From assembly GCF_000715505.1 (NCBI RefSeq), contig NZ_JHEH01000021.1:1-56144 (forward strand): a DNA stretch of 56,144 bases. Reading direction: 5' to 3'. The position numbers were made by a program, and so were the translations under genes. Position 1 is the first letter of the stretch. Each line of letters starts with the position of its first letter. This document shows positions 1-56,144 of this stretch, piece by piece. The notes below the pieces were generated by a model that searched no databases, was not told the DNA's origin, and saw nothing but the letters and a program-made list of their open reading frames with translations. Origin of the DNA: Thioclava dalianensis. GTDB taxonomy: Bacteria; Pseudomonadota; Alphaproteobacteria; Rhodobacterales; Rhodobacteraceae.

Positions 1-20
1 CCATATCGGAGGCAGAAATA

Positions 21-1076
21 ATGTGGCCTTTCAAACGCAAGACCGAAACGCGGGCGGCATCGACCTACACGGCGCAGATGATCCAAGCCCGCGCCGGATA
101 CATCACCGGCACAACCGGGCGGGCCGAACTCACGGCGACCGTTCAAGGGGCGGTGACGCTCTGGGAAAATGGCCTAAGCCTTGCTGACGTTGAAGGCACC
201 GACCTTCTAAACCGGCGTTCGCTGGCAATCGCTGGGCGAATGCTGGCGCTACGGGGCGAGGCGCTTTTCTATATCACAGAAGACGCGCTTTTGCCTGTCG
301 CTGATTGGGATTTATCAACCCGGCTTTCCCGGCCTGTCGCCTATCGCCTGACCCTGCCAGATGCAGGCGGTGGCAAGACAATGACCGCGCTTGCGGGCGA
401 GGTGCTGCATTTCCGTATCGGTGCAGATGCAAGCCAGCCTTGGCTTGGCACGGCTCCCTTGAAGCGCGCCAGCTTGTCGGCGGATCTGCTGGAAACCATT
501 GAGCGGGCCTTGTGCGATGTTTACGGCGATGCGCCTCTAGGTTCCTCAATCGTGCCAATGCCTGAGACGCCGGAAACCGACCTTGCAGACATTGCGCGGG
601 GCTTTCGTGGATCACGCGGCAAGGTGCTAGTGCGCGAAAGCGTCCAAGTGCAGGCGGCGGGTGGACCTGCGCCAATGCAGGATTGGCGGGCCAATGACCT
701 CACCCCCGATCTATCCAAGGCGCAGATGGGCGAGACGCTGGACAAGGCGCGCGACCAAATCAACGCGGCGTTTGGCATCCTTCCCGGCCTCAATAACAAG
801 GCGACCACGGGGCCTGCAATTAGAGAAATTCAGAGAAATTTCGCTCAATGGCACTTGCAGCCGGTGGCGATGGGGATGGCTGAGGAAGCGACCGAAAAGC
901 TAGGCCAAGAGGTTATGATCGACACATTACGCCCCTTGCAGGCGTATGATTCAGGCGGGCGCGCAAGGGCTGCGGTTGGCGTTGTGCAAGCCTTGGCTGC
1001 GGCGAAAGAGGCGGGCGTTGATCCTGACCAAGCGTTGAAGCTGGTGAACTGGGGCCAGAATGACGGGGCGGCGTGA
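21..1076 (+). CDS. Phage portal protein (HK97-like family)
   Basis: A 351-residue protein resembling HK97-type portal proteins, which form the dodecameric ring through which phage DNA enters the capsid. The family resemblance lies in the central part and in the C-terminal third, where a GILPGLNN segment is followed by a stretch that in this family lines the tunnel (about residues 250-290). A GGAGG ribosome-binding site lies 8 nt before the ATG. It is shorter than the usual 380-420 residues. The following genes are not terminase, protease or capsid genes, so this looks like a remnant or an unusual gene order rather than a working head module. The family call is by eye; a GTA or plasmid-borne relative is possible. 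Confidence 0.72.
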   Translation: MWPFKRKTETRAASTYTAQMIQARAGYITGTTGRAELTATVQGAVTLWENGLSLADVEGTDLLNRRSLAIAGRMLALRGEALFYITEDALLPVADWDLSTRLSRPVAYRLTLPDAGGGKTMTALAGEVLHFRIGADASQPWLGTAPLKRASLSADLLETIERALCDVYGDAPLGSSIVPMPETPETDLADIARGFRGSRGKVLVRESVQVQAAGGPAPMQDWRANDLTPDLSKAQMGETLDKARDQINAAFGILPGLNNKATTGPAIREIQRNFAQWHLQPVAMGMAEEATEKLGQEVMIDTLRPLQAYDSGGRARAAVGVVQALAAAKEAGVDPDQALKLVNWGQNDGAA

Positions 1077-1100
1077 TTTGTTAAATTTGGAGAATGAACG

Positions 1101-1316
1101 ATGAATAAAGACTATACCGAAGCCGAAGCACGGATGCAGTTTTACGCGGATACTATCGGGGTTCATCCCCCTTCGCGCCTCTTGTCCGAGGATGGAGCGC
1201 CTGCGCCAGAACTGCTTAATTTCTGTGTTCGCTATGGCGCATCGCTGGATTGGATTTTCTTAGGCGATGTGCGCCGAATGATTCGCGATAGCTATGAGGT
1301 GGCGCGACAAGGTTAG
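1101..1316 (+). CDS. Small conserved phage-associated protein, unknown function
   Basis: A 71-residue acidic-to-neutral protein with no recognised enzymatic motif. Its C-terminal half carries a segment reading CVRYGASLDWIFLGDVR, a pattern I associate with small proteins that follow phage or integrated-element genes in Rhodobacterales. A purine-rich GGAGAATGAACG stretch lies just before the ATG. It starts 24 nt after the portal gene on the same strand, so co-transcription is likely. I cannot assign a function; a small DNA-binding or regulatory role is only a guess. Confidence 0.5.
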   Translation: MNKDYTEAEARMQFYADTIGVHPPSRLLSEDGAPAPELLNFCVRYGASLDWIFLGDVRRMIRDSYEVARQG

Positions 1317-1628
1317 GGCGAGGACGCGCCTAGCGGGTCAGGCACCGCGAAGCGTCTGGGATTAGTCGGTGAGTGCCCGCCTTCATGGCGAAAACCCCGA
1401 CATGGCACGGCCTCCTTTTCTCCCTCGGGAGCCTCCAATGGGGCGCGGTGCAGGATCGGCACGTTGGAAGCGGGGCCGATCAGGGGGCCAAAGCTGCGCG
1501 ATGCAGCCTTGGCCCTGCTTTCTTCGCGTGAAGGAGAGATCACGAGACGGACGCCTAAACTTTTCCATCAAATACACTGGCGGTTTTTATGCTTGACCAC
1601 AAAAAGAACCGCTGGTATTTATGTGAGC
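1317..1628. other. Non-coding gap inside the integrated element, with a promoter at its right end
   Basis: 312 nt between the small element gene and the next convincing gene. Short open frames exist on both strands here, but none has a ribosome-binding site or recognisable product. The only structured signal I see is a sigma-70-like promoter at 1593-1621 pointing right. The gap may be what remains after deletion of phage genes. Confidence 0.5.
1593..1621 (+). promoter_or_regulatory. Predicted sigma-70 promoter giving a nearly leaderless transcript
   Basis: TTGACC (1593-1598), a 17-nt spacer and TATTTA (1616-1621). The expected transcription start falls at about 1628-1629, on or beside the ATG at 1629. 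This supports that start codon and suggests leaderless translation, because there is no Shine-Dalgarno sequence between the -10 and the ATG. Found by eye; not tested. Confidence 0.5.
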
Positions 1629-2315
1629 ATGGCAAAACTAACAGACGGCAGAAATTGGCTAGAAAGAACCCTTGGAGACGAGGGGCGCGCGCACTCGCTT
1701 ATCGTTAAGGGGCGCGATCAGGGCCTTTTCACCAAAGGTAAGCGCGGAGGAAACGCACCAGATCTGATCTTGGCTGATTTTGCTGCGTTAGTTTTCTGCG
1801 CTTTGTCCAGCGCCGCGCCGTCAAAAATCAAAGAATCGGTTGAAGAAATTATGTCATTGGGTCTCGTTGGGATCGAGATTGACGCAAATGATGTAGCTGG
1901 CTGGAGAGGCCCGTTCTATCCGAACAATCTTCCAGATGATGTGAATGACGTTCTAGAGGGCTTTTCTTTGGGGATGCGCGGAATGCAGCGTCCTGATGGG
2001 GCTGCGCTTGCGTGGGCGCTTATCATGCTTTTCGTCGCTCACTCCCCTGAGCATGATTTTAACAGCTTCGATAAGATCGAGCTAATCGAACAGGGCGACT
2101 TCCTGTCGGCGGAAATTACACTTCACGAAAAAGCCGCTGGAGTTTCTGCTGATGGCTATCGGCGCGAAGGCCCCGGCCATAACGCAATTCGACTGACTTT
2201 CGGGAATGACTGTCAGCATATCGACCCCACACGGATGGAGATCCGCAGAACACTCTACGGACCGGCGCTAAATGGGGTCGCGGAAATGACTAAATTCATG
2301 AGGGCGACCAAGTGA
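1629..2315 (+). CDS. Hypothetical protein of the integrated element
   Basis: A 228-residue soluble protein with no signal peptide or membrane segment and no motif I recognise. The frame stays open upstream to 1464, but the ATG at 1629 is preferred because a TTGACC-N17-TATTTA promoter ends 7 nt before it. The stop codon overlaps the GTG start of the excisionase-like gene (GTGA), so the two are translationally coupled. This pairing suggests a role in lysogeny control or excision of the element, but that is inference from position only. Base composition is less GC-rich than the housekeeping genes further right, which fits transferred DNA. Confidence 0.55.
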   Translation: MAKLTDGRNWLERTLGDEGRAHSLIVKGRDQGLFTKGKRGGNAPDLILADFAALVFCALSSAAPSKIKESVEEIMSLGLVGIEIDANDVAGWRGPFYPNNLPDDVNDVLEGFSLGMRGMQRPDGAALAWALIMLFVAHSPEHDFNSFDKIELIEQGDFLSAEITLHEKAAGVSADGYRREGPGHNAIRLTFGNDCQHIDPTRMEIRRTLYGPALNGVAEMTKFMRATK

Positions 2316-2587
2316 ACCAAGTGGTTGTCATATCCCCTGACGAACTCAAGGCGCTTATTCACAGCGCCATTTCTGAGGCGCTTGTCGCGTCAAAGGGACC
2401 TGAGGCATGGTTGCCGGTCGCAACCGTCGCGGCCCGTCTCAGAAAGTCGGAAAAGACAATCCGCAACTGGATCAGGGAGGGACGCTTTACCCGTGTCTCT
2501 GGCGGCGATGGTTCGCCCTACTTGGTTTCATCCTTGGAAGTCGATGAATTGAGCCGCTCGGCCAATTCTTCGCCCGATGCTTCGTAA
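2312..2587 (+). CDS. Excisionase-like helix-turn-helix DNA-binding protein
   Basis: A 91-residue protein whose central part (about residues 30-75) fits the winged-helix excisionase/MerR-type fold: a WLPVATVAARL helix, then RKSEKTIRNWIREGRF as the recognition region, then a short beta wing. Proteins like this act as recombination directionality factors or as repressors. Start is GTG, overlapping the stop of the upstream gene by 4 nt. Its last 70 nt overlap the 3' end of the oppositely oriented integrase gene. Next to an integrase, an Xis/AlpA-like role is the natural reading, but binding specificity cannot be inferred. Confidence 0.65.
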   Translation: MNQVVVISPDELKALIHSAISEALVASKGPEAWLPVATVAARLRKSEKTIRNWIREGRFTRVSGGDGSPYLVSSLEVDELSRSANSSPDAS

Positions 2588-3546
2588 TATGTCAGTAACT
2601 CATTAAGGTTCTTATGACCAGTAACGCGCGCCAGATCGAGGATTTCAAACCGCTTCGCCAAGCGGGTGATAGCCTCATGCCGCGTATCATGGAAATGCAG
2701 GTTCTCAATCTTAGCACGTTTGGCGGCGGCGCGGAAAACGCTGTCGCGGCTCTCTGCGTCAATATCGAACGGATGCTGATCGGGTTCGGTTTTGTTGCCT
2801 CTGACCGCCTCAAGAATTTCAAGCGCTCGCGTGGTAAGCGGAACATCGCGGGCATGGTCGTTCTTTGTCTCTGGCAAGTGGATCACGTTGCCGCTGACGT
2901 GCCTGTTGGTAATGTCACGAATTTCCCCGGACCGCATGGCCGTTTCGATAGCAAACAAGAACATCGCGCCCGTGATCTGCTTTTCGGTGACCCAAGGTTC
3001 GCAAGCAAGGTCCAGCGCCTCAAACATCTTGTCAATTTCATCTTGGTAGATCCGGCGCTTTCTGCGCTTGGCACGGGCGGGGCGTCTCACATCTTCCATC
3101 GGATTGATGCGCAGCAATCCCCACTCTTTCGTAGCGGTGGCGAAGACATGCTTAAGCAGGTTCATTTCACGCGACACACTGGCGGGCTTTACGAGACCAA
3201 GGCGCATATCGCGCCATGCGACCAGATCTGCGGTTGTCACATCGCCAATGACGTATTCACCCAATGGCTTGCCGTTAACCAGATCGACGGCAAACCGATT
3301 GAGTCGGATCACTTCCCAACGCTCGCCTTTCTTACCCTTGGATCGCTCAAGGGCGTAGCGGTCAAATACCTGTCGCAAGGTGTCGCTGCTGGCGGTTCCT
3401 GCGGAAATGCCAACCTCAAATTCACGCGCCCACACCTGAGCGTCACGCTTGGTCTTAAATGTCTTGGCCTTGCGGACGGCCTTGCCGTCTATGCGCCGCG
3501 CAACTTGCGCCTGCCAACCGTGAGCCGTTTTAAGAATCGTCGCCAT
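2518..3546 (-). CDS. Tyrosine site-specific integrase (phage integrase family)
   Basis: A 342-residue tyrosine recombinase that integrates and excises the element. The N-terminal arm-binding region (about 1-55) and SAM-like core-binding domain (about 60-150) precede the catalytic domain. Counting from the ATG at 3546, the catalytic residues are Arg205 (MRSGEIRD), Lys228 (TKND), His286 and Arg289 (HDTRHEA), His311 (TGHKN) and the nucleophile at Tyr320 or Tyr321 (TYYEAS). All are present, so the enzyme looks intact. An alternative ATG at 3564 would add six residues. Its 5' end faces the 3' end of tRNA-Leu 135 nt away, the expected place for the attachment site. It converges on, and overlaps by 70 nt, the excisionase-like gene. 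Confidence 0.92.
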   Translation of the reverse strand: MATILKTAHGWQAQVARRIDGKAVRKAKTFKTKRDAQVWAREFEVGISAGTASSDTLRQVFDRYALERSKGKKGERWEVIRLNRFAVDLVNGKPLGEYVIGDVTTADLVAWRDMRLGLVKPASVSREMNLLKHVFATATKEWGLLRINPMEDVRRPARAKRRKRRIYQDEIDKMFEALDLACEPWVTEKQITGAMFLFAIETAMRSGEIRDITNRHVSGNVIHLPETKNDHARDVPLTTRALEILEAVRGNKTEPDQHPFDIDAESRDSVFRAAAKRAKIENLHFHDTRHEAITRLAKRFEILDLARVTGHKNLNELLTYYEASGEELAERLNSSTSKDETK

Positions 3547-3680
3547 ACCCAGAATAGTAAACACATCGTATCTGGGTTGGCAAAGATTGGGTTACGGACT
3601 TCCCGTGATCTTCCAAAACATGACCAAAAGGAGGCCAAAGGGAAAACAATGAACGAACACGTGACATTCTTCGGAAAGAA

Positions 3681-3720
3681 TGGTGCCCAGGAGAGGACTC
3701 GAACCTCCACGCCTTGCGGC
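3681..3720 (-). other. Probable attachment-site core in the tRNA-Leu 3' end
   Basis: Tyrosine integrases of this type commonly recombine into the T-arm and acceptor end of tRNA genes. Here the integrase gene lies directly beyond the 3' end of an intact tRNA-Leu, so the element/chromosome junction is most likely within the tRNA 3' half. The matching direct repeat at the element's other end is outside this window, so the core length cannot be defined. Confidence 0.5.
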
Positions 3721-3765
3721 ACACGGACCTGAACCGTGCGCGTCTACCAATTCCGCCACCTGGGC
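3681..3765 (-). tRNA. tRNA-Leu (CAG anticodon)
   Basis: An 85-nt class II tRNA with encoded CCA. The acceptor stem pairs GCCCAGG with CCTGGGC. The D-loop reads GCGGAATTGGTAGACGC, the anticodon loop GGTTCAGGT gives anticodon CAG (reads CUG), the variable arm is long as expected for leucine, and the T-loop is GGTTCGAGTCC. A canonical promoter lies just upstream at 3781-3809. The 3' end borders the integrated element and is complete. Confidence 0.95.
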
Positions 3766-3780
3766 AGGTGTCGTGGGGGC

Positions 3781-3809
3781 GATTTACAGAGCGCCACAAG
3801 CACTGTCAA
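3781..3809 (-). promoter_or_regulatory. Promoter of tRNA-Leu
   Basis: On the minus strand TTGACA (3809-3804), a 17-nt spacer, then TAAATC (3786-3781), placing the start of transcription about 8-10 nt before the mature 5' end. The perfect -35 box and ideal spacing make this one of the clearest promoters in the window. Confidence 0.75.
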
Positions 3810-3924
3810 CGGGGCTTCGCACGAATTTTGCCGACACTTGCCTGTGATGTGGCTTTGGCCTTGTTCCTGTGTGTGTGAGACGCTAATCAGAAAGGGAATT
3901 CTTTCTAAGGAAGGACTTGTGCGC

Positions 3925-4914
3925 ATGTCCAAGCTGGTCACGATCTATGGCGGTTCTGGCTTTGTGGGGCGCTACATAGCCCGCAGGTTGGCCAAGGAAG
4001 GCTGGCGCATTCGCGTGGCCGTGCGCCGCCCGAACGAAGCTTTGTTCGTCAAACCCTACGGTGCCGTCGGTCAGGTAGAGCCGATCCTGTGCAACATCCG
4101 CGACGAAGATAGCGTGCGCGCCGCGATGCAGGGCGCCGACGCGGTCGTGAATTGCGTGGGTATTCTCGTCAATGAGGGCAAGAACAAGTTCGGCGCGGTC
4201 CAGACCGAAGGCGCGGCGCGCGTGGCGCGACTCGCCGCCGAGCAGGGAATCGGCCAACTGGTTCAGATCTCGGCCATCGGCGCCGATCCCGAGAGCGACA
4301 GCGAGTACGCCCGCACCAAGGCCGCCGGCGAGAAAGCCGTGCTCGACGCCTATCCGAACGCCGTGATCCTCCGCCCCTCGGTCATTTTCGGCAATGAGGA
4401 CGGCTTCTTCAACAAATTCGCCGCGATGACGCGGCTGACGCCGGTCCTGCCGATCACTGGCGGCAAGACGAAATTCCAGCCGGTTTATGTCGATGACGTT
4501 GCCAAGGCCGCAGTCATGGGCGTGAACGGCAAAGTGGCTCCCGGCATTTATGAGCTTGGCGGTCCCGATACCGAGAGCTTCCGCACCCTGATCACCGAGA
4601 TGCTCGAGTCGATCAACCGTCGCCGGTTCGTAGTCTCGCTGCCATTTTGGATGGCGGGCATTTTGGCCGGGGTCTTCGATCTGATGCAGGCCGTAACGGG
4701 CGGGCTGTTCGTGAATCGCACGCTCACCCGCGATCAGGTGAAATCGCTGAGCGCCGATAATGTTGTGGCCCCCGACGCCAAGGGCTTTGCGGATCTGGGC
4801 ATTCAGCCCACCGCAATGGAGGCCGTTCTGCCCGGCTACCTGTGGCGCTTCCGTCCCGGCGGTCAGTACGACGCGATCAAGGCCTCGGCCAAGAACCTGC
4901 GCAAATCCATCTGA
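3925..4914 (+). CDS. Complex I NDUFA9-like NAD(P)-binding protein
   Basis: A 329-residue atypical short-chain dehydrogenase related to the NDUFA9 accessory subunit of respiratory complex I, which binds NADPH at the interface of the peripheral and membrane arms. The N-terminal Rossmann motif IYGGSGFVGRYIA (residues about 7-19) and the later segment RPSVIFGNEDGFFN are typical of this family. A hydrophobic patch near residues 240-260 could contact the membrane. The ATG at 3925 follows a GGAAGGA ribosome-binding site; the open frame upstream runs through the tRNA-Leu promoter and is not coding. uppP follows after 38 nt on the same strand. Whether it is a complex I subunit here or a free reductase is not shown by sequence. 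Confidence 0.85.
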   Translation: MSKLVTIYGGSGFVGRYIARRLAKEGWRIRVAVRRPNEALFVKPYGAVGQVEPILCNIRDEDSVRAAMQGADAVVNCVGILVNEGKNKFGAVQTEGAARVARLAAEQGIGQLVQISAIGADPESDSEYARTKAAGEKAVLDAYPNAVILRPSVIFGNEDGFFNKFAAMTRLTPVLPITGGKTKFQPVYVDDVAKAAVMGVNGKVAPGIYELGGPDTESFRTLITEMLESINRRRFVVSLPFWMAGILAGVFDLMQAVTGGLFVNRTLTRDQVKSLSADNVVAPDAKGFADLGIQPTAMEAVLPGYLWRFRPGGQYDAIKASAKNLRKSI

Positions 4915-4952
4915 ACCTACCTGTTCTGGCTCTCTGAAAAAGGCGGATCATC

Positions 4953-5750
4953 TTGAATTACTTCAACGATGTCTTGCTCGGCGTGATCGAGGGTATCACC
5001 GAGTTTCTTCCGATTTCCAGCACGGGGCACCTGCTTGTGGCCGAGCATTGGCTGGGCGCGCGTTCGGACACCTATAATATCGTCATTCAGGCGGGCGCTA
5101 TTCTGGCCGTGACCCTGATCTATTGGGGTCGGCTCATCGAGCTGTTCACGCATTGGCGCGACCCTGAGAATCGCGACTACCTTGCCAAGCTGGCCGTGGC
5201 CTTCCTGATCACCGCCGTTCTTGGGCTGGTCGTCAAGAAACTCGGCTTCGAGCTGCCGACCACGATCCAGCCCATCGCCTGGGCGCTGGTGATCGGCGGA
5301 TTCTGGATGATCGGGGCGGAACGCCTCGCCGAACGTCAACCTGATCGCAGCGTCATTCTTTGGCGCGTCGCAATCGCAGTCGGGATCGCACAGATCATCG
5401 CCGGGGTGTTTCCCGGCACCTCGCGCTCGGCCAGCACGATCTTCATCGCGATGCTGCTGGGCACGTCGAACCGACGCGCCGCGACCGAGTTTGCCTTTCT
5501 CGTCGGCATTCCCACGATGTATGCCGCCAGCGGCTACGAACTGCTCAAGCAGGTCACGAGCGGCGGCGCCCATTCGGAGGACTGGCTGTCTCTCGGGATC
5601 GGTTTTGTGGTCTCGACCATCACGGCATTCGTCGCGGTGAAATGGCTGCTCGGCTTCATCCAGACCCACCGTTTCACCGCCTTTGCGATCTACCGGATCC
5701 TGTTTGGCGGCGCTTTGCTGCTCCTAGCGGCAGCTGGCGTGGTGAGTTGA
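4953..5750 (+). CDS. uppP: Undecaprenyl-diphosphatase UppP (BacA)
   Basis: A 265-residue polytopic inner-membrane enzyme that dephosphorylates undecaprenyl diphosphate to recycle the lipid carrier for peptidoglycan and other envelope polymers; overproduction gives bacitracin resistance. The two signature loops are present: EGITEFLPISSTGHL near residues 14-28 and PGTSRSAST near residue 151, carrying the catalytic Glu, His, Ser and Arg set. Length fits the family. Translation starts at TTG (4953), preceded by an AAGGCGG ribosome-binding site; no ATG is available without losing the first helix. It is probably co-transcribed with the NDUFA9-like gene. Confidence 0.93.
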   Translation: MNYFNDVLLGVIEGITEFLPISSTGHLLVAEHWLGARSDTYNIVIQAGAILAVTLIYWGRLIELFTHWRDPENRDYLAKLAVAFLITAVLGLVVKKLGFELPTTIQPIAWALVIGGFWMIGAERLAERQPDRSVILWRVAIAVGIAQIIAGVFPGTSRSASTIFIAMLLGTSNRRAATEFAFLVGIPTMYAASGYELLKQVTSGGAHSEDWLSLGIGFVVSTITAFVAVKWLLGFIQTHRFTAFAIYRILFGGALLLLAAAGVVS

Positions 5751-5823
5751 GGACCGCGAATCACCAGCGCGGCCCTGCTTATAGCCCTGATATGCACGCT
5801 CATTTTGCCATATAGTAAACATA

Positions 5824-5894
5824 GCTGACCTAATTTCGCGGATTTTCTCTCAGTTTTGCGCGACAAAGGGCCGAAAATTCATAAATAGGTCAGC
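5824..5894 (+). promoter_or_regulatory. Putative gltD promoter flanked by a split 9-bp inverted repeat
   Basis: A perfect inverted repeat, GCTGACCTA (5824-5832) and TAGGTCAGC (5886-5894), brackets a possible sigma-70 promoter: TTGCGC (5856-5861), 17-nt spacer, TCATAA (5879-5884). The right arm would cover the transcription start. Arm centres are 62 bp apart, close to six helical turns. This is an inferred operator arrangement. Confidence 0.4.
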
Positions 5895-5966
5895 ACAGCT
5901 TACTTTTATTGCTCCGTGAAGCGGTGTAGCAAAGCATACCCACTTTGTTCCAAGGGAGGCACCGTG

Positions 5967-7400
5967 ATGGCCAAGCAACCGATGCTCAAATTCGTCAAGA
6001 CGGCGAAAGAGATGCCTCAGAAGCGTGATGCGGACGTCCGCTCGCATGACTTCGGTGAAATCTATCGCGAATTTGCCGCCGAGAAAGCAGCCGAACAATC
6101 CGGCCGCTGCAGCCAATGTGGCGTGCCCTATTGCCAGTCGCATTGCCCGCTGCACAACAACATCCCCGACTGGCTGCGTCTGACAGCCGAAGGCCGCCTT
6201 CAAGAGGCCTATGAGATCAGCCAAGCCACCAATACCTTCCCCGAGATCTGCGGTCGCATCTGCCCGCAGGACCGGCTGTGCGAAGGCAATTGCGTGATCG
6301 AGCAATCGGGTCATGGCACGGTCACCATCGGCGCCGTCGAGAAATACATCACCGACACCGCCTTCGACATGGGCTGGGTCAAGCCGATCAAACCGGCGAC
6401 CGACCGGGCCGAAAGCGTGGCCATCATCGGCGCGGGCCCCGGCGGGCTGTCGGCCGCTGACGTGCTGCGTCGGGCAGGCGTTCAGGTCACTGTCTATGAC
6501 CGGTATGACCGCGCGGGCGGTCTGCTGACCTACGGTATCCCCGGCTTCAAGCTGGAAAAGGACATCGTCATGCAGCGCGTGAAGCAGCTGGAAGATGGCG
6601 GCGTCGAGTTTGTGCTCAACTGCAATGTCGGCACCGACATCTCCTTTGACGCGATCCGCGGCAAGCATGATGCGGTCCTGATCGCGGCGGGCGTCTATAA
6701 AACGCGCGAGCTTACGAATGAGGGCGCCGATGCCGCCGGGATCGTGCGCGCCATCGACTTCCTGACCGCGTCGAACAAGAAAAGCTTCGGCGATGATGTG
6801 CCCGAGTTCGAGGACGGCACGCTTAATGCCAGCGGCAAGCGCGTCGTCGTGATCGGCGGCGGTGACACCGCAATGGACTGCGTGCGCACCGCGATCCGGC
6901 AGGGCGCCACCAGCGTCAAATGCCTCTATCGCCGCGACCGCGCCAACATGCCGGGCAGCCAGCGCGAAGTGCAAAACGCCGAAGAAGAGGGCGTCGAATT
7001 TGTCTGGCTCGCAGCCCCCGCCGGGTTCTCCGGCAATCCGGTCTCGCAGGTCTCGGTGCAAAAGATGCGTCTTGGCGCGCCCGATGCGTCCGGCCGCCAG
7101 AGCCCCGAGAAAATCGAGGGCGGGATCTATGAAGAGGGCGCGGATCTGGTGATCAAGGCGCTCGGCTTCGAGCCCGAAGATATTCAGGCCGATTGGGATG
7201 CCGAAGAGCTGGAGACCACCCGTTGGGGAACGGTCAAGGCGCAGTTTGGCACCCATGCGACCTCGATCCCTGGCGTCTATGCCGTGGGCGATATCGTGCG
7301 CGGGGCCAGCCTTGTGGTCTGGGCGATCCGCGATGGGCGCGAAGCCGGTGAAGAGATGCTGCGCTATCTCGCAACGACCACCTCGGTCGCGGCTGAGTAA
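5967..7400 (+). CDS. gltD: Glutamate synthase [NADPH] small (beta) subunit
   Basis: A 477-residue flavoprotein that passes electrons from NADPH through FAD and iron-sulfur clusters to the large subunit GltB, which makes two glutamates from glutamine and 2-oxoglutarate. The N-terminal region carries Cys48, Cys51, Cys56 and Cys60 (CSQCGVPYCQSHC) and a second group (CGRICPQDRLCEGNC). A FAD-binding IIGAGPGGLSAAD motif and an NADPH-binding VVIGGGDTAMDC motif follow. The ATG at 5967 has an AGGGAGG ribosome-binding site. gltB lies downstream on the same strand after two intervening ORFs, so this is a gltD-X-gltB unit. Confidence 0.96.
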   Translation: MAKQPMLKFVKTAKEMPQKRDADVRSHDFGEIYREFAAEKAAEQSGRCSQCGVPYCQSHCPLHNNIPDWLRLTAEGRLQEAYEISQATNTFPEICGRICPQDRLCEGNCVIEQSGHGTVTIGAVEKYITDTAFDMGWVKPIKPATDRAESVAIIGAGPGGLSAADVLRRAGVQVTVYDRYDRAGGLLTYGIPGFKLEKDIVMQRVKQLEDGGVEFVLNCNVGTDISFDAIRGKHDAVLIAAGVYKTRELTNEGADAAGIVRAIDFLTASNKKSFGDDVPEFEDGTLNASGKRVVVIGGGDTAMDCVRTAIRQGATSVKCLYRRDRANMPGSQREVQNAEEEGVEFVWLAAPAGFSGNPVSQVSVQKMRLGAPDASGRQSPEKIEGGIYEEGADLVIKALGFEPEDIQADWDAEELETTRWGTVKAQFGTHATSIPGVYAVGDIVRGASLVVWAIRDGREAGEEMLRYLATTTSVAAE

Positions 7401-7431
7401 CGCCGCGCATCTGAACGACGCGAAGGACGCA

Positions 7432-8145
7432 ATGATGAGAACGGCTGCAATCATGCTGGGTCTGTGCGGGGGGCTGACAAGCGCCCTGCCCCTGCATGCC
7501 GCCGATTTCTCGCCCCCTGCGGGCTGCGATGTCTATCTCACGGCACAGCTGCGCAATTGCCAGGTCGCCAATTTCTATCGCTGCGCTGCCGATCCCGAAG
7601 GCGATCAGCGCGTGGCTTATGCCGATGGCAACGGGATCTATTTCGACAGCCGGATCGATTCCGAGACGCGCTGGATCGAATCCCATACGATCGAGACCGG
7701 AGAGATCGACCGGCTCGACGCGGCGGCCTCGCGCGACAATGCCTCTTTCAGCGCGCTGCTTTCAGAGGGGCGCGACGATTATGACTTCGTCATGCGCAAC
7801 AATTTCGGCGAGACCCGGCACTACAAAGGCCACGACACGCTCACGGGCGAGAGCGTGACCATCGACGGCATGCCGCTCCAGAAATGCAGCTTTGAGATCC
7901 ACGAATATGACGGCGCGGGGCAGTTGCTTTCGACGCGCAGCGGCATGCAATATATCAGCGCCAAGTTCCGGATCTTCCTGAGCGGCCCTGAGCGGTTCGA
8001 GAACAGCGCAGGCGACCGGACCTCCTTTGACGACAGTCCCGTGCGCTTCGATGGTCCGGGCGATCCGGGCTTTTCCAGCCAGACCCCGCAATATGACTGC
8101 GACATGATGATGACGGGGTCGATCCCCGCAGGCAGGCCCTCATGA
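7432..8145 (+). CDS. Exported hypothetical protein between gltD and gltB
   Basis: A 237-residue protein beginning with a clear Sec signal peptide (MMRTAAIMLGLCGGLTSALPLHA, likely cleaved after the ALPLHA segment), so it should be periplasmic or secreted. The mature part is acidic and Asp/Gly-rich, with a few cysteines (in the CDVYL, NCQVANFYRC and YDCDMMM segments) that could form disulfides. I recognise no domain. The stop overlaps the ATG of a short downstream ORF (ATGA). Position 31 nt after gltD suggests co-transcription with glutamate synthase, but nothing in the protein points to nitrogen metabolism. Confidence 0.75.
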   Translation: MMRTAAIMLGLCGGLTSALPLHAADFSPPAGCDVYLTAQLRNCQVANFYRCAADPEGDQRVAYADGNGIYFDSRIDSETRWIESHTIETGEIDRLDAAASRDNASFSALLSEGRDDYDFVMRNNFGETRHYKGHDTLTGESVTIDGMPLQKCSFEIHEYDGAGQLLSTRSGMQYISAKFRIFLSGPERFENSAGDRTSFDDSPVRFDGPGDPGFSSQTPQYDCDMMMTGSIPAGRPS

Positions 8146-8385
8146 TGGCGTTGCACCAGATGGCACCGATCAATCGCGTGATCGCCGCCGCTCCGCGATA
8201 TTCCGCCGATCCCGCTCTGCAGGACGAATGGCACCGAGCCCGCCGCATCCCCGAAAATGCGGGAGATCGGCATTTCACCTCTCCCAAGCGCAGCCATGAC
8301 GTGGCGCGCGAACCGCACGAGGACGGCGCGCCGCGCGCCGCGTTCTCAGCTGCAGATATTTTGCTTTCTCCGAAGGAGGCCGGAC

Positions 8386-8399
<14 letters not shown>
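8142..8399 (+). CDS. Possible 85-residue protein overlapping the gltB start
   Basis: An ORF whose ATG overlaps the preceding stop (ATGA) and whose end runs 14 nt into gltB, past the gltB ribosome-binding site. The predicted protein is Arg/Ala/Pro-rich and has no recognised motif. The coupled start and exact bridging of the gap favour translation, while the unremarkable composition favours chance. It may matter mainly as a translational link to gltB. Confidence 0.3.
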
Positions 8400-12921
<4,522 letters not shown>

Positions 12922-12945
12922 GCCGCACCCTATTGAGACTGACGA

Positions 12946-12974
12946 AGCGCGGGGTCGATGGCCCCGCGCTTTTT
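12946..12974 (+). terminator. Rho-independent terminator after gltB
   Basis: Nine-pair stem AGCGCGGGG/CCCCGCGCT with a 7-nt loop, followed by five T residues, 25 nt after the gltB stop. It closes the gltD-gltB transcription unit. Confidence 0.85.
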
Positions 12975-13086
12975 CGTGGCCGTTGGGCAACGCCGGGGTG
13001 GTTGGCGAAACGGGTCGCGCAAATCTGCCTTATTCTCGCCTTAGTTCTGCGCACCTTTGGAAAAAAACACATGAGCAGGCAGTGAG

Positions 13087-14010
13087 ATGGCAACCTATAC
13101 GGACCAGTTTTATTATATTGACCCGGGCAATCCCCCGGCAGAGGGCACCGCGCTGTCTCCAACGCAGCTCACGCTCAATGATCGCAACAATGACAACTGG
13201 ATCACGCCCTCGAACGCGTGGTTTGGCTATGACACCGTTGACGGTCAGCGCGTCACCGATGTCTGGCGCGGCGATACGATCACTGTGCAAAACGCCAATG
13301 GACGGGAATTCACCGTCACCGGCGACACATTCTACCTCAGCAATGGCGACAGGGTCTTCACGCCCACCGATGGCTCGATCCTGCATAACGCAACCTTCGT
13401 AAGCTCGACCTACGTGACCGACAGCACCCAGGCACCCGTGGGCGAACTTGGCCCGGAATGCTTCGTCTCCGGCACGCTGATCGAGACGCCGCGCGGCCCG
13501 ACCCCAATCGAATGGTTGCGCGCGGGCGATCTGGTGCTCACCGAAGATGCGGGCGCGGTTCCGGTGCTTTGGGCAGGCGGTCGCACGGTCCAGGGCTTTG
13601 GCAGCTACGCCCCGGTGCGATTTGAAGCGCATGCGATTGGCAACGACCGACCCCTTCTCGTCTCGCAACAGCACCGGATGCTTGTCACCGGCTGGAACGC
13701 AGAGCTGGCCTGTGGCACCCGCGAAGTGCTTGTCGCCGCCAAGCATCTGGTCAATGGCACGTCGATCCGGCTCAACCCGATGCCGCGTCTGCGCTACATC
13801 CATCTGCTGCTTGACGCCCATCACATCGTGACTGCCGAAGGCGCCCGCAGCGAGAGCCTGTTTCCCGGCAATATGATCCTTGAGGAACGCCCTGAGGTCG
13901 CCGCCGAGATCCGTGCGGCATGGGCACGCGCGCATGCCACTCCGATCGAGACCATGGTCACGGCGCGCCATGTGGCACGCGGTCCCGAGGTTTCGCTGCT
14001 GGCGGCTTGA
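13087..14010 (+). CDS. Hint-domain protein (Hedgehog/intein-like)
   Basis: A 307-residue protein with an N-terminal beta-rich, Asn/Asp/Thr-rich region (1-120) and a Hint domain (about 125-265). The Hint domain begins with Cys125 in CFVSGTLIETPRGPTPIEWLRAGD; SQQHRML (His196) and LLDAHHIV (His245/246) are the likely conserved His-bearing blocks. Such stand-alone Hint proteins are abundant in Rhodobacterales, often in proteins that are secreted through type I systems. No signal peptide is visible. No second splice junction or extein is present, so this is not an inserted intein. Function, and whether Cys125 catalyses self-cleavage, are unknown. It lies alone between gltB and mtgA. Confidence 0.8.
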   Translation: MATYTDQFYYIDPGNPPAEGTALSPTQLTLNDRNNDNWITPSNAWFGYDTVDGQRVTDVWRGDTITVQNANGREFTVTGDTFYLSNGDRVFTPTDGSILHNATFVSSTYVTDSTQAPVGELGPECFVSGTLIETPRGPTPIEWLRAGDLVLTEDAGAVPVLWAGGRTVQGFGSYAPVRFEAHAIGNDRPLLVSQQHRMLVTGWNAELACGTREVLVAAKHLVNGTSIRLNPMPRLRYIHLLLDAHHIVTAEGARSESLFPGNMILEERPEVAAEIRAAWARAHATPIETMVTARHVARGPEVSLLAA

Positions 14011-14041
14011 CCAAGGCCGCCCTCGCGTGGCTTATGACGGC

Positions 14042-14782
14042 ATGGCGAAGAAGAACACGCGCAGAAAACCCCGGCAGGGCCAGACCCGCCCGGGCCTGAA
14101 AACAAGATTGAAAGCACCGCTGAGACTGTGCGCAAAGTGGCTCGGACGGGCCGCTTTAGCCGTGGTCGGGATCTATGTTGCTCTGATTGTGCTCTTTGCT
14201 TTCGTCAACCCGCCCACCGATTACTACATGTGGTCCGAGCGCCACCGGTTGGGCGCAATTGATCAGAAATGGGTGCCGATGAAGGACATCGCCCCGGTGA
14301 TGGCGCGCTCGGTCGTGGCCGCAGAGGACGCCAATTTCTGCAATCACTGGGGGTTCGATATGCACGCGATCCGCGAGGCAATCGACGACGGCTCCAAACG
14401 GGGCGCCTCCACGATCACCCAGCAGGTCGTGAAAAACGTGTTTCTCTGGCAGGGCCGAAGCTGGGTGCGCAAGGCCATTGAAGCCGCGCTCACCCCGGTC
14501 GTCGAAGCGATCTGGAGCAAGCGGCGCATTCTCGAGGTCTATCTGAACATGGCAGAGTTCGACAACGGCGCCTTCGGTGTCGATGCCGCGGCTCACCGCT
14601 ATTTCCGCACAACGCCCGACAAGCTGACCGCCCGCCAAGCGGCGCTGATTGCCGCCGTGCTCCCCGATCCGAAAGGCCGTTCGGCCTCCAAGCCGTCGAA
14701 CTTCGTGTCGCGGCGCGCCAATGCGATCATCGATGGGGCTGCGACAATCGACAATGACGGGCGCGCGCGCTGTTTTCAGTGA
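14042..14782 (+). CDS. mtgA: Monofunctional peptidoglycan glycosyltransferase MtgA
   Basis: A 246-residue membrane-anchored GT51 enzyme that polymerises lipid II into glycan strands. A basic N-terminus is followed by one transmembrane helix (about 36-55). Family motifs follow in order: AAEDANFCNHWGFD with catalytic Glu95, RGASTITQQVVKNVFLW, and RRILEVYLNMAEFDNGAFGVDAAA. No transpeptidase domain is present, consistent with MtgA. The ATG at 14042 is chosen for the basic Lys/Arg-rich start; a GTG 15 nt upstream is an alternative. It converges on the DUF3833 gene, with a long hairpin between them. Confidence 0.93.
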   Translation: MAKKNTRRKPRQGQTRPGLKTRLKAPLRLCAKWLGRAALAVVGIYVALIVLFAFVNPPTDYYMWSERHRLGAIDQKWVPMKDIAPVMARSVVAAEDANFCNHWGFDMHAIREAIDDGSKRGASTITQQVVKNVFLWQGRSWVRKAIEAALTPVVEAIWSKRRILEVYLNMAEFDNGAFGVDAAAHRYFRTTPDKLTARQAALIAAVLPDPKGRSASKPSNFVSRRANAIIDGAATIDNDGRARCFQ

Positions 14783-14813
14783 CTGCGGTGTTTCGTATTT
14801 AGCTTGAGATAGG

Positions 14814-14868
14814 CTTCATCACCTAACGCGTTGAAATCTATTATTTCAGACAGCGTTAGGTGATGAAG
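14814..14868. repeat. Long hairpin between convergent genes
   Basis: A perfect 16-bp inverted repeat, CTTCATCACCTAACGC (14814-14829) and its complement (14853-14868), with a second inner 6-bp pair (TGAAAT/ATTTCA) in the loop. It sits between the convergent ends of mtgA and the DUF3833 gene and could stop transcription from both sides. It lacks a T-tract on either strand, so it is not a standard rho-independent terminator. Confidence 0.7.
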
Positions 14869-14885
14869 GTATCGTGCGAAACGCA

Positions 14886-15452
14886 TTATTGCGCCGGAAT
14901 CGTGTCTGTTTCGCGTTGCATGACCGCGAAAAGCTCGGCCACCTTGATGCCGAATTTGCGCATCTGTGAGCGGTTGAGCAACGTGCCATCGGGCATCTGA
15001 TAGATCCAATCCGTCACATCCAGCACATGACCGCCCGCATCCTCGGGCAGGCGCAACCGGTAATGCATCTCCAGCGCATTGCCGCGCTGCTCCATACGCG
15101 CGGTGCCCTCGATATCATCGGCGGTCGAGCTGATCGTGCCATCCTCAGCGAATTTGATCCGCCATTCGCGCACCTGTTTGCGCCCGGAGGCGTATTCGAA
15201 AGTTTCCTCGATCACCCCGCCGGTATTGGTGAATTTGCCCACCATCAAAGCCCGGAAGCGCGAGGTCACCCGCCCGTTCGGCCCGTAGATCATCCCATGC
15301 GCGATAACCGGGCCGTCAAAAGCCTGCCGGATATCGAAGGGAGGCCCGTCGGATGCGTAATCGGACAGCTTTTGCGATTGGAAGCTAAAGAACACCTGCC
15401 GGACCAGCACGGCCGCAAGCACCAAGACCACAATCAAGACCAGATACTTCAT
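14886..15452 (-). CDS. DUF3833 family protein
   Basis: A 188-residue protein with an N-terminal hydrophobic helix (MKYLVLIVVLVLAAVLV), either a signal peptide or an anchor, then a beta-rich domain with repeated FDGPV, GRKQVREWRIKF and DWIYQMPDG segments typical of DUF3833 (lipocalin-like). It is the last gene of the four-gene unit FAD oxidase-DUF1365-Cfa-like-DUF3833, starting 1 nt after the Cfa-like stop. In this context a role in handling modified lipids at the membrane is plausible, but unproven. The start at 15452 is chosen because the upstream in-frame extension lies inside the previous gene. Confidence 0.83.
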   Translation of the reverse strand: MKYLVLIVVLVLAAVLVRQVFFSFQSQKLSDYASDGPPFDIRQAFDGPVIAHGMIYGPNGRVTSRFRALMVGKFTNTGGVIEETFEYASGRKQVREWRIKFAEDGTISSTADDIEGTARMEQRGNALEMHYRLRLPEDAGGHVLDVTDWIYQMPDGTLLNRSQMRKFGIKVAELFAVMQRETDTIPAQ

Positions 15453-15453
15453 T

Positions 15454-16620
15454 TTAAGCCCTCGCATGAACAAGCTGGACCTGCACCACATCCGTGTGAT
15501 CGACGGCGAATGCCGCCGCGCAGGCTTCAAGATAGTAGAGCCAGCCCCGCAGGAAATCAGGGCCATAGCCCATCTGCGCCGCACGCTCCGCCCGATCTTT
15601 CAGACGTTGTGCCCATTGCCGACAGGTCTCGGCATAGTCCTGACCGAAGCCAAAGCTCTCTTTCACCCTCAGCCCCGCGCGCGCGGCCTGATCGCGGATC
15701 ACGCCATCAGACAAAAGCATGCCGCCCGGGAAGGTGTATTGCCGGATGAAATCAGAGGTCTCGCGATAGGTCGGAAAGTAGGAATCAGACACTGTTATGG
15801 CCTGAATCATCGCCGTTCCCCCCTCAGCGAGCCGTTCTTTCAGCTTGCCGAAATAGGTTGGCCAGTAGCGCTCGCCCACGGCCTCGATCATCTCGATCGA
15901 GACGATATGGTCGAATTTTCCCGGCGTTTTACGGTAATCCTGCAGGCGGATCTCGGCGCGCCCGTCCAGCCGCGCATCGGCATAGCCCTTCTGGCTGGGC
16001 GAGATCGTGATGCCCGTGACATCGCGGCCCTGCTCGGCGGCCCGCTCGGCGAAATGGCCCCAACCGCAGCCAATCTCCAGCACCCGCTCGCCCTGCCCCA
16101 GATTGTCGAGAATGCGGTCGAGCTTGCGATTTTGCCCCCGGTGCAGATCCCGGTCGCCCGGCGCGAACAGGGCCGAAGAGTAGCTCATGCCCTCATCGAG
16201 CCAGATCTGGTAGAACTCGTTGCCGACATCATAATGCGCCCGGATATTGCGCGAGGCCCCGCGCATCGAATTGGCCCGCATCAAACGGTCAACAATCCGA
16301 AACCGCAGGTTCGACCAGAAGCCCGCATAGGCGTAACCATCGACGATATCGAGGTTTTTCAGGGCTACAGTCAAAAGCGCCTCGATCGAGGGTGTATCCC
16401 AAAGCCCTGATACGTAGGCCTCGCCCAGCCCAACATCGCCGCGCGCGGCCATCATCAGAACGGCCTGCCAGTCGCGGATTTCCATTTCGGCATGCGGGGT
16501 GCCGCGCCCAAAATGGCGCACCTCTCCCCCCGGCAGACGCAGGCTCAGCGACCCGCGCTCGATCTTCTCGCAGGTATCAAGGAATTCCCGGCGGATCCGG
16601 TTGGTCAGGAAGGGCATCAT
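15454..16620 (-). CDS. Cyclopropane-fatty-acid synthase-like SAM methyltransferase
   Basis: A 388-residue member of the CFAS family, which methylates the double bond of unsaturated phospholipid acyl chains. Motifs visible: HYDVGNEFY (substrate region), the SAM-binding VLEIGCGWGHFAE, VSIEMIEAVGE with the family's catalytic Glu, and FIRQYTFPGG. Start codons ATGATG at 16620 share one nucleotide with the DUF1365 stop (TGATG), so translation is coupled. In Rhodobacter, relatives of this cluster belong to the sigma-E/ChrR regulon, and CFAS-like enzymes there make branched or furan fatty acids. Whether this one forms a cyclopropane, a methyl-branched or another product cannot be read from sequence. 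Confidence 0.88.
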   Translation of the reverse strand: MMPFLTNRIRREFLDTCEKIERGSLSLRLPGGEVRHFGRGTPHAEMEIRDWQAVLMMAARGDVGLGEAYVSGLWDTPSIEALLTVALKNLDIVDGYAYAGFWSNLRFRIVDRLMRANSMRGASRNIRAHYDVGNEFYQIWLDEGMSYSSALFAPGDRDLHRGQNRKLDRILDNLGQGERVLEIGCGWGHFAERAAEQGRDVTGITISPSQKGYADARLDGRAEIRLQDYRKTPGKFDHIVSIEMIEAVGERYWPTYFGKLKERLAEGGTAMIQAITVSDSYFPTYRETSDFIRQYTFPGGMLLSDGVIRDQAARAGLRVKESFGFGQDYAETCRQWAQRLKDRAERAAQMGYGPDFLRGWLYYLEACAAAFAVDHTDVVQVQLVHARA

Positions 16621-17369
16621 CACGAGATCTCCTCGTTTGGGGGGGTGGGGCGCGCGCGATAGACCGCGCCCTTGAGTCTCAGCCGCAACGCCTGCCACAG
16701 GATCAAACTCATGGTGCGAATGGGGGTCAGCGGGCGGCGCAAAGCGATTGCTATGAGATCACGGTTGCGCAGCGCGCTGCGCGAGGTGACGAGCGTGGCG
16801 ATCACGCCTTCGTCGCCGTTCTCATGGGTGATCCGGATCTGGATCGCTTGCGGCGTCACTTTGAACTGGAAGCGATAGCCGCCCGCGATGTCCTGAAACG
16901 GCGAGACATGAAAGATCTTGCGTGTCTCCAGCACCGTTTGCGCCGAAATAGGGTCGAAATCGGGCGTCGCACAGAGATAGGAATGACGATCGCCAAAGGT
17001 GTTGTTCACCTCGGCAATCACAGCACGCAACTCTCCCGCCGCGTCGAAGGAGAGCCAAAAGCTCACCGGATTGAACCCGGCGCCAAAGATCCGCGGTTGA
17101 GTCAGCAAGCGCAGGTGATCCGGTGCGGGAGCGCCCGCCTCTGCGAGTTTTTCCCGCGCCCAAGCCGCGCCTGAGCCTTGCCCGCGCGTGCCCCCGTGAT
17201 CTCGGTCGCGCACGACCGCCAAATCCCAGGAATTACGCGAGAAAAGCCAAGGCCACGGCCCTGCGGATTCGGGATCGATCAGAACAAAGTCGACATGGTA
17301 GCGGAAGCTGTGCTTGATCGCCCCGCGTCGGGCATGGGTGGTACTGCCGGGGCAGAACTCTACCGTCAT
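16620..17369 (-). CDS. DUF1365 family protein
   Basis: A 249-residue member of DUF1365, almost always found between an FAD amine-oxidase-like protein and a CFAS-like methyltransferase. Family segments seen are HSFRYHVDFVLID near the N-terminus, RIFGAGFNPVSFWLSFD, EVNNTFGDRHSY and KIFHVSPFQDIAGGYRF. Biochemical role is not established to my knowledge; a lipid-modifying or carrier role is inferred from the neighbours. Its ATG overlaps the end of the FAD oxidase gene by 4 nt and its stop touches the Cfa-like start, so the genes are tightly coupled. Confidence 0.87.
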   Translation of the reverse strand: MTVEFCPGSTTHARRGAIKHSFRYHVDFVLIDPESAGPWPWLFSRNSWDLAVVRDRDHGGTRGQGSGAAWAREKLAEAGAPAPDHLRLLTQPRIFGAGFNPVSFWLSFDAAGELRAVIAEVNNTFGDRHSYLCATPDFDPISAQTVLETRKIFHVSPFQDIAGGYRFQFKVTPQAIQIRITHENGDEGVIATLVTSRSALRNRDLIAIALRRPLTPIRTMSLILWQALRLRLKGAVYRARPTPPNEEIS

Positions 17370-18676
17370 GCCGGCACCTTATCGATCAGGCCAGCGGGCG
17401 CAAAGCCCCGGTTGAGCGCGCGCGCCACGCGTGCAGCCGACGCAAAGCCATCTTCGTGGAAGCCGTGCCGCAGCCAAGCTCCGGCAAACCACGTCCGGTT
17501 TTGACCCTGAATCGCCGCAATATCGCTTTGGGCCGCGACGGCGGCGCGGTCAAACACCGGATGCCAGAACACTTCATGATCGTAAATCGAAGCCTCCGGG
17601 ATCTCTTGGTTCGGATTGAGCGTCACGAAGAGCGGATCATCCTGCGGGATATTCTGAAGCTTGTTCATCCAATAGGTCACGCCAAGCCGCGTCTCCTGCT
17701 GATCCTGCGCGGCCTGATAGATCCAGCTTGACCAACAATCACGCCGCCGGGGCATCTGGCCCTCATCGCGATGCAGATAGACGTCATTGGGCTGATAGCG
17801 AATAGCTGATAGCGCCTTGCGCTCGGTCCCGCTTGGCTTGTCGAGGATACGTAAAGCCTGATCGGAATGGCATGCGACGATCACCTGATCGAACTGGTCT
17901 GGAAGAGAGTTTTCCGCCTGAATAGTGACGTTTTTTGGCGAACGCTGCACCGAGGTAACGGACGTCGACATGCGAAACTCGACCCCGCGCAGGCGCAATG
18001 CGGCCTCCAGCCTGCGGACATATTCAATCGAGCCGCCGGAGACGGTCCACCATTGGTGCTGACCGGTGGCCGATAGCAAAGCGTGGTTCTCAAAGAAGCG
18101 CAAAAGGCTGCGCGCCGGGAATGCGCCGATTTCATGTGCGGGCGTCGACCAGATCGCGCCACAGATCGGCAGCAGATAAAAGCGCCGGAACCAATCGCCC
18201 ATCTTGAGCGCGCCCATCAGGTCGTCAATCGTCATCTCGTCACTGACGGCCATTTCGACCGCGCGTGCATTGAATTTGGCGATATCGGCAATCATCCGAT
18301 AGAAACCGGGTCGCCCCAAATTGCGCTTCTGGGCGATCAGCCCGCGCAAATCGCGTAGCGCATATTCGATCCGGCCCTGATCGATGCTGACGCCGAAGCT
18401 CATATCCGAGCGCTCAACCGGCACATCCAGATCGGCAAACATACGGGTCAGATGGGGGTAATTGGCGTAGTTGAACACAATGAAACCGGTATCGACCGGC
18501 TGATCGCCCCGACGCCCGGCCGTGATGGTGCGCGAGTGGCCGCCCAACCGTGACGCGGCCTCGTAGATCGTCACTCGGTTATGCGGCGCGAGTTGCCACG
18601 CAGCGGATAGGCCGGAAATGCCAGATCCGATGATCGCGATGTTCTGCGCATGCGGATGCAGGGCGTCGAAGGACAT
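17366..18676 (-). CDS. FAD-dependent amine-oxidase-like oxidoreductase (lipid cluster)
   Basis: A 436-residue flavoprotein of the NAD(P)-binding Rossmann/amine-oxidase type. The dinucleotide motif IAIIGSGISGLSAAWQL lies near residues 14-30, followed by EAASRLGGHSRTI and a C-terminal FAD-contact region with WFAGAWLRHGFHEDGFASA. Relatives sit in the sigma-E/ChrR cluster of Rhodobacter and one has been linked to furan fatty acid formation; I infer a similar desaturase or oxidase role on modified acyl chains. The ATG at 18676 is preferred: GGGAG lies 8 nt upstream and the predicted promoter starts RNA about 20 nt before it. The GTG at 18694 would leave almost no leader. Confidence 0.87.
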   Translation of the reverse strand: MSFDALHPHAQNIAIIGSGISGLSAAWQLAPHNRVTIYEAASRLGGHSRTITAGRRGDQPVDTGFIVFNYANYPHLTRMFADLDVPVERSDMSFGVSIDQGRIEYALRDLRGLIAQKRNLGRPGFYRMIADIAKFNARAVEMAVSDEMTIDDLMGALKMGDWFRRFYLLPICGAIWSTPAHEIGAFPARSLLRFFENHALLSATGQHQWWTVSGGSIEYVRRLEAALRLRGVEFRMSTSVTSVQRSPKNVTIQAENSLPDQFDQVIVACHSDQALRILDKPSGTERKALSAIRYQPNDVYLHRDEGQMPRRRDCWSSWIYQAAQDQQETRLGVTYWMNKLQNIPQDDPLFVTLNPNQEIPEASIYDHEVFWHPVFDRAAVAAQSDIAAIQGQNRTWFAGAWLRHGFHEDGFASAARVARALNRGFAPAGLIDKVPA

Positions 18677-18700
18677 TAGATTACTCCCAATCACTTGAAC

Positions 18701-18730
18701 CGATAACGCCTGATGTTAGGATTTGGATCA
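18701..18730 (-). promoter_or_regulatory. Predicted sigma-E promoter of the lipid cluster
   Basis: On the minus strand TGATCC (18730-18725), an 18-nt spacer and TTATCG (18706-18701). The TGATCC hexamer with an 18-nt spacer is the known pattern of Rhodobacter sphaeroides sigma-E (ChrR-controlled) promoters. The predicted transcript starts at about 18696, 20 nt before the FAD oxidase ATG. Confidence 0.65.
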
Positions 18731-18749
18731 GAAGTTTTTCACTGCTGGA

Positions 18750-18779
18750 TGATCCAGGGGTCGACGCGCCGCGTAGTAG
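18750..18779 (+). promoter_or_regulatory. Predicted sigma-E autoregulatory promoter of rpoE-chrR
   Basis: TGATCC (18750-18755), 18-nt spacer and TAGTAG (18774-18779), matching the sigma-E pattern. It lies back to back with the leftward promoter, 19 nt apart at the -35 boxes. RNA would start near 18786, giving an rpoE leader of roughly 79 nt and ruling out the ATG at 18784 as start. Confidence 0.65.
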
Positions 18780-18864
18780 TTCCATGCTGCACGATGTGAC
18801 CAGAAGCTTCGAGACCAAATCAACCCTTCCGCAGGGACTGCGGCCGGGTAAATGCGGGACGAAT

Positions 18865-19452
18865 ATGGCAGAAAGTCAGACATCTGGCAGTGACCGAGTT
18901 GAACTGTGCGAGCAGACGGAATGGCTCGTCCTTGTGCGCGATCAGCGTTCCAAGGCGGCGTTCGGGAAGCTCTACGATCATTTTTCGCCGCGCCTGAAGG
19001 GAATGCTCATCAGGTCTGGCATGTCCGGGGCTGCGGCCGAGGATGTTGTGCAAGACGTGATGCTCACGATCTGGCGCAAGGCGCATCTCTACGATGAGGG
19101 ACGCGCCCGGGCTTCGGCCTGGATCTATCGGATCGCACGGAACAGGCAAATCGATGTGATTCGCCGCAAACCGCGCCCGGTACCGGATGAGATGATCGCC
19201 GAGGCGGAAAGTCGTGAGGCCCGTGACGCCGACGCGATGCTCGGCCTCGAACAAGAGGCGGTTCAACTGCGTGAAGCGATCAAAGCGCTGCCAAAGTCGC
19301 AGCGTGAGATCATCGAAAGCGCCTATGTCGGGGAGCTGACGCAGGCAGAGATACGCGAGGCCACTGGTCTTGCTTTAGGTACGATTAAGTCGCGAATTCG
19401 GCTGGCACTGGAGAAATTGCGACACGATTTGAGGGATCTGAGAGAAGAATGA
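18865..19452 (+). CDS. rpoE: ECF sigma factor RpoE (singlet-oxygen type)
   Basis: A 195-residue extracytoplasmic-function sigma factor. Region 2 (about 20-95) contains AFGKLYDHFSPRLKGML, AAEDVVQDVMLTIWRKA and ASAWIYRIARNRQIDVIRR for core and -10 binding. Region 4 (about 130-190) has LPKSQREIIESAYVGELTQAEIREATGLALGTIKSRIRLALEKLR for -35 recognition. It pairs with the overlapping downstream zinc anti-sigma factor ChrR, the arrangement that in R. sphaeroides senses singlet oxygen. The frame is open upstream to 18784, but the predicted sigma-E promoter lies there, so the ATG at 18865 is used. Likely autoregulated. Confidence 0.93.
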   Translation: MAESQTSGSDRVELCEQTEWLVLVRDQRSKAAFGKLYDHFSPRLKGMLIRSGMSGAAAEDVVQDVMLTIWRKAHLYDEGRARASAWIYRIARNRQIDVIRRKPRPVPDEMIAEAESREARDADAMLGLEQEAVQLREAIKALPKSQREIIESAYVGELTQAEIREATGLALGTIKSRIRLALEKLRHDLRDLREE

Positions 19453-20087
19453 GACAGATAACGCATCATCTTCCAGATTGGCTGATCCGGTCTTACGCGG
19501 CCGGAAGTCTTGAGCATGCGTTCTCGCTCGTTGTGGCCTCACATGTGAGCCAATGCGACGAGTGTCGTGCCCGGCTTGAGGCTGAGGAGACCGCAGGCGG
19601 CGTCATCCTCGAGCAGCTTGAGCAGACCGAAGTAACGGGCGATCTGCGCACCCGTGTTTTCGAGCAGCTGGACGTCGCAGAGCCAATCACCACACCGGAT
19701 CCGGCCCCGTCTGGGATCTATCCGGGTGCGCTTGTCGCCGAGATGGGATCTCAGACGCCACGCTGGCGCTCGCTGGGCAATGGTATCAAACAGGCGATTC
19801 TGAGCGCCGATAAACGTGGATCAGCGCGGCTTTTGTATATCCCTGCGGGCAAGGCTGTACCCGATCACACCCATGGTGGGCTGGAGCTGACTCTCGTTCT
19901 TCAGGGGTCATTCTCAGATGAAACCGGCACCTTTGGCGTGGGCGATGTGGAAGTTGCCGAGGACGATCTGGATCACACGCCGATGGCCGGACCGGGCGAG
20001 GCCTGTATCTGCCTTGCCGCGACCGATGCGCCGCTGCGCTTCCACGGGCTGATCCCGCGTCTCTTGCAGCCGATCTTCCGGATCTGA
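19449..20087 (+). CDS. chrR: Zinc anti-sigma factor ChrR
   Basis: A 212-residue anti-sigma factor that holds RpoE inactive until oxidative stress. The N-terminal anti-sigma domain has the zinc ligand set His6/His7, His32, Cys36 and Cys39 (SHVSQCDECR). The C-terminal cupin domain (about 95-195) carries the second metal site HTHGGLELTLVLQG (His, His, Glu) and a later His (DDLDHTP), all as in R. sphaeroides ChrR. That second domain is needed for the response to singlet oxygen. Its ATG overlaps the rpoE stop (ATGA). A strong terminator follows. Confidence 0.93.
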   Translation: MRQITHHLPDWLIRSYAAGSLEHAFSLVVASHVSQCDECRARLEAEETAGGVILEQLEQTEVTGDLRTRVFEQLDVAEPITTPDPAPSGIYPGALVAEMGSQTPRWRSLGNGIKQAILSADKRGSARLLYIPAGKAVPDHTHGGLELTLVLQGSFSDETGTFGVGDVEVAEDDLDHTPMAGPGEACICLAATDAPLRFHGLIPRLLQPIFRI

Positions 20088-20110
20088 ACGCGGCCAACCG
20101 TCAAGTTCGC

Positions 20111-20146
20111 AAAGCCCGCCATGCGCATGCATTGGCGGGCTTTTTC
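20111..20146 (+). terminator. Rho-independent terminator after chrR
   Basis: Eleven-pair stem AAAGCCCGCCA/TGGCGGGCTTT with an 11-nt loop and a T-tract, 24 nt after the chrR stop. The A-run before the stem means it could also act on leftward transcripts such as the one from tRNA-Pro. Confidence 0.88.
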
Positions 20147-20200
20147 ATCGCGTCGCACTGCGCGGATGCGTGACGCCGATATCAGGGAAATTTCGGGAAA

Positions 20201-20277
20201 TGGTCGGAGCGAGAGGATTCGAACCTCCGACCCCCTGCTCCCGAAGCAGGTGCGCTACCAGGCTGCGCTACGCTCCG
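20201..20277 (-). tRNA. tRNA-Pro (CGG anticodon)
   Basis: A 77-nt tRNA with encoded CCA. The acceptor stem pairs CGGAGCG with CGCTCCG. D-loop GCGCAGCCTGGTAGCGC, anticodon loop CTTCGGGAG with anticodon CGG (reads CCG), and T-loop GGTTCGAATCC are all canonical. A promoter lies just upstream at 20290-20318. Confidence 0.95.
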
Positions 20278-20289
20278 ACCGTGGGCGGG

Positions 20290-20318
20290 GAATTAGCCGC
20301 TTCGCGCGGGTTTGGCAA
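20290..20318 (-). promoter_or_regulatory. Promoter of tRNA-Pro
   Basis: On the minus strand TTGCCA (20318-20313), 17-nt spacer, TAATTC (20295-20290). It fits into the 52 nt between the DMT exporter stop and the tRNA, so the tRNA need not rely on read-through. Confidence 0.65.
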
Positions 20319-20329
20319 GGGGGTCTGCA

Positions 20330-21313
20330 TCAGCTTCTTGAATTGCGCGCCCGCAAGCCCGTCACCCGCGCCAAAAGCGACGCACGCGGAGAGGTCACAG
20401 TTTCGGGACGACCCCGGTTGCGCAGGACCGGCTGATGCTCCGAGACATCGGCCCGGGTCTCACGGAACACGATATACATGCCCGACAGGATCACGACAGA
20501 GGCACCGATCAGCGTCTCCACATCCACCTTCTCCCCGAAAATAAGCGAGCCATAGAGCACCGCCCAGAGGATCTGCGAATATTGCATCGGCGCCACAATC
20601 GCGGCCTCTCCGGCCCGATAGGCCAGAATTTGCAGGAACGAGGCGCTCAGCCCGAACACCGCGATCACTGCCATGAAGCCAAGATCGGGCAATTGCAGCG
20701 GCACCCAGACCGCGGGCAAAGCGGCGCCCATGATGATCACATTGCCAAGGATCGGTGAGAGCAGCAGCACGACCGAGCGCTCCTCATTGCCGATCTTGCG
20801 CACGATGATCGAGGACATAGAGCCGCAGACCGCCGAGGTCAGCGCCGCCAGATGGCCCAGTTGCAGCGTGGCCTGACCGGGCCGCACGACGATGATCACG
20901 CCGATCAGCCCGATGATGACCGCCGCCCAGCGGTGAAGCCCGACCTTCTCACCCAGCATCGGGATCGAGAGAACCGTGATCAGAAGCGGCGTCGCGAAGA
21001 GGAGCGGATAGACCTGCGCAAGCGGCAGGGTCGAGAAGGCGTAGAAGGCGCAAAATCCGGCGGCGAGTGCGAAGACCACGCGCGCAACGACCCAACCCGG
21101 ATGGATCGGGCGCAGGCTGCCGCCGCGTTTGTCATTCAGCAGGATCATCGAGAGCAGCGGAAAGCTCAGAAGCGCTGCGAAAAAGACAATCTGGACGGGG
21201 GAATAGGTCTGGCCCAAATGTTTGATGATCACGTCATGGGTCGCAAAGATCGCCATCGCGCTGAGCGCCAGCGCGGCCCCCTTGCCGTTTGATTTTCCCC
21301 CAAAATCGGGCAT
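20330..21313 (-). CDS. DMT-family (EamA) transporter
   Basis: A 327-residue inner-membrane protein with about ten transmembrane helices arranged as two EamA repeats (roughly 12-145 and 160-290), the layout of drug/metabolite exporters such as RhaT- and YdcZ-like permeases. Typical elements are the early KHLGQTYSPVQIVFFAALLSF region, LPLAQVYPLLFATPLLITVLSIPMLGEKVG closing the first repeat and MQYSQILWAVLYGSLIFGEKVD in the second. The last 35 residues are a polar, Arg-rich cytoplasmic tail. Substrate unknown. It is transcribed alone, toward tRNA-Pro. Confidence 0.88.
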   Translation of the reverse strand: MPDFGGKSNGKGAALALSAMAIFATHDVIIKHLGQTYSPVQIVFFAALLSFPLLSMILLNDKRGGSLRPIHPGWVVARVVFALAAGFCAFYAFSTLPLAQVYPLLFATPLLITVLSIPMLGEKVGLHRWAAVIIGLIGVIIVVRPGQATLQLGHLAALTSAVCGSMSSIIVRKIGNEERSVVLLLSPILGNVIIMGAALPAVWVPLQLPDLGFMAVIAVFGLSASFLQILAYRAGEAAIVAPMQYSQILWAVLYGSLIFGEKVDVETLIGASVVILSGMYIVFRETRADVSEHQPVLRNRGRPETVTSPRASLLARVTGLRARNSRS

Positions 21314-21370
21314 GACGCGCCTCCTGAAAATGTCGCTCGCATCCTTTGGCGGATCGGGTCCGGTTTCAAC

Positions 21371-21407
21371 CCAAAAGAAACGGCGCGGACCCCAGGGGTC
21401 CGCGCCG
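21371..21407 (-). terminator. Rho-independent terminator after leuB
   Basis: Near-perfect hairpin (arms 21381-21393 and 21395-21407; CGGCGCGGACCCC and its complement) followed on the minus strand by TTTCTTTT, 30 nt past the leuB stop. The tip must open into a small loop. Confidence 0.75.
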
Positions 21408-21436
21408 CGAAGCAGGTGCGCAAATCTGTCGCGCGA

Positions 21437-22540
21437 TCAGAGCGACGCGTCCAGCGCCTCGATGATCTTGTCGCCCATCTGCGTGGTCGAGACGGGCGTG
21501 CCGCCTTCGGGGCCCATCAGATCCGCGGTGCGCACGCCATCGGCCAGCACTTTTTCGATCGCGGTTTCCAAACGGGTGGCCTCATCGCCCTGATCAAAGC
21601 TGTAGCGCAGCGCCATCGCAAAGCTGAGGATACAGGCGATGGGGTTCGCCTTGCCCTGCCCCGCGATATCGGGCGCCGAGCCGTGCACGGGCTCGTACAT
21701 CGCCTTCGGGCGGCCATTGGCCATCGGTGCGCCAAGGCTGGCCGAGGGCAGCATCCCGAGCGAGCCGGTCAGCATCGCAGCACAGTCCGACAGGATATCG
21801 CCAAACAGGTTGTCGGTGACGATCACGTCGAATTGCTTGGGCGCACGCACCAGCTGCATCGCACCATTGTCGGCATACATGTGGCTAAGCTCGACCTCCG
21901 GGTATTCCTCGCCGACGCGGGTCACGACCTCGCGCCACAGGATGCCCGATTCCATCACATTGGCTTTTTCCATCGAGCAGAGCTTTTTGTTGCGCTTCAT
22001 CGCCAGCTCGAAGGCTGCGCGCGCGGCGCGCTCGATCTCGGATTCGGTGTAGCGCTGGGTGTTGATGCCGACGCGCTCATTGCCTTCTTCGAAGATCCCG
22101 CGCGGCTCGCCGAAATAGACACCCGAAGTCAGCTCGCGCACGATCATGATATCGAGGCCAGCAACGATGTCTTTCTTGAGCGAGCTGAAATCGGCCAGCG
22201 CGTCAAAGCACTGGGCCGGGCGCAGGTTGGCAAACAGGTCCATCTCCTTGCGCAGCCGCAGCAATCCGCGCTCGGGTTTCACCGAGAAATCGAGCACGTC
22301 ATATTTCGGTCCACCGACGGCACCGAGCAAAACCGCATCCACCTCTTGCGCGCGAGCCATCGTCTCGTCGCTCAGCGGCGCGCCATGGGCGTCATAGGCG
22401 GCACCGCCGACAAGATCTTCGCTGACGTCGAAGGCCAGATCGCGCTTGGCGCCGAACCAGTCGATGACCTTGCGGACCTCGGCCATGACTTCGGGACCGA
22501 TCCCGTCGCCGGGCAAGATGAGGATGGAGGGGTTGGACAT
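21437..22540 (-). CDS. leuB: 3-Isopropylmalate dehydrogenase
   Basis: A 367-residue NAD-dependent beta-decarboxylating dehydrogenase catalysing the third step of leucine synthesis (3-isopropylmalate to 2-ketoisocaproate). Visible motifs: GDGIGPEV near the N-terminus, [17 protein letters not shown] for substrate contacts, and [28 protein letters not shown] with the Asp residues binding the divalent metal. Family length is met. It is separated by about 3.3 kb from leuD-leuC and has its own promoter and terminator, so the leucine genes are split into at least two units; leuA is not in the window. Confidence 0.97.
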
Positions 22541-22572
22541 GCTGTTTCTCCCAAGTTTACAGGGTCGAAAGC

Positions 22573-22601
22573 GGCGTAGCCCCTACCCGCCCCGGGGTCA
22601 A
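22573..22601 (-). promoter_or_regulatory. Predicted leuB promoter
   Basis: On the minus strand TTGACC (22601-22596), 17-nt spacer, TACGCC (22578-22573); RNA would start near 22566, 26 nt before the leuB ATG. The -10 is weak, consistent with a promoter needing an activator. Confidence 0.45.
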
Positions 22602-22622
22602 GCGCGCGCGTCTTGTGCGCTG

Positions 22623-22640
22623 TCGGCAAAGCTTTGCCGA
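22623..22640. promoter_or_regulatory. 18-bp perfect palindrome upstream of leuB
   Basis: TCGGCAAAGCTTTGCCGA is a perfect 18-bp palindrome centred about 65 nt upstream of the predicted leuB transcription start. That is where class I or LysR-type activators bind. There is no T-tract, so it is not a terminator. An operator role is inferred. Confidence 0.5.
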
Positions 22641-22744
22641 AACCCCGGCGGCGATCCGCAACCACACGCGGAGATGACTCGCACCCGCGCACCCATGCGC
22701 GCATGATGGGTCAAACAGAGCAGACAATAAAAAGAGGGTAAAAT

Positions 22745-23671
22745 ATGAGTCGCAGGGTGTTGATCCTGGGGATGGGCGGACAATTCGGCTCCGCCGCAGC
22801 ACGGTCCTTTCGGGCGGCCGGCTGGAATGTGGATCGCTACCATCGCGGCACGGATATCGGGATCGCCGCGCGCGGCGCCCGCTGGATCATCAATGCGATG
22901 AACCCGCCCAACTACCACGATTGGGACACCCAGATTCCCAAGATCACCTCGGAAGTGCTTGCCGCCGCGCGTGACAGCGGCGCCTCGCTGATGGTGCCTG
23001 CCAATGTCTATGTCTACGGGCGTGAGCCCAGCCCGTGGGGCCCCGAGACGCCCCACCACGCCTGCACCCGCAAGGGCCGCATTCGCGCCGAGATGGAAAG
23101 CCGCTATCGCAATTACGCCGCTGAGGGCAACTCGGTGGTGATGCTACGCGGTGGGGATTTCGTGAACCCGGAATCTCCGCAGAGCCTGCTCAACCAAGTG
23201 GTGCTCAAGGATCTGCGCAAAGGCAAAATCACCGCGATGGGCAAGCCCGAGGCGCGGCGCTGCTATGCGGATCTGGGCGATCTCACGCAGATCGCCGTGG
23301 CGCTGGCCGATACGGCTGACAGCCTGCCGGGGCTTCTTGATCTGTGCTATCCCGGCACGGTGTTTTCGTTCCGCGAACTGGCCGATGAGCTGGGGCGCCA
23401 ACTGGGCCGGGAGATCTCGATCAAGCGGTTCCCGTGGACCATGATGTCGCTTGCCTCCCCGGTCTGGGAACTGGCGCGGGAGCTGCGCGAGATGCGCTAT
23501 CTCTACGACATGGATCATCAGATCGACGGCACGGAATTTGCCGATCTCTTCCCCGATTTCGAGCCCAAGACGCTGCAGAGGCTCGTCTTCGAGCATCTCT
23601 ATTTGCGCGGCATGAAAGTCGTGCCCGACGCTCAGGGTGCCAGCGCGATGTCCACCCAGACCAGCTTGTGA
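22745..23671 (+). CDS. NAD(P)-dependent epimerase/dehydratase-like protein
   Basis: A 308-residue extended short-chain dehydrogenase-like protein. The Rossmann motif is VLILGMGGQFGSAAARSF (residues 5-22), close to the usual GxxGxxG. NVYVYGREPSP stands where the YxxxK catalytic motif often begins, but no clear Tyr-x-x-x-Lys pair follows, so it may bind nucleotide without classic dehydrogenase chemistry. A later region (GDFVNPESPQSLLNQVVLKDLRKGK) resembles the substrate loop of these proteins. A GAGGG site precedes the ATG. It converges on the endonuclease/phosphatase-fold gene, which overlaps its 3' end by about 40 nt. Confidence 0.8.
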   Translation: MSRRVLILGMGGQFGSAAARSFRAAGWNVDRYHRGTDIGIAARGARWIINAMNPPNYHDWDTQIPKITSEVLAAARDSGASLMVPANVYVYGREPSPWGPETPHHACTRKGRIRAEMESRYRNYAAEGNSVVMLRGGDFVNPESPQSLLNQVVLKDLRKGKITAMGKPEARRCYADLGDLTQIAVALADTADSLPGLLDLCYPGTVFSFRELADELGRQLGREISIKRFPWTMMSLASPVWELARELREMRYLYDMDHQIDGTEFADLFPDFEPKTLQRLVFEHLYLRGMKVVPDAQGASAMSTQTSL

Positions 23672-24795
23672 CGCGAGGCGCGCGCTGCGGCTTCGGCCAG
23701 CGGCGCCTCCGGGCTGGGCCAGATCACGCCCGCCCCCGTGACAAACAGCACAGCCGAAGGCAGCACGTAATCGACCCGCAGATTTCCCGGCCCCTCATAA
23801 TCCACCGTATCCAAAGCCGCCTCACCCTGATGCGCCGGATCGGCTGCACCCTGCGCGCCCGCGCTGCGCGGTGCGGGGTCTTGGAGGCGCGGATCGCGCA
23901 ACAGCCGGTGCAACGCGGCCCGGTTGCCCTCTCCATCTGACGGATCGAGGTTGAAATCGCCCAGCAGAACAAAGGGCCGATCCGGGGGATCGTCGGAGAG
24001 CGCGCCATCGAGATACTGCAACCAGAACGCCGCCTCATCGTGATTGCGCCAGCCATTGCGATCTTCGGGACCATCGAACACCGGCGGCGTTGCAGCAAAG
24101 GCAAAGAGGTGCAGCCGCGCCCCATCGGGCAGCACAAGCGGCACATCCCAATGCCCCGTGCTCGACAGGCGCTGCACGGCCTGAGCCGCATCGGACAGCT
24201 GCGCGCGACCAATCGCGCTTTGGGGCAAATCACGCCATAACAGGGTCGAAAAGTCGCGGGCCTTTGCCACCTCAATCGGCAGGCGCGAGAGCAAAGCCAT
24301 GCCGCCCTGCCCCCGAAAGCGCCCATAGCCCTGCGCATCGCGCGGCCCATGAAGAACACCGTCGCCATCCAGATCGACGCTGGTTTGCAGGCCAGTATTC
24401 GGCGCGGGTGCGAAGCTGTGAGGATAGGGCTGGGCAAGCGTTGCATTGAGCGCATCCAACGCCCGGCCATCGAGATCCCAATCCACCCCTGTCAGCAAAA
24501 TCACATCGGGCTGGGCCGCATCGAGAATGCGCGTCACGGCCGCAATCTGCGGATCACCCCCGCGCAAAGTGTCGCGCAACAGCAATCCCGGACCTTTGCG
24601 GCTCAGCTCAACATTCCAAGTTGCGAGACGCAGCGTCTGCGCGGCCAAAACGCCGGGACAAAGCAGGCCCGCCGCGAGGATCAGGCCGGCAAGTAGCTCG
24701 AACTTTCCTGCGCGCGGCGCTTGCGCTCGATCATCGTGGCCACACGCCCCATTGCGATGCCGCGCATGAACAGGCTGACCGGAATGAAGACCCAT
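23632..24795 (-). CDS. Endonuclease/exonuclease/phosphatase-family protein (start uncertain)
   Basis: An exported hydrolase of the EEP fold (DNase I/inositol phosphatase type). TLRLATWNVELSRKGPG opens the fold, LLGDFNLDPSDGEGNR provides the metal/catalytic Asp-Asn, and NLRVDYVLPS and SRHKLVWVDI supply the closing Asp and catalytic His. A hydrophobic stretch (LLAGLILAAGLLCPGVLA) before the domain looks like a signal peptide, but no ATG, GTG or TTG directly precedes it. The nearest ATG (24795) lies 115 nt inside the upstream gene. The true start may be a rare codon near the upstream stop (24681). Substrate unknown. Confidence 0.75.
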   Translation of the reverse strand: MGLHSGQPVHARHRNGACGHDDRAQAPRAGKFELLAGLILAAGLLCPGVLAAQTLRLATWNVELSRKGPGLLLRDTLRGGDPQIAAVTRILDAAQPDVILLTGVDWDLDGRALDALNATLAQPYPHSFAPAPNTGLQTSVDLDGDGVLHGPRDAQGYGRFRGQGGMALLSRLPIEVAKARDFSTLLWRDLPQSAIGRAQLSDAAQAVQRLSSTGHWDVPLVLPDGARLHLFAFAATPPVFDGPEDRNGWRNHDEAAFWLQYLDGALSDDPPDRPFVLLGDFNLDPSDGEGNRAALHRLLRDPRLQDPAPRSAGAQGAADPAHQGEAALDTVDYEGPGNLRVDYVLPSAVLFVTGAGVIWPSPEAPLAEAAARASRHKLVWVDIALAP

Positions 24796-25505
24796 GCTGT
24801 CACCGTCCAAACCAACGTATGTGAGCTTAACAGAGATATCGGCGTGATGTTGACCGAAATCAGCTTCAGGATGGCGGGCAGGACGAAGGGCAACAGGAAG
24901 CCAAGCGCCACATTGACCCATGAATCGCGGCGCAGGCGCTCAACGACATCGCCCCCCATCGTGGGGTCAAAAGTTGGCAGGTTCACCCAGACATTGAAAG
25001 TCTTGCGCGACAGTGGCCAGCCGCGCAGGATCATGGTCAACGCGAAGACAATGAGCGTAATCAACGAAATCGCAAAGGCAATCGCGCTCATATTCCGCAT
25101 CTCGATGACCTGCGCAAAGGTCGAATGCGTCGGCATCGACAGCACCATCAGGCGCACCGGGCTATAGGGCAAGTCGAACGCGTCTCCGACGACCGAGCCA
25201 AATGCCGCGATCAGCCGGTTGAACGTATTGGGCTCGCTCGGGGCCGCTTCGATCGCTGACAACAAAACGACCATCACGAACAGGGCGAGAAAGCGAATAC
25301 GGTTGAAGGGCGGTGCATCCCGAAACGCGATGAGCCCGGGATAGACCGAGACATATTCAAAGAAGGTGAGGAAGGTGGCGAAGACGGCGATCAGGGCCAC
25401 TATCTGCGCGGTATCGACATTCGTGTCGGGCAACATGAGGGCCGGCACACAAGCCGTCAAACCCATCAATATCGCACGCACAAGCGCGCCTGCCAGCCGT
25501 GACAT
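24681..25505 (-). CDS. Multi-pass inner-membrane protein, unknown function
   Basis: A 274-residue protein with about six transmembrane helices (first near residues 5-25, others around 35-55, 70-88, 135-160, 195-220 and 228-250) and a short basic tail. I recognise no family. The ATG at 25505 is preferred because it starts just before the first helix; an ATG at 25526 and one at 25634 would add polar residues of low coding likelihood. It overlaps the start region of the downstream EEP-fold gene, suggesting joint expression. No substrate or partner can be inferred. Confidence 0.7.
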   Translation of the reverse strand: MSRLAGALVRAILMGLTACVPALMLPDTNVDTAQIVALIAVFATFLTFFEYVSVYPGLIAFRDAPPFNRIRFLALFVMVVLLSAIEAAPSEPNTFNRLIAAFGSVVGDAFDLPYSPVRLMVLSMPTHSTFAQVIEMRNMSAIAFAISLITLIVFALTMILRGWPLSRKTFNVWVNLPTFDPTMGGDVVERLRRDSWVNVALGFLLPFVLPAILKLISVNITPISLLSSHTLVWTVTAWVFIPVSLFMRGIAMGRVATMIERKRRAQESSSYLPA

Positions 25506-25832
25506 CACTGCTCTACCCCTTGGCATTTCCGGACCGTAGACGTTTCCGGAGCCGTGTTTCGTGCGCTCTTCAGAACTCTCTGTGAGCCGCCTCAATCTTG
25601 CCACAATTGTGCCGGGTTTACCCCGGCCTGGCAATCATTGTTAAATATTAAGCGAGTGTTTCCGACGATTTAGGGGAAGAAATGGTGCGGCTTTGCATCA
25701 AACTTGGTTCGAAAAAAGGGCAGCCTTGAGGCGGCCACAAGATGTTGCTGCTTCGAGCGTTTGCGACACAAAACTCGCAGATTTAAAAAGGCCGCCCGTA
25801 GGCGGCCTGTTAATCTTTTTGAAATCTAACGC
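25506..25832. other. Intergenic region between leuD and the membrane-protein gene
   Basis: 327 nt containing the leuD terminator near its right end and a small hairpin, GCCGGG/CCCGGC (25611-25616 and 25622-25627), about 106 nt upstream of the membrane-protein ATG. Between them the sequence is AT-richer than its surroundings. I see no convincing gene or promoter beyond these. Confidence 0.5.
25779..25808 (-). terminator. Rho-independent terminator of the leuC-leuD unit
   Basis: Eight-pair stem AGGCCGCC/GGCGGCCT with a CGTA loop (arms 25789-25796 and 25801-25808), followed on the minus strand by TTTTTAAAT, 24 nt past the leuD stop. Confidence 0.85.
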
Positions 25833-26438
25833 TCAGACCCAGGGGCGCGCCTGACTCGCCTGCGCCTCGAAACTGTCGATGGCTGTGGCCTTCTCAAGCG
25901 TCAGCCCGATATCGTCGAGCCCTTCCAGAAGGCAGTGCTTCTTGAAGGAATCCACGTCGAACTTGATCACTTCGCCCTCAGACGTCGTGATCTCCTGCGC
26001 CTCGAGATCTACAGTGACCCGCGCGTTCGAGCCCTTCTCGGAATCCTTCATCAGAAGATCGACCTGCTCTTGCGGCAAGACGATCGGCAACATGCCGTTC
26101 TTGAAGCAGTTGTTGAAGAAGATATCCGCAAAAGAGGTCGAGATGACGACTTTGATCCCGAAATCGGCCAGCGCCCAAGGTGCGTGCTCACGCGAGGAAC
26201 CGCAGCCAAAGTTATCGCCCGCCACAAGAATCTGCGCTTCGCGATATTGCGGCTTGTTGAGAACGAAATCGGGGTTCTCGTTGCCGTTGTCATCATAGCG
26301 CATCTCGGCAAAGGCATGTACGCCAAGGCCCGACCGCTTGATGGTTTTCAGGAAGTTCTTGGGGATGATCATATCGGTATCGATATTGACCAGCGGCATG
26401 GGGGCCGCGACCCCGGTGAGTTTTTCGAACTTTTCCAT
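25833..26438 (-). CDS. leuD: 3-Isopropylmalate dehydratase small subunit
   Basis: A 201-residue swivel-domain subunit that completes the LeuC active site for isomerising 2- to 3-isopropylmalate. The family signature [18 protein letters not shown], with the substrate-contacting Ser-Arg, lies near residues 70-90, and [13 protein letters not shown] is near the N-terminus. Length is standard for the bacterial type. It starts 10 nt after leuC on the same strand, the usual operon order, and is followed by a strong terminator. Confidence 0.97.
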
Positions 26439-26448
26439 GTCGCGTCCC

Positions 26449-27870
26449 TTATGCCTCTTCCAATTCCATCAGCTTGCGCACATCCGTGAGCTTGCCTGTG
26501 ACCGCCGCCGCCGCCGCCATTGCGGGGCTCATCAGATGGGTGCGGCCATTGCGGCCCTGACGGCCCTCAAAGTTGCGGTTCGAGGTCGAGGCGCAACGCT
26601 CACCCGGTGCCAATTGGTCGGGGTTCATCGCGAGGCACATCGAGCAGCCCGCCATGCGCCATTCCAGTCCGGCGTCGAGGAAGATCTGGTCCAGCCCCTC
26701 CTCTTCGGCCTGCGCGCGCACGAGGCCCGAGCCCGGCACGACCATCGCACGCACACCCGGCGCGAGCTTGCGGCCCTTGAGCACTTCGGCGGCGGCGCGC
26801 AGATCCTCGATCCGGCCATTGGTGCATGAGCCGATGAAGACGACATCGATCGGGATGTCGTCGAGCTTGGTGCCCGGCTTGAGACCCATGTAATCGAGCG
26901 CGCGCTTTGCCGCGTCGACCTTGCCGCCTTTGAAATCTTCGGGCGCAGGCACGACACCAGAGATCGGCAGCACGTCCTCGGGCGAGGTGCCCCAGGTCAC
27001 GACCGGCTCGATATCCTCGCCGCGGATCGTCACGACCTTGTCGAAATGCGCGTCCTCATCGGTGTAGAGCGTTTTCCACCAATTCATCGCGGCTTCCCAT
27101 TGCGCACCTTTCGGCGCATGGGCACGGCCCTTGACGTAGTTGAAGGTGGTCTCGTCCGGCGCGATCAGACCGGCGCGGGCACCGCCCTCGATGGCCATGT
27201 TGCACACGGTCATGCGGCCTTCCATCGACAGCGAACGGATCGCCTCGCCGCAATATTCGATCACATGGCCGGTGCCGCCGGCGGTGCCGGTGGCGCCGAT
27301 CACCGAGAGCGTGATGTCCTTGGCAGTGACGCCCGGACGCAGCTTGCCGGTGATCTCGACCTTCATGTTTTTCGATTTCGACTGGATCAGCGTCTGGGTG
27401 GCGAGCACGTGCTCAACCTCCGACGTGCCGATGCCATGGGCCAGAGCGCCGAACGCGCCATGGGTCGCGGTGTGGCTGTCGCCGCAGACCACGGTCATGC
27501 CGGGCAGGGTCCAGCCTTGCTCGGGGCCGACGATATGCACGATCCCCTGACGGACATCGGAAACCGGATAGTAATGCACGCCGAAATCGCGAGCGTTCTT
27601 GTCGAGCGCATCGACCTGAATGCGGCTCTCCTCATTCTCGATGCCCTTGGCACGATCCGTGGTCGTAGGCACGTTGTGATCGGGCACCGCGATGGTGTTT
27701 TCCGGCTTACGCACGGTGCGCCCCGTCATCCGCAGGCCTTCAAACGCTTGCGGCGAGGTGACTTCATGCACCAGATGGCGGTCGATATAGAGCAGGCACG
27801 TGCCGTCTTCATCGCGCGAGACGACATGAGCGTCCCAGATTTTGTCATAGAGGGTTTTCGGAGCAGACAT
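26449..27870 (-). CDS. leuC: 3-Isopropylmalate dehydratase large subunit
   Basis: A 473-residue aconitase-family enzyme carrying a 4Fe-4S cluster; with LeuD it performs the second step of leucine synthesis. Cluster ligands are the Cys in [17 protein letters not shown] and the two in [11 protein letters not shown]; the aconitase segments [35 protein letters not shown] and RVFLINGTCNS-like blocks bound the active site. The ATG at 27870 ([10 protein letters not shown]) is preferred over the one nine bases earlier, as GAGAG lies close upstream. A short leader ORF and hairpin precede it. Confidence 0.97.
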
Positions 27871-27914
27871 GGCTCTCACTTTCTTTGATAGCTATGGGTC
27901 AGACATAGGAAAGG

Positions 27915-27934
27915 GCAGGCACGCAAAGGCCTGC
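27915..27934. promoter_or_regulatory. Hairpin in the leuC leader
   Basis: GCAGGC/GCCTGC six-pair stem with an 8-nt loop, between the leader ORF and leuC. It could be part of an attenuator or simply stabilise the leader; there is no strong T-tract after it. Confidence 0.35.
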
Positions 27935-27944
27935 GGGCGCCGCA

Positions 27945-28031
27945 TCAAAGTCGGGCCAGCACCGAACGGCTCTCGCCGTAAAAGCGCTCACGCAGGCGGG
28001 CGCGGTCATCCATGTCGAAAACACGTGTCAT
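27945..28031 (-). CDS. Possible 28-residue leader peptide upstream of leuC
   Basis: An ATG-started, TGA-ended 28-codon ORF encoding an Arg-rich, charged peptide (MTRVFDMDDRARLRERFYGE and eight more residues ending VLARL). Its codons are typical of the neighbouring genes. The predicted leuC promoter places the RNA start at or within a nucleotide or two of its ATG, and no ribosome-binding site precedes it, so it would be translated from a leaderless message. It contains three Leu codons, two in the last four residues, less than a classical leucine attenuator. Real expression is uncertain. Confidence 0.4.
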   Translation of the reverse strand: MTRVFDMDDRARLRERFYGESRSVLARL

Positions 28032-28038
28032 GGGATGC

Positions 28039-28067
28039 TAAATAAGAGGTTAGATCTGTGCTGGCAA
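28039..28067 (-). promoter_or_regulatory. Predicted leuC-leuD promoter
   Basis: On the minus strand TTGCCA (28067-28062), exactly 17 nt, then TATTTA (28044-28039). The expected start is near 28032, leaving a roughly 160-nt region before the leuC ATG that contains the leader ORF and a hairpin. Confidence 0.6.
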
Positions 28068-28086
28068 TCAAAAGAGTCGCTTTTGA
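28068..28086. promoter_or_regulatory. Inverted repeat between leuC and mscS promoters
   Basis: TCAAAAG-N5-CTTTTGA directly abuts the leuC -35 box and overlaps TTGACT (28083-28088), a possible -35 for the rightward mscS-like gene. A regulator binding here could control both directions. Inferred. Confidence 0.4.
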
Positions 28087-28128
28087 CTGGGGCGCGGGCT
28101 TTGATAACGTGAACGGGAAGGAGAAACC

Positions 28129-29472
28129 GTGGACTTTATTAATGCCGATACCCTCACGACGCTGAACCGGCTCTGGGCGCAGGTCGAGATTTTCTTCAAC
28201 TCGATGTTCCTGCCATCGCGGATCTGGCAGATCGGCATCATCCTTGCCTGTTTTGCCGTGGCACATCTGGGCAGGCTTTGGCTGGCACCGAAACTCGATA
28301 ACTGGGCACGCGGGCGCGCGCTCAGTACCCGGCAGATGCGCTGGGTGATCTTGTTGCGCCAGCGTCTGCGCGGGTTACTGTTCATCCTGCTTGCCTGGGC
28401 GGCGGTCTTTGCGCTCAACGCGCTTAAGGGCTTCTATTCCTGGCGCTTTCTGGTGGTGCTGGCGGCAACGCTGGTCACCGCGTGGCTGGTGGTGGGGCTG
28501 GTTGCGCGGCTGATCCGCAACCGGGCGCTGCGCCAGATCGTGACCTGGGGCGCTTGGATCTGGGTCACTCTCTATTATCTGGGCTTCTGGGACGAGGTCG
28601 AGCGGCTGCTTGCCAGTCTCGGGATCGATTTTGGCGGCTTTCGGATCACCGCGCTCGCGGTGCTCAAGGCAGTGGTGCTGACGACGGTCCTGCTCTCGGT
28701 GGCGCGTATCGTCACCGGCCAGACCACCGCCCGGCTGCGCACGAATGCGGAAATCAGCCCCTCGATGACCGAGCTGGTGATCAAGGTGATGCAGGTTTTG
28801 CTTTACGGATCTGCCTTTTTCATCGGGCTCAAGGCGGTGGGATTCGATCTGACAGGTCTTGCGGTTCTCTCGGGCGCGATCGGTGTCGGTCTGGGCTTTG
28901 GCCTACAAAAAGTCGTGTCGAATCTGGTCTCGGGCGTCATCATTCTGCTCGATAAATCGATCAAGCCAGGCGATGTGATCAGCCTTGGTGAAACCTTCGG
29001 CTGGATCAACTCGCTGGGCGCGCGCTATGTCTCGGTACTTACCCGCGATGGCAAGGAATTCCTGATCCCGAATGAGGATCTGATCACCGGTCAGGTCGTC
29101 AACTGGTCGCATTCCAACGAGTTTGTCCGCATCGACCTGCATTTCGGCACCGCCTATCACGACGATCCGCACACGGTGCGTGCGCTTGCCATCGAGGCTG
29201 CGCAATCGGTCGGTCGGGTGCTCTCGGATCGCCCCACAGTGTGCCATATCACCGGGTTTGGCGACAGTTCGGTCGATTATGTCCTGCGTTTCTGGATCAC
29301 GGACCCCGTTGAGGGGCTTACAAACGTGCGCGGCGCAGTCTATCTGGCACTGTGGGATTCGTTTCAAAAGAACGGCATCTCGATTCCTTTCCCGCAGCGT
29401 GAAGTTCGTATGCTCGACGGCTCCTCGCTGGCCGTTCATCGGAACGACGAAAATTCGCAGAGCAAAAATTGA
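28129..29472 (+). CDS. MscS-family mechanosensitive ion channel
   Basis: A 447-residue inner-membrane channel that opens under membrane tension to release solutes during osmotic downshift. Several N-terminal helices precede the MscS core: the pore-lining Gly/Ala-rich helix GAIGVGLGFGLQKVVSNLVSGVIILLD, then the beta domain starting GDVISLGETFGWINSLGARYVSVLTRDGKEFLIPNEDLI, and a C-terminal alpha/beta domain. It is longer than E. coli MscS because of extra N-terminal helices. Starts with GTG after a clean AAGGAG site. A short hairpin (ATCGGG/CCCGAT) follows the stop. Transcribed divergently from leuC. Confidence 0.9.
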   Translation: MDFINADTLTTLNRLWAQVEIFFNSMFLPSRIWQIGIILACFAVAHLGRLWLAPKLDNWARGRALSTRQMRWVILLRQRLRGLLFILLAWAAVFALNALKGFYSWRFLVVLAATLVTAWLVVGLVARLIRNRALRQIVTWGAWIWVTLYYLGFWDEVERLLASLGIDFGGFRITALAVLKAVVLTTVLLSVARIVTGQTTARLRTNAEISPSMTELVIKVMQVLLYGSAFFIGLKAVGFDLTGLAVLSGAIGVGLGFGLQKVVSNLVSGVIILLDKSIKPGDVISLGETFGWINSLGARYVSVLTRDGKEFLIPNEDLITGQVVNWSHSNEFVRIDLHFGTAYHDDPHTVRALAIEAAQSVGRVLSDRPTVCHITGFGDSSVDYVLRFWITDPVEGLTNVRGAVYLALWDSFQKNGISIPFPQREVRMLDGSSLAVHRNDENSQSKN

Positions 29473-29604
29473 AATCGGGGCGTCCCGATGCTACCTTTTG
29501 TATATGGCCAGCGCCGGGGCCGGACCGGCGTTAAATCTTTGGAGGACTATGTCCTGTCTCATCTTTCAACCGTGTCGGACGACAGCGACACACAGGCGGC
29601 TGTC

Positions 29605-29973
29605 ATGACGGCCAACTCTCTCGGCGCTGACGTGTCCAGCGATGATATTCTCGCACGCGTCATTGCCTCTCTCGAAGACGATAAAGCCGAAGATATCGTA
29701 ACGATCGATCTGCACGGTCGGTCTTCGATTGGCGATTACATGGTGATCTGCTCGGGTCGCTCGGGTCGGCAGGTCAGCGCAATCGCGGAAAAGCTCGCCG
29801 AACGGCTCAAGCAAGAGTTCAACCGCATTTGCAAAGTCGAAGGCAAGGATCAGGGCGATTGGGTCTTGATCGATACCGCAGATGTCATCGTCCATGTGTT
29901 CCGCCCGGAAGTCCGCGAGTTCTACCAGCTCGAGAAGATGTGGATGCCGTCGAGCGCACCCGTCCTCGACTGA
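29605..29973 (+). CDS. rsfS: Ribosomal silencing factor RsfS
   Basis: A 122-residue Iojap-family protein that binds ribosomal protein L14 and blocks 30S-50S joining in starvation. Core segments DKAEDIVTIDLHGRSSIGDYMVICSGRSGRQVSAIAEKL and GDWVLIDTADVIVHVFRPEVREFYQLEKMW are fully typical. The ATG at 29605 is chosen for family length; the frame is open upstream to an ATG at 29488, which would add a long non-homologous extension. Placed 6 nt before rlmH, a conserved pairing linking ribosome assembly and 23S modification. Confidence 0.92.
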   Translation: MTANSLGADVSSDDILARVIASLEDDKAEDIVTIDLHGRSSIGDYMVICSGRSGRQVSAIAEKLAERLKQEFNRICKVEGKDQGDWVLIDTADVIVHVFRPEVREFYQLEKMWMPSSAPVLD

Positions 29974-29979
29974 GGGCGC

Positions 29980-30447
29980 ATGAAGATCACGATCTGCGCG
30001 GTGGGCCGCCTGCGCAAAGGGCCCGAACATGAGCTGATCGCGGATTACCTTGCCCGGTTTGAAAAAGCCGGTCGCGGCCTTGGGCTTGGGGCTGCGCAGC
30101 TTATCGAGGTCGAGGACAAGAAGGGTCTGGGACAAGAGGTCGAAGCGCAGCTTTTGTCTCGCGCGATCCCGGACGGGGCCGTTCTTGTGACCCTCGATGA
30201 GCGCGGCAGCCTTCTGTCCTCTCCCGAATTTGCCCAAAAGCTCGGCACATGGCGCGACAGCGCGCGCGATGTCTGCTTCGTTCTTGGCGGAGCGGATGGC
30301 ATCGCGCCTGAACTGCGCGCAAAGGCAGATTTTTCGATCTCATTTGGCAAAATGGTCTGGCCTCACATGCTGGCGCGCGTCATGCTGAGCGAACAGATCT
30401 ATCGTGCCGGACAAATTCTTGCCGGAACGCCTTACCACCGTGTTTAA
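29980..30447 (+). CDS. rlmH: 23S rRNA (pseudouridine-1915-N3) methyltransferase
   Basis: A 155-residue SPOUT methyltransferase that methylates pseudouridine 1915 in helix 69 of 23S rRNA on assembled 70S ribosomes. The trefoil-knot SAM pocket is visible as FVLGGADGIAPELR and the C-terminal RVMLSEQIYRAGQILAGTPYH motif. Length matches the family exactly. Operon with rsfS upstream (6 nt gap) and the methyltransferase-like gene downstream (32 nt). Confidence 0.96.
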   Translation: MKITICAVGRLRKGPEHELIADYLARFEKAGRGLGLGAAQLIEVEDKKGLGQEVEAQLLSRAIPDGAVLVTLDERGSLLSSPEFAQKLGTWRDSARDVCFVLGGADGIAPELRAKADFSISFGKMVWPHMLARVMLSEQIYRAGQILAGTPYHRV

Positions 30448-30479
30448 TCAAGGGCGCGTATCGCTCTGAGGGGTTTGAC

Positions 30480-31196
30480 ATGACTGCTATTGATCTTGCC
30501 CGCATTTCCGCCAATTCGATCCCGAACCCGGCCATCGCCCTCATCGGCTTTCAGCGCACCAGCCAGATTTCGCGCGATGCGCGTCAGGCTTGGGAAGATG
30601 GCGATCGCAGCCTGCTTGAGGCCGAAGCGGCGCAGCGGCGCGACGAGATTTTCAGCGGCGCCCTGAAAGAGATCTACGAGGAATTCACCCCGATCAGCGA
30701 TGCGCTGGCCCTGATGGGGCGCAAGCCCGCGCATGTGATCGATATTGGCTGCGGTCAGGCGCTCAACGATGCGTTGATGGTCAAAGCCTATGACCCGCGC
30801 ATTACGCTGATAGATATCGAAGAGACCAAGGAGCAGTATCATAGCTGGAACAGCGCGGGGGCGGGCTACGCCTCGCTGGCGGTCGCCAAAGCGTTCCTCG
30901 AGGAAAACGGCGCGCGCGAGGTCACCACGATCAACCCGCGCGAGACACCCAACGCGCTCTCGGGGCTATCGGGTGATCTGGTCACCAGCTTGATCTCCTG
31001 CGGTTTTCATTACCCGATCGGGGAATATCTGCCGCTGATGCTGAAGACGATCCGGGCGGGCGGCGTGGTGATCCTTGATCTGCGGACCCGCTATTTCAAA
31101 GCCCCCGACGCGGCACTGACCGAACTGCTTGAAAACAGTCGTCAGATCACGCTTTCGACCCTCCCGCGCCGTAGGCGGATCCTGTTTGCCCAATAA
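30480..31196 (+). CDS. Class I SAM-dependent methyltransferase-like protein
   Basis: A 238-residue protein with SAM-binding motif I at HVIDIGCGQALND (about 85-97) and a following acidic strand LIDIEETKEQY that would contact the ribose. The C-terminal half has LVTSLISCGFHYPIGEYLPLMLKTIRAGGVVILDLR, as in small-molecule methyltransferases. The N-terminal 75 residues are helical and not recognised. Substrate unknown. It sits between rlmH and gpmI; a promoter for gpmI in the gap after it suggests it ends the rsfS-rlmH unit. Confidence 0.75.
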   Translation: MTAIDLARISANSIPNPAIALIGFQRTSQISRDARQAWEDGDRSLLEAEAAQRRDEIFSGALKEIYEEFTPISDALALMGRKPAHVIDIGCGQALNDALMVKAYDPRITLIDIEETKEQYHSWNSAGAGYASLAVAKAFLEENGAREVTTINPRETPNALSGLSGDLVTSLISCGFHYPIGEYLPLMLKTIRAGGVVILDLRTRYFKAPDAALTELLENSRQITLSTLPRRRRILFAQ

Positions 31197-31231
31197 ATGC
31201 TGATCGTGCAGTAAACTGTTCTCGCACGGTG

Positions 31232-31260
31232 TTGCCGGACGCGTCTGCGCCGCGTAGACA
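31232..31260 (+). promoter_or_regulatory. Predicted gpmI promoter
   Basis: TTGCCG (31232-31237), 17-nt spacer, TAGACA (31255-31260); start near 31267, 20 nt before the gpmI ATG, with an AGGAGGTG ribosome-binding site in the leader. Confidence 0.55.
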
Positions 31261-31286
31261 CAAGGGATCATGTGCAGGAGGTGGCG

Positions 31287-32807
31287 ATGAGCGTTCCCAA
31301 ACCGGTAATTTTGTGCATCCTCGACGGCTGGGGAGAGCGACCCGAGACCGAGGGCAACGCGCCTGCGCAGGCCAACACTCCCAATATCGATGCGATCTGG
31401 GCCAATGGTACGAAATCCACGCTGGTGACTTTTGGTCCCGATGTCGGACTTCCCACCGGCCAGATGGGCAATTCCGAAGTCGGCCACACCAATATCGGCG
31501 CGGGCCGGGTGGTTGCGATGGATCTGGGCCAGATTGATCTGGCGATTGAGGATGGCTCATTTTTCGACAATGCGGCGATCTTGTCCTTCATCGAGACTCT
31601 GAAAGCCTCTGGCGGGGCGGCGCATCTGATGGGCGTCGTCTCGGATGGCGGCGTGCATGGACATCTCGAGCATCTTTTGGCCGCCGCCAAGATGGTGTCG
31701 GAAGCAGGCGTGCCCGTAAAAATCCATGCGATCACCGATGGCCGCGATGTGGCACCAGATTCCGCCAAGCGCTTCGTGTCCGAACTGGTCGAGCGACTGC
31801 CCGCGGGCTGCGAGGTCGTCACCGTGATCGGGCGCTATTTCGCGATGGATCGCGACAATCGCTGGGACCGGGTCGAGCGTGCCTATAACGCGATGATCAA
31901 AGGCGAAGGGCAGGGCGCAGACACCCCCGTTGCCGCCGTCGAGGCCAGCTATGACCGCAAGGAGATGGATGAGTTTATCCAGCCCAGCGTCATCGGCGAT
32001 TATGCCGGCATGCAAGATGGCGACGGTCTGTTCTGCCTCAACTTCCGGGCCGACCGCGCACGTGAGATCTTGGCCGCCATCGGGGCTTCGGATTTCGACG
32101 GGTTCGACACCGGAAAGCGGCCCGAGCTTGCAGCAATGCTGGGGATGGTCGAGTATTCCGACAAGCACAACGCCTATATGAAGACCGCATATCCCAAGCG
32201 CGAGATCAACAATACGCTCGGCGAATGGGTGGCCAAACAGGGCAAACGCCAGTTTCATATCGCGGAAACCGAGAAATATCCCCATGTGACCTTCTTCCTC
32301 AACGGCGGCCGCGAGGAGCCTTGGGACGGCGAAGATCGGTTCATGCCCAAATCACCCAATGTGGCAACCTATGACATGCAGCCCGAGATGAGCGCGCCGG
32401 AGGTGACCGACAAGCTGATCGGCGCGATCGAGGCGGGATATGATCTGATCGTCGTGAACTATGCCAATGGCGACATGGTCGGGCATACCGGCTCTCTGGA
32501 GGCAGCCATCGCGGCCTGTGAAGAGGTGGATCGCGACATTGGCCGCGTGGTCGCGGCGCTTGAAGCCGCAGGCGGGGCGATGATCATCACCGCCGATCAC
32601 GGCAATTGCGAAACCATGATCGACCCGGAAACCGGCGGGCCGCATACCGCCCACACGACCAATCTCGTGCCGGTCGCGCTGGTCGGTGGCCCGAAAGGGG
32701 CACGGCTGCACAAGGGCAAACTGGCCGATCTCGCGCCCTCGCTCTTGCAGCTCATGCAGCTTCCGATCCCCGAAGAAATGACCGGACAGAGCCTGATCGA
32801 GACGTGA
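31287..32807 (+). CDS. gpmI: 2,3-Bisphosphoglycerate-independent phosphoglycerate mutase
   Basis: A 506-residue manganese-dependent enzyme interconverting 3- and 2-phosphoglycerate in glycolysis/gluconeogenesis. The alkaline-phosphatase-fold half contributes Asp13 (ILDGWG), nucleophile Ser63 (QMGNSEVGHTNIGAGR), and the metal ligands in NYANGDMVGHTG and ITADHGNCE. The phosphotransferase insert contains HAITDGRDVAP and NFRADRAREI. The ATG at 31287 has a perfect AGGAGG site; an in-frame ATG 15 nt earlier does not. Its stop overlaps the GTG of the envC-like gene (GTGA). Confidence 0.97.
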   Translation: MSVPKPVILCILDGWGERPETEGNAPAQANTPNIDAIWANGTKSTLVTFGPDVGLPTGQMGNSEVGHTNIGAGRVVAMDLGQIDLAIEDGSFFDNAAILSFIETLKASGGAAHLMGVVSDGGVHGHLEHLLAAAKMVSEAGVPVKIHAITDGRDVAPDSAKRFVSELVERLPAGCEVVTVIGRYFAMDRDNRWDRVERAYNAMIKGEGQGADTPVAAVEASYDRKEMDEFIQPSVIGDYAGMQDGDGLFCLNFRADRAREILAAIGASDFDGFDTGKRPELAAMLGMVEYSDKHNAYMKTAYPKREINNTLGEWVAKQGKRQFHIAETEKYPHVTFFLNGGREEPWDGEDRFMPKSPNVATYDMQPEMSAPEVTDKLIGAIEAGYDLIVVNYANGDMVGHTGSLEAAIAACEEVDRDIGRVVAALEAAGGAMIITADHGNCETMIDPETGGPHTAHTTNLVPVALVGGPKGARLHKGKLADLAPSLLQLMQLPIPEEMTGQSLIET

Positions 32808-33967
32808 AACGCGCAGCCCTTCTGATCTGTCTATTGCTCACCGGGGCCGTCGCGCATGCGGCGGGCAGCGATGTGCCGCCCTCTGGCGAGGCCGCGATGA
32901 AAGCTGCCGCGGATTTGCGCAAATCGATTGCAGCCCTCGACGACGCCGAAAGCAAGCCCGACCGGATCGCGGCGCTGACGAGCACAATTTCCGCCTATGA
33001 GGTGGGTTTGGGCACTTTGCGCGACGGGTTGCGCCGCGCCGCGATCCGCGAGAACGAGATCAAGCAGGGGTTTGATGCCAAGCGCGAGGAGCTAGGCGGG
33101 TTGCTGGCCGTCATGTCGACGATGCAACAGACCGATGGCCCGCTCTTGCTGCTGCATCCTTCGGGGCCGACAGGTGCTGCACGCTCGGGGATGGTGCTAT
33201 CTTCGGTGGCCCCCGCGCTGCAACAGGAGGCCGAGGGCCTGCGCACCCAGCTTGATGAGATCGCGCGCCTGCGCAAATTGCAGGAAAATGCCCGCAATGT
33301 GCTGGAAAAAGGCATGATTTCCGTCACCAAGGCCCGCACGGCCCTGTCCGAGGCGATCTCGGAGCGGCGCGCAAAACTCCCGCAACGCTATCTCGAAGAG
33401 CCCGAAGAACTGCGCGCTCTGGTCCAAAGCGCCGATACGCTGGAAGGATTCGCCACCAGCCTCAGCGGTATGGAAAGCGATATCGGCCCCCCGATGGCGG
33501 ATTTCGCGGGCGCGAAGGGCAGCTTGAAGCTGCCGCTGATCGGCAAGGTGCTGCGCCACTTCAACGAGGCCGACGCGGCGGGGATAAAGCGTCCCGGTCT
33601 TGTGATCGCGACAACGCCCGGCGCGCTCGTCACAACGCCATGGCCCGCAACCATTCGCTATCGTGGCCCTTTGCTGGACTACGGAAATGTGATGGTGCTT
33701 GAGCCCGCCGACGGGTATCTTCTGGTTCTTGCCGGAATGGCAACAGTCTATGGTGAGGTCGGAGACGTGCTTCAGAAGGGCGCACCCATTGGCTTGATGG
33801 GCGGATTGTCGCCGGGTGCCAGGGAGTTTGGGAAAGATTTCGTGCAAGCAGCACAAGAGGGCGGTAGCGCAGGTCTAAGCGAAACGCTCTACTTGGAGCT
33901 TCGAAAGGGCAAAGAGCCCGTGGACCCGGCCCCGTGGTTCATTCAGACGAAAGACGACAAGGGTTGA
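32804..33967 (+). CDS. Murein hydrolase activator, EnvC-like (degenerate LytM domain)
   Basis: A 387-residue exported protein: Sec signal peptide (MKRAALLICLLLTGAVAHA), a long coiled-coil region (about 30-235) and a C-terminal M23/LytM-type domain (about 265-380). The zinc-binding His and HxH of active M23 peptidases are absent: the usual HxH strand reads YLLVLAG. This is the hallmark of EnvC/NlpD-type activators, which switch on periplasmic amidases during division instead of cutting peptidoglycan. Starts with GTG overlapping the gpmI stop by 4 nt; ctpA follows 2 nt after its stop. This envC-ctpA pairing is common in proteobacteria. Confidence 0.87.
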   Translation: MKRAALLICLLLTGAVAHAAGSDVPPSGEAAMKAAADLRKSIAALDDAESKPDRIAALTSTISAYEVGLGTLRDGLRRAAIRENEIKQGFDAKREELGGLLAVMSTMQQTDGPLLLLHPSGPTGAARSGMVLSSVAPALQQEAEGLRTQLDEIARLRKLQENARNVLEKGMISVTKARTALSEAISERRAKLPQRYLEEPEELRALVQSADTLEGFATSLSGMESDIGPPMADFAGAKGSLKLPLIGKVLRHFNEADAAGIKRPGLVIATTPGALVTTPWPATIRYRGPLLDYGNVMVLEPADGYLLVLAGMATVYGEVGDVLQKGAPIGLMGGLSPGAREFGKDFVQAAQEGGSAGLSETLYLELRKGKEPVDPAPWFIQTKDDKG

Positions 33968-33969
33968 GT

Positions 33970-35385
33970 ATGAAAAAGTTCATGATGGCCGCATTGGGCG
34001 GAACGCTTGCGGGCGCCGTTCTTTCGACACAGGTTGCCGCGCCTCTGATGGCGCAGGAGACCGATAAATCCGCGACGGTGTACCAGCAGCTCGATCTGTT
34101 CGGCGACATTTTCGAGAAGATCCGACAGGATTACGTGGAGCCGGTCGACAGCAAGAAGCTGATTGAGGCCGCGATCAACGGCATGCTCAGCTCGCTCGAT
34201 CCGCATTCGAGCTACCTGCCGCCCGATGATTTCGCCGATATGCGCGTGCAAACGCGTGGCTCTTTCGGCGGTCTTGGCATCGAGGTGACGCAGGAAGACG
34301 GCTTTGTGAAAGTCGTCTCGCCCATGGATGGCACGCCTGCCGCCGAGGCCGGGATCAAATCGGGTGACTTCATCACCGCCGTGAATGGCGAGTCGCTGAT
34401 GGGTCTGCCGCTTGACGAGGCGGTCGACAAGATGCGCGGCCCAATCGGCTCGGAGGTCAAGGTGACCATCGTGCGCGAAGGCGAGAAGAAACCCTTCGAC
34501 GTCACGCTGACCCGCGACACGATCAAGCTGACCGCCGTCAAGGGCAGCCATGACGACAATACCGTCATCCTGCGCATCAGCACTTTCAACGACCAGACCT
34601 TCCCGAACCTGCAAAGCTCGATCAAAGAGCAGGTCAAGGAACTCGGTGGTATGGATAAGGTCGACGGCTTCATCCTCGATCTTCGCAACAATCCCGGTGG
34701 CCTGCTGACGCAAGCGATCAAAGTGTCGGATGCCTTCCTCGACAAGGGCGAGATTGTCTCGACCCGGGGTCGCAATCCGCAGGACAGCGAGCGGTTCAAT
34801 GCCACGCCGGGCGATCTGGCCGATGGCAAACCGATTGTTGTGCTGATCAATGGCGGGTCGGCCTCGGCCTCCGAGATCGTGACCGGTGCGCTGCAAGATC
34901 ATCACCGCGCCATCGTCGTCGGCACCAAGAGCTTCGGCAAAGGCTCGGTTCAGACCGTGATGCCGATCCAGGGCGAGGGGGCCATGCGCCTCACGACCGC
35001 GCGCTACTACACGCCTTCGGGCCGCTCGATCCAAAATCTCGGGATCTCGCCCAACGTCGTGGTGCCGCAGCCCGAGCCGCAGGCAGAGGACGCCGCGAAG
35101 GAGGGTGAGGACAAGACACCCGCAAACCGTCTGACCTCTGAGGCGGATCTGAAGGGTGCGATCACCAATGACTCGATGACCGAAGATGAGAAAAAGCAGG
35201 CCATCGAGGAGCGCAAGAAAGCCGAAGAGGCCGCCCAGCGTCGCCTTGACGACTTCCAGATGTCCTATGCGGTCGATCTGATCCAAGGGTTGTCGGCCTT
35301 TGCCCCCGATCTCGAAGCAGAAGCAGCGCAGAAAAAAGCCGATGCGACGCCTGCCAAGAAACCGGACACCACCAAGAAAAACTAA
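33970..35385 (+). CDS. ctpA: C-terminal processing peptidase, S41A family
   Basis: A 471-residue periplasmic serine protease with a signal peptide (about 1-28), a PDZ domain (about 95-180) for substrate tails and an S41 catalytic domain. The Ser-Lys dyad is Ser299 ([14 protein letters not shown]) and Lys324 ([11 protein letters not shown]), 25 residues apart as expected. A low-complexity acidic/Lys-rich tail follows residue 370. It acts with the EnvC-like protein encoded 2 nt upstream in envelope maintenance. A terminator with a UUCG-type loop lies directly after the stop. Confidence 0.95.
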
Positions 35386-35391
35386 AGGAGA

Positions 35392-35413
35392 GGGGGCTTC
35401 GGCCCCCTTTTTC
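35392..35413 (+). terminator. Rho-independent terminator between ctpA and rppH
   Basis: Six-pair stem GGGGGC/GCCCCC with a stable TTCG loop, followed by CTTTTTC. It ends only 5 nt before the rppH ATG. Confidence 0.85.
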
Positions 35414-35417
35414 ACCC

Positions 35418-35903
35418 ATGACACCTGAAGACATCGCAAAGCTTCCCTATCGCCAGAATGTCGGAATCGTTTTGCTCAATGCGCAGAACAAGGTCTTTGC
35501 CGGTCGGCGCATCGACAATCCCGGTCCCGCTTGGCAACTGCCTCAGGGCGGGATCGACAAGGGGGAAGCCCCCGAAGAAGCGGCGCTGCGCGAGCTGGAA
35601 GAAGAGACCGGCGTGACGCCCGATCTGGTCGAGCTTGTCGCGACATCCGAAGGCTGGCTGCGCTATGAGCTGCCGCATGAGCTGGTGGCGAAGCTCTGGA
35701 AAGGGCGCTGGCGCGGGCAGGAACAGAAGTGGTTTCTCTACCGGTTCACCGGTACCGACGATCAGGTAAACATCCAGACAAAGCACCCGGAATTCTCGGT
35801 CTGGCAGTGGATGAATTTCGATGAGCTGATCGAGAAAATCGTGCCGTTCAAGCGCGATGTCTATATCGCGGTTGAAGCCGAATTCAGAGACTATTTCGCC
35901 TGA
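35418..35903 (+). CDS. rppH: RNA pyrophosphohydrolase RppH
   Basis: A 161-residue Nudix enzyme that removes pyrophosphate from 5'-triphosphate RNA and triggers RNase E decay. [11 protein letters not shown] opens the fold, and the Nudix box runs from residue 44 to 66 ([23 protein letters not shown]). [15 protein letters not shown] and [25 protein letters not shown] match the RppH/IalA subfamily. The ATG has no Shine-Dalgarno sequence: a C/T-rich tract and the ctpA terminator hairpin stand immediately before it, so expression likely depends on read-through or a promoter inside ctpA. Confidence 0.95.
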
Positions 35904-35907
35904 GTCC

Positions 35908-36744
35908 CTAGAAATCGAGACCAAGATCAAGCGTGCGGGCCGAATGGGTCAACGCGCCCGCCGAAATATAATCGACACCGGTCGCTGCGACCTCTGCGAT
36001 ACGCTCGAGCGCCATATTTCCCGAAGCTTCAAGCGTCACCCGTCCGGCATTCAATGCCACGGCGGCGCGCAGCTCATCGGTGCTCATATTGTCGAGCAAG
36101 ATCACATCCGCCCCGCCAATCGTCAGCGCCTCTTCCATCTGGCGCAGGGTGTCCACTTCCAGCTCGATCCGCATCATATGGCTGCGCGCGGCCTTGGCGG
36201 CCTCAAGTACCTGACGCACGCCTCCGGCGGCGGCGATGTGGTTGTCCTTGATCAGGATCGCATCTGACAGCCCAAACCGATGATTGAAGCCGCCGCCATG
36301 GGCGACAGCGGCTTTCTCCAACACCCGCAGGCCCGGCGTCGTCTTACGTGTACAGGTGATCCGCGTCTTGCTACCTGCCGTCTCAGCAACAAATCCTGCC
36401 GTTTTGGTAGCGATTCCGCTCAGACGTCCGGCAAAATTCAGCGCCACACGTTCGGCCATCAAGATCGAGGCCGCCGAGCCCTCGATCGTCATCAGCGTCG
36501 CCCCCGGCCCGCACGCCGCGCCATCTGCGACAAAGGTCTGCACGCGTAGCGATGCATCTACGAGCCGGAATGCCATTGCGGCGACCTGCATCCCCGAGAC
36601 CACCCCGTCCTCGCGGGCATTGAGCCGCGCGGCGTAGGTTTTGCCCGCTGGAATGACCGCTTTGGTCGTCGCATCGCCCATGGGTGCGAGATCTTCGACA
36701 AGCGCGGCGCGCACGATGGGTTCGATCAGCAGGTCGGGCAACAT
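35908..36744 (-). CDS. nadC: Nicotinate-nucleotide pyrophosphorylase (quinolinate phosphoribosyltransferase)
   Basis: A 278-residue enzyme converting quinolinate and PRPP to nicotinate mononucleotide, the third step of de novo NAD synthesis. Family motifs: ALVEDLAPMGDATTKAV near the N-terminus, NFAGRLSGIATKTAGFV, the TRKTTPGLRVLEKAAVAHGGGFNHRFGL block binding substrate, and EVDTLRQMEEAL/LLDNMSTDELR in the barrel. The ATG at 36744 has GGAGG 9 nt upstream. It follows nadB by 1 nt and is last in nadA-nadB-nadC. Confidence 0.96.
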   Translation of the reverse strand: MLPDLLIEPIVRAALVEDLAPMGDATTKAVIPAGKTYAARLNAREDGVVSGMQVAAMAFRLVDASLRVQTFVADGAACGPGATLMTIEGSAASILMAERVALNFAGRLSGIATKTAGFVAETAGSKTRITCTRKTTPGLRVLEKAAVAHGGGFNHRFGLSDAILIKDNHIAAAGGVRQVLEAAKAARSHMMRIELEVDTLRQMEEALTIGGADVILLDNMSTDELRAAVALNAGRVTLEASGNMALERIAEVAATGVDYISAGALTHSARTLDLGLDF

Positions 36745-36745
36745 G

Positions 36746-38296
36746 TCATTCCTCCAAGGCTCTGGTGCGGATTTCCATCGCATCCACCAGCGTCATTCGC
36801 GTTCGTTGGGCCTGTTTAGGGTCTGATTCCGGGAAATCAGAGCGGAAGTGACCGCCCCGGCTTTCTTCGCGCCTGAGTGCGGCGGCCGCAATCAAGGTCG
36901 CGGTTGCGGTCATGTTGCGCATCGTCTCGGTCCGCGCCTGGCCCTCAACCTCGTCAATCACCCGCAGCGCGGCCTTCAATCCGGCAGCGTCGCGCACGAC
37001 CCCCACGCCATCGGTCATCGCATGGCGCAACCGCGTCATCAGCGTCTCGTTCACCGCGATATCCCCCTCGGGATAGACCGGAATGACCTCATCGGCCTGC
37101 GCGATTTCTCCCAGTTCGGAAGCAATCCCCAAGGCGCAGATCCGGGCATAGACCAGCGCCTCAAGAAGCCCATTTGAGGCCAAGCGGTTCGCGCCGTGCA
37201 AGCCCGTCGAGGAGGCCTCGCCGCAGACCCAAAGGCGCGACAGCGAGCTTTGGCCGGACGCGTCAGTGTCAATGCCACCCATGTGGTAATGCGCGGCGGG
37301 GGCGACGGGGATGGGCTGCGAAACAGGGTCTATTCCCGCCCGTTTGCACGATTCCGCCACCGCCGGGAAGCGTGTCAGAACTTCGGCACCAAGGGCATCC
37401 CGCGTATCCAGCGCAGGCTCCCGCCCGGCCTTGCGTTCCAGATAGACCGCGCGGGCCACGATATCGCGCGGCGCAAGCTCGGCAGCGGTATGCACCGCAG
37501 TCATGAATCGCTCACCCTGCGCGTTGATCAACACGGCACCTTCGCCACGCAAAGCCTCGGTCGCGAGCGGGGCAGGGTCTTCGCCGCTCGCAATCGCCGT
37601 GGGATGGAATTGCACGAATTCCGGATCAGCGATGATTGCGCCCGCGCGCGCCGCCATGCCGATCACCTGCCCGCGAATGCGGGGCGGGTTGGTCGTCACG
37701 GCAAACAGCCCGCCCGAGCCCCCGCCCGCCAAGAGCACAGCCGGACTGCGCAGCAGCGTGGCACCCGATGGGGCATAGGCCCGCTCAATCCAGACCCCGG
37801 TCACGGTGTCGCCGTCAACCTCGAGACCTGCGGCCAAAACACCCTCAAGCACCTGAATCGACGGCGTTTTCCGTACCGCGCCGATCAGAGAATGCATGAT
37901 TTCGCGTCCAGCCTGATCGCCTTTGACCCGCACGACACGCGCCGCACTATGCGCAGCCTCGCGCGACATGACGTAGCCGCCCTGCGCGTCACGATCAAAC
38001 GGCGTGCCAAGGCTGGTAAGTTCCAGAATGTGTTGGCGCGCCTCGTCGGTCACCATCTGCGCGATCTCGGGCGAGACGGTGCCTGCGCCCGCCAAAACCG
38101 TGTCGCGCGCATGCGCCTCAGAGCTGTCGCTCACAGCCATAGCCGCCGCCACGCCACCTTGCGCCCAAGCCGAAGACGCGCCTTCGCCCAGAGTTTCCGG
38201 TGAGACCACCAGAACCGGGCGCGGCGCCAGTTTGAGCGCGGCATATAATGCGCCCAAACCCGCGCCTACGATGATTGTCCTTTTGGTTTCAATCAC
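36746..38296 (-). CDS. nadB: L-aspartate oxidase
   Basis: A 516-residue flavoenzyme that oxidises L-aspartate to iminoaspartate, channelled to NadA. The FAD motif IIVGAGLGALYAAL is at residues 8-21, the SSAWAQGGVAAAM active-site loop follows, and HYHMGGIDTD plus GLHGANRLASNGLLEALVYA define the succinate dehydrogenase/NadB fold. Length fits. Start overlaps the nadA stop by 4 nt (ATGA), so the two are co-translated. Confidence 0.96.
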   Translation of the reverse strand: MIETKRTIIVGAGLGALYAALKLAPRPVLVVSPETLGEGASSAWAQGGVAAAMAVSDSSEAHARDTVLAGAGTVSPEIAQMVTDEARQHILELTSLGTPFDRDAQGGYVMSREAAHSAARVVRVKGDQAGREIMHSLIGAVRKTPSIQVLEGVLAAGLEVDGDTVTGVWIERAYAPSGATLLRSPAVLLAGGGSGGLFAVTTNPPRIRGQVIGMAARAGAIIADPEFVQFHPTAIASGEDPAPLATEALRGEGAVLINAQGERFMTAVHTAAELAPRDIVARAVYLERKAGREPALDTRDALGAEVLTRFPAVAESCKRAGIDPVSQPIPVAPAAHYHMGGIDTDASGQSSLSRLWVCGEASSTGLHGANRLASNGLLEALVYARICALGIASELGEIAQADEVIPVYPEGDIAVNETLMTRLRHAMTDGVGVVRDAAGLKAALRVIDEVEGQARTETMRNMTATATLIAAAALRREESRGGHFRSDFPESDPKQAQRTRMTLVDAMEIRTRALEE

Positions 38297-39345
38297 TTCG
38301 CGAGCGCCCGTGACAGCTCGATCATCCGCTCCACGGCGATCTTCGCTTTCGCCGCAATCTGCGGATCAACCTCGACCGCCTGCGTCTCGGTGTGCAAGGA
38401 CCACAGGATCTTCTCGAGCGTGATCTTCTTCATATAGGGGCACATATTGCACGGCCCGGTGAATTCGACCTCGGGCAGCGCATCGGAAATATTCGACGCC
38501 ATTGAGCATTCCGTCACCAGCATCGCCTTGCTGGGCTTTTCGCGCGTGACATAGTCGATGATCCCGGAGGTCGAACCCGAGAAATCCGAGGCATCCACCA
38601 CATCGGGCGGACATTCGGGATGCGCGATGATGCGGGTGTCGGGATTCATCTCGCGGAAGGCATTGATATCGTCCTTGGTATATTGCTCGTGGACGATACA
38701 AGAGCCCTCCCACCAGACGACTTTCTTCTGCGGCACCTCGCGCGCGACATTCTGCGCAAGATACTGATCGGGCGTCATAATCACGACATCACTGTCCTGT
38801 GCGGCGACGATCTGTGCGGCGTTGGACGAGGTACAGCAGATATCGGAGGCCGCCTTTACCTCGGCGGTGGTGTTGACGTAGCTGACCACCGGCGCGCCGG
38901 GATATTTCGCACGCATCTCGGCAATCCCGTCGGCGGTGATCGATTCAGCCAGCGAACAGCCCGCCTGCATATCGGGGATCAGCACCGTCTTGGCGGGATT
39001 GAGGATTTTTGACGTCTCGGCCATGAAATGCACGCCGCCCTGAACGATGATCTCTGCCTCGACCTTGGTCGCTTCGATCGCAAGCTGCAGGCTGTCTCCG
39101 ACAACATCGGCCACGCCATGATAGATGTCCGGCGTCATGTAGTTATGTGCCAGAATAACCGCGTTTTTCTCGCGTTTCAGCGCGTTGATGGCACGGATAT
39201 AAGGGGCATAGCGGGCAAAATCGGCCAGCGGCATGACCCGGGCCATCTTCGCATGCGTGTCCGCCATGTCCTCGGCCAGACGCATCGATGGCGCGAGGTC
39301 ATATTGCCCGGCCAGCGTGCTGCGCATCTTGGTCAGGTCCAGCAT
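38293..39345 (-). CDS. nadA: Quinolinate synthase A
   Basis: A 350-residue 4Fe-4S enzyme that condenses iminoaspartate with dihydroxyacetone phosphate to quinolinate. Cluster ligands are seen as the Cys in MQAGCSLAES, one of the pair in SDICCTSSNA, and one in GPCNMCPYMKK. AVILAHNYMTPDIYHGVADVVGDS and VNTTAEVKA are further family blocks. A GGGAG site precedes the ATG. It leads the nadABC operon; no clear promoter or NadR/NrtR-type site is evident in the 100 nt between it and dnaQ. Confidence 0.96.
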   Translation of the reverse strand: MLDLTKMRSTLAGQYDLAPSMRLAEDMADTHAKMARVMPLADFARYAPYIRAINALKREKNAVILAHNYMTPDIYHGVADVVGDSLQLAIEATKVEAEIIVQGGVHFMAETSKILNPAKTVLIPDMQAGCSLAESITADGIAEMRAKYPGAPVVSYVNTTAEVKAASDICCTSSNAAQIVAAQDSDVVIMTPDQYLAQNVAREVPQKKVVWWEGSCIVHEQYTKDDINAFREMNPDTRIIAHPECPPDVVDASDFSGSTSGIIDYVTREKPSKAMLVTECSMASNISDALPEVEFTGPCNMCPYMKKITLEKILWSLHTETQAVEVDPQIAAKAKIAVERMIELSRALAK

Positions 39346-39445
39346 CCGTTTACTCCCCTCAGTCCCGATCAGATTGTGATGTAAGCTCTGTTGACCCTAA
39401 GGAAAACGGAAAACTCGCATAAACACTGCAAAACATGGTGTGCCG

Positions 39446-40141
39446 CTAGTCAAAGCGCTTCCAGATTGCCGCCTCTCCAAGCTTTTCGACAAAGGCCGCA
39501 TGCGCGTCCGCCTCGGCTGCCGTAAGGCGCGGCGCAAGCGGGGTTTGGCGCGGTTGCGGACGCCACGCGGTCGCGTGCGTATTCGACGACCGATCATCGC
39601 TGGCCAATTGCAGCCCAAAGCCGGGCTGACGCCCGCCGATCAGTTCAAGATAGACCTCGGCCAGGATTTCACTGTCGAGCAGCGCGCCGTGCAACGTGCG
39701 CGACGAGTTGTCGATATTGAACCGCCGGCACAACGCATCAAGCGATGCGGGAGAGCCGGGAAATTTGCGCCGGGCAATCGCGAGCGTATCGAGCGCGCGA
39801 TCATTCGCGATCAGCTCCATCTTCGCCCAGCCCAGCTCGGCATTGAGGAATTTCATGTCGAACTTGGCGTTGTGAATCACCAGCTTCGAATCCGGCCCGA
39901 TGAACTCAAGGAAATCCGCGCCGATCTGGGCGAATTTGGGTTTGTCCGCCAGAAACTCGTCGCCGAGCCCGTGCACCTCGAAGGCCGATTGCGGCATTTT
40001 GCGCTCGGGGTTGATATATTGGTGGTACGTCCGACCCGTCGGCATGTGATTGAACAGCTCAACCGCACCGATCTCAACGATCCGGTCGCCCTCTTCAGGC
40101 TCAAACCCCGTGGTTTCGGTGTCGAGAACGATCTCACGCAT
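39446..40141 (-). CDS. dnaQ: DNA polymerase III epsilon subunit (3'-5' proofreading exonuclease)
   Basis: A 231-residue DEDDh exonuclease. Exo I is [10 protein letters not shown] (Asp7, Glu9), Exo II lies around [13 protein letters not shown], and Exo III ends in [17 protein letters not shown] with the catalytic His and Asp. The C-terminal tail (about 185-231) would bind the alpha subunit. The ATG at 40141 overlaps the end of coaE by 8 nt. It belongs to the maf-aroE-coaE-dnaQ unit running away from the origin. Confidence 0.96.
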
Positions 40142-40733
40142 CGCGGCTCTCCTTGATCTTCGCAATCAGCTTTCGCACATCTGCGCGGGTTTGCTCAAGG
40201 CTGCGCGTCTCGATCACATAGGTCGCGCGGGCGCGCTTTTCGGCATCGGGCATCTGCCGGGCGAGGATCAGCTCCATTTGCGATTCGGTCATGCCGGGAC
40301 GCGCAAGCACGCGGGTACGCTGGACCTCGGGCGGTGCCGAGACCACGAGGACCGCATCGCATTGCGTCTGAGCGCCCGTTTCAAACAAAAGCGGGATGTC
40401 GAGAACGATCAGATCGGCGTCTGAGTGGGCTTGGACAAAGGCCGCGCGCGACTGTGTCGTGAGGGGATGAACAATCGATTCAAGGCGAGATAGAGCCTGT
40501 TTTTTTTGCGCCAGGACCAGTTTCAACGCCGCACGATCCACCGCGCCATCCTTGATGGCATCCGGAAACGCCTCAGCGATCGGCACGACCGCCGCACCGC
40601 CACGTGCATAGAGGTCGTGTACGGTTTTATCCGCATCCCAGACCGGAATACCCGCATCGGCAAACATCTCGGCGGTCGTGGATTTGCCCATTCCGATAGA
40701 ACCGGTGAGCCCAAGCAGGAACGGTCGCATCAT
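40134..40733 (-). CDS. coaE: Dephospho-CoA kinase
   Basis: A 199-residue P-loop kinase phosphorylating the 3'-hydroxyl of dephospho-CoA, the last step of coenzyme A synthesis. The Walker A motif is [12 protein letters not shown] (8-19), followed by [13 protein letters not shown] and the [13 protein letters not shown] strand typical of CoaE. Length is standard. It starts with two adjacent ATG codons and overlaps aroE by 4 nt. Confidence 0.96.
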
Positions 40734-41569
40734 GCGCTGAGCACCGCATCGCGCAAAGCGTCGGTCACCTCCGGGCGCTGACCAAACCAGCGCTCAAACC
40801 CGGGCACTGCCTGATGCAGCAACATCCCCAGCCCATCGACCACGACGCAGCCTGCCTCTTCGGCATCGACAAGGAACCGGGTGCGCAGCGGCGAATAAAC
40901 GAGATCGCAACAGGTGGTCCCGGGGCTGAGCGCATCCAGCGGCACCCGGAAATCGGCCTTCCCGGTCATCCCGAGCGAGGTCGTGTTGACCACGGTATTC
41001 GCGCCCTCGATCATATTTCCGGCCTGCACCCAGTCATAGACGACAACGCGCGCGCCAAATTCGGTGCGCAAAGCCTCAGCCCGCGCGCGCGTCCGGTTGG
41101 AGATGCGGATTTCGGGAGCGCCGGTTTCAAGAAGCGAGGCCACAATGGCGCGCGCCGCACCACCGGCCCCCAGCACCGCTGCCGGTCCAGCGCCTGCCAC
41201 CCAATTGGGCGCATGCTGGTTGAGATTGGCAATGAAGCCATATCCATCGGTATTGTCGGCGTGGATCTTGCCATCGGCGCGCAAAATCAAGGTATTGGCC
41301 GCACCAATCAGAGCTGCGCGATCCGAGACGACATCGGCAATCTCCAAGGCGCGCTCTTTATGCGGGATCGTGATGTTGACGCCCACAAAACCCATCCGGG
41401 GCAGGGTGCGCAGAACCGTTTCAAGATCGGCCTGATTGACGTCGAGCGGCACGTAATGCCCCGCGATGCCGTAGCTGTTGAGCCAATGGCGAAAGAGAGC
41501 AGGCGAGCGCGAATGTGCAATCGGCGAGCCAATCACGCCTGCGACAGGTATCCGGGGATGATCGCTCAT
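40730..41569 (-). CDS. aroE: Shikimate dehydrogenase
   Basis: A 279-residue NADP-dependent enzyme reducing 3-dehydroshikimate in aromatic amino acid synthesis. [17 protein letters not shown] binds shikimate, VNITIPHKE contains the catalytic Lys, [13 protein letters not shown] follows with the catalytic Asp, and the NADP loop is [12 protein letters not shown] with [11 protein letters not shown]. Start ATG at 41569 overlaps the maf stop (ATGA); the longer in-frame start lies inside maf. Confidence 0.96.
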
Positions 41570-42159
41570 GTGCTCAGCTCTCCTCGTGCGCGTAGCCAAT
41601 TGAGAAATTCGATCAGGGGCAAGCCCAGGACCGCAAAGTAGTCGCCTTCGACGCGCGAGAAAAGCCGAACGCCTTCTTCCTCCAGCTTATAGCAACCGAC
41701 GCTGTGACGAATGCTATCCCAATTGCGCGCGACGTAATCTTCGATGAACGCCTCGCTCAGCTCATGCATGGTGAGGCGCACCTCGCCGACATGGCGCCAA
41801 AGCGGCTCACCATCGCGCATCGCTACCAGCGCAGACAGCAGCTTATGGCGCTGGCCGGACAGGGCGCGCAGCTGATCGCGCGCGATCTCGGGTGTCTCGG
41901 GTTTGGACAGGATCTGCCCCTTGAGATCAAGCACCTGATCGGCGCCAAGGACAAGCGCCCCCGGTGTGCGCAGGGAAATCTTACGTGCCTTCATCTCAGC
42001 GAGACAATCAGCGACGTCGCGCGGAGAGGCGGATTCCGCCTCGAACCCGGCACGAATGCCGTCCTCATCGATGCGGGCGGGGCGTATCTCCAGAGACAGA
42101 CCGGCGTTGCGCAAAAGCTGGGCGCGGATCTCGGAGGCGGAGGCGAGAAGGATGTTCAT
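41566..42159 (-). CDS. maf: Maf-family nucleoside triphosphate pyrophosphatase
   Basis: A 197-residue Maf/HAM1-like protein that hydrolyses non-canonical or modified nucleoside triphosphates. [17 protein letters not shown] opens the fold, [13 protein letters not shown] and [14 protein letters not shown] include the conserved basic and acidic residues, and [31 protein letters not shown] closes it. It is the first gene left of the proposed origin, with its ATG 5 nt from the first perfect DnaA box, and heads the leftward unit. Confidence 0.93.
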
Positions 42160-42540
42160 GACTATGTGGATAACCGGGCGCAGAACCTATGGGATGAAAT
42201 GGGGCATAACCCGGATGTGGAAAGATCTCCACCGAAACGAGCGTGTTCCACGGCTGATCCACGGAGTTCATCCACCTGTGGAACGCAAATTTGGTCTGCT
42301 GTGAAAAATTCGGTGAATCCCCATTTCATCCCAAGAGTTATCCACAGAATTTAAGCTTGTGAGGATAAAATTTTTGATTTTTTTACAGAAACTTAGGAGA
42401 TTTCTGGCGGAGAGGGTCACGACAGTTATCCCAAAGACCGGATCTGTGGAAAAGTACTGAACAAAGTGTTAATCCACACTATCCACAGGGCCTACATCAT
42501 CATCATCTTTTCAATACTTATATATAATTATTAAGAAGAG
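42160..42540. other. oriC: Probable chromosomal replication origin (oriC)
   Basis: About 380 nt of non-coding DNA dense in DnaA boxes. Perfect TTATCCACA occurs at 42338-42346 and, in reverse, at 42165-42173. One-mismatch boxes are TGTGGAAAA (42445-42453), TAATCCACA (42470-42478) and, directly abutting it, CTATCCACA (42479-42487). Weaker candidates include 42216-42224, 42255-42263, 42268-42276 and 42426-42434. Two AT-rich tracts, at about 42361-42393 and 42508-42538 (TATATATAATTATTAAG), could be the unwinding element. Gene directions diverge from here, and parA-parB plus two parS sites lie within 8 kb. No dnaA gene is nearby, which is common in alphaproteobacteria. Confidence 0.85.
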
Positions 42541-42560
42541 CTTGTGGCATTGGAGGCGAC

Positions 42561-43025
42561 ATGACCGATTTTCTGAGCAACTGGTACCCGTGGATCAAGG
42601 CATTCCACGTCATCGCGATCATCACCTGGATGGCCGGGATTTTTTATCTCCCCCGACTGTTCGTCTACCATGTCGAGGGCCTTAAAAAGCAGGGCGTTCC
42701 ACGTGGATCGGATATGGATCTTTTGTTTCAACACCAGGAACGGCTGCTGCTGCGCGCGATCATGAACCCCTCGATGATCGCGGCTTGGGTCTTTGGGCTC
42801 ATGCTTGTGGCCACGCCGGGCATCGTGGATTGGTCGAGCATCTGGCCTTGGACCAAGGCGCTGGCGGTGCTCGGGATGACTTGGTTTCACATGTGGTGCG
42901 CGAAAGAGCGCAAAGCCCTGGCTGCAGGAACTTCGACGAAAACCGGCCGTCAGTACCGCATGATGAACGAAGTGCCGACGATTTTGATGCTCGTGATCGT
43001 AATCTCGGTCTTCGTGAAGTTCTAA
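42561..43025 (+). CDS. hemJ: Protoporphyrinogen oxidase HemJ
   Basis: A 154-residue, four-helix inner-membrane protein oxidising protoporphyrinogen IX to protoporphyrin IX in heme synthesis; HemJ replaces HemG/HemY in most alphaproteobacteria. Signature features are WIKAFHVIAIITWMAGIFYLPRLFVYH with two membrane-facing His residues, and WFHMWCAKERK and MNEVPTILMLVIVISVF toward the end. A TGGAGG site lies before the ATG. It is the first gene right of the proposed origin. Confidence 0.92.
   Translation: MTDFLSNWYPWIKAFHVIAIITWMAGIFYLPRLFVYHVEGLKKQGVPRGSDMDLLFQHQERLLLRAIMNPSMIAAWVFGLMLVATPGIVDWSSIWPWTKALAVLGMTWFHMWCAKERKALAAGTSTKTGRQYRMMNEVPTILMLVIVISVFVKF
42695..42710. promoter_or_regulatory. 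Degenerate parS-like sequence in hemJ
   Basis: CGTTCCACGTGGATCG matches the parS consensus TGTTNCACGTGNAACA at 13 of 16 positions, with the central GTTCCACGTGGA intact. It lies in hemJ near the origin and may be a weak or decayed ParB site. Confidence 0.3.
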
Positions 43026-43026
43026 G

Positions 43027-43055
43027 AAACATTGACTCGCGGTCCCGCGATGTTT
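43027..43055 (+). promoter_or_regulatory. Hairpin in the hemJ-rho gap
   Basis: Outer arms AAACAT/ATGTTT and inner CGCG/CGCG, separated by a 5-nt left-side bulge. The bulge contains TTGACT, a possible -35 box with a weak TAGGTG 17 nt later. It could end hemJ transcripts or regulate rho. No T-tract follows. Confidence 0.4.
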
Positions 43056-43158
43056 AGGTGCGGATTGAGCCCGACCGTTCTGGTCATCCGGTTCTTCTGA
43101 TGAAATCGATATGATGCGCCGTCCGGTCACCCGGTTCGACGCCAGTTTCAGGTATCCC

Positions 43159-44430
43159 ATGAGCGAAACACGTCTCAATCTCGCCGATCTCAAGATCCGC
43201 AGCCCCAAGGAATTGTTGGCTCTGGCGGAGGAATGGGAGATCGAAAACGCCTCGACCATGCGCAAGGGCGAGATGATGTTCTCGATCCTCAAAGAGCATG
43301 CCGAGGACGATTGGGTAATCGGCGGCGATGGCGTGCTTGAAGTGCTGCAAGACGGCTTCGGTTTCTTGCGTTCGCCGGAGGCAAATTATCTGCCGGGTCC
43401 CGATGATATTTATGTCTCGCCCGATATGATCCGTCAGCACAGCTTGCGTACCGGGGATACTGTCGAGGGTGTGATCCGCGCTCCGGGCGAGAGCGAGCGG
43501 TATTTCGCACTCACGAAGGCTGAGCGGATCAATTTCGAGGAGCCCGAGCGCGCGCGCCACAAGGTCGCGTTTGACAACCTGACGCCGCTCTATCCCGATG
43601 AGCGGCTGAAGATGGAGATCGAGGATCCGACGATCAGAGATCGCTCGGCTCGTATCATTGATCTCGTCTCGCCGATCGGGAAGGGGCAGCGCTCGCTGAT
43701 TGTGGCGCCGCCGCGGACGGGTAAGACGGTTCTGCTGCAAAATATCGCAAACTCGATCGAAAAAAATCATCCGGAATGCTACCTCATCGTCTTGCTGATC
43801 GACGAGCGTCCGGAAGAGGTGACCGACATGCAGCGCTCGGTGAAGGGGGAGGTGATTTCCTCGACCTTCGACGAGCCGGCGACACGTCACGTTGCGGTCT
43901 CTGAGATGGTGATCGAGAAAGCCAAGCGTTTGGTCGAGCATAAGCGCGATGTCGTGATCCTGCTCGATTCGATCACCCGTCTGGGCCGTGCCTTCAACAC
44001 CGTCGTGCCGAGCTCGGGTAAGGTGCTCACCGGTGGTGTGGATGCCAATGCTCTGCAACGTCCCAAGCGGTTCTTTGGTGCTGCACGGAATATCGAAGAG
44101 GGTGGCTCGCTGACCATCATCGCCACCGCGCTGATTGATACCGGCTCGCGGATGGATGAGGTGATCTTCGAAGAATTCAAAGGGACGGGTAACTCCGAAA
44201 TCGTGCTGGACCGCAAGGTTGCCGATAAGCGCGTCTTCCCGGCGATGGATATCCTCAAATCGGGGACGCGGAAGGAAGAGCTTCTGGTCGATCAGAAAGA
44301 TCTGCAAAAGACCTTCCTGCTCCGGCGTATCCTTAATCCGATGGGGACGACGGATGCAGTTGAGTTCCTGATTTCGAAGCTCAAGCAGACCAAAACAAAC
44401 TCTGAATTCTTCGATTCGATGAACGGCTGA
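43159..44430 (+). CDS. rho: Transcription termination factor Rho
   Basis: A 423-residue hexameric RNA helicase. The N-terminal RNA-binding domain (about 1-120) includes MNLADLK-like and [22 protein letters not shown] segments; the motor has Walker [15 protein letters not shown], Walker [17 protein letters not shown], and the Q/R-loops near [13 protein letters not shown]. Length is normal. The ATG at 43159 is preferred over the upstream ATG at 43111, since [12 protein letters not shown] aligns with known Rho N-termini. A hairpin lies in the leader at 43027-43055, where an autoregulatory attenuator might act. Confidence 0.97.
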
Positions 44431-44463
44431 GGCTGATTTATCGTTTTCCCTTAGGGGGTTACG

Positions 44464-45747
44464 ATGGATACCATTTATGCATTGGCGACTGCTCGCGGCA
44501 AAGCGGGCGTGGCTGTGATTCGTGTTTCGGGTCCGCAGGCGTGGGAGGCTGCGCGCGCTTTGGCTGGCGAATTGCCGCGCCCGCGTGTCGCTGCGCTTCG
44601 CAGGCTTCACCTTGGCGTGGAGGCGCTGGACGAGGCGGTTGTTCTGATCTTCGAAGAAGGCGCGAGTTTTACCGGCGATGCCGTGGCGGAGCTGCATGTC
44701 CACGGCTCGGTTGCGACTGTGAGTGCCGTGCTTTCCGCATTGGCCCAGCAACCCGGTTTGCGTCTGGCTGAGCCCGGCGAGTTCACCCGGCGCGCGCTTG
44801 AAAACGAGCGGTTGGACTTGTCGCAAGTCGAAGGCCTTTCCGATCTGATCGAGGCCGAGACAGAGGCGCAGCGCAAGCAGGCCTTGAAGGTTCTGTCCGG
44901 CGCCGTCGGGGCCTATGTCGAATCCTGGCGTGCTGATCTGGTTCGGGCAGCCGCGTTGATCGAAGCGACGATTGATTTTGCCGATGAGGAAGTTCCGGTC
45001 GATGTCTCGCCGGAGGTCACGGAACTGATCGACCGGGTAAGCTACGGTCTGCGCGACGAGCTGCGCCGAATCGATGCCGCCGAGCGCGTGCGCGACGGGT
45101 TTGAAGTCGCAATTGTCGGCTCCCCAAATGCTGGGAAGTCGACGTTGCTGAACGCTCTTGCGGGGCGAGAGGCTGCGATCACCTCTGAGATTGCTGGGAC
45201 GACGCGCGATGTGATTGAGCTGCGAATGGATATCGCCGGGCTCGCGGTGACGCTTCTTGATACGGCAGGGCTGCGCGAAACCGATGACGTTGTCGAAGCG
45301 ATCGGTGTGAAGCGCGCGCTGCAGAGGGCAGGCGAGTCCGACCTGCGGATTTTCCTGCTCGATGGCGGGGATGTTCCGCTGATCGATCCGTTGCCCGACG
45401 ATATTATCGTCCATGGCAAAGCGGATCTTTTTGAGGGGGAGGGCTTCGCGGTGTCGGGGAAAACGGGGCAGGGGCTTGACCGGCTGATCTCTGAACTGGC
45501 GTCGCGTTTATCCCAGCGTGCCGAGGGGGCCGGCGTAATGACGCGCGAGCGTCACCGGGTTGCGATACGTCAGGCATTTGAGGCTTTGGAATCGGCGCGA
45601 AATGAGGTATTGCGCGGATCTGATCGCAGTGAGCTGGCGGCGGAATCGCTACGGCAAGCTGTCTGGGCCTTGGAATCTTTGCTTGGCCGTGTGGATGTTG
45701 AGCACCTTCTGGATGAGATTTTCTCCAGTTTCTGCATCGGGAAGTAG
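44464..45747 (+). CDS. mnmE: tRNA modification GTPase MnmE (TrmE)
   Basis: A 427-residue GTPase that with MnmG installs 5-carboxymethylaminomethyl on wobble uridine 34 of tRNAs. N-terminal folate-binding domain (1-115), helical domain, G domain (about 215-345) and C-terminal CIGK, whose Cys is catalytic. G1 is GSPNAGKS (219-226), the switch contains AGTTRD, and G3 is DTAGL (266-270). The G4 NKxD motif reads HGKAD (317-321), lacking the guanine-binding Asn. At 427 residues it is shorter than the E. coli protein (about 454). It precedes mnmG by 2 nt. Confidence 0.96.
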
Positions 45748-45749
45748 GA

Positions 45750-47621
45750 GTGTTTCACGTGAAACATTACGACGTCATCGTTATTGGCGGCGGTCACGCC
45801 GGAACCGAAGCGGCACATGCCGCGGCGCGGATGGGTGCTGCGACGGCTCTGGTCACCTTGCGGCTTGAAGCGCTGGGTGTGATGTCGTGCAATCCCGCGA
45901 TCGGCGGATTGGGCAAGGGGCATCTTGTGCGCGAGATCGATGCGCTGGATGGTGTGATGGGCGAGGCGGCCGACCGTTCGGGTATCCAGTTTCGCTTGCT
46001 CAATCGTCGGAAGGGTCCCGCCGTGCAGGGGCCGCGAACTCAAGCGGATCGCGCGCTCTATCGCGAGGCTATTGGTACGCTGACCGCGGCGCAGGATAAT
46101 CTTGATCTGATCGAAGGCGAAGTGGCTGATCTCAAGATTTCGGAAGGCCGCATTTCTGGCGTGATCCTAGCGGATGGCTCGGAGATTTCTGGTCGTACGG
46201 CCATTCTGACCTCTGGGACATTTCTGAACGGCGTCATGCATATTGGCGATCAGCGGAAATCGGGCGGTCGTATCGGCGATAAGCCATCGGTCGCGCTGGC
46301 GGACCGTCTTAAGGGCCTGGGCCTCCCGCTCGGGCGGTTGAAAACCGGCACACCGCCGCGCTTGGATGGGACGACAATCGATTGGGGCCGCCTTGATAGC
46401 CAGCCTGGCGACGATGATCCGACGATGTTTTCCTTCCTGAATACGCGTCCTTTCGTACGTCAGATTTCTTGCGGAATCACCCATACGAATTCGCAAACTC
46501 ATGATATTATTAGGGAAAACCTTGGACGTTCGGCTATGTATGGCGGTCATATCGAGGGGGTCGGTCCTCGCTATTGCCCGTCGATTGAGGATAAGGTGGT
46601 CCGGTTTGCCGATAAGGAATCGCATCAGATTTTCCTTGAGCCAGAGGGGCTTAACGACACTACGGTCTATCCAAATGGCATCTCGACATCGCTCCCGCAG
46701 GACGTGCAGGAAGCTTATGTCCACTCGATCATTGGTCTTGAGGCAGCACGTATTTTGCAGCCGGGCTATGCGATCGAGTACGACTATGTCGATCCGCGCG
46801 CTTTGGACCTGACGCTTCAGCTTCGCGATCTTCCGGGCTTGTATCTTGCCGGGCAGATCAACGGGACGACGGGCTATGAAGAGGCGGCGGCGCAAGGTCT
46901 CGCCGCAGGTTTGAATGCGGCGGCTGCAGCGAAGTCGCTTGATCCGGTCCACTTCAGTCGAACCGATAGCTATATCGGGGTGATGATTGATGATCTGGTG
47001 ACGCGCGGCGTGACCGAGCCTTATCGCATGTTCACCTCACGCGCGGAATTCCGGCTATCTCTGCGTGCCGATAATGCGGATCAGCGTCTGACGCCGATGG
47101 GGCTTGGTCTTGGCTGTGTCAGTGAAACGCGTCGGGCGTGCTTTGAGGAAAAGATGGAGGCTTTGGAATCGGGGCGCAAGTTGATGGAGGGGATCACCCT
47201 GAGTTCGACGCAGGCGCGCGCGAAAGGTTTTCATATCAATCAAGATGGATCGCGCCGCAGCCTATTGCAGCTTTTGTCCTTCCCGGACATCACGATGGGT
47301 GCATTGCAAAAGGCGTTCCCCGAGATCGCCGGTATTCCAAATGATATCGGGGATCAGCTCGCAAGAGATGCGCTCTATGCCAATTACACCGCCCGACAAG
47401 AGCGCGATGCTGAGTCGATCAAACGCGATGAGGGTTGGGCGCTCCCGGCTGATTTCGATTATGATGGCTTGATCGGTTTGTCGAACGAGCTGAAGGGAAA
47501 GCTGAAAGCAGCACGGCCTCAGACGCTGGGGCAGGCGGCGCGGGTGGATGGCGTAACTCCAGCCGGGTTGACGCTGCTCCTTGCGAAATTGCGCCAGATC
47601 AAGAAGGCTAAAGTTGCATGA
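45750..47621 (+). CDS. mnmG: tRNA uridine-5-carboxymethylaminomethyl(34) synthesis enzyme MnmG (GidA)
   Basis: A 623-residue FAD enzyme, partner of MnmE. FAD motif [21 protein letters not shown] is near the N-terminus; [22 protein letters not shown], the two Cys-containing GSTFLNG-like and GRIGDKPS regions, and the C-terminal helical domain binding MnmE are present. A parS site is superimposed on the start: GTG at 45750 (MFHVKHYDV) or GTG at 45759 (MKHYDV) are both in it. The second has AGGAG at optimal spacing, the first is the longer form. Its stop overlaps rsmG (ATGA). Confidence 0.97.
45751..45766. promoter_or_regulatory. parS: parS centromere site over the mnmG start
   Basis: TGTTTCACGTGAAACA, a perfect 16-bp palindrome equal to the universal chromosomal parS consensus bound by ParB. 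It overlaps the mnmG initiation codon(s), encoding FHVKH, so the N-terminal residues are dictated by the site. About 3.4 kb from the origin and 3.3 kb from parB. Confidence 0.95.
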
Positions 47622-48244
47622 GCCGTTCGGAAGCGGTTTTTGCAGAGCGATTCGATGTTTCACGTGAAACATTAGAGCGCCTCTCAAACCTCGAAGCGCT
47701 GATCAAAAAGTGGAATCCGACGATCAATCTCGTCGCGCGCTCGACGCTGACAGATATCTGGTCACGGCATTTCGCGGATTCGGCTCAGATATTCTCCTTT
47801 GCTCCCGAAAATTCGGATCACTGGGCAGATTTCGGGGCGGGTGGCGGTTTCCCCGGATTGGTTGTCGCGATATTGGCCTTGGAAACCCGGCCCGAGCTTC
47901 AGATCTCACTCGTCGAATCGGATCTGCGCAAGTCGGCCTTTCTTGGAACGGCTATCCGTGACCTTGGTCTCTCAGCGCGTGTAATGGCCGAGCGCATCGA
48001 AGACATCGCACCGCTTGACTGTGACGTTCTGAGCGCACGGGCTTTGGCACCTTTGCCAAAGTTACTTGGGTTTTCTGAAGGTCACCTGCGAGAGGATGGC
48101 GTGGCGCTGTTTCCAAAAGGGGCGCGTTGGCAAGAAGAGGTTGCGAGCGCCCGGGAAAACTGGTCCTTTGACATCGAGAGCTGGCCGAGCCAGGTCGATC
48201 CGAATGGCAAAATCCTTAAAATTACCGGAGTACGGCGTGTCTGA
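47618..48244 (+). CDS. rsmG: 16S rRNA (guanine-527-N7) methyltransferase RsmG (GidB)
   Basis: A 208-residue SAM enzyme methylating G527 of 16S rRNA; loss gives low-level streptomycin resistance. Key elements are [23 protein letters not shown], the SAM loop [17 protein letters not shown], the [11 protein letters not shown] strand, and [13 protein letters not shown] parS site lies in codons 13-18 (DVSRET). Overlaps mnmG at its start and parA at its end by 8 nt. Confidence 0.96.
47656..47671. promoter_or_regulatory. parS: parS centromere site inside rsmG
   Basis: A second perfect TGTTTCACGTGAAACA, within the coding sequence of rsmG (encoding DVSRET), 1.9 kb from the first and 0.6 kb before parA. 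ParB bound here nucleates spreading that compacts the origin region. Confidence 0.95.
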
Positions 48245-49052
48245 TCCGATTCGCGCGAATGAAGCCAGAATTATTACCATCGCCAATCAGAAGGGCGGGG
48301 TCGGGAAAACGACGACTGCGATTAATCTCGCCGCCGCATTGGCTGAAGCGGGTGAAAAAGTTCTCCTGATCGATCTCGATCCGCAGGGGAACGCCTCGAC
48401 TGGCTTGGGGATCGAAGCGGATGATCGCGACGTCAGCACATATGAATTGCTGTTGGAGGATGCGCCGATCGGTTCGGTCGTTCGTGCCACAGAGGTCGAA
48501 AATCTGTTCTTGTGCCCGGCAACGACAGATCTTTCCTCGGCTGATATGGAACTCGTTTCGACCGAAAAGCGCAGCTTTCTTCTGCATGATGCCCTACGAC
48601 ATACAGACATAGACAACTTTGAGTTCACCTATATCTTGATTGATTGCCCGCCATCTCTCAGCCTTTTGACGGTGAATGCGATGGTGGCTGCGCATTCCGT
48701 ATTGGTGCCGCTTCAGGCTGAGTTTTTTGCCCTTGAGGGTCTTTCGCAACTGATGCTGACGATCCGCGAGATCCGGCAAAGTGCGAACAGGTCTTTGCGG
48801 ATCGAAGGGATTGTTTTGACCATGTATGATGTACGCAACAACCTGTCTCAGCAGGTCGAAGCGGATGCGCGCAATACACTGGGCGAGCTTGTTTTCCGGA
48901 CGATGATCCCTCGAAATGTGCGGATATCCGAGGCCCCGTCTTACGCGCAGCCGGTTCTGAGCTATGATGGAAGTTCGCGCGGCGCCGTGGCCTATCGCGC
49001 GTTGGCGCAGGAGTTGGTCGCGCGCCACAAGGCCGCGAAAAAGGGAGCCTAG
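48237..49052 (+). CDS. parA: Chromosome-partitioning ATPase ParA (Soj)
   Basis: A 271-residue deviant Walker ATPase that moves ParB-parS complexes during segregation. The signature KGGVGKTT (Lys19 and Lys24 from the GTG start) gives the ATP sandwich dimer; [16 protein letters not shown] and [18 protein letters not shown] follow, and [18 protein letters not shown] is typical of chromosomal ParA. The GTG at 48237 has GGAG 8 nt upstream and overlaps rsmG by 8 nt; longer in-frame forms lie inside rsmG. Confidence 0.95.
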
Positions 49053-49055
49053 TCG

Positions 49056-49943
49056 ATGGCAGAAAAACGAAATGAGCGCCGTGGGCTCGGTCGTGGTTTA
49101 TCCGCTTTGATGGCGGATGTGGATTTGACTCCTGCGAGCGAAGAAGAAGCGCCGCGCCGCGCCGAGCAATTCATTCCCATTGAGCGGCTGGAGCCCAATC
49201 CTGATCAGCCCCGGCGTGATTTTGAACCCGGTGCGCTGGAGGAACTCTCAGCTTCGATCCGGGAAAAAGGCGTGATCCAACCGCTGATCGTGCGCGCCCA
49301 TCCCAAAAAGCCGGATCATTTCGAGATCGTGGCGGGGGAGCGTCGCTGGCGGGCGGCACAAATGGCGCAGCTTCACGAACTTCCTGTTATCGTTCGTGTT
49401 TTTGATGACACTGAGGTGCTTGAAGTTGCGATCATTGAGAATATTCAGCGTGCTGAGCTGAACCCTCTCGAAGAAGCGCAGGCCTATCGTCAGTTGATGG
49501 AGCGGTTTGGGCATACGCAAGAAAAGCTGGCCGAGGCTTTGTCGAAAAGTCGCAGCCATATTGCCAATTTGATGCGGCTTTTGCAGCTTCCTGACGAGGT
49601 GCGTGAGTATTTGCGCGAAGGCAAGCTGTCGGCGGGACACGCTCGAGCGATGATCACGGCGAGTGATCCGGTGGCGCTCGCGCGTCAGGCTGTCGCGAAA
49701 TCGCTTTCGGTGCGCGATGTCGAGCGTTTGGCCAAGAAGCCGAGCGAGAAGGCAGAACGCGCGCCGCGTCCTAAACCCCAGAAAGATGCGGATACGCGGG
49801 CGCTTGAGAGCGATCTGTCCGCGACGATTGGCATGAAAGTTGCAATCGATCACAGCGATCAGGGCTCAGGCAAGGTTTCTATCGCCTATTCCGATCTCGA
49901 TGAGCTTGATCGCTTGTGCCAGCTGTTGAGCGGCGGGCGATAA
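49056..49943 (+). CDS. parB: Chromosome-partitioning protein ParB (Spo0J)
   Basis: A 295-residue CTP-dependent DNA clamp that loads at parS and slides outward. The N-terminal RRGLGRGLSALM motif contacts ParA; NPDQPRRDF and GERRWRAAQM (Gly94 on) form the CTP-binding fold; the helix-turn-helix that reads parS is near KLAEALSKSRSHIANLMRLLQLP; and the C-terminal dimerisation domain ends the protein. parA lies 3 nt upstream. The gene ends exactly where the convergent DUF454 gene ends, without a terminator between. Confidence 0.96.
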   Translation: MAEKRNERRGLGRGLSALMADVDLTPASEEEAPRRAEQFIPIERLEPNPDQPRRDFEPGALEELSASIREKGVIQPLIVRAHPKKPDHFEIVAGERRWRAAQMAQLHELPVIVRVFDDTEVLEVAIIENIQRAELNPLEEAQAYRQLMERFGHTQEKLAEALSKSRSHIANLMRLLQLPDEVREYLREGKLSAGHARAMITASDPVALARQAVAKSLSVRDVERLAKKPSEKAERAPRPKPQKDADTRALESDLSATIGMKVAIDHSDQGSGKVSIAYSDLDELDRLCQLLSGGR

Positions 49944-50297
49944 CTAGCTGTTCGGTCGGCTCCAGATGAAAATCGAAACCGCGATCAGCGTAACGGCCTG
50001 AATTGCCAGCAGGGTAGGGCGCAGCCCAATCGCCAGAGAAATTGAAAATGCGGCGACAATAGAGACTGTCGCCGCGATTTTCGCGCGTTTTGAGATCGCG
50101 CGGTGCTGTTGCCAGTCCTGGATTGCGGGGCCGAACCTTGGGTGATTGATCAGCCAGCCGTGCAGGCGCTCCGATGATTTCGCGAAGCAGAACGTCGCGA
50201 GCAGCATCAGGGGCACTGTCGGCAAGAGCGGTAGAAATGCGCCGATGATGCCGATCGCGAAAGAGAGGCATCCAAGACAGAGCCATAGGACGCGCAT
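49944..50297 (-). CDS. DUF454 (YbaN-like) inner-membrane protein
   Basis: A 117-residue membrane protein with three or four hydrophobic helices (about 3-28, 28-42, 72-92, 95-112). The DUF454 signature is FLPLLPTVPLMLLATFCFAKSSERLHGWLINHPRFGPAIQDW. Function of this widespread family is not known to me. Its ATG shares a nucleotide with the hemW stop, so it is the last gene of the rph-rdgB-hemW unit. It abuts parB tail to tail. Confidence 0.88.
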   Translation of the reverse strand: MRVLWLCLGCLSFAIGIIGAFLPLLPTVPLMLLATFCFAKSSERLHGWLINHPRFGPAIQDWQQHRAISKRAKIAATVSIVAAFSISLAIGLRPTLLAIQAVTLIAVSIFIWSRPNS

Positions 50298-51454
50298 CAG
50301 GGAAGAAGCTCTCGAATGATCGCATTCAGGACGGGGCGACCCTCTTTTGTCGCGCGGATTCGATCCTGTTCCTGCGTGATCATGCCTAAATCTTCCAAAT
50401 GGGACAGAGCAGAGGGAGAAAGCGGTTGCCCTGAGATCTGCACGTACCGCTCCGCATCCAGGCCCTCGGTCAGGCGCATCGAGAATAAAAGATACTCGAT
50501 CGCCTGCTCAGTGTCATCAAGCGCCTCGCGGCTTAGCTCGCCCGATCCGGTCCGTGCGACCTGGTCGAGCCAAGCCGCCGGTGCTTTGGCCGTGTCGGTG
50601 GCAAAGCGCCGCCCATTTTGCGTGATCCGCCCATGTGCCCCAGGACCGATGCCCAGATAATCTCCGTAGCGCCAATAGATCAGATTGTGACGGCTCTCCG
50701 ATCCGGGCCTTGCGTGGTTTGAGACCTCATAGGCAGGGAGCCCGTGACTTTCACAAACTTCCTGCGTGATTAGATACATATCCGCCGCAGAGTCATCGAC
50801 GGGCAGGCCGCGCAGCTGGCCCATGTCGTGGCGGGCGCCAAAGACCGTGCCGGGTTCGATGGTCAACTGATAGAGCGAGAGGTGATCGGCGGCCATTGTC
50901 AGCGCCTCTGACAGCTCCCGGCGCCAATCGTCGGGGGTCTGATGCTGACGGGCATAGATCAGATCGAAGCTCACCCGCTCAAACGTGTCTCTCGCGATGT
51001 CGAACGCGCGCTGTCCTTCTGCGACGGAGTGCATGCGGCCAAGACGACGAAGGTCGTCATCGTTCAGCGCCTGCATGCCCATCGACACGCGGTTCACTCC
51101 AGCGTCAAAAAAGGCTCTAAACCGCCCGGATTCGATACTTGTGGGGTTCGCCTCGAGGGTAATTTCGGGATCATTCACCATCGGCCAGGTCTGGCGGACT
51201 TTCGTCAAGATCGCGCCGACCAGATCAGGATCCATCAGGGAGGGCGTGCCGCCGCCGAAGAAAACGGTGTTGAGCGTGCGTCCCTGAGTCTCACGGCCCA
51301 GCCGGTCGATCTCGGAGAGATAGGCGTTCGCCCATTGGGTTTGATCGATTTGGGTCGAGACATGCGAATTGAAGTCGCAATAGGGGCATTTCGCCGCGCA
51401 AAATGGCCAGTGGATATAAAGGCCAAAGCCGCCGTTGCGCCAATCCTCGGTCAT
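50297..51454 (-). CDS. hemW: Radical SAM heme chaperone HemW
   Basis: A 385-residue radical SAM protein. The cluster motif is C-x3-C-x2-C at Cys19, Cys23 and Cys26 (FCAAKCPYCDFNSH), after the conserved GLYIHWPF. VFFGGGTPSL, ITLEANPTSIESGRFRAFFDAGVNRVSMGMQALND and a C-terminal winged-helix region are typical. HemW is distinguished from true oxygen-independent coproporphyrinogen oxidase HemN by its shorter length and lack of the extra N-terminal Cys. Likely a heme-insertion chaperone, though often annotated as a CPO-like protein. Confidence 0.92.
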   Translation of the reverse strand: MTEDWRNGGFGLYIHWPFCAAKCPYCDFNSHVSTQIDQTQWANAYLSEIDRLGRETQGRTLNTVFFGGGTPSLMDPDLVGAILTKVRQTWPMVNDPEITLEANPTSIESGRFRAFFDAGVNRVSMGMQALNDDDLRRLGRMHSVAEGQRAFDIARDTFERVSFDLIYARQHQTPDDWRRELSEALTMAADHLSLYQLTIEPGTVFGARHDMGQLRGLPVDDSAADMYLITQEVCESHGLPAYEVSNHARPGSESRHNLIYWRYGDYLGIGPGAHGRITQNGRRFATDTAKAPAAWLDQVARTGSGELSREALDDTEQAIEYLLFSMRLTEGLDAERYVQISGQPLSPSALSHLEDLGMITQEQDRIRATKEGRPVLNAIIRELLP

Positions 51455-51472
51455 GTTTGGCCCGGGCGCATC

Positions 51473-52081
51473 TCAGACCTCAAAGATGGTGACGAGCTGG
51501 CGGAACGCGTCGGCACGGTGAGAAATGCGGTTCTTTTCCGCCGGATCCATTTCCGCAAAGGTGATGTCATACCCATCGGGCTGAAACATCGGGTCATAGC
51601 CGTGACCAAGCGCGCCACGCATCGGCCAGACGATCTGACCTTCGACCTTGCCCGCAAACACCTCGTCATGACCATCAGGCCAAGCCAGCACGAGGGTCGA
51701 GCGAAACCGGGCCACGCGCGGGGCAGGGGCGTCGATATCCTCACAGGCATTCCAGGTTTTGGTCATCGCCATGGTGAAATCGCGGCCTTGCGGGGTCGTC
51801 GCCCAATCGGCGGTGTAGACGCCGGGCGCGCCGTTCAGACAGTCGACTTCGATACCGGAATCATCAGCCAGCGCCGGCAGACCCGTGGCCTTGGCCGCTG
51901 CATGCGCCTTGATCCGGGCGTTCCCGACAAAAGTGCTCTCGGTCTCTTCGGGCTCCGGGAGATTCATCTCTTTGGCGCCGACAATATCGATGCCGAACGG
52001 CGCGAGAAGCGCTGCGATCTCTTCGAGCTTGCCCGCATTATGGGTCGCGACGAGCAGCTTTTTGTCGGTGAACAGTCTCAT
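51473..52081 (-). CDS. rdgB: Non-canonical purine NTP pyrophosphatase RdgB (HAM1)
   Basis: A 202-residue enzyme hydrolysing dITP, XTP and related non-canonical nucleotides to monophosphates. Family motifs: [14 protein letters not shown] (8-21), [38 protein letters not shown] and [19 protein letters not shown] near the C-terminus. Overlaps rph by 4 nt, an arrangement widespread in bacteria. Confidence 0.96.
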
Positions 52082-52791
52082 GCGATTGCGGCTTTCTGAG
52101 CCTCGACGAGCTGGGCGACGCCTGCTTCGGCGAGATCCATCAGCTTGTTCATCTGCTCGCGCGAGAAAGTTGCGCCCTCGGCGGACATCTGGACCTCAAT
52201 GATCTTGCCGCGCCCGGTCATGATGAAATTGCCATCGGTTCCGGCTTCGCTATCCTCGGCATAGTCGAGATCGGCGACCGGTTGACCGGCATAGATCCCG
52301 CAGCTGATCGCGGCGACATGGTCGGGCAGAGGATCTGACAGGCAAGCCCCTGATTTCATGAGTTTATTGCAGGCAAGGCGCAGCGCGACCCAGCCGCCGG
52401 TGATCGAGGCACAGCGGGTGCCGCCATCGGCTTGAAGCACGTCGCAATCGACGACGATCTGGCGCTCTCCCAAGGCGGAGCGGTCGACGCCTGCGCGCAG
52501 GGCGCGGCCGATCAGACGCTGGATCTCAACCGTGCGGCCGCCTTGTTTGCCCGAGGCCGCCTCGCGGCGGTTGCGGGTGTTCGTGGCGCGCGGCAACATA
52601 CCGTATTCTGCGGTCACCCATCCGAGCCCCGAGCCCTTCAGGAAGGACGGCGCGCGGTCTTCTATGGTCGCGGTGCACAGGACATGGGTGTCGCCCATCT
52701 TGATCAGGCAAGAGCCTTCGGCATGTTTCGTGACGCCCGTTTCGATTGAAATCGTGCGAAGGTCGCTTAAATCTCTGCCGGAAGGCCGCAT
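52078..52791 (-). CDS. rph: Ribonuclease PH
   Basis: A 237-residue phosphorolytic 3'-5' exoribonuclease trimming tRNA precursors. [11 protein letters not shown] at the N-terminus, [26 protein letters not shown] and [18 protein letters not shown] binding phosphate and RNA, and [25 protein letters not shown] with the conserved Asp residues are all present. Length is standard. First gene of the leftward rph-rdgB-hemW-DUF454 unit, divergent from hrcA. Confidence 0.97.
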
Positions 52792-52863
52792 ACGTAGATC
52801 CTCTTTGCTGATATGTGCTCATTTGAGCCGCACAGGGCGATGATGCAACCCCTCAAACCGAGA

Positions 52864-52893
52864 TTGACCTTCCCCTTCACGCAGCTTTAACTC
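52864..52893 (+). promoter_or_regulatory. Possible hrcA promoter
   Basis: TTGACC (52864-52869), 18-nt spacer, TAACTC (52888-52893). The predicted start is about 12 nt before the ATG, leaving room for the GAGGTGGG site. The -10 is weak. No CIRCE inverted repeat is visible nearby. Confidence 0.35.
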
Positions 52894-52911
52894 AGGTAGA
52901 GGTGGGTTTAG

Positions 52912-53973
52912 ATGGCGGATAAGACAGAAATTCTTTCAGAAATGAATGATCGCTCGCGGGAGGTTTTCCGGCGGGTTGTTGAGGGCTACCTGAATTCCGG
53001 CGACCCCATCGGATCGCGCACGCTGACGCGGCAGATGAGCGAAAAGCTTTCGGCGGCGACCATTCGCAACGTGATGCAGGATCTGGAATATCTCGGGCTT
53101 CTCGACAGTCCACATGCCTCGGCGGGGCGCATCCCAACGCAGATGGGGCTGCGGATGTTTGTCGACGGGGTGATGGAGATCAGCCATATCGGCAATGAGG
53201 ACCGCGCAGCGCTTGATGCGACGATGGGGGCGAATTCCGGCAATGTAGGGTCTATTCTAGACCGTGTGTCTAGCGCTTTGTCGGGCATGACCCATGGCGC
53301 AAGCCTGGTTCTTGCGCCCAAGCAGGAAGCGCCGATCCGTCATATCGAGTTTGTCTCACTGGCACCTGACCGCGCCTTGGTGGTGTTGGTCTTTGCCGAT
53401 GGGCAAGTGGAGAACCGGGTGTTCACGCCGCCGATCGGTCAAACGCCCTCCTCGATGCGCGAGGCTGCGAATTTTCTCAACGCGATGGCGGAGGGACGGA
53501 CGCTCTCGGAGCTCGGGGCCCATATTCAGCATCAGATTGCCAATCGGCGGCAAGAGATCGACACGTTGGCCGCCGCGCTGATCGATAGCGGTCTTGCCGC
53601 ATGGGAGGACAAAGGCGAGCGCACCGAGCGTTTGATCGTGCGTGGGCGTGCGAACCTTTTGGATTCGGAGGATGACCTCGATCGGATTCGCAGCTTGTTT
53701 GACGATCTGGAGCGCAAGCGCGATATCGCCGAATTCCTCAATCTGGCCGAAGATGGCGAGGGTGTGCGCATTTTTATTGGCTCAGAGAACAAACTTTTCT
53801 CGCTTTCGGGTTCCTCTTTGGTTGTCTCTCCTTATATGAACGCTGACCGAAAGATCATCGGAGCGGTGGGTGTGATCGGGCCGACGCGGCTCAACTACGG
53901 ACGGATCGTGCCCATCGTTGATTACACAGCGCAACTGGTCGGGCGGATGATTTCCGGCCAGAGCAAGGGATAA
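52912..53973 (+). CDS. hrcA: Heat-inducible transcription repressor HrcA
   Basis: A 353-residue repressor of chaperone genes that binds CIRCE operators and is kept active by GroEL. The N-terminal winged helix contains VVEGYLNSGDPIGSRTLT and SAATIRNVMQDLEYLGLLDSPHASAGRIPT; a GAF-like domain and dimerisation region follow, ending MSPY-like VVSPYMNADRKIIGAVGVIGPTRLNYGRIVP. Length is normal. A GAGGTGGG site precedes the ATG at 52912; an in-frame ATG at residue 11 is possible. grpE follows 6 nt later, the usual pairing. Confidence 0.95.
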   Translation: MADKTEILSEMNDRSREVFRRVVEGYLNSGDPIGSRTLTRQMSEKLSAATIRNVMQDLEYLGLLDSPHASAGRIPTQMGLRMFVDGVMEISHIGNEDRAALDATMGANSGNVGSILDRVSSALSGMTHGASLVLAPKQEAPIRHIEFVSLAPDRALVVLVFADGQVENRVFTPPIGQTPSSMREAANFLNAMAEGRTLSELGAHIQHQIANRRQEIDTLAAALIDSGLAAWEDKGERTERLIVRGRANLLDSEDDLDRIRSLFDDLERKRDIAEFLNLAEDGEGVRIFIGSENKLFSLSGSSLVVSPYMNADRKIIGAVGVIGPTRLNYGRIVPIVDYTAQLVGRMISGQSKG

Positions 53974-53979
53974 GAAGGC

Positions 53980-54528
53980 ATGAGCGAGAAGAAAGACGAG
54001 ATTGCCGAAGATCAGGCCGAAATGAACGAGGCATTCGAGGACATCATGGCCGAGGAGGTCGATGAGCTGGAGGCATTGCGCGCTGAGCGTGACGACATGC
54101 GCGACCGGTTCATGCGGGCCCTCGCGGATGCCGAGAATGCCCGCAAACGCGCCGATAAGGAGCGTCAGGAAGCATCGAATTACGGCGGCACCCGGCTGGC
54201 CCGTGACATGTTGCCGGTGTTTGACGCGCTGCAGCGGGCGCTGGACGCGGTCACCGAAGAGCAACGGGCGCAGAATGGCGCCTTGATCGACGGGATCGAG
54301 CTGACCCAGCGCGAGCTGATCAACGTGTTTTCGCGTCATGGCATCACGACGCTGGCGCCAGAGGTTGGCGAACGATTCGATCCTCAGCTCCACGAGGCGA
54401 TGTTCGAGGCGCCGGTTCAGGGGACCAAGGCGGGCGATATCATCCAGATCATGGAGCACGGCTTCATGATCCATGACCGGTTGCTGCGCCCCGCCAAGGT
54501 GGGCGTCAGTTCTATGCCGAAATCCTGA
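53980..54528 (+). CDS. grpE: Nucleotide exchange factor GrpE
   Basis: A 182-residue DnaK co-chaperone that exchanges ADP for ATP. A long acidic coiled-coil N-terminus (about 1-75, with EVDELEALRAERDDMRDRFMRALADAENARKRAD) leads to the beta-wing domain, where GERFDPQLHEAMFEAP and GDIIQIMEHGFMIHDRLLRPAKVGVS are family signatures. Placed 6 nt after hrcA. It is followed by hairpin-rich DNA before mutS. Confidence 0.96.
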   Translation: MSEKKDEIAEDQAEMNEAFEDIMAEEVDELEALRAERDDMRDRFMRALADAENARKRADKERQEASNYGGTRLARDMLPVFDALQRALDAVTEEQRAQNGALIDGIELTQRELINVFSRHGITTLAPEVGERFDPQLHEAMFEAPVQGTKAGDIIQIMEHGFMIHDRLLRPAKVGVSSMPKS

Positions 54529-54539
54529 GATCAGGGAGC

Positions 54540-54598
54540 GGGGGCTCTGCCCCCACTGACACGCCATAGGGCGTGTCAGCTCCTCCGGGATATTTTCG
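54540..54598. repeat. Hairpin-rich intergenic element between grpE and mutS
   Basis: Two adjacent hairpins: GGGGGC/GCCCCC with a TCT loop (54540-54554) and CTGACACGCC/GGCGTGTCAG with an ATAG loop (54556-54579), followed by CTCCTCCGGGATATTTTCGTC. Strings like CTCCGG..GATATTTT..CAAGA recur at gene ends in Rhodobacterales, so this looks like a dispersed intergenic repeat that also terminates the convergent hrcA-grpE and mutS transcripts. Confidence 0.6.
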
Positions 54599-56144
54599 TC
54601 AAGAGGAAGATGGCTTTTCGATAAGCGCTCGGAGTTCGTAAAGGGCTTCGAGCGCTTCTTTTGGTGTCATCTCGTCCGGGATCAGGGCGCCGAGGCGATC
54701 TTCGAGGGCAGAGCTCTGGGGTGCTTTGGGCGCAGATTGCGGTGTGTTCGAGACTGAAAACAAGGGAAGATCATCGATCATCGCCTGTTTCTTACCGCCA
54801 CCCTCGCGCTCGCCTTTTTCCAGCGAGTCGAGCACGATCCTTGCGCGGTCAACCACGGAAGCGGGCAGACCTGCGAGCCGCGCGACCTGCACCCCGTAGG
54901 AGCGATCTGCCGCGCCTTTGCGGACTTCATGCAGGAAGATCACGTCGCCTTCCCATTCCTTGACCGACACGGTGGCGTTCTCGACTCCCTCGAGCTTGGC
55001 CGAGAGGGCGGTCATCTCGTGATAGTGGGTTGCAAAGAGGGCGCGGCAGCGGTTGGCGGCGTGAAGATGTTCCATCACGGCCCAAGCGATCGAGAGCCCG
55101 TCATAGGTGGCTGTCCCGCGTCCGATTTCATCGAGGATCACCAGCGCGCGTTCATCGGCCTGATTGAGGATCGCGGCGGTCTCGACCATTTCGACCATGA
55201 AGGTCGAGCGGCCCCGGGCCAGGTCATCCGCCGCGCCGACGCGTGAGAAGAGCTGTGAAACAAGGCCGATATGGGCGGCGCTTGCAGGGACAAAGCTCCC
55301 GGCTTGGGCGAGCAGCGCGATCAGGGCGTTCTGGCGCAGAAACGTCGATTTACCGGCCATGTTGGGGCCGGTGAGCAACCAGATCGCCGGGGTTGCGCCT
55401 GTGGTCAGATCGCAATCATTGGCGATGAAGGGCGTTCCGGTCTTTTTGAGCGCGGCCTCGACAACGGGATGACGCCCGCCCGTGATCTCGAACGCATGGC
55501 TGTCATCGACCTTCGGTTCATTCCAGTTTTCGCCCCGCGCGAGATCGGCAAACCCGGTGGAGAGGTCGATTTCGGCAAGGGCGCGGGCGGCCTCGTTGAT
55601 CGGGCCGGATTGGTCGAGAATGGCAGCTTTCAAGGTGAAATAGAGACGTTTTTCAATCTCCAGCGCATGGTTGCCAGCGTTCAGAATACGGGTCTCGATC
55701 TCACTGAGTTCGACGGTCGTGAAACGCACTTGATTGGCGGTGGTCTGGCGGTGGATGAAGCGCTCCGAAAGCGGCGCGGCAAGCATCTTCTCGGCATGGG
55801 TTGCTGTCGTTTCGATGAAATAGCCCAGCACGTTGTTATGCTTGATCTTGAGGCTCGAAATGCCAGTGGCCTCGATATATTCGGCCTGCATGCGTGCAAT
55901 GACGCCGCGCCCCTCGTCGCGCAATTGGCGGGTCTGGTCGAGCTCTTCGTCATAGCCTGACGCGATGAAGCCGCCATCGCGCGCGAGCAGCGGCGGTTCG
56001 GCGATCAGCGCTGCGTCCAGCAGGGCGGTGAGCGCATCATGGCCGGTCAGGGCCTGTGCTGCGCTTTTGAGCAATTCGGGTGCGTCGATATTGGCGAGTT
56101 GGTCGGCGATTTGTCCGGCCTGCGCCAGACCGTTGCGAATAACC
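54599..56144 (-). CDS. mutS: DNA mismatch repair protein MutS (C-terminal part; runs off the window)
   Basis: The last 514 codons of MutS; the reading frame is open to the right edge, so the mismatch-binding and connector domains lie outside. Visible are the clamp/lever region ([38 protein letters not shown]), the ATPase with Walker [15 protein letters not shown], Walker [16 protein letters not shown] and the ATHYHEMT loop, and the C-terminal dimerisation helices. The TTG at 56074 is not a real start because upstream codons are in frame and MutS-like. Converges with grpE. Confidence 0.96.

Follow-up and report, generated by a model that had tools for sequence, protein, structure and literature searches.

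The maf–hemJ intergenic gap of Thioclava dalianensis as a putative chromosomal replication origin with an apparent BUS layout

An oriC region next to maf is recorded in DoriC as conserved in Rhodobacteraceae (PMC4793288). The oriC of Ketogulonicigenium vulgare (DoriC/Ori-Finder, PMC4793288) resembles the locus described here in being intergenic, in adjoining maf and in having been predicted from DnaA boxes and base asymmetry; it differs in that the lines of PMC4793288 devoted to it give a coordinate and the maf neighbour but no inner elements. Ori-Finder located the origins of 101 Rhodobacteraceae chromosomes (PMC6699656) and was applied to 179 alphaproteobacterial genomes (PMC8116508), and both GC skew and Ori-Finder were used for Rhodobacter sphaeroides (PMC6315104). 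The original prediction held that origins are rarely mapped in this lineage, which may be right for experiments but not for computed origins, given those 101 published chromosomes. It also offered the order maf-[origin]-hemJ-rho as a landmark; this layout was indeed found, but since adjacency to maf had already been published (PMC4793288), the claim of a fresh landmark is weakened.

Two further systems are close to this locus. The hemE-type origin of Caulobacter, Sphingopyxis and Hyphomonas (PMC4741004, PMC6650430) likewise lies between a maf-aroE-coaE and a hemJ-rho-mnmE-gidA block. Here, however, hemE and hemH are not found between origin and hemJ, and, unlike the Caulobacter origin, the gap is devoid of the CtrA motif TTAA-N7-TTAA. 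The basal unwinding system (BUS) of Bacillus subtilis and other bacteria (PMC6669920, PMC8287927, PMC10721633) shares with our locus tandem co-oriented boxes, a short GC spacer, triplets and an AT tract. It differs in its triplets, which here are mostly 3'-GTA-5' after one 3'-GAT-5', and in its DnaA, whose adenine-reading Asn187 is here replaced by Tyr or Phe. In the literature searched, no paper joined Rhodobacteraceae, oriC and the DnaA-trio, but the supplements of the BUS survey may list such origins; where PMC10797057 and PMC10225481 deal with this subject, they name no alphaproteobacterial trio.

The window, that is the whole stretch of 56,144 nucleotides analysed, corresponds to positions 1-56144 of contig C21 in a 98-contig, 4.18-Mb draft genome. 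To the left of the maf–hemJ gap lie aroE, coaE, a DnaQ-like exonuclease gene and nadA, to the right rho, mnmE, gidA, gidB, parA and parB. The hemE gene of this genome is located on another contig (C7:122769), and it is hemJ, not hemE, that adjoins the putative origin. The closest HemJ matches among the best 80 of 315 confirmed stretches were from Thioclava. Neither an Rfam match at gathering score nor a tRNA was found in or near the gap. The features are as follows.

41566-42159, minus strand: maf (profile/domain match)
42160-42560 (401 bp), no strand: putative oriC, the entire maf–hemJ intergenic gap (box cluster, lowest GC, synteny, skew minimum in relatives)
42165-42173, minus strand: perfect DnaA box TTATCCACA, beside the maf start codon (motif; identically placed in all 15 same-genus gaps)
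42190-42204, plus strand: inverted repeat, left arm, perfect 15 bp, TGGGATGAAATGGGG (repeat search)
42268-42284, no strand: convergent DnaA-box core pair TCCACCTGTGGA, mid-gap (conservation)
42319-42333, minus strand: inverted repeat, right arm, perfect 15 bp (repeat search)
42338-42346, plus strand: perfect DnaA box TTATCCACA (motif)
42360-42368, minus strand: one-mismatch DnaA box TTATCCTCA (motif)
42445-42453, minus strand: one-mismatch DnaA box TTTTCCACA (motif)
42470-42478, plus strand: one-mismatch DnaA box TAATCCACA, first of the apparent BUS tandem pair (motif, conservation)
42479-42487, plus strand: one-mismatch DnaA box CTATCCACA, second of the apparent BUS tandem pair (motif, conservation)
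42488-42491, no strand: GC spacer GGGC of the apparent BUS (sequence)
42492-42510, minus (complementary) strand: triplet array of the apparent BUS, 3'-GAT-GTA-GTA-GTA-GTA-GAA-5' (triplet analysis, relatives)
42505-42545, no strand: AT-rich tract beside the triplet array, 80% AT, likely unwinding element as judged from base composition
42561-43025, plus strand: hemJ (match; NCBIfam score just under cut-off)
45751-45766, no strand: parS, perfect (motif match)
47656-47671, no strand: parS, perfect (motif match)
48066-49052, plus strand: parA, ParA-type ATPase domain (domain match; true start probably inside the frame)
49056-49943, plus strand: parB (ParB match)

The gap held six DnaA boxes with at most one mismatch where 0.15 were expected from dinucleotide shuffles, and none of 2000 such shuffles reached six. 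These are 6 of the 11 boxes of this quality in the window, and the boxes at 42165-42173 and 42338-42346 are its only perfect ones. The 4.18-Mb genome contains only 18 perfect boxes; the two in the gap are 173 bp apart, whereas the next closest perfect pair is separated by 3.8 kb. With a GC content of 0.436, the gap contains the lowest-GC 400-mers of the window. The elements foreseen in the original prediction were recovered where it had placed them: two perfect boxes, at least three one-mismatch boxes including the back-to-back pair at 42470-42487, an AT-rich non-coding gap, whose GC content proved to be the lowest in the window, and two AT-rich tracts, which we delimited to 42350-42400 (75% AT) and to the tract at 42505-42545. 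Similarly, parA, parB and the two parS sites, expected within 8 kb, all lie within about 7.4 kb according to the coordinates of their matches. Simple patterns were used for other control elements. The CtrA pattern, absent from the gap of the window, occurred in 6 of 80 gaps (best 80 of 315), an IHF-like site was not matched in the window's gap and was matched in 15 of the 80 (best 80 of 315), and GANTC was present once in the window's gap. Caulobacter-type control elements do not appear evident in the gap from these patterns.

Conservation was assessed on 80 gaps, namely that of the window and those of 79 of the best 80 of 315 confirmed stretches (hereafter the best-80-of-315 set). In 79 of 80 related loci of the best 80 of 315, maf and hemJ pointed away from each other across a gap of 385-506 bp; the sole exception, L067, reached its contig end before maf and was left out. 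In additional loci the gap measured 370-435 bp, with the exception of L214 (1235 bp). All 15 same-genus gaps had perfect boxes at positions 6 and 178-179, spaced by 172-173 bp. Perfect boxes were not kept family-wide, being absent from 45 of 80 gaps (best-80-of-315 set) and from the gap of the complete relative G018, while at least two boxes with 0-1 mismatch were found in 75 of the 80 (same best-80-of-315 set). The core TCCAC occurred 395 times in the 80 gaps (best 80 of 315) against 64 in mononucleotide shuffles, and each of the 66 loci spanning 20 kb or more among the best 80 of 315 had at least two parS sites with 0-1 mismatch. Over 16 aligned sequences, the most conserved blocks of the gap formed the segment 42460-42519, with a mean identity of 0.82-0.88 as compared with 0.48-0.78 for the remaining full 20-bp blocks. 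The comparison across relatives that the original prediction had called for was in its favour: both the gap and a cluster of boxes within it are kept in the genus and in the family. The gap of L108 (G055) has a GC content of 71% and yet keeps the box core and a ATCATCATC triplet array.

Farther afield, we compared 20 regions around hemJ matches: 16 came from genomes outside the family, 2 from distant members of it, and 2 were weak matches. The divergent maf/hemJ pair was kept in 15 of them, 12 of which had at least two boxes within 450 bp between the genes; in L206, L208 and L212 maf was absent within reach. The two weak cases, L217 (G017) and L218 (G035), are family genomes whose best HemJ match lies outside the maf–hemJ neighbourhood and shares no gene with it; hemJ may have been lost or replaced in both. 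In L201 the order was maf, kinase-PPPase, box cluster, hemE, hemH, hemJ, rho, and in L210 it was maf, box cluster, hemE, hemH, hemJ, rho. Since hemE and hemH stand between origin and hemJ in these two outgroups and hemE resides on C7 in the present genome, the origin of the family looks like a contracted version of the hemE-type origin known in other Alphaproteobacteria (PMC6650430, PMC4741004), with hemE and hemH lost.

Two further elements were noted inside the gap. The inverted repeat TGGGATGAAATGGGG, whose arms might pair as a hairpin, is unique in the genome at 0-1 mismatch, and 7 other Thioclava-group sequences kept 9-12 of its 15 pairs at the same offset. Over the 8 sequences, two-sided changes affected 7 repeat pairs; slid controls gave 1-3 such pairs, and a count of 7 was reached in 14 of 500 shuffles. 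Taken sequence by sequence, the complementarity of the arms was conspicuous in just two cases, the window (0 of 500 shuffles) and L002 (2.8%), the other six sequences falling at 10.8-54.8% of shuffles. TGGG repeated at 10-bp spacing within the repeat resembles an MraZ operator. This reading was dropped, the exact motif being absent from the other gaps compared (partial in L003, looser in a few) and having no second copy in the genome with up to one mismatch. The convergent core pair TCCACCTGTGGA overlaps a block (42260-42279) of 0.78 mean identity and has many positions invariant among the 16 close relatives; convergent box cores were present in 17 of 80 gaps (best-80-of-315 set).

A minimum of cumulative GC skew at the gap had been proposed as a check, and we looked for it in G018 (scanned from −81 to +99 kb) and G060 (−121 to +86 kb), relatives that share this gene pair and whose genomes are complete. 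In 500-bp bins, the local minimum lay 1.7 kb from the hemJ start in both, downstream in G018 and upstream in G060, which favours the original prediction. In 4-kb bins, with the 3 kb holding the G018 gap left out, the minima were at −2.5 kb (G018) and −3.4 kb (G060). They are shallow: −2319 against −2256 at +14.7 kb in G018, and −2154 against −2116 at −13.7 kb in G060. Of the stretches of G018 sampled upstream, 9 of 11 had a negative skew, the two exceptions (+0.002 and +0.005) lying beside dnaA, and all 9 sampled downstream had a positive one. The Thioclava relatives G007 and G010 had a weak skew that changed sign near the locus without a sharp switch; in G007 it stayed close to 0 between −127 and −47 kb and was +0.020 at −7 kb, and in G010 three stretches on the negative side were slightly positive. 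In the 35-56 kb part of the window the cumulative skew was lowest at 42.0 kb, while over the whole window its value at 0.5 kb (3) was below that at 42.0 kb (35). A dif-like site was detected in two of the six genomes searched; counted from hemJ, it lies 52.8% of the way around the one chromosome and 45.5% around the other, positions that do not discriminate between hemJ and dnaA as the site of the origin.

The segment 42460-42519 contains TAATCCACA and CTATCCACA abutting one another, the spacer GGGC, CTACATCATCATCATCTT (a CTA-CAT-CAT-CAT-CAT-CTT array) and then the AT tract. On the complementary strand the array can be divided in two ways: with a G at the head of each triplet it starts 4 bp from the nearest tandem box and shows one box-proximal GAT followed by four GTA, a departure from the BUS consensus 3'-GAT-5'; in the middle-adenine register it reads 3'-TAG-5' four times plus AAA at 42496-42510, 8 bp from the box. 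The polarity of the array strand is presumably the same as in B. subtilis. At least three C-(A/T)-(A/T) triplets followed a box in 62 of 80 gaps (best-80-of-315 set), compared with about 6.9 of 80 when the last 75 nt were shuffled; 18 gaps fell short. In those 62 gaps (best 80 of 315), the middle base of the trio strand was T in 188 and A in 71 of 259 triplets, and the third base A in 200 and T in 59; because this test requires a C in every triplet, it says nothing on conservation of the G, for which only an anchored profile is informative. Runs of at least three NTN were found in 42 of 80 gaps as against 3.8 of 80 in shuffles, with 38 falling short (best-80-of-315 set). The phase profile was built on the 45 of 80 gaps (best 80 of 315) that could be anchored on CTA, the other 35 being dropped because no CTA occurred 2-7 nt after the box core. 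Over the four triplets after CTA in these 45 gaps (best 80 of 315), the trio-strand G was kept in 82, 67, 80 and 67%, the middle T in 78, 71, 76 and 49% and the third-place A in 56, 62, 71 and 64%, so that the lead of the G over the other positions is small. Relatives mostly keep a G at every third base, T taking the place of the A of the standard motif. Of 10 outgroup origins in which hemJ lies 2-4 kb from maf, 3 had an array of at least three triplets after a box (0.15 of 10 in shuffles) and 7 did not. Tandem boxes, spacer, array and AT tract together seem to form a BUS layout with deviant DnaA-trios, as far as function can be read from the letters. A promoter reading of the AT tract was discarded, as there was no sigma-70 match and, of the 80 gap tails examined over 180 bp, just 2 contained TTGACA (best-80-of-315 set).

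The residues of DnaA that contact the trio, among them the adenine-reading Asn187, are named in PMC10721633. We aligned the DnaA of the window's genome with the B. subtilis protein as it stands in 8BTG, a structure of the BUS. Among the base-capture residues, Glu183 and Glu228 were identical, Ile190 (Val), Ile193 (Leu) and Arg202 (Lys) were conservatively exchanged, and Asn187 was replaced by Tyr; Asn196, also named as a trio contact, was Lys. In 62 alphaproteobacterial DnaA loci from as many genomes (8, plus 54 of 55, G064 having no DnaA match at 1e-40), position 187 was Tyr in 59, Phe in 3 and Asn in none, while positions 183, 202 and 228 were Glu, Lys and Glu in all 62; the B. subtilis protein was the sole one with Asn187 in the comparison. 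The DnaA of L108 (G055) is one of the three with Phe187. In G014, contigs C1 and C2 carry eight further weak DnaA-domain matches in repeated copies, which are probably transposon helper ATPases.

We consider it almost certain that the maf–hemJ gap is the replication origin of the main chromosome, as originally predicted; this is supported by the box cluster, the conserved gap and the skew minimum in two relatives. Origins are near dnaA in many bacteria, and the gap might then serve only for DnaA titration or as a promoter region. The records carrying dnaA begin within about 0.8 kb of that gene in 4 of 8 genomes, but this is convention, not evidence. Within 3.5 kb of sequence surrounding dnaA, this genome has no box with 0-1 mismatch, and each of seven others has 0-1. 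Furthermore, dnaA is 67 kb from hemJ in G060, within the scan, and 82 kb in G018, where the scan ends about 1 kb before it, far from the skew minima beside hemJ; an origin at dnaA is hence hardly credible. It is somewhat less far-fetched, but still unlikely, that the array and the AT tract serve hemJ expression as a promoter or leader and that the replication elements are the left boxes only. The array indeed ends 50 bp ahead of the hemJ start codon, and of the 61 gaps (best-80-of-315 set) with at least two consecutive ATC, 54 have the run 47-88 bp before hemJ, the remaining 7 (best 80 of 315) having it at 116-348 bp. However, the region 42100-42700 contained neither a sigma-70-like promoter match nor an Rfam match at gathering score, the array follows directly on the tandem boxes and forms with them the best-conserved unit, and 3 of the 10 outgroup origins keep an array after a box with hemJ at 2-4 kb from maf.

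How the array is read is the more delicate question. That it is a fully standard DnaA-trio set, 3'-TAG-5' four times plus AAA at 8 bp from the box, is a serious possibility that falls somewhat short of probable. The published rule asks for at least three 3'-NAN-5' within 16 bp of a box (PMC8287927), and five are found here in one register. The longest middle-adenine runs were also in the TAG register, runs of at least three being present in 25 of the 45 anchored gaps against 2 of 45 in the GAT register (best-80-of-315 set). On the other hand, retention of the phase-setting G (67-82%) slightly exceeded that of the TAG-register adenine (56-71%) in the same 45 gaps (best 80 of 315), and 3'-TAG-5' is not the consensus 3'-GAT-5', one copy of which adjoins the spacer in the other register. 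We tentatively put forward, as possible but doubtful, that Rhodobacteraceae, and perhaps all Alphaproteobacteria, use a G-anchored DnaA-trio (3'-GTA/GTT/GAT-5') whose middle adenine would no longer be read because their DnaA has Tyr or Phe instead of the adenine-binding Asn. The contacts to the G of the trio (Lys202, Glu228) would be retained. Such a trio agrees with the combined loss of the middle adenine and of the Asn that reads it, but since the residue change is class-wide and only 3 of 10 outgroups have a clear array, this is no real test of co-variation. A point against G-anchored reading is the outgroup G100, with Phe187 and yet a CTACTAC array. The authors of the BUS survey suspected a 'deviant DnaA-trio' (PMC8287927), and a G-anchored trio would be of that kind.

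With the gap taken as the origin, DnaA would bind the boxes spread over its left part and the tandem boxes at 42470-42487. From the latter, a DnaA filament would be laid onto one strand of the array at 42492-42510, the duplex would open into the AT tract, presumably toward hemJ, and the helicase would be loaded there. ParB, bound at the two parS sites 3-5 kb from the gap, would separate the copied origins.

In conclusion, the origin of this lineage is narrowed to about 400 bp, roughly 70 bp of which can be named as the likeliest to be opened first. If the deviant reading of the triplets is true, the single-strand code of DnaA can change between bacterial classes, and this would bear on the 15% of surveyed origins in which no trios were recognised (PMC8287927).
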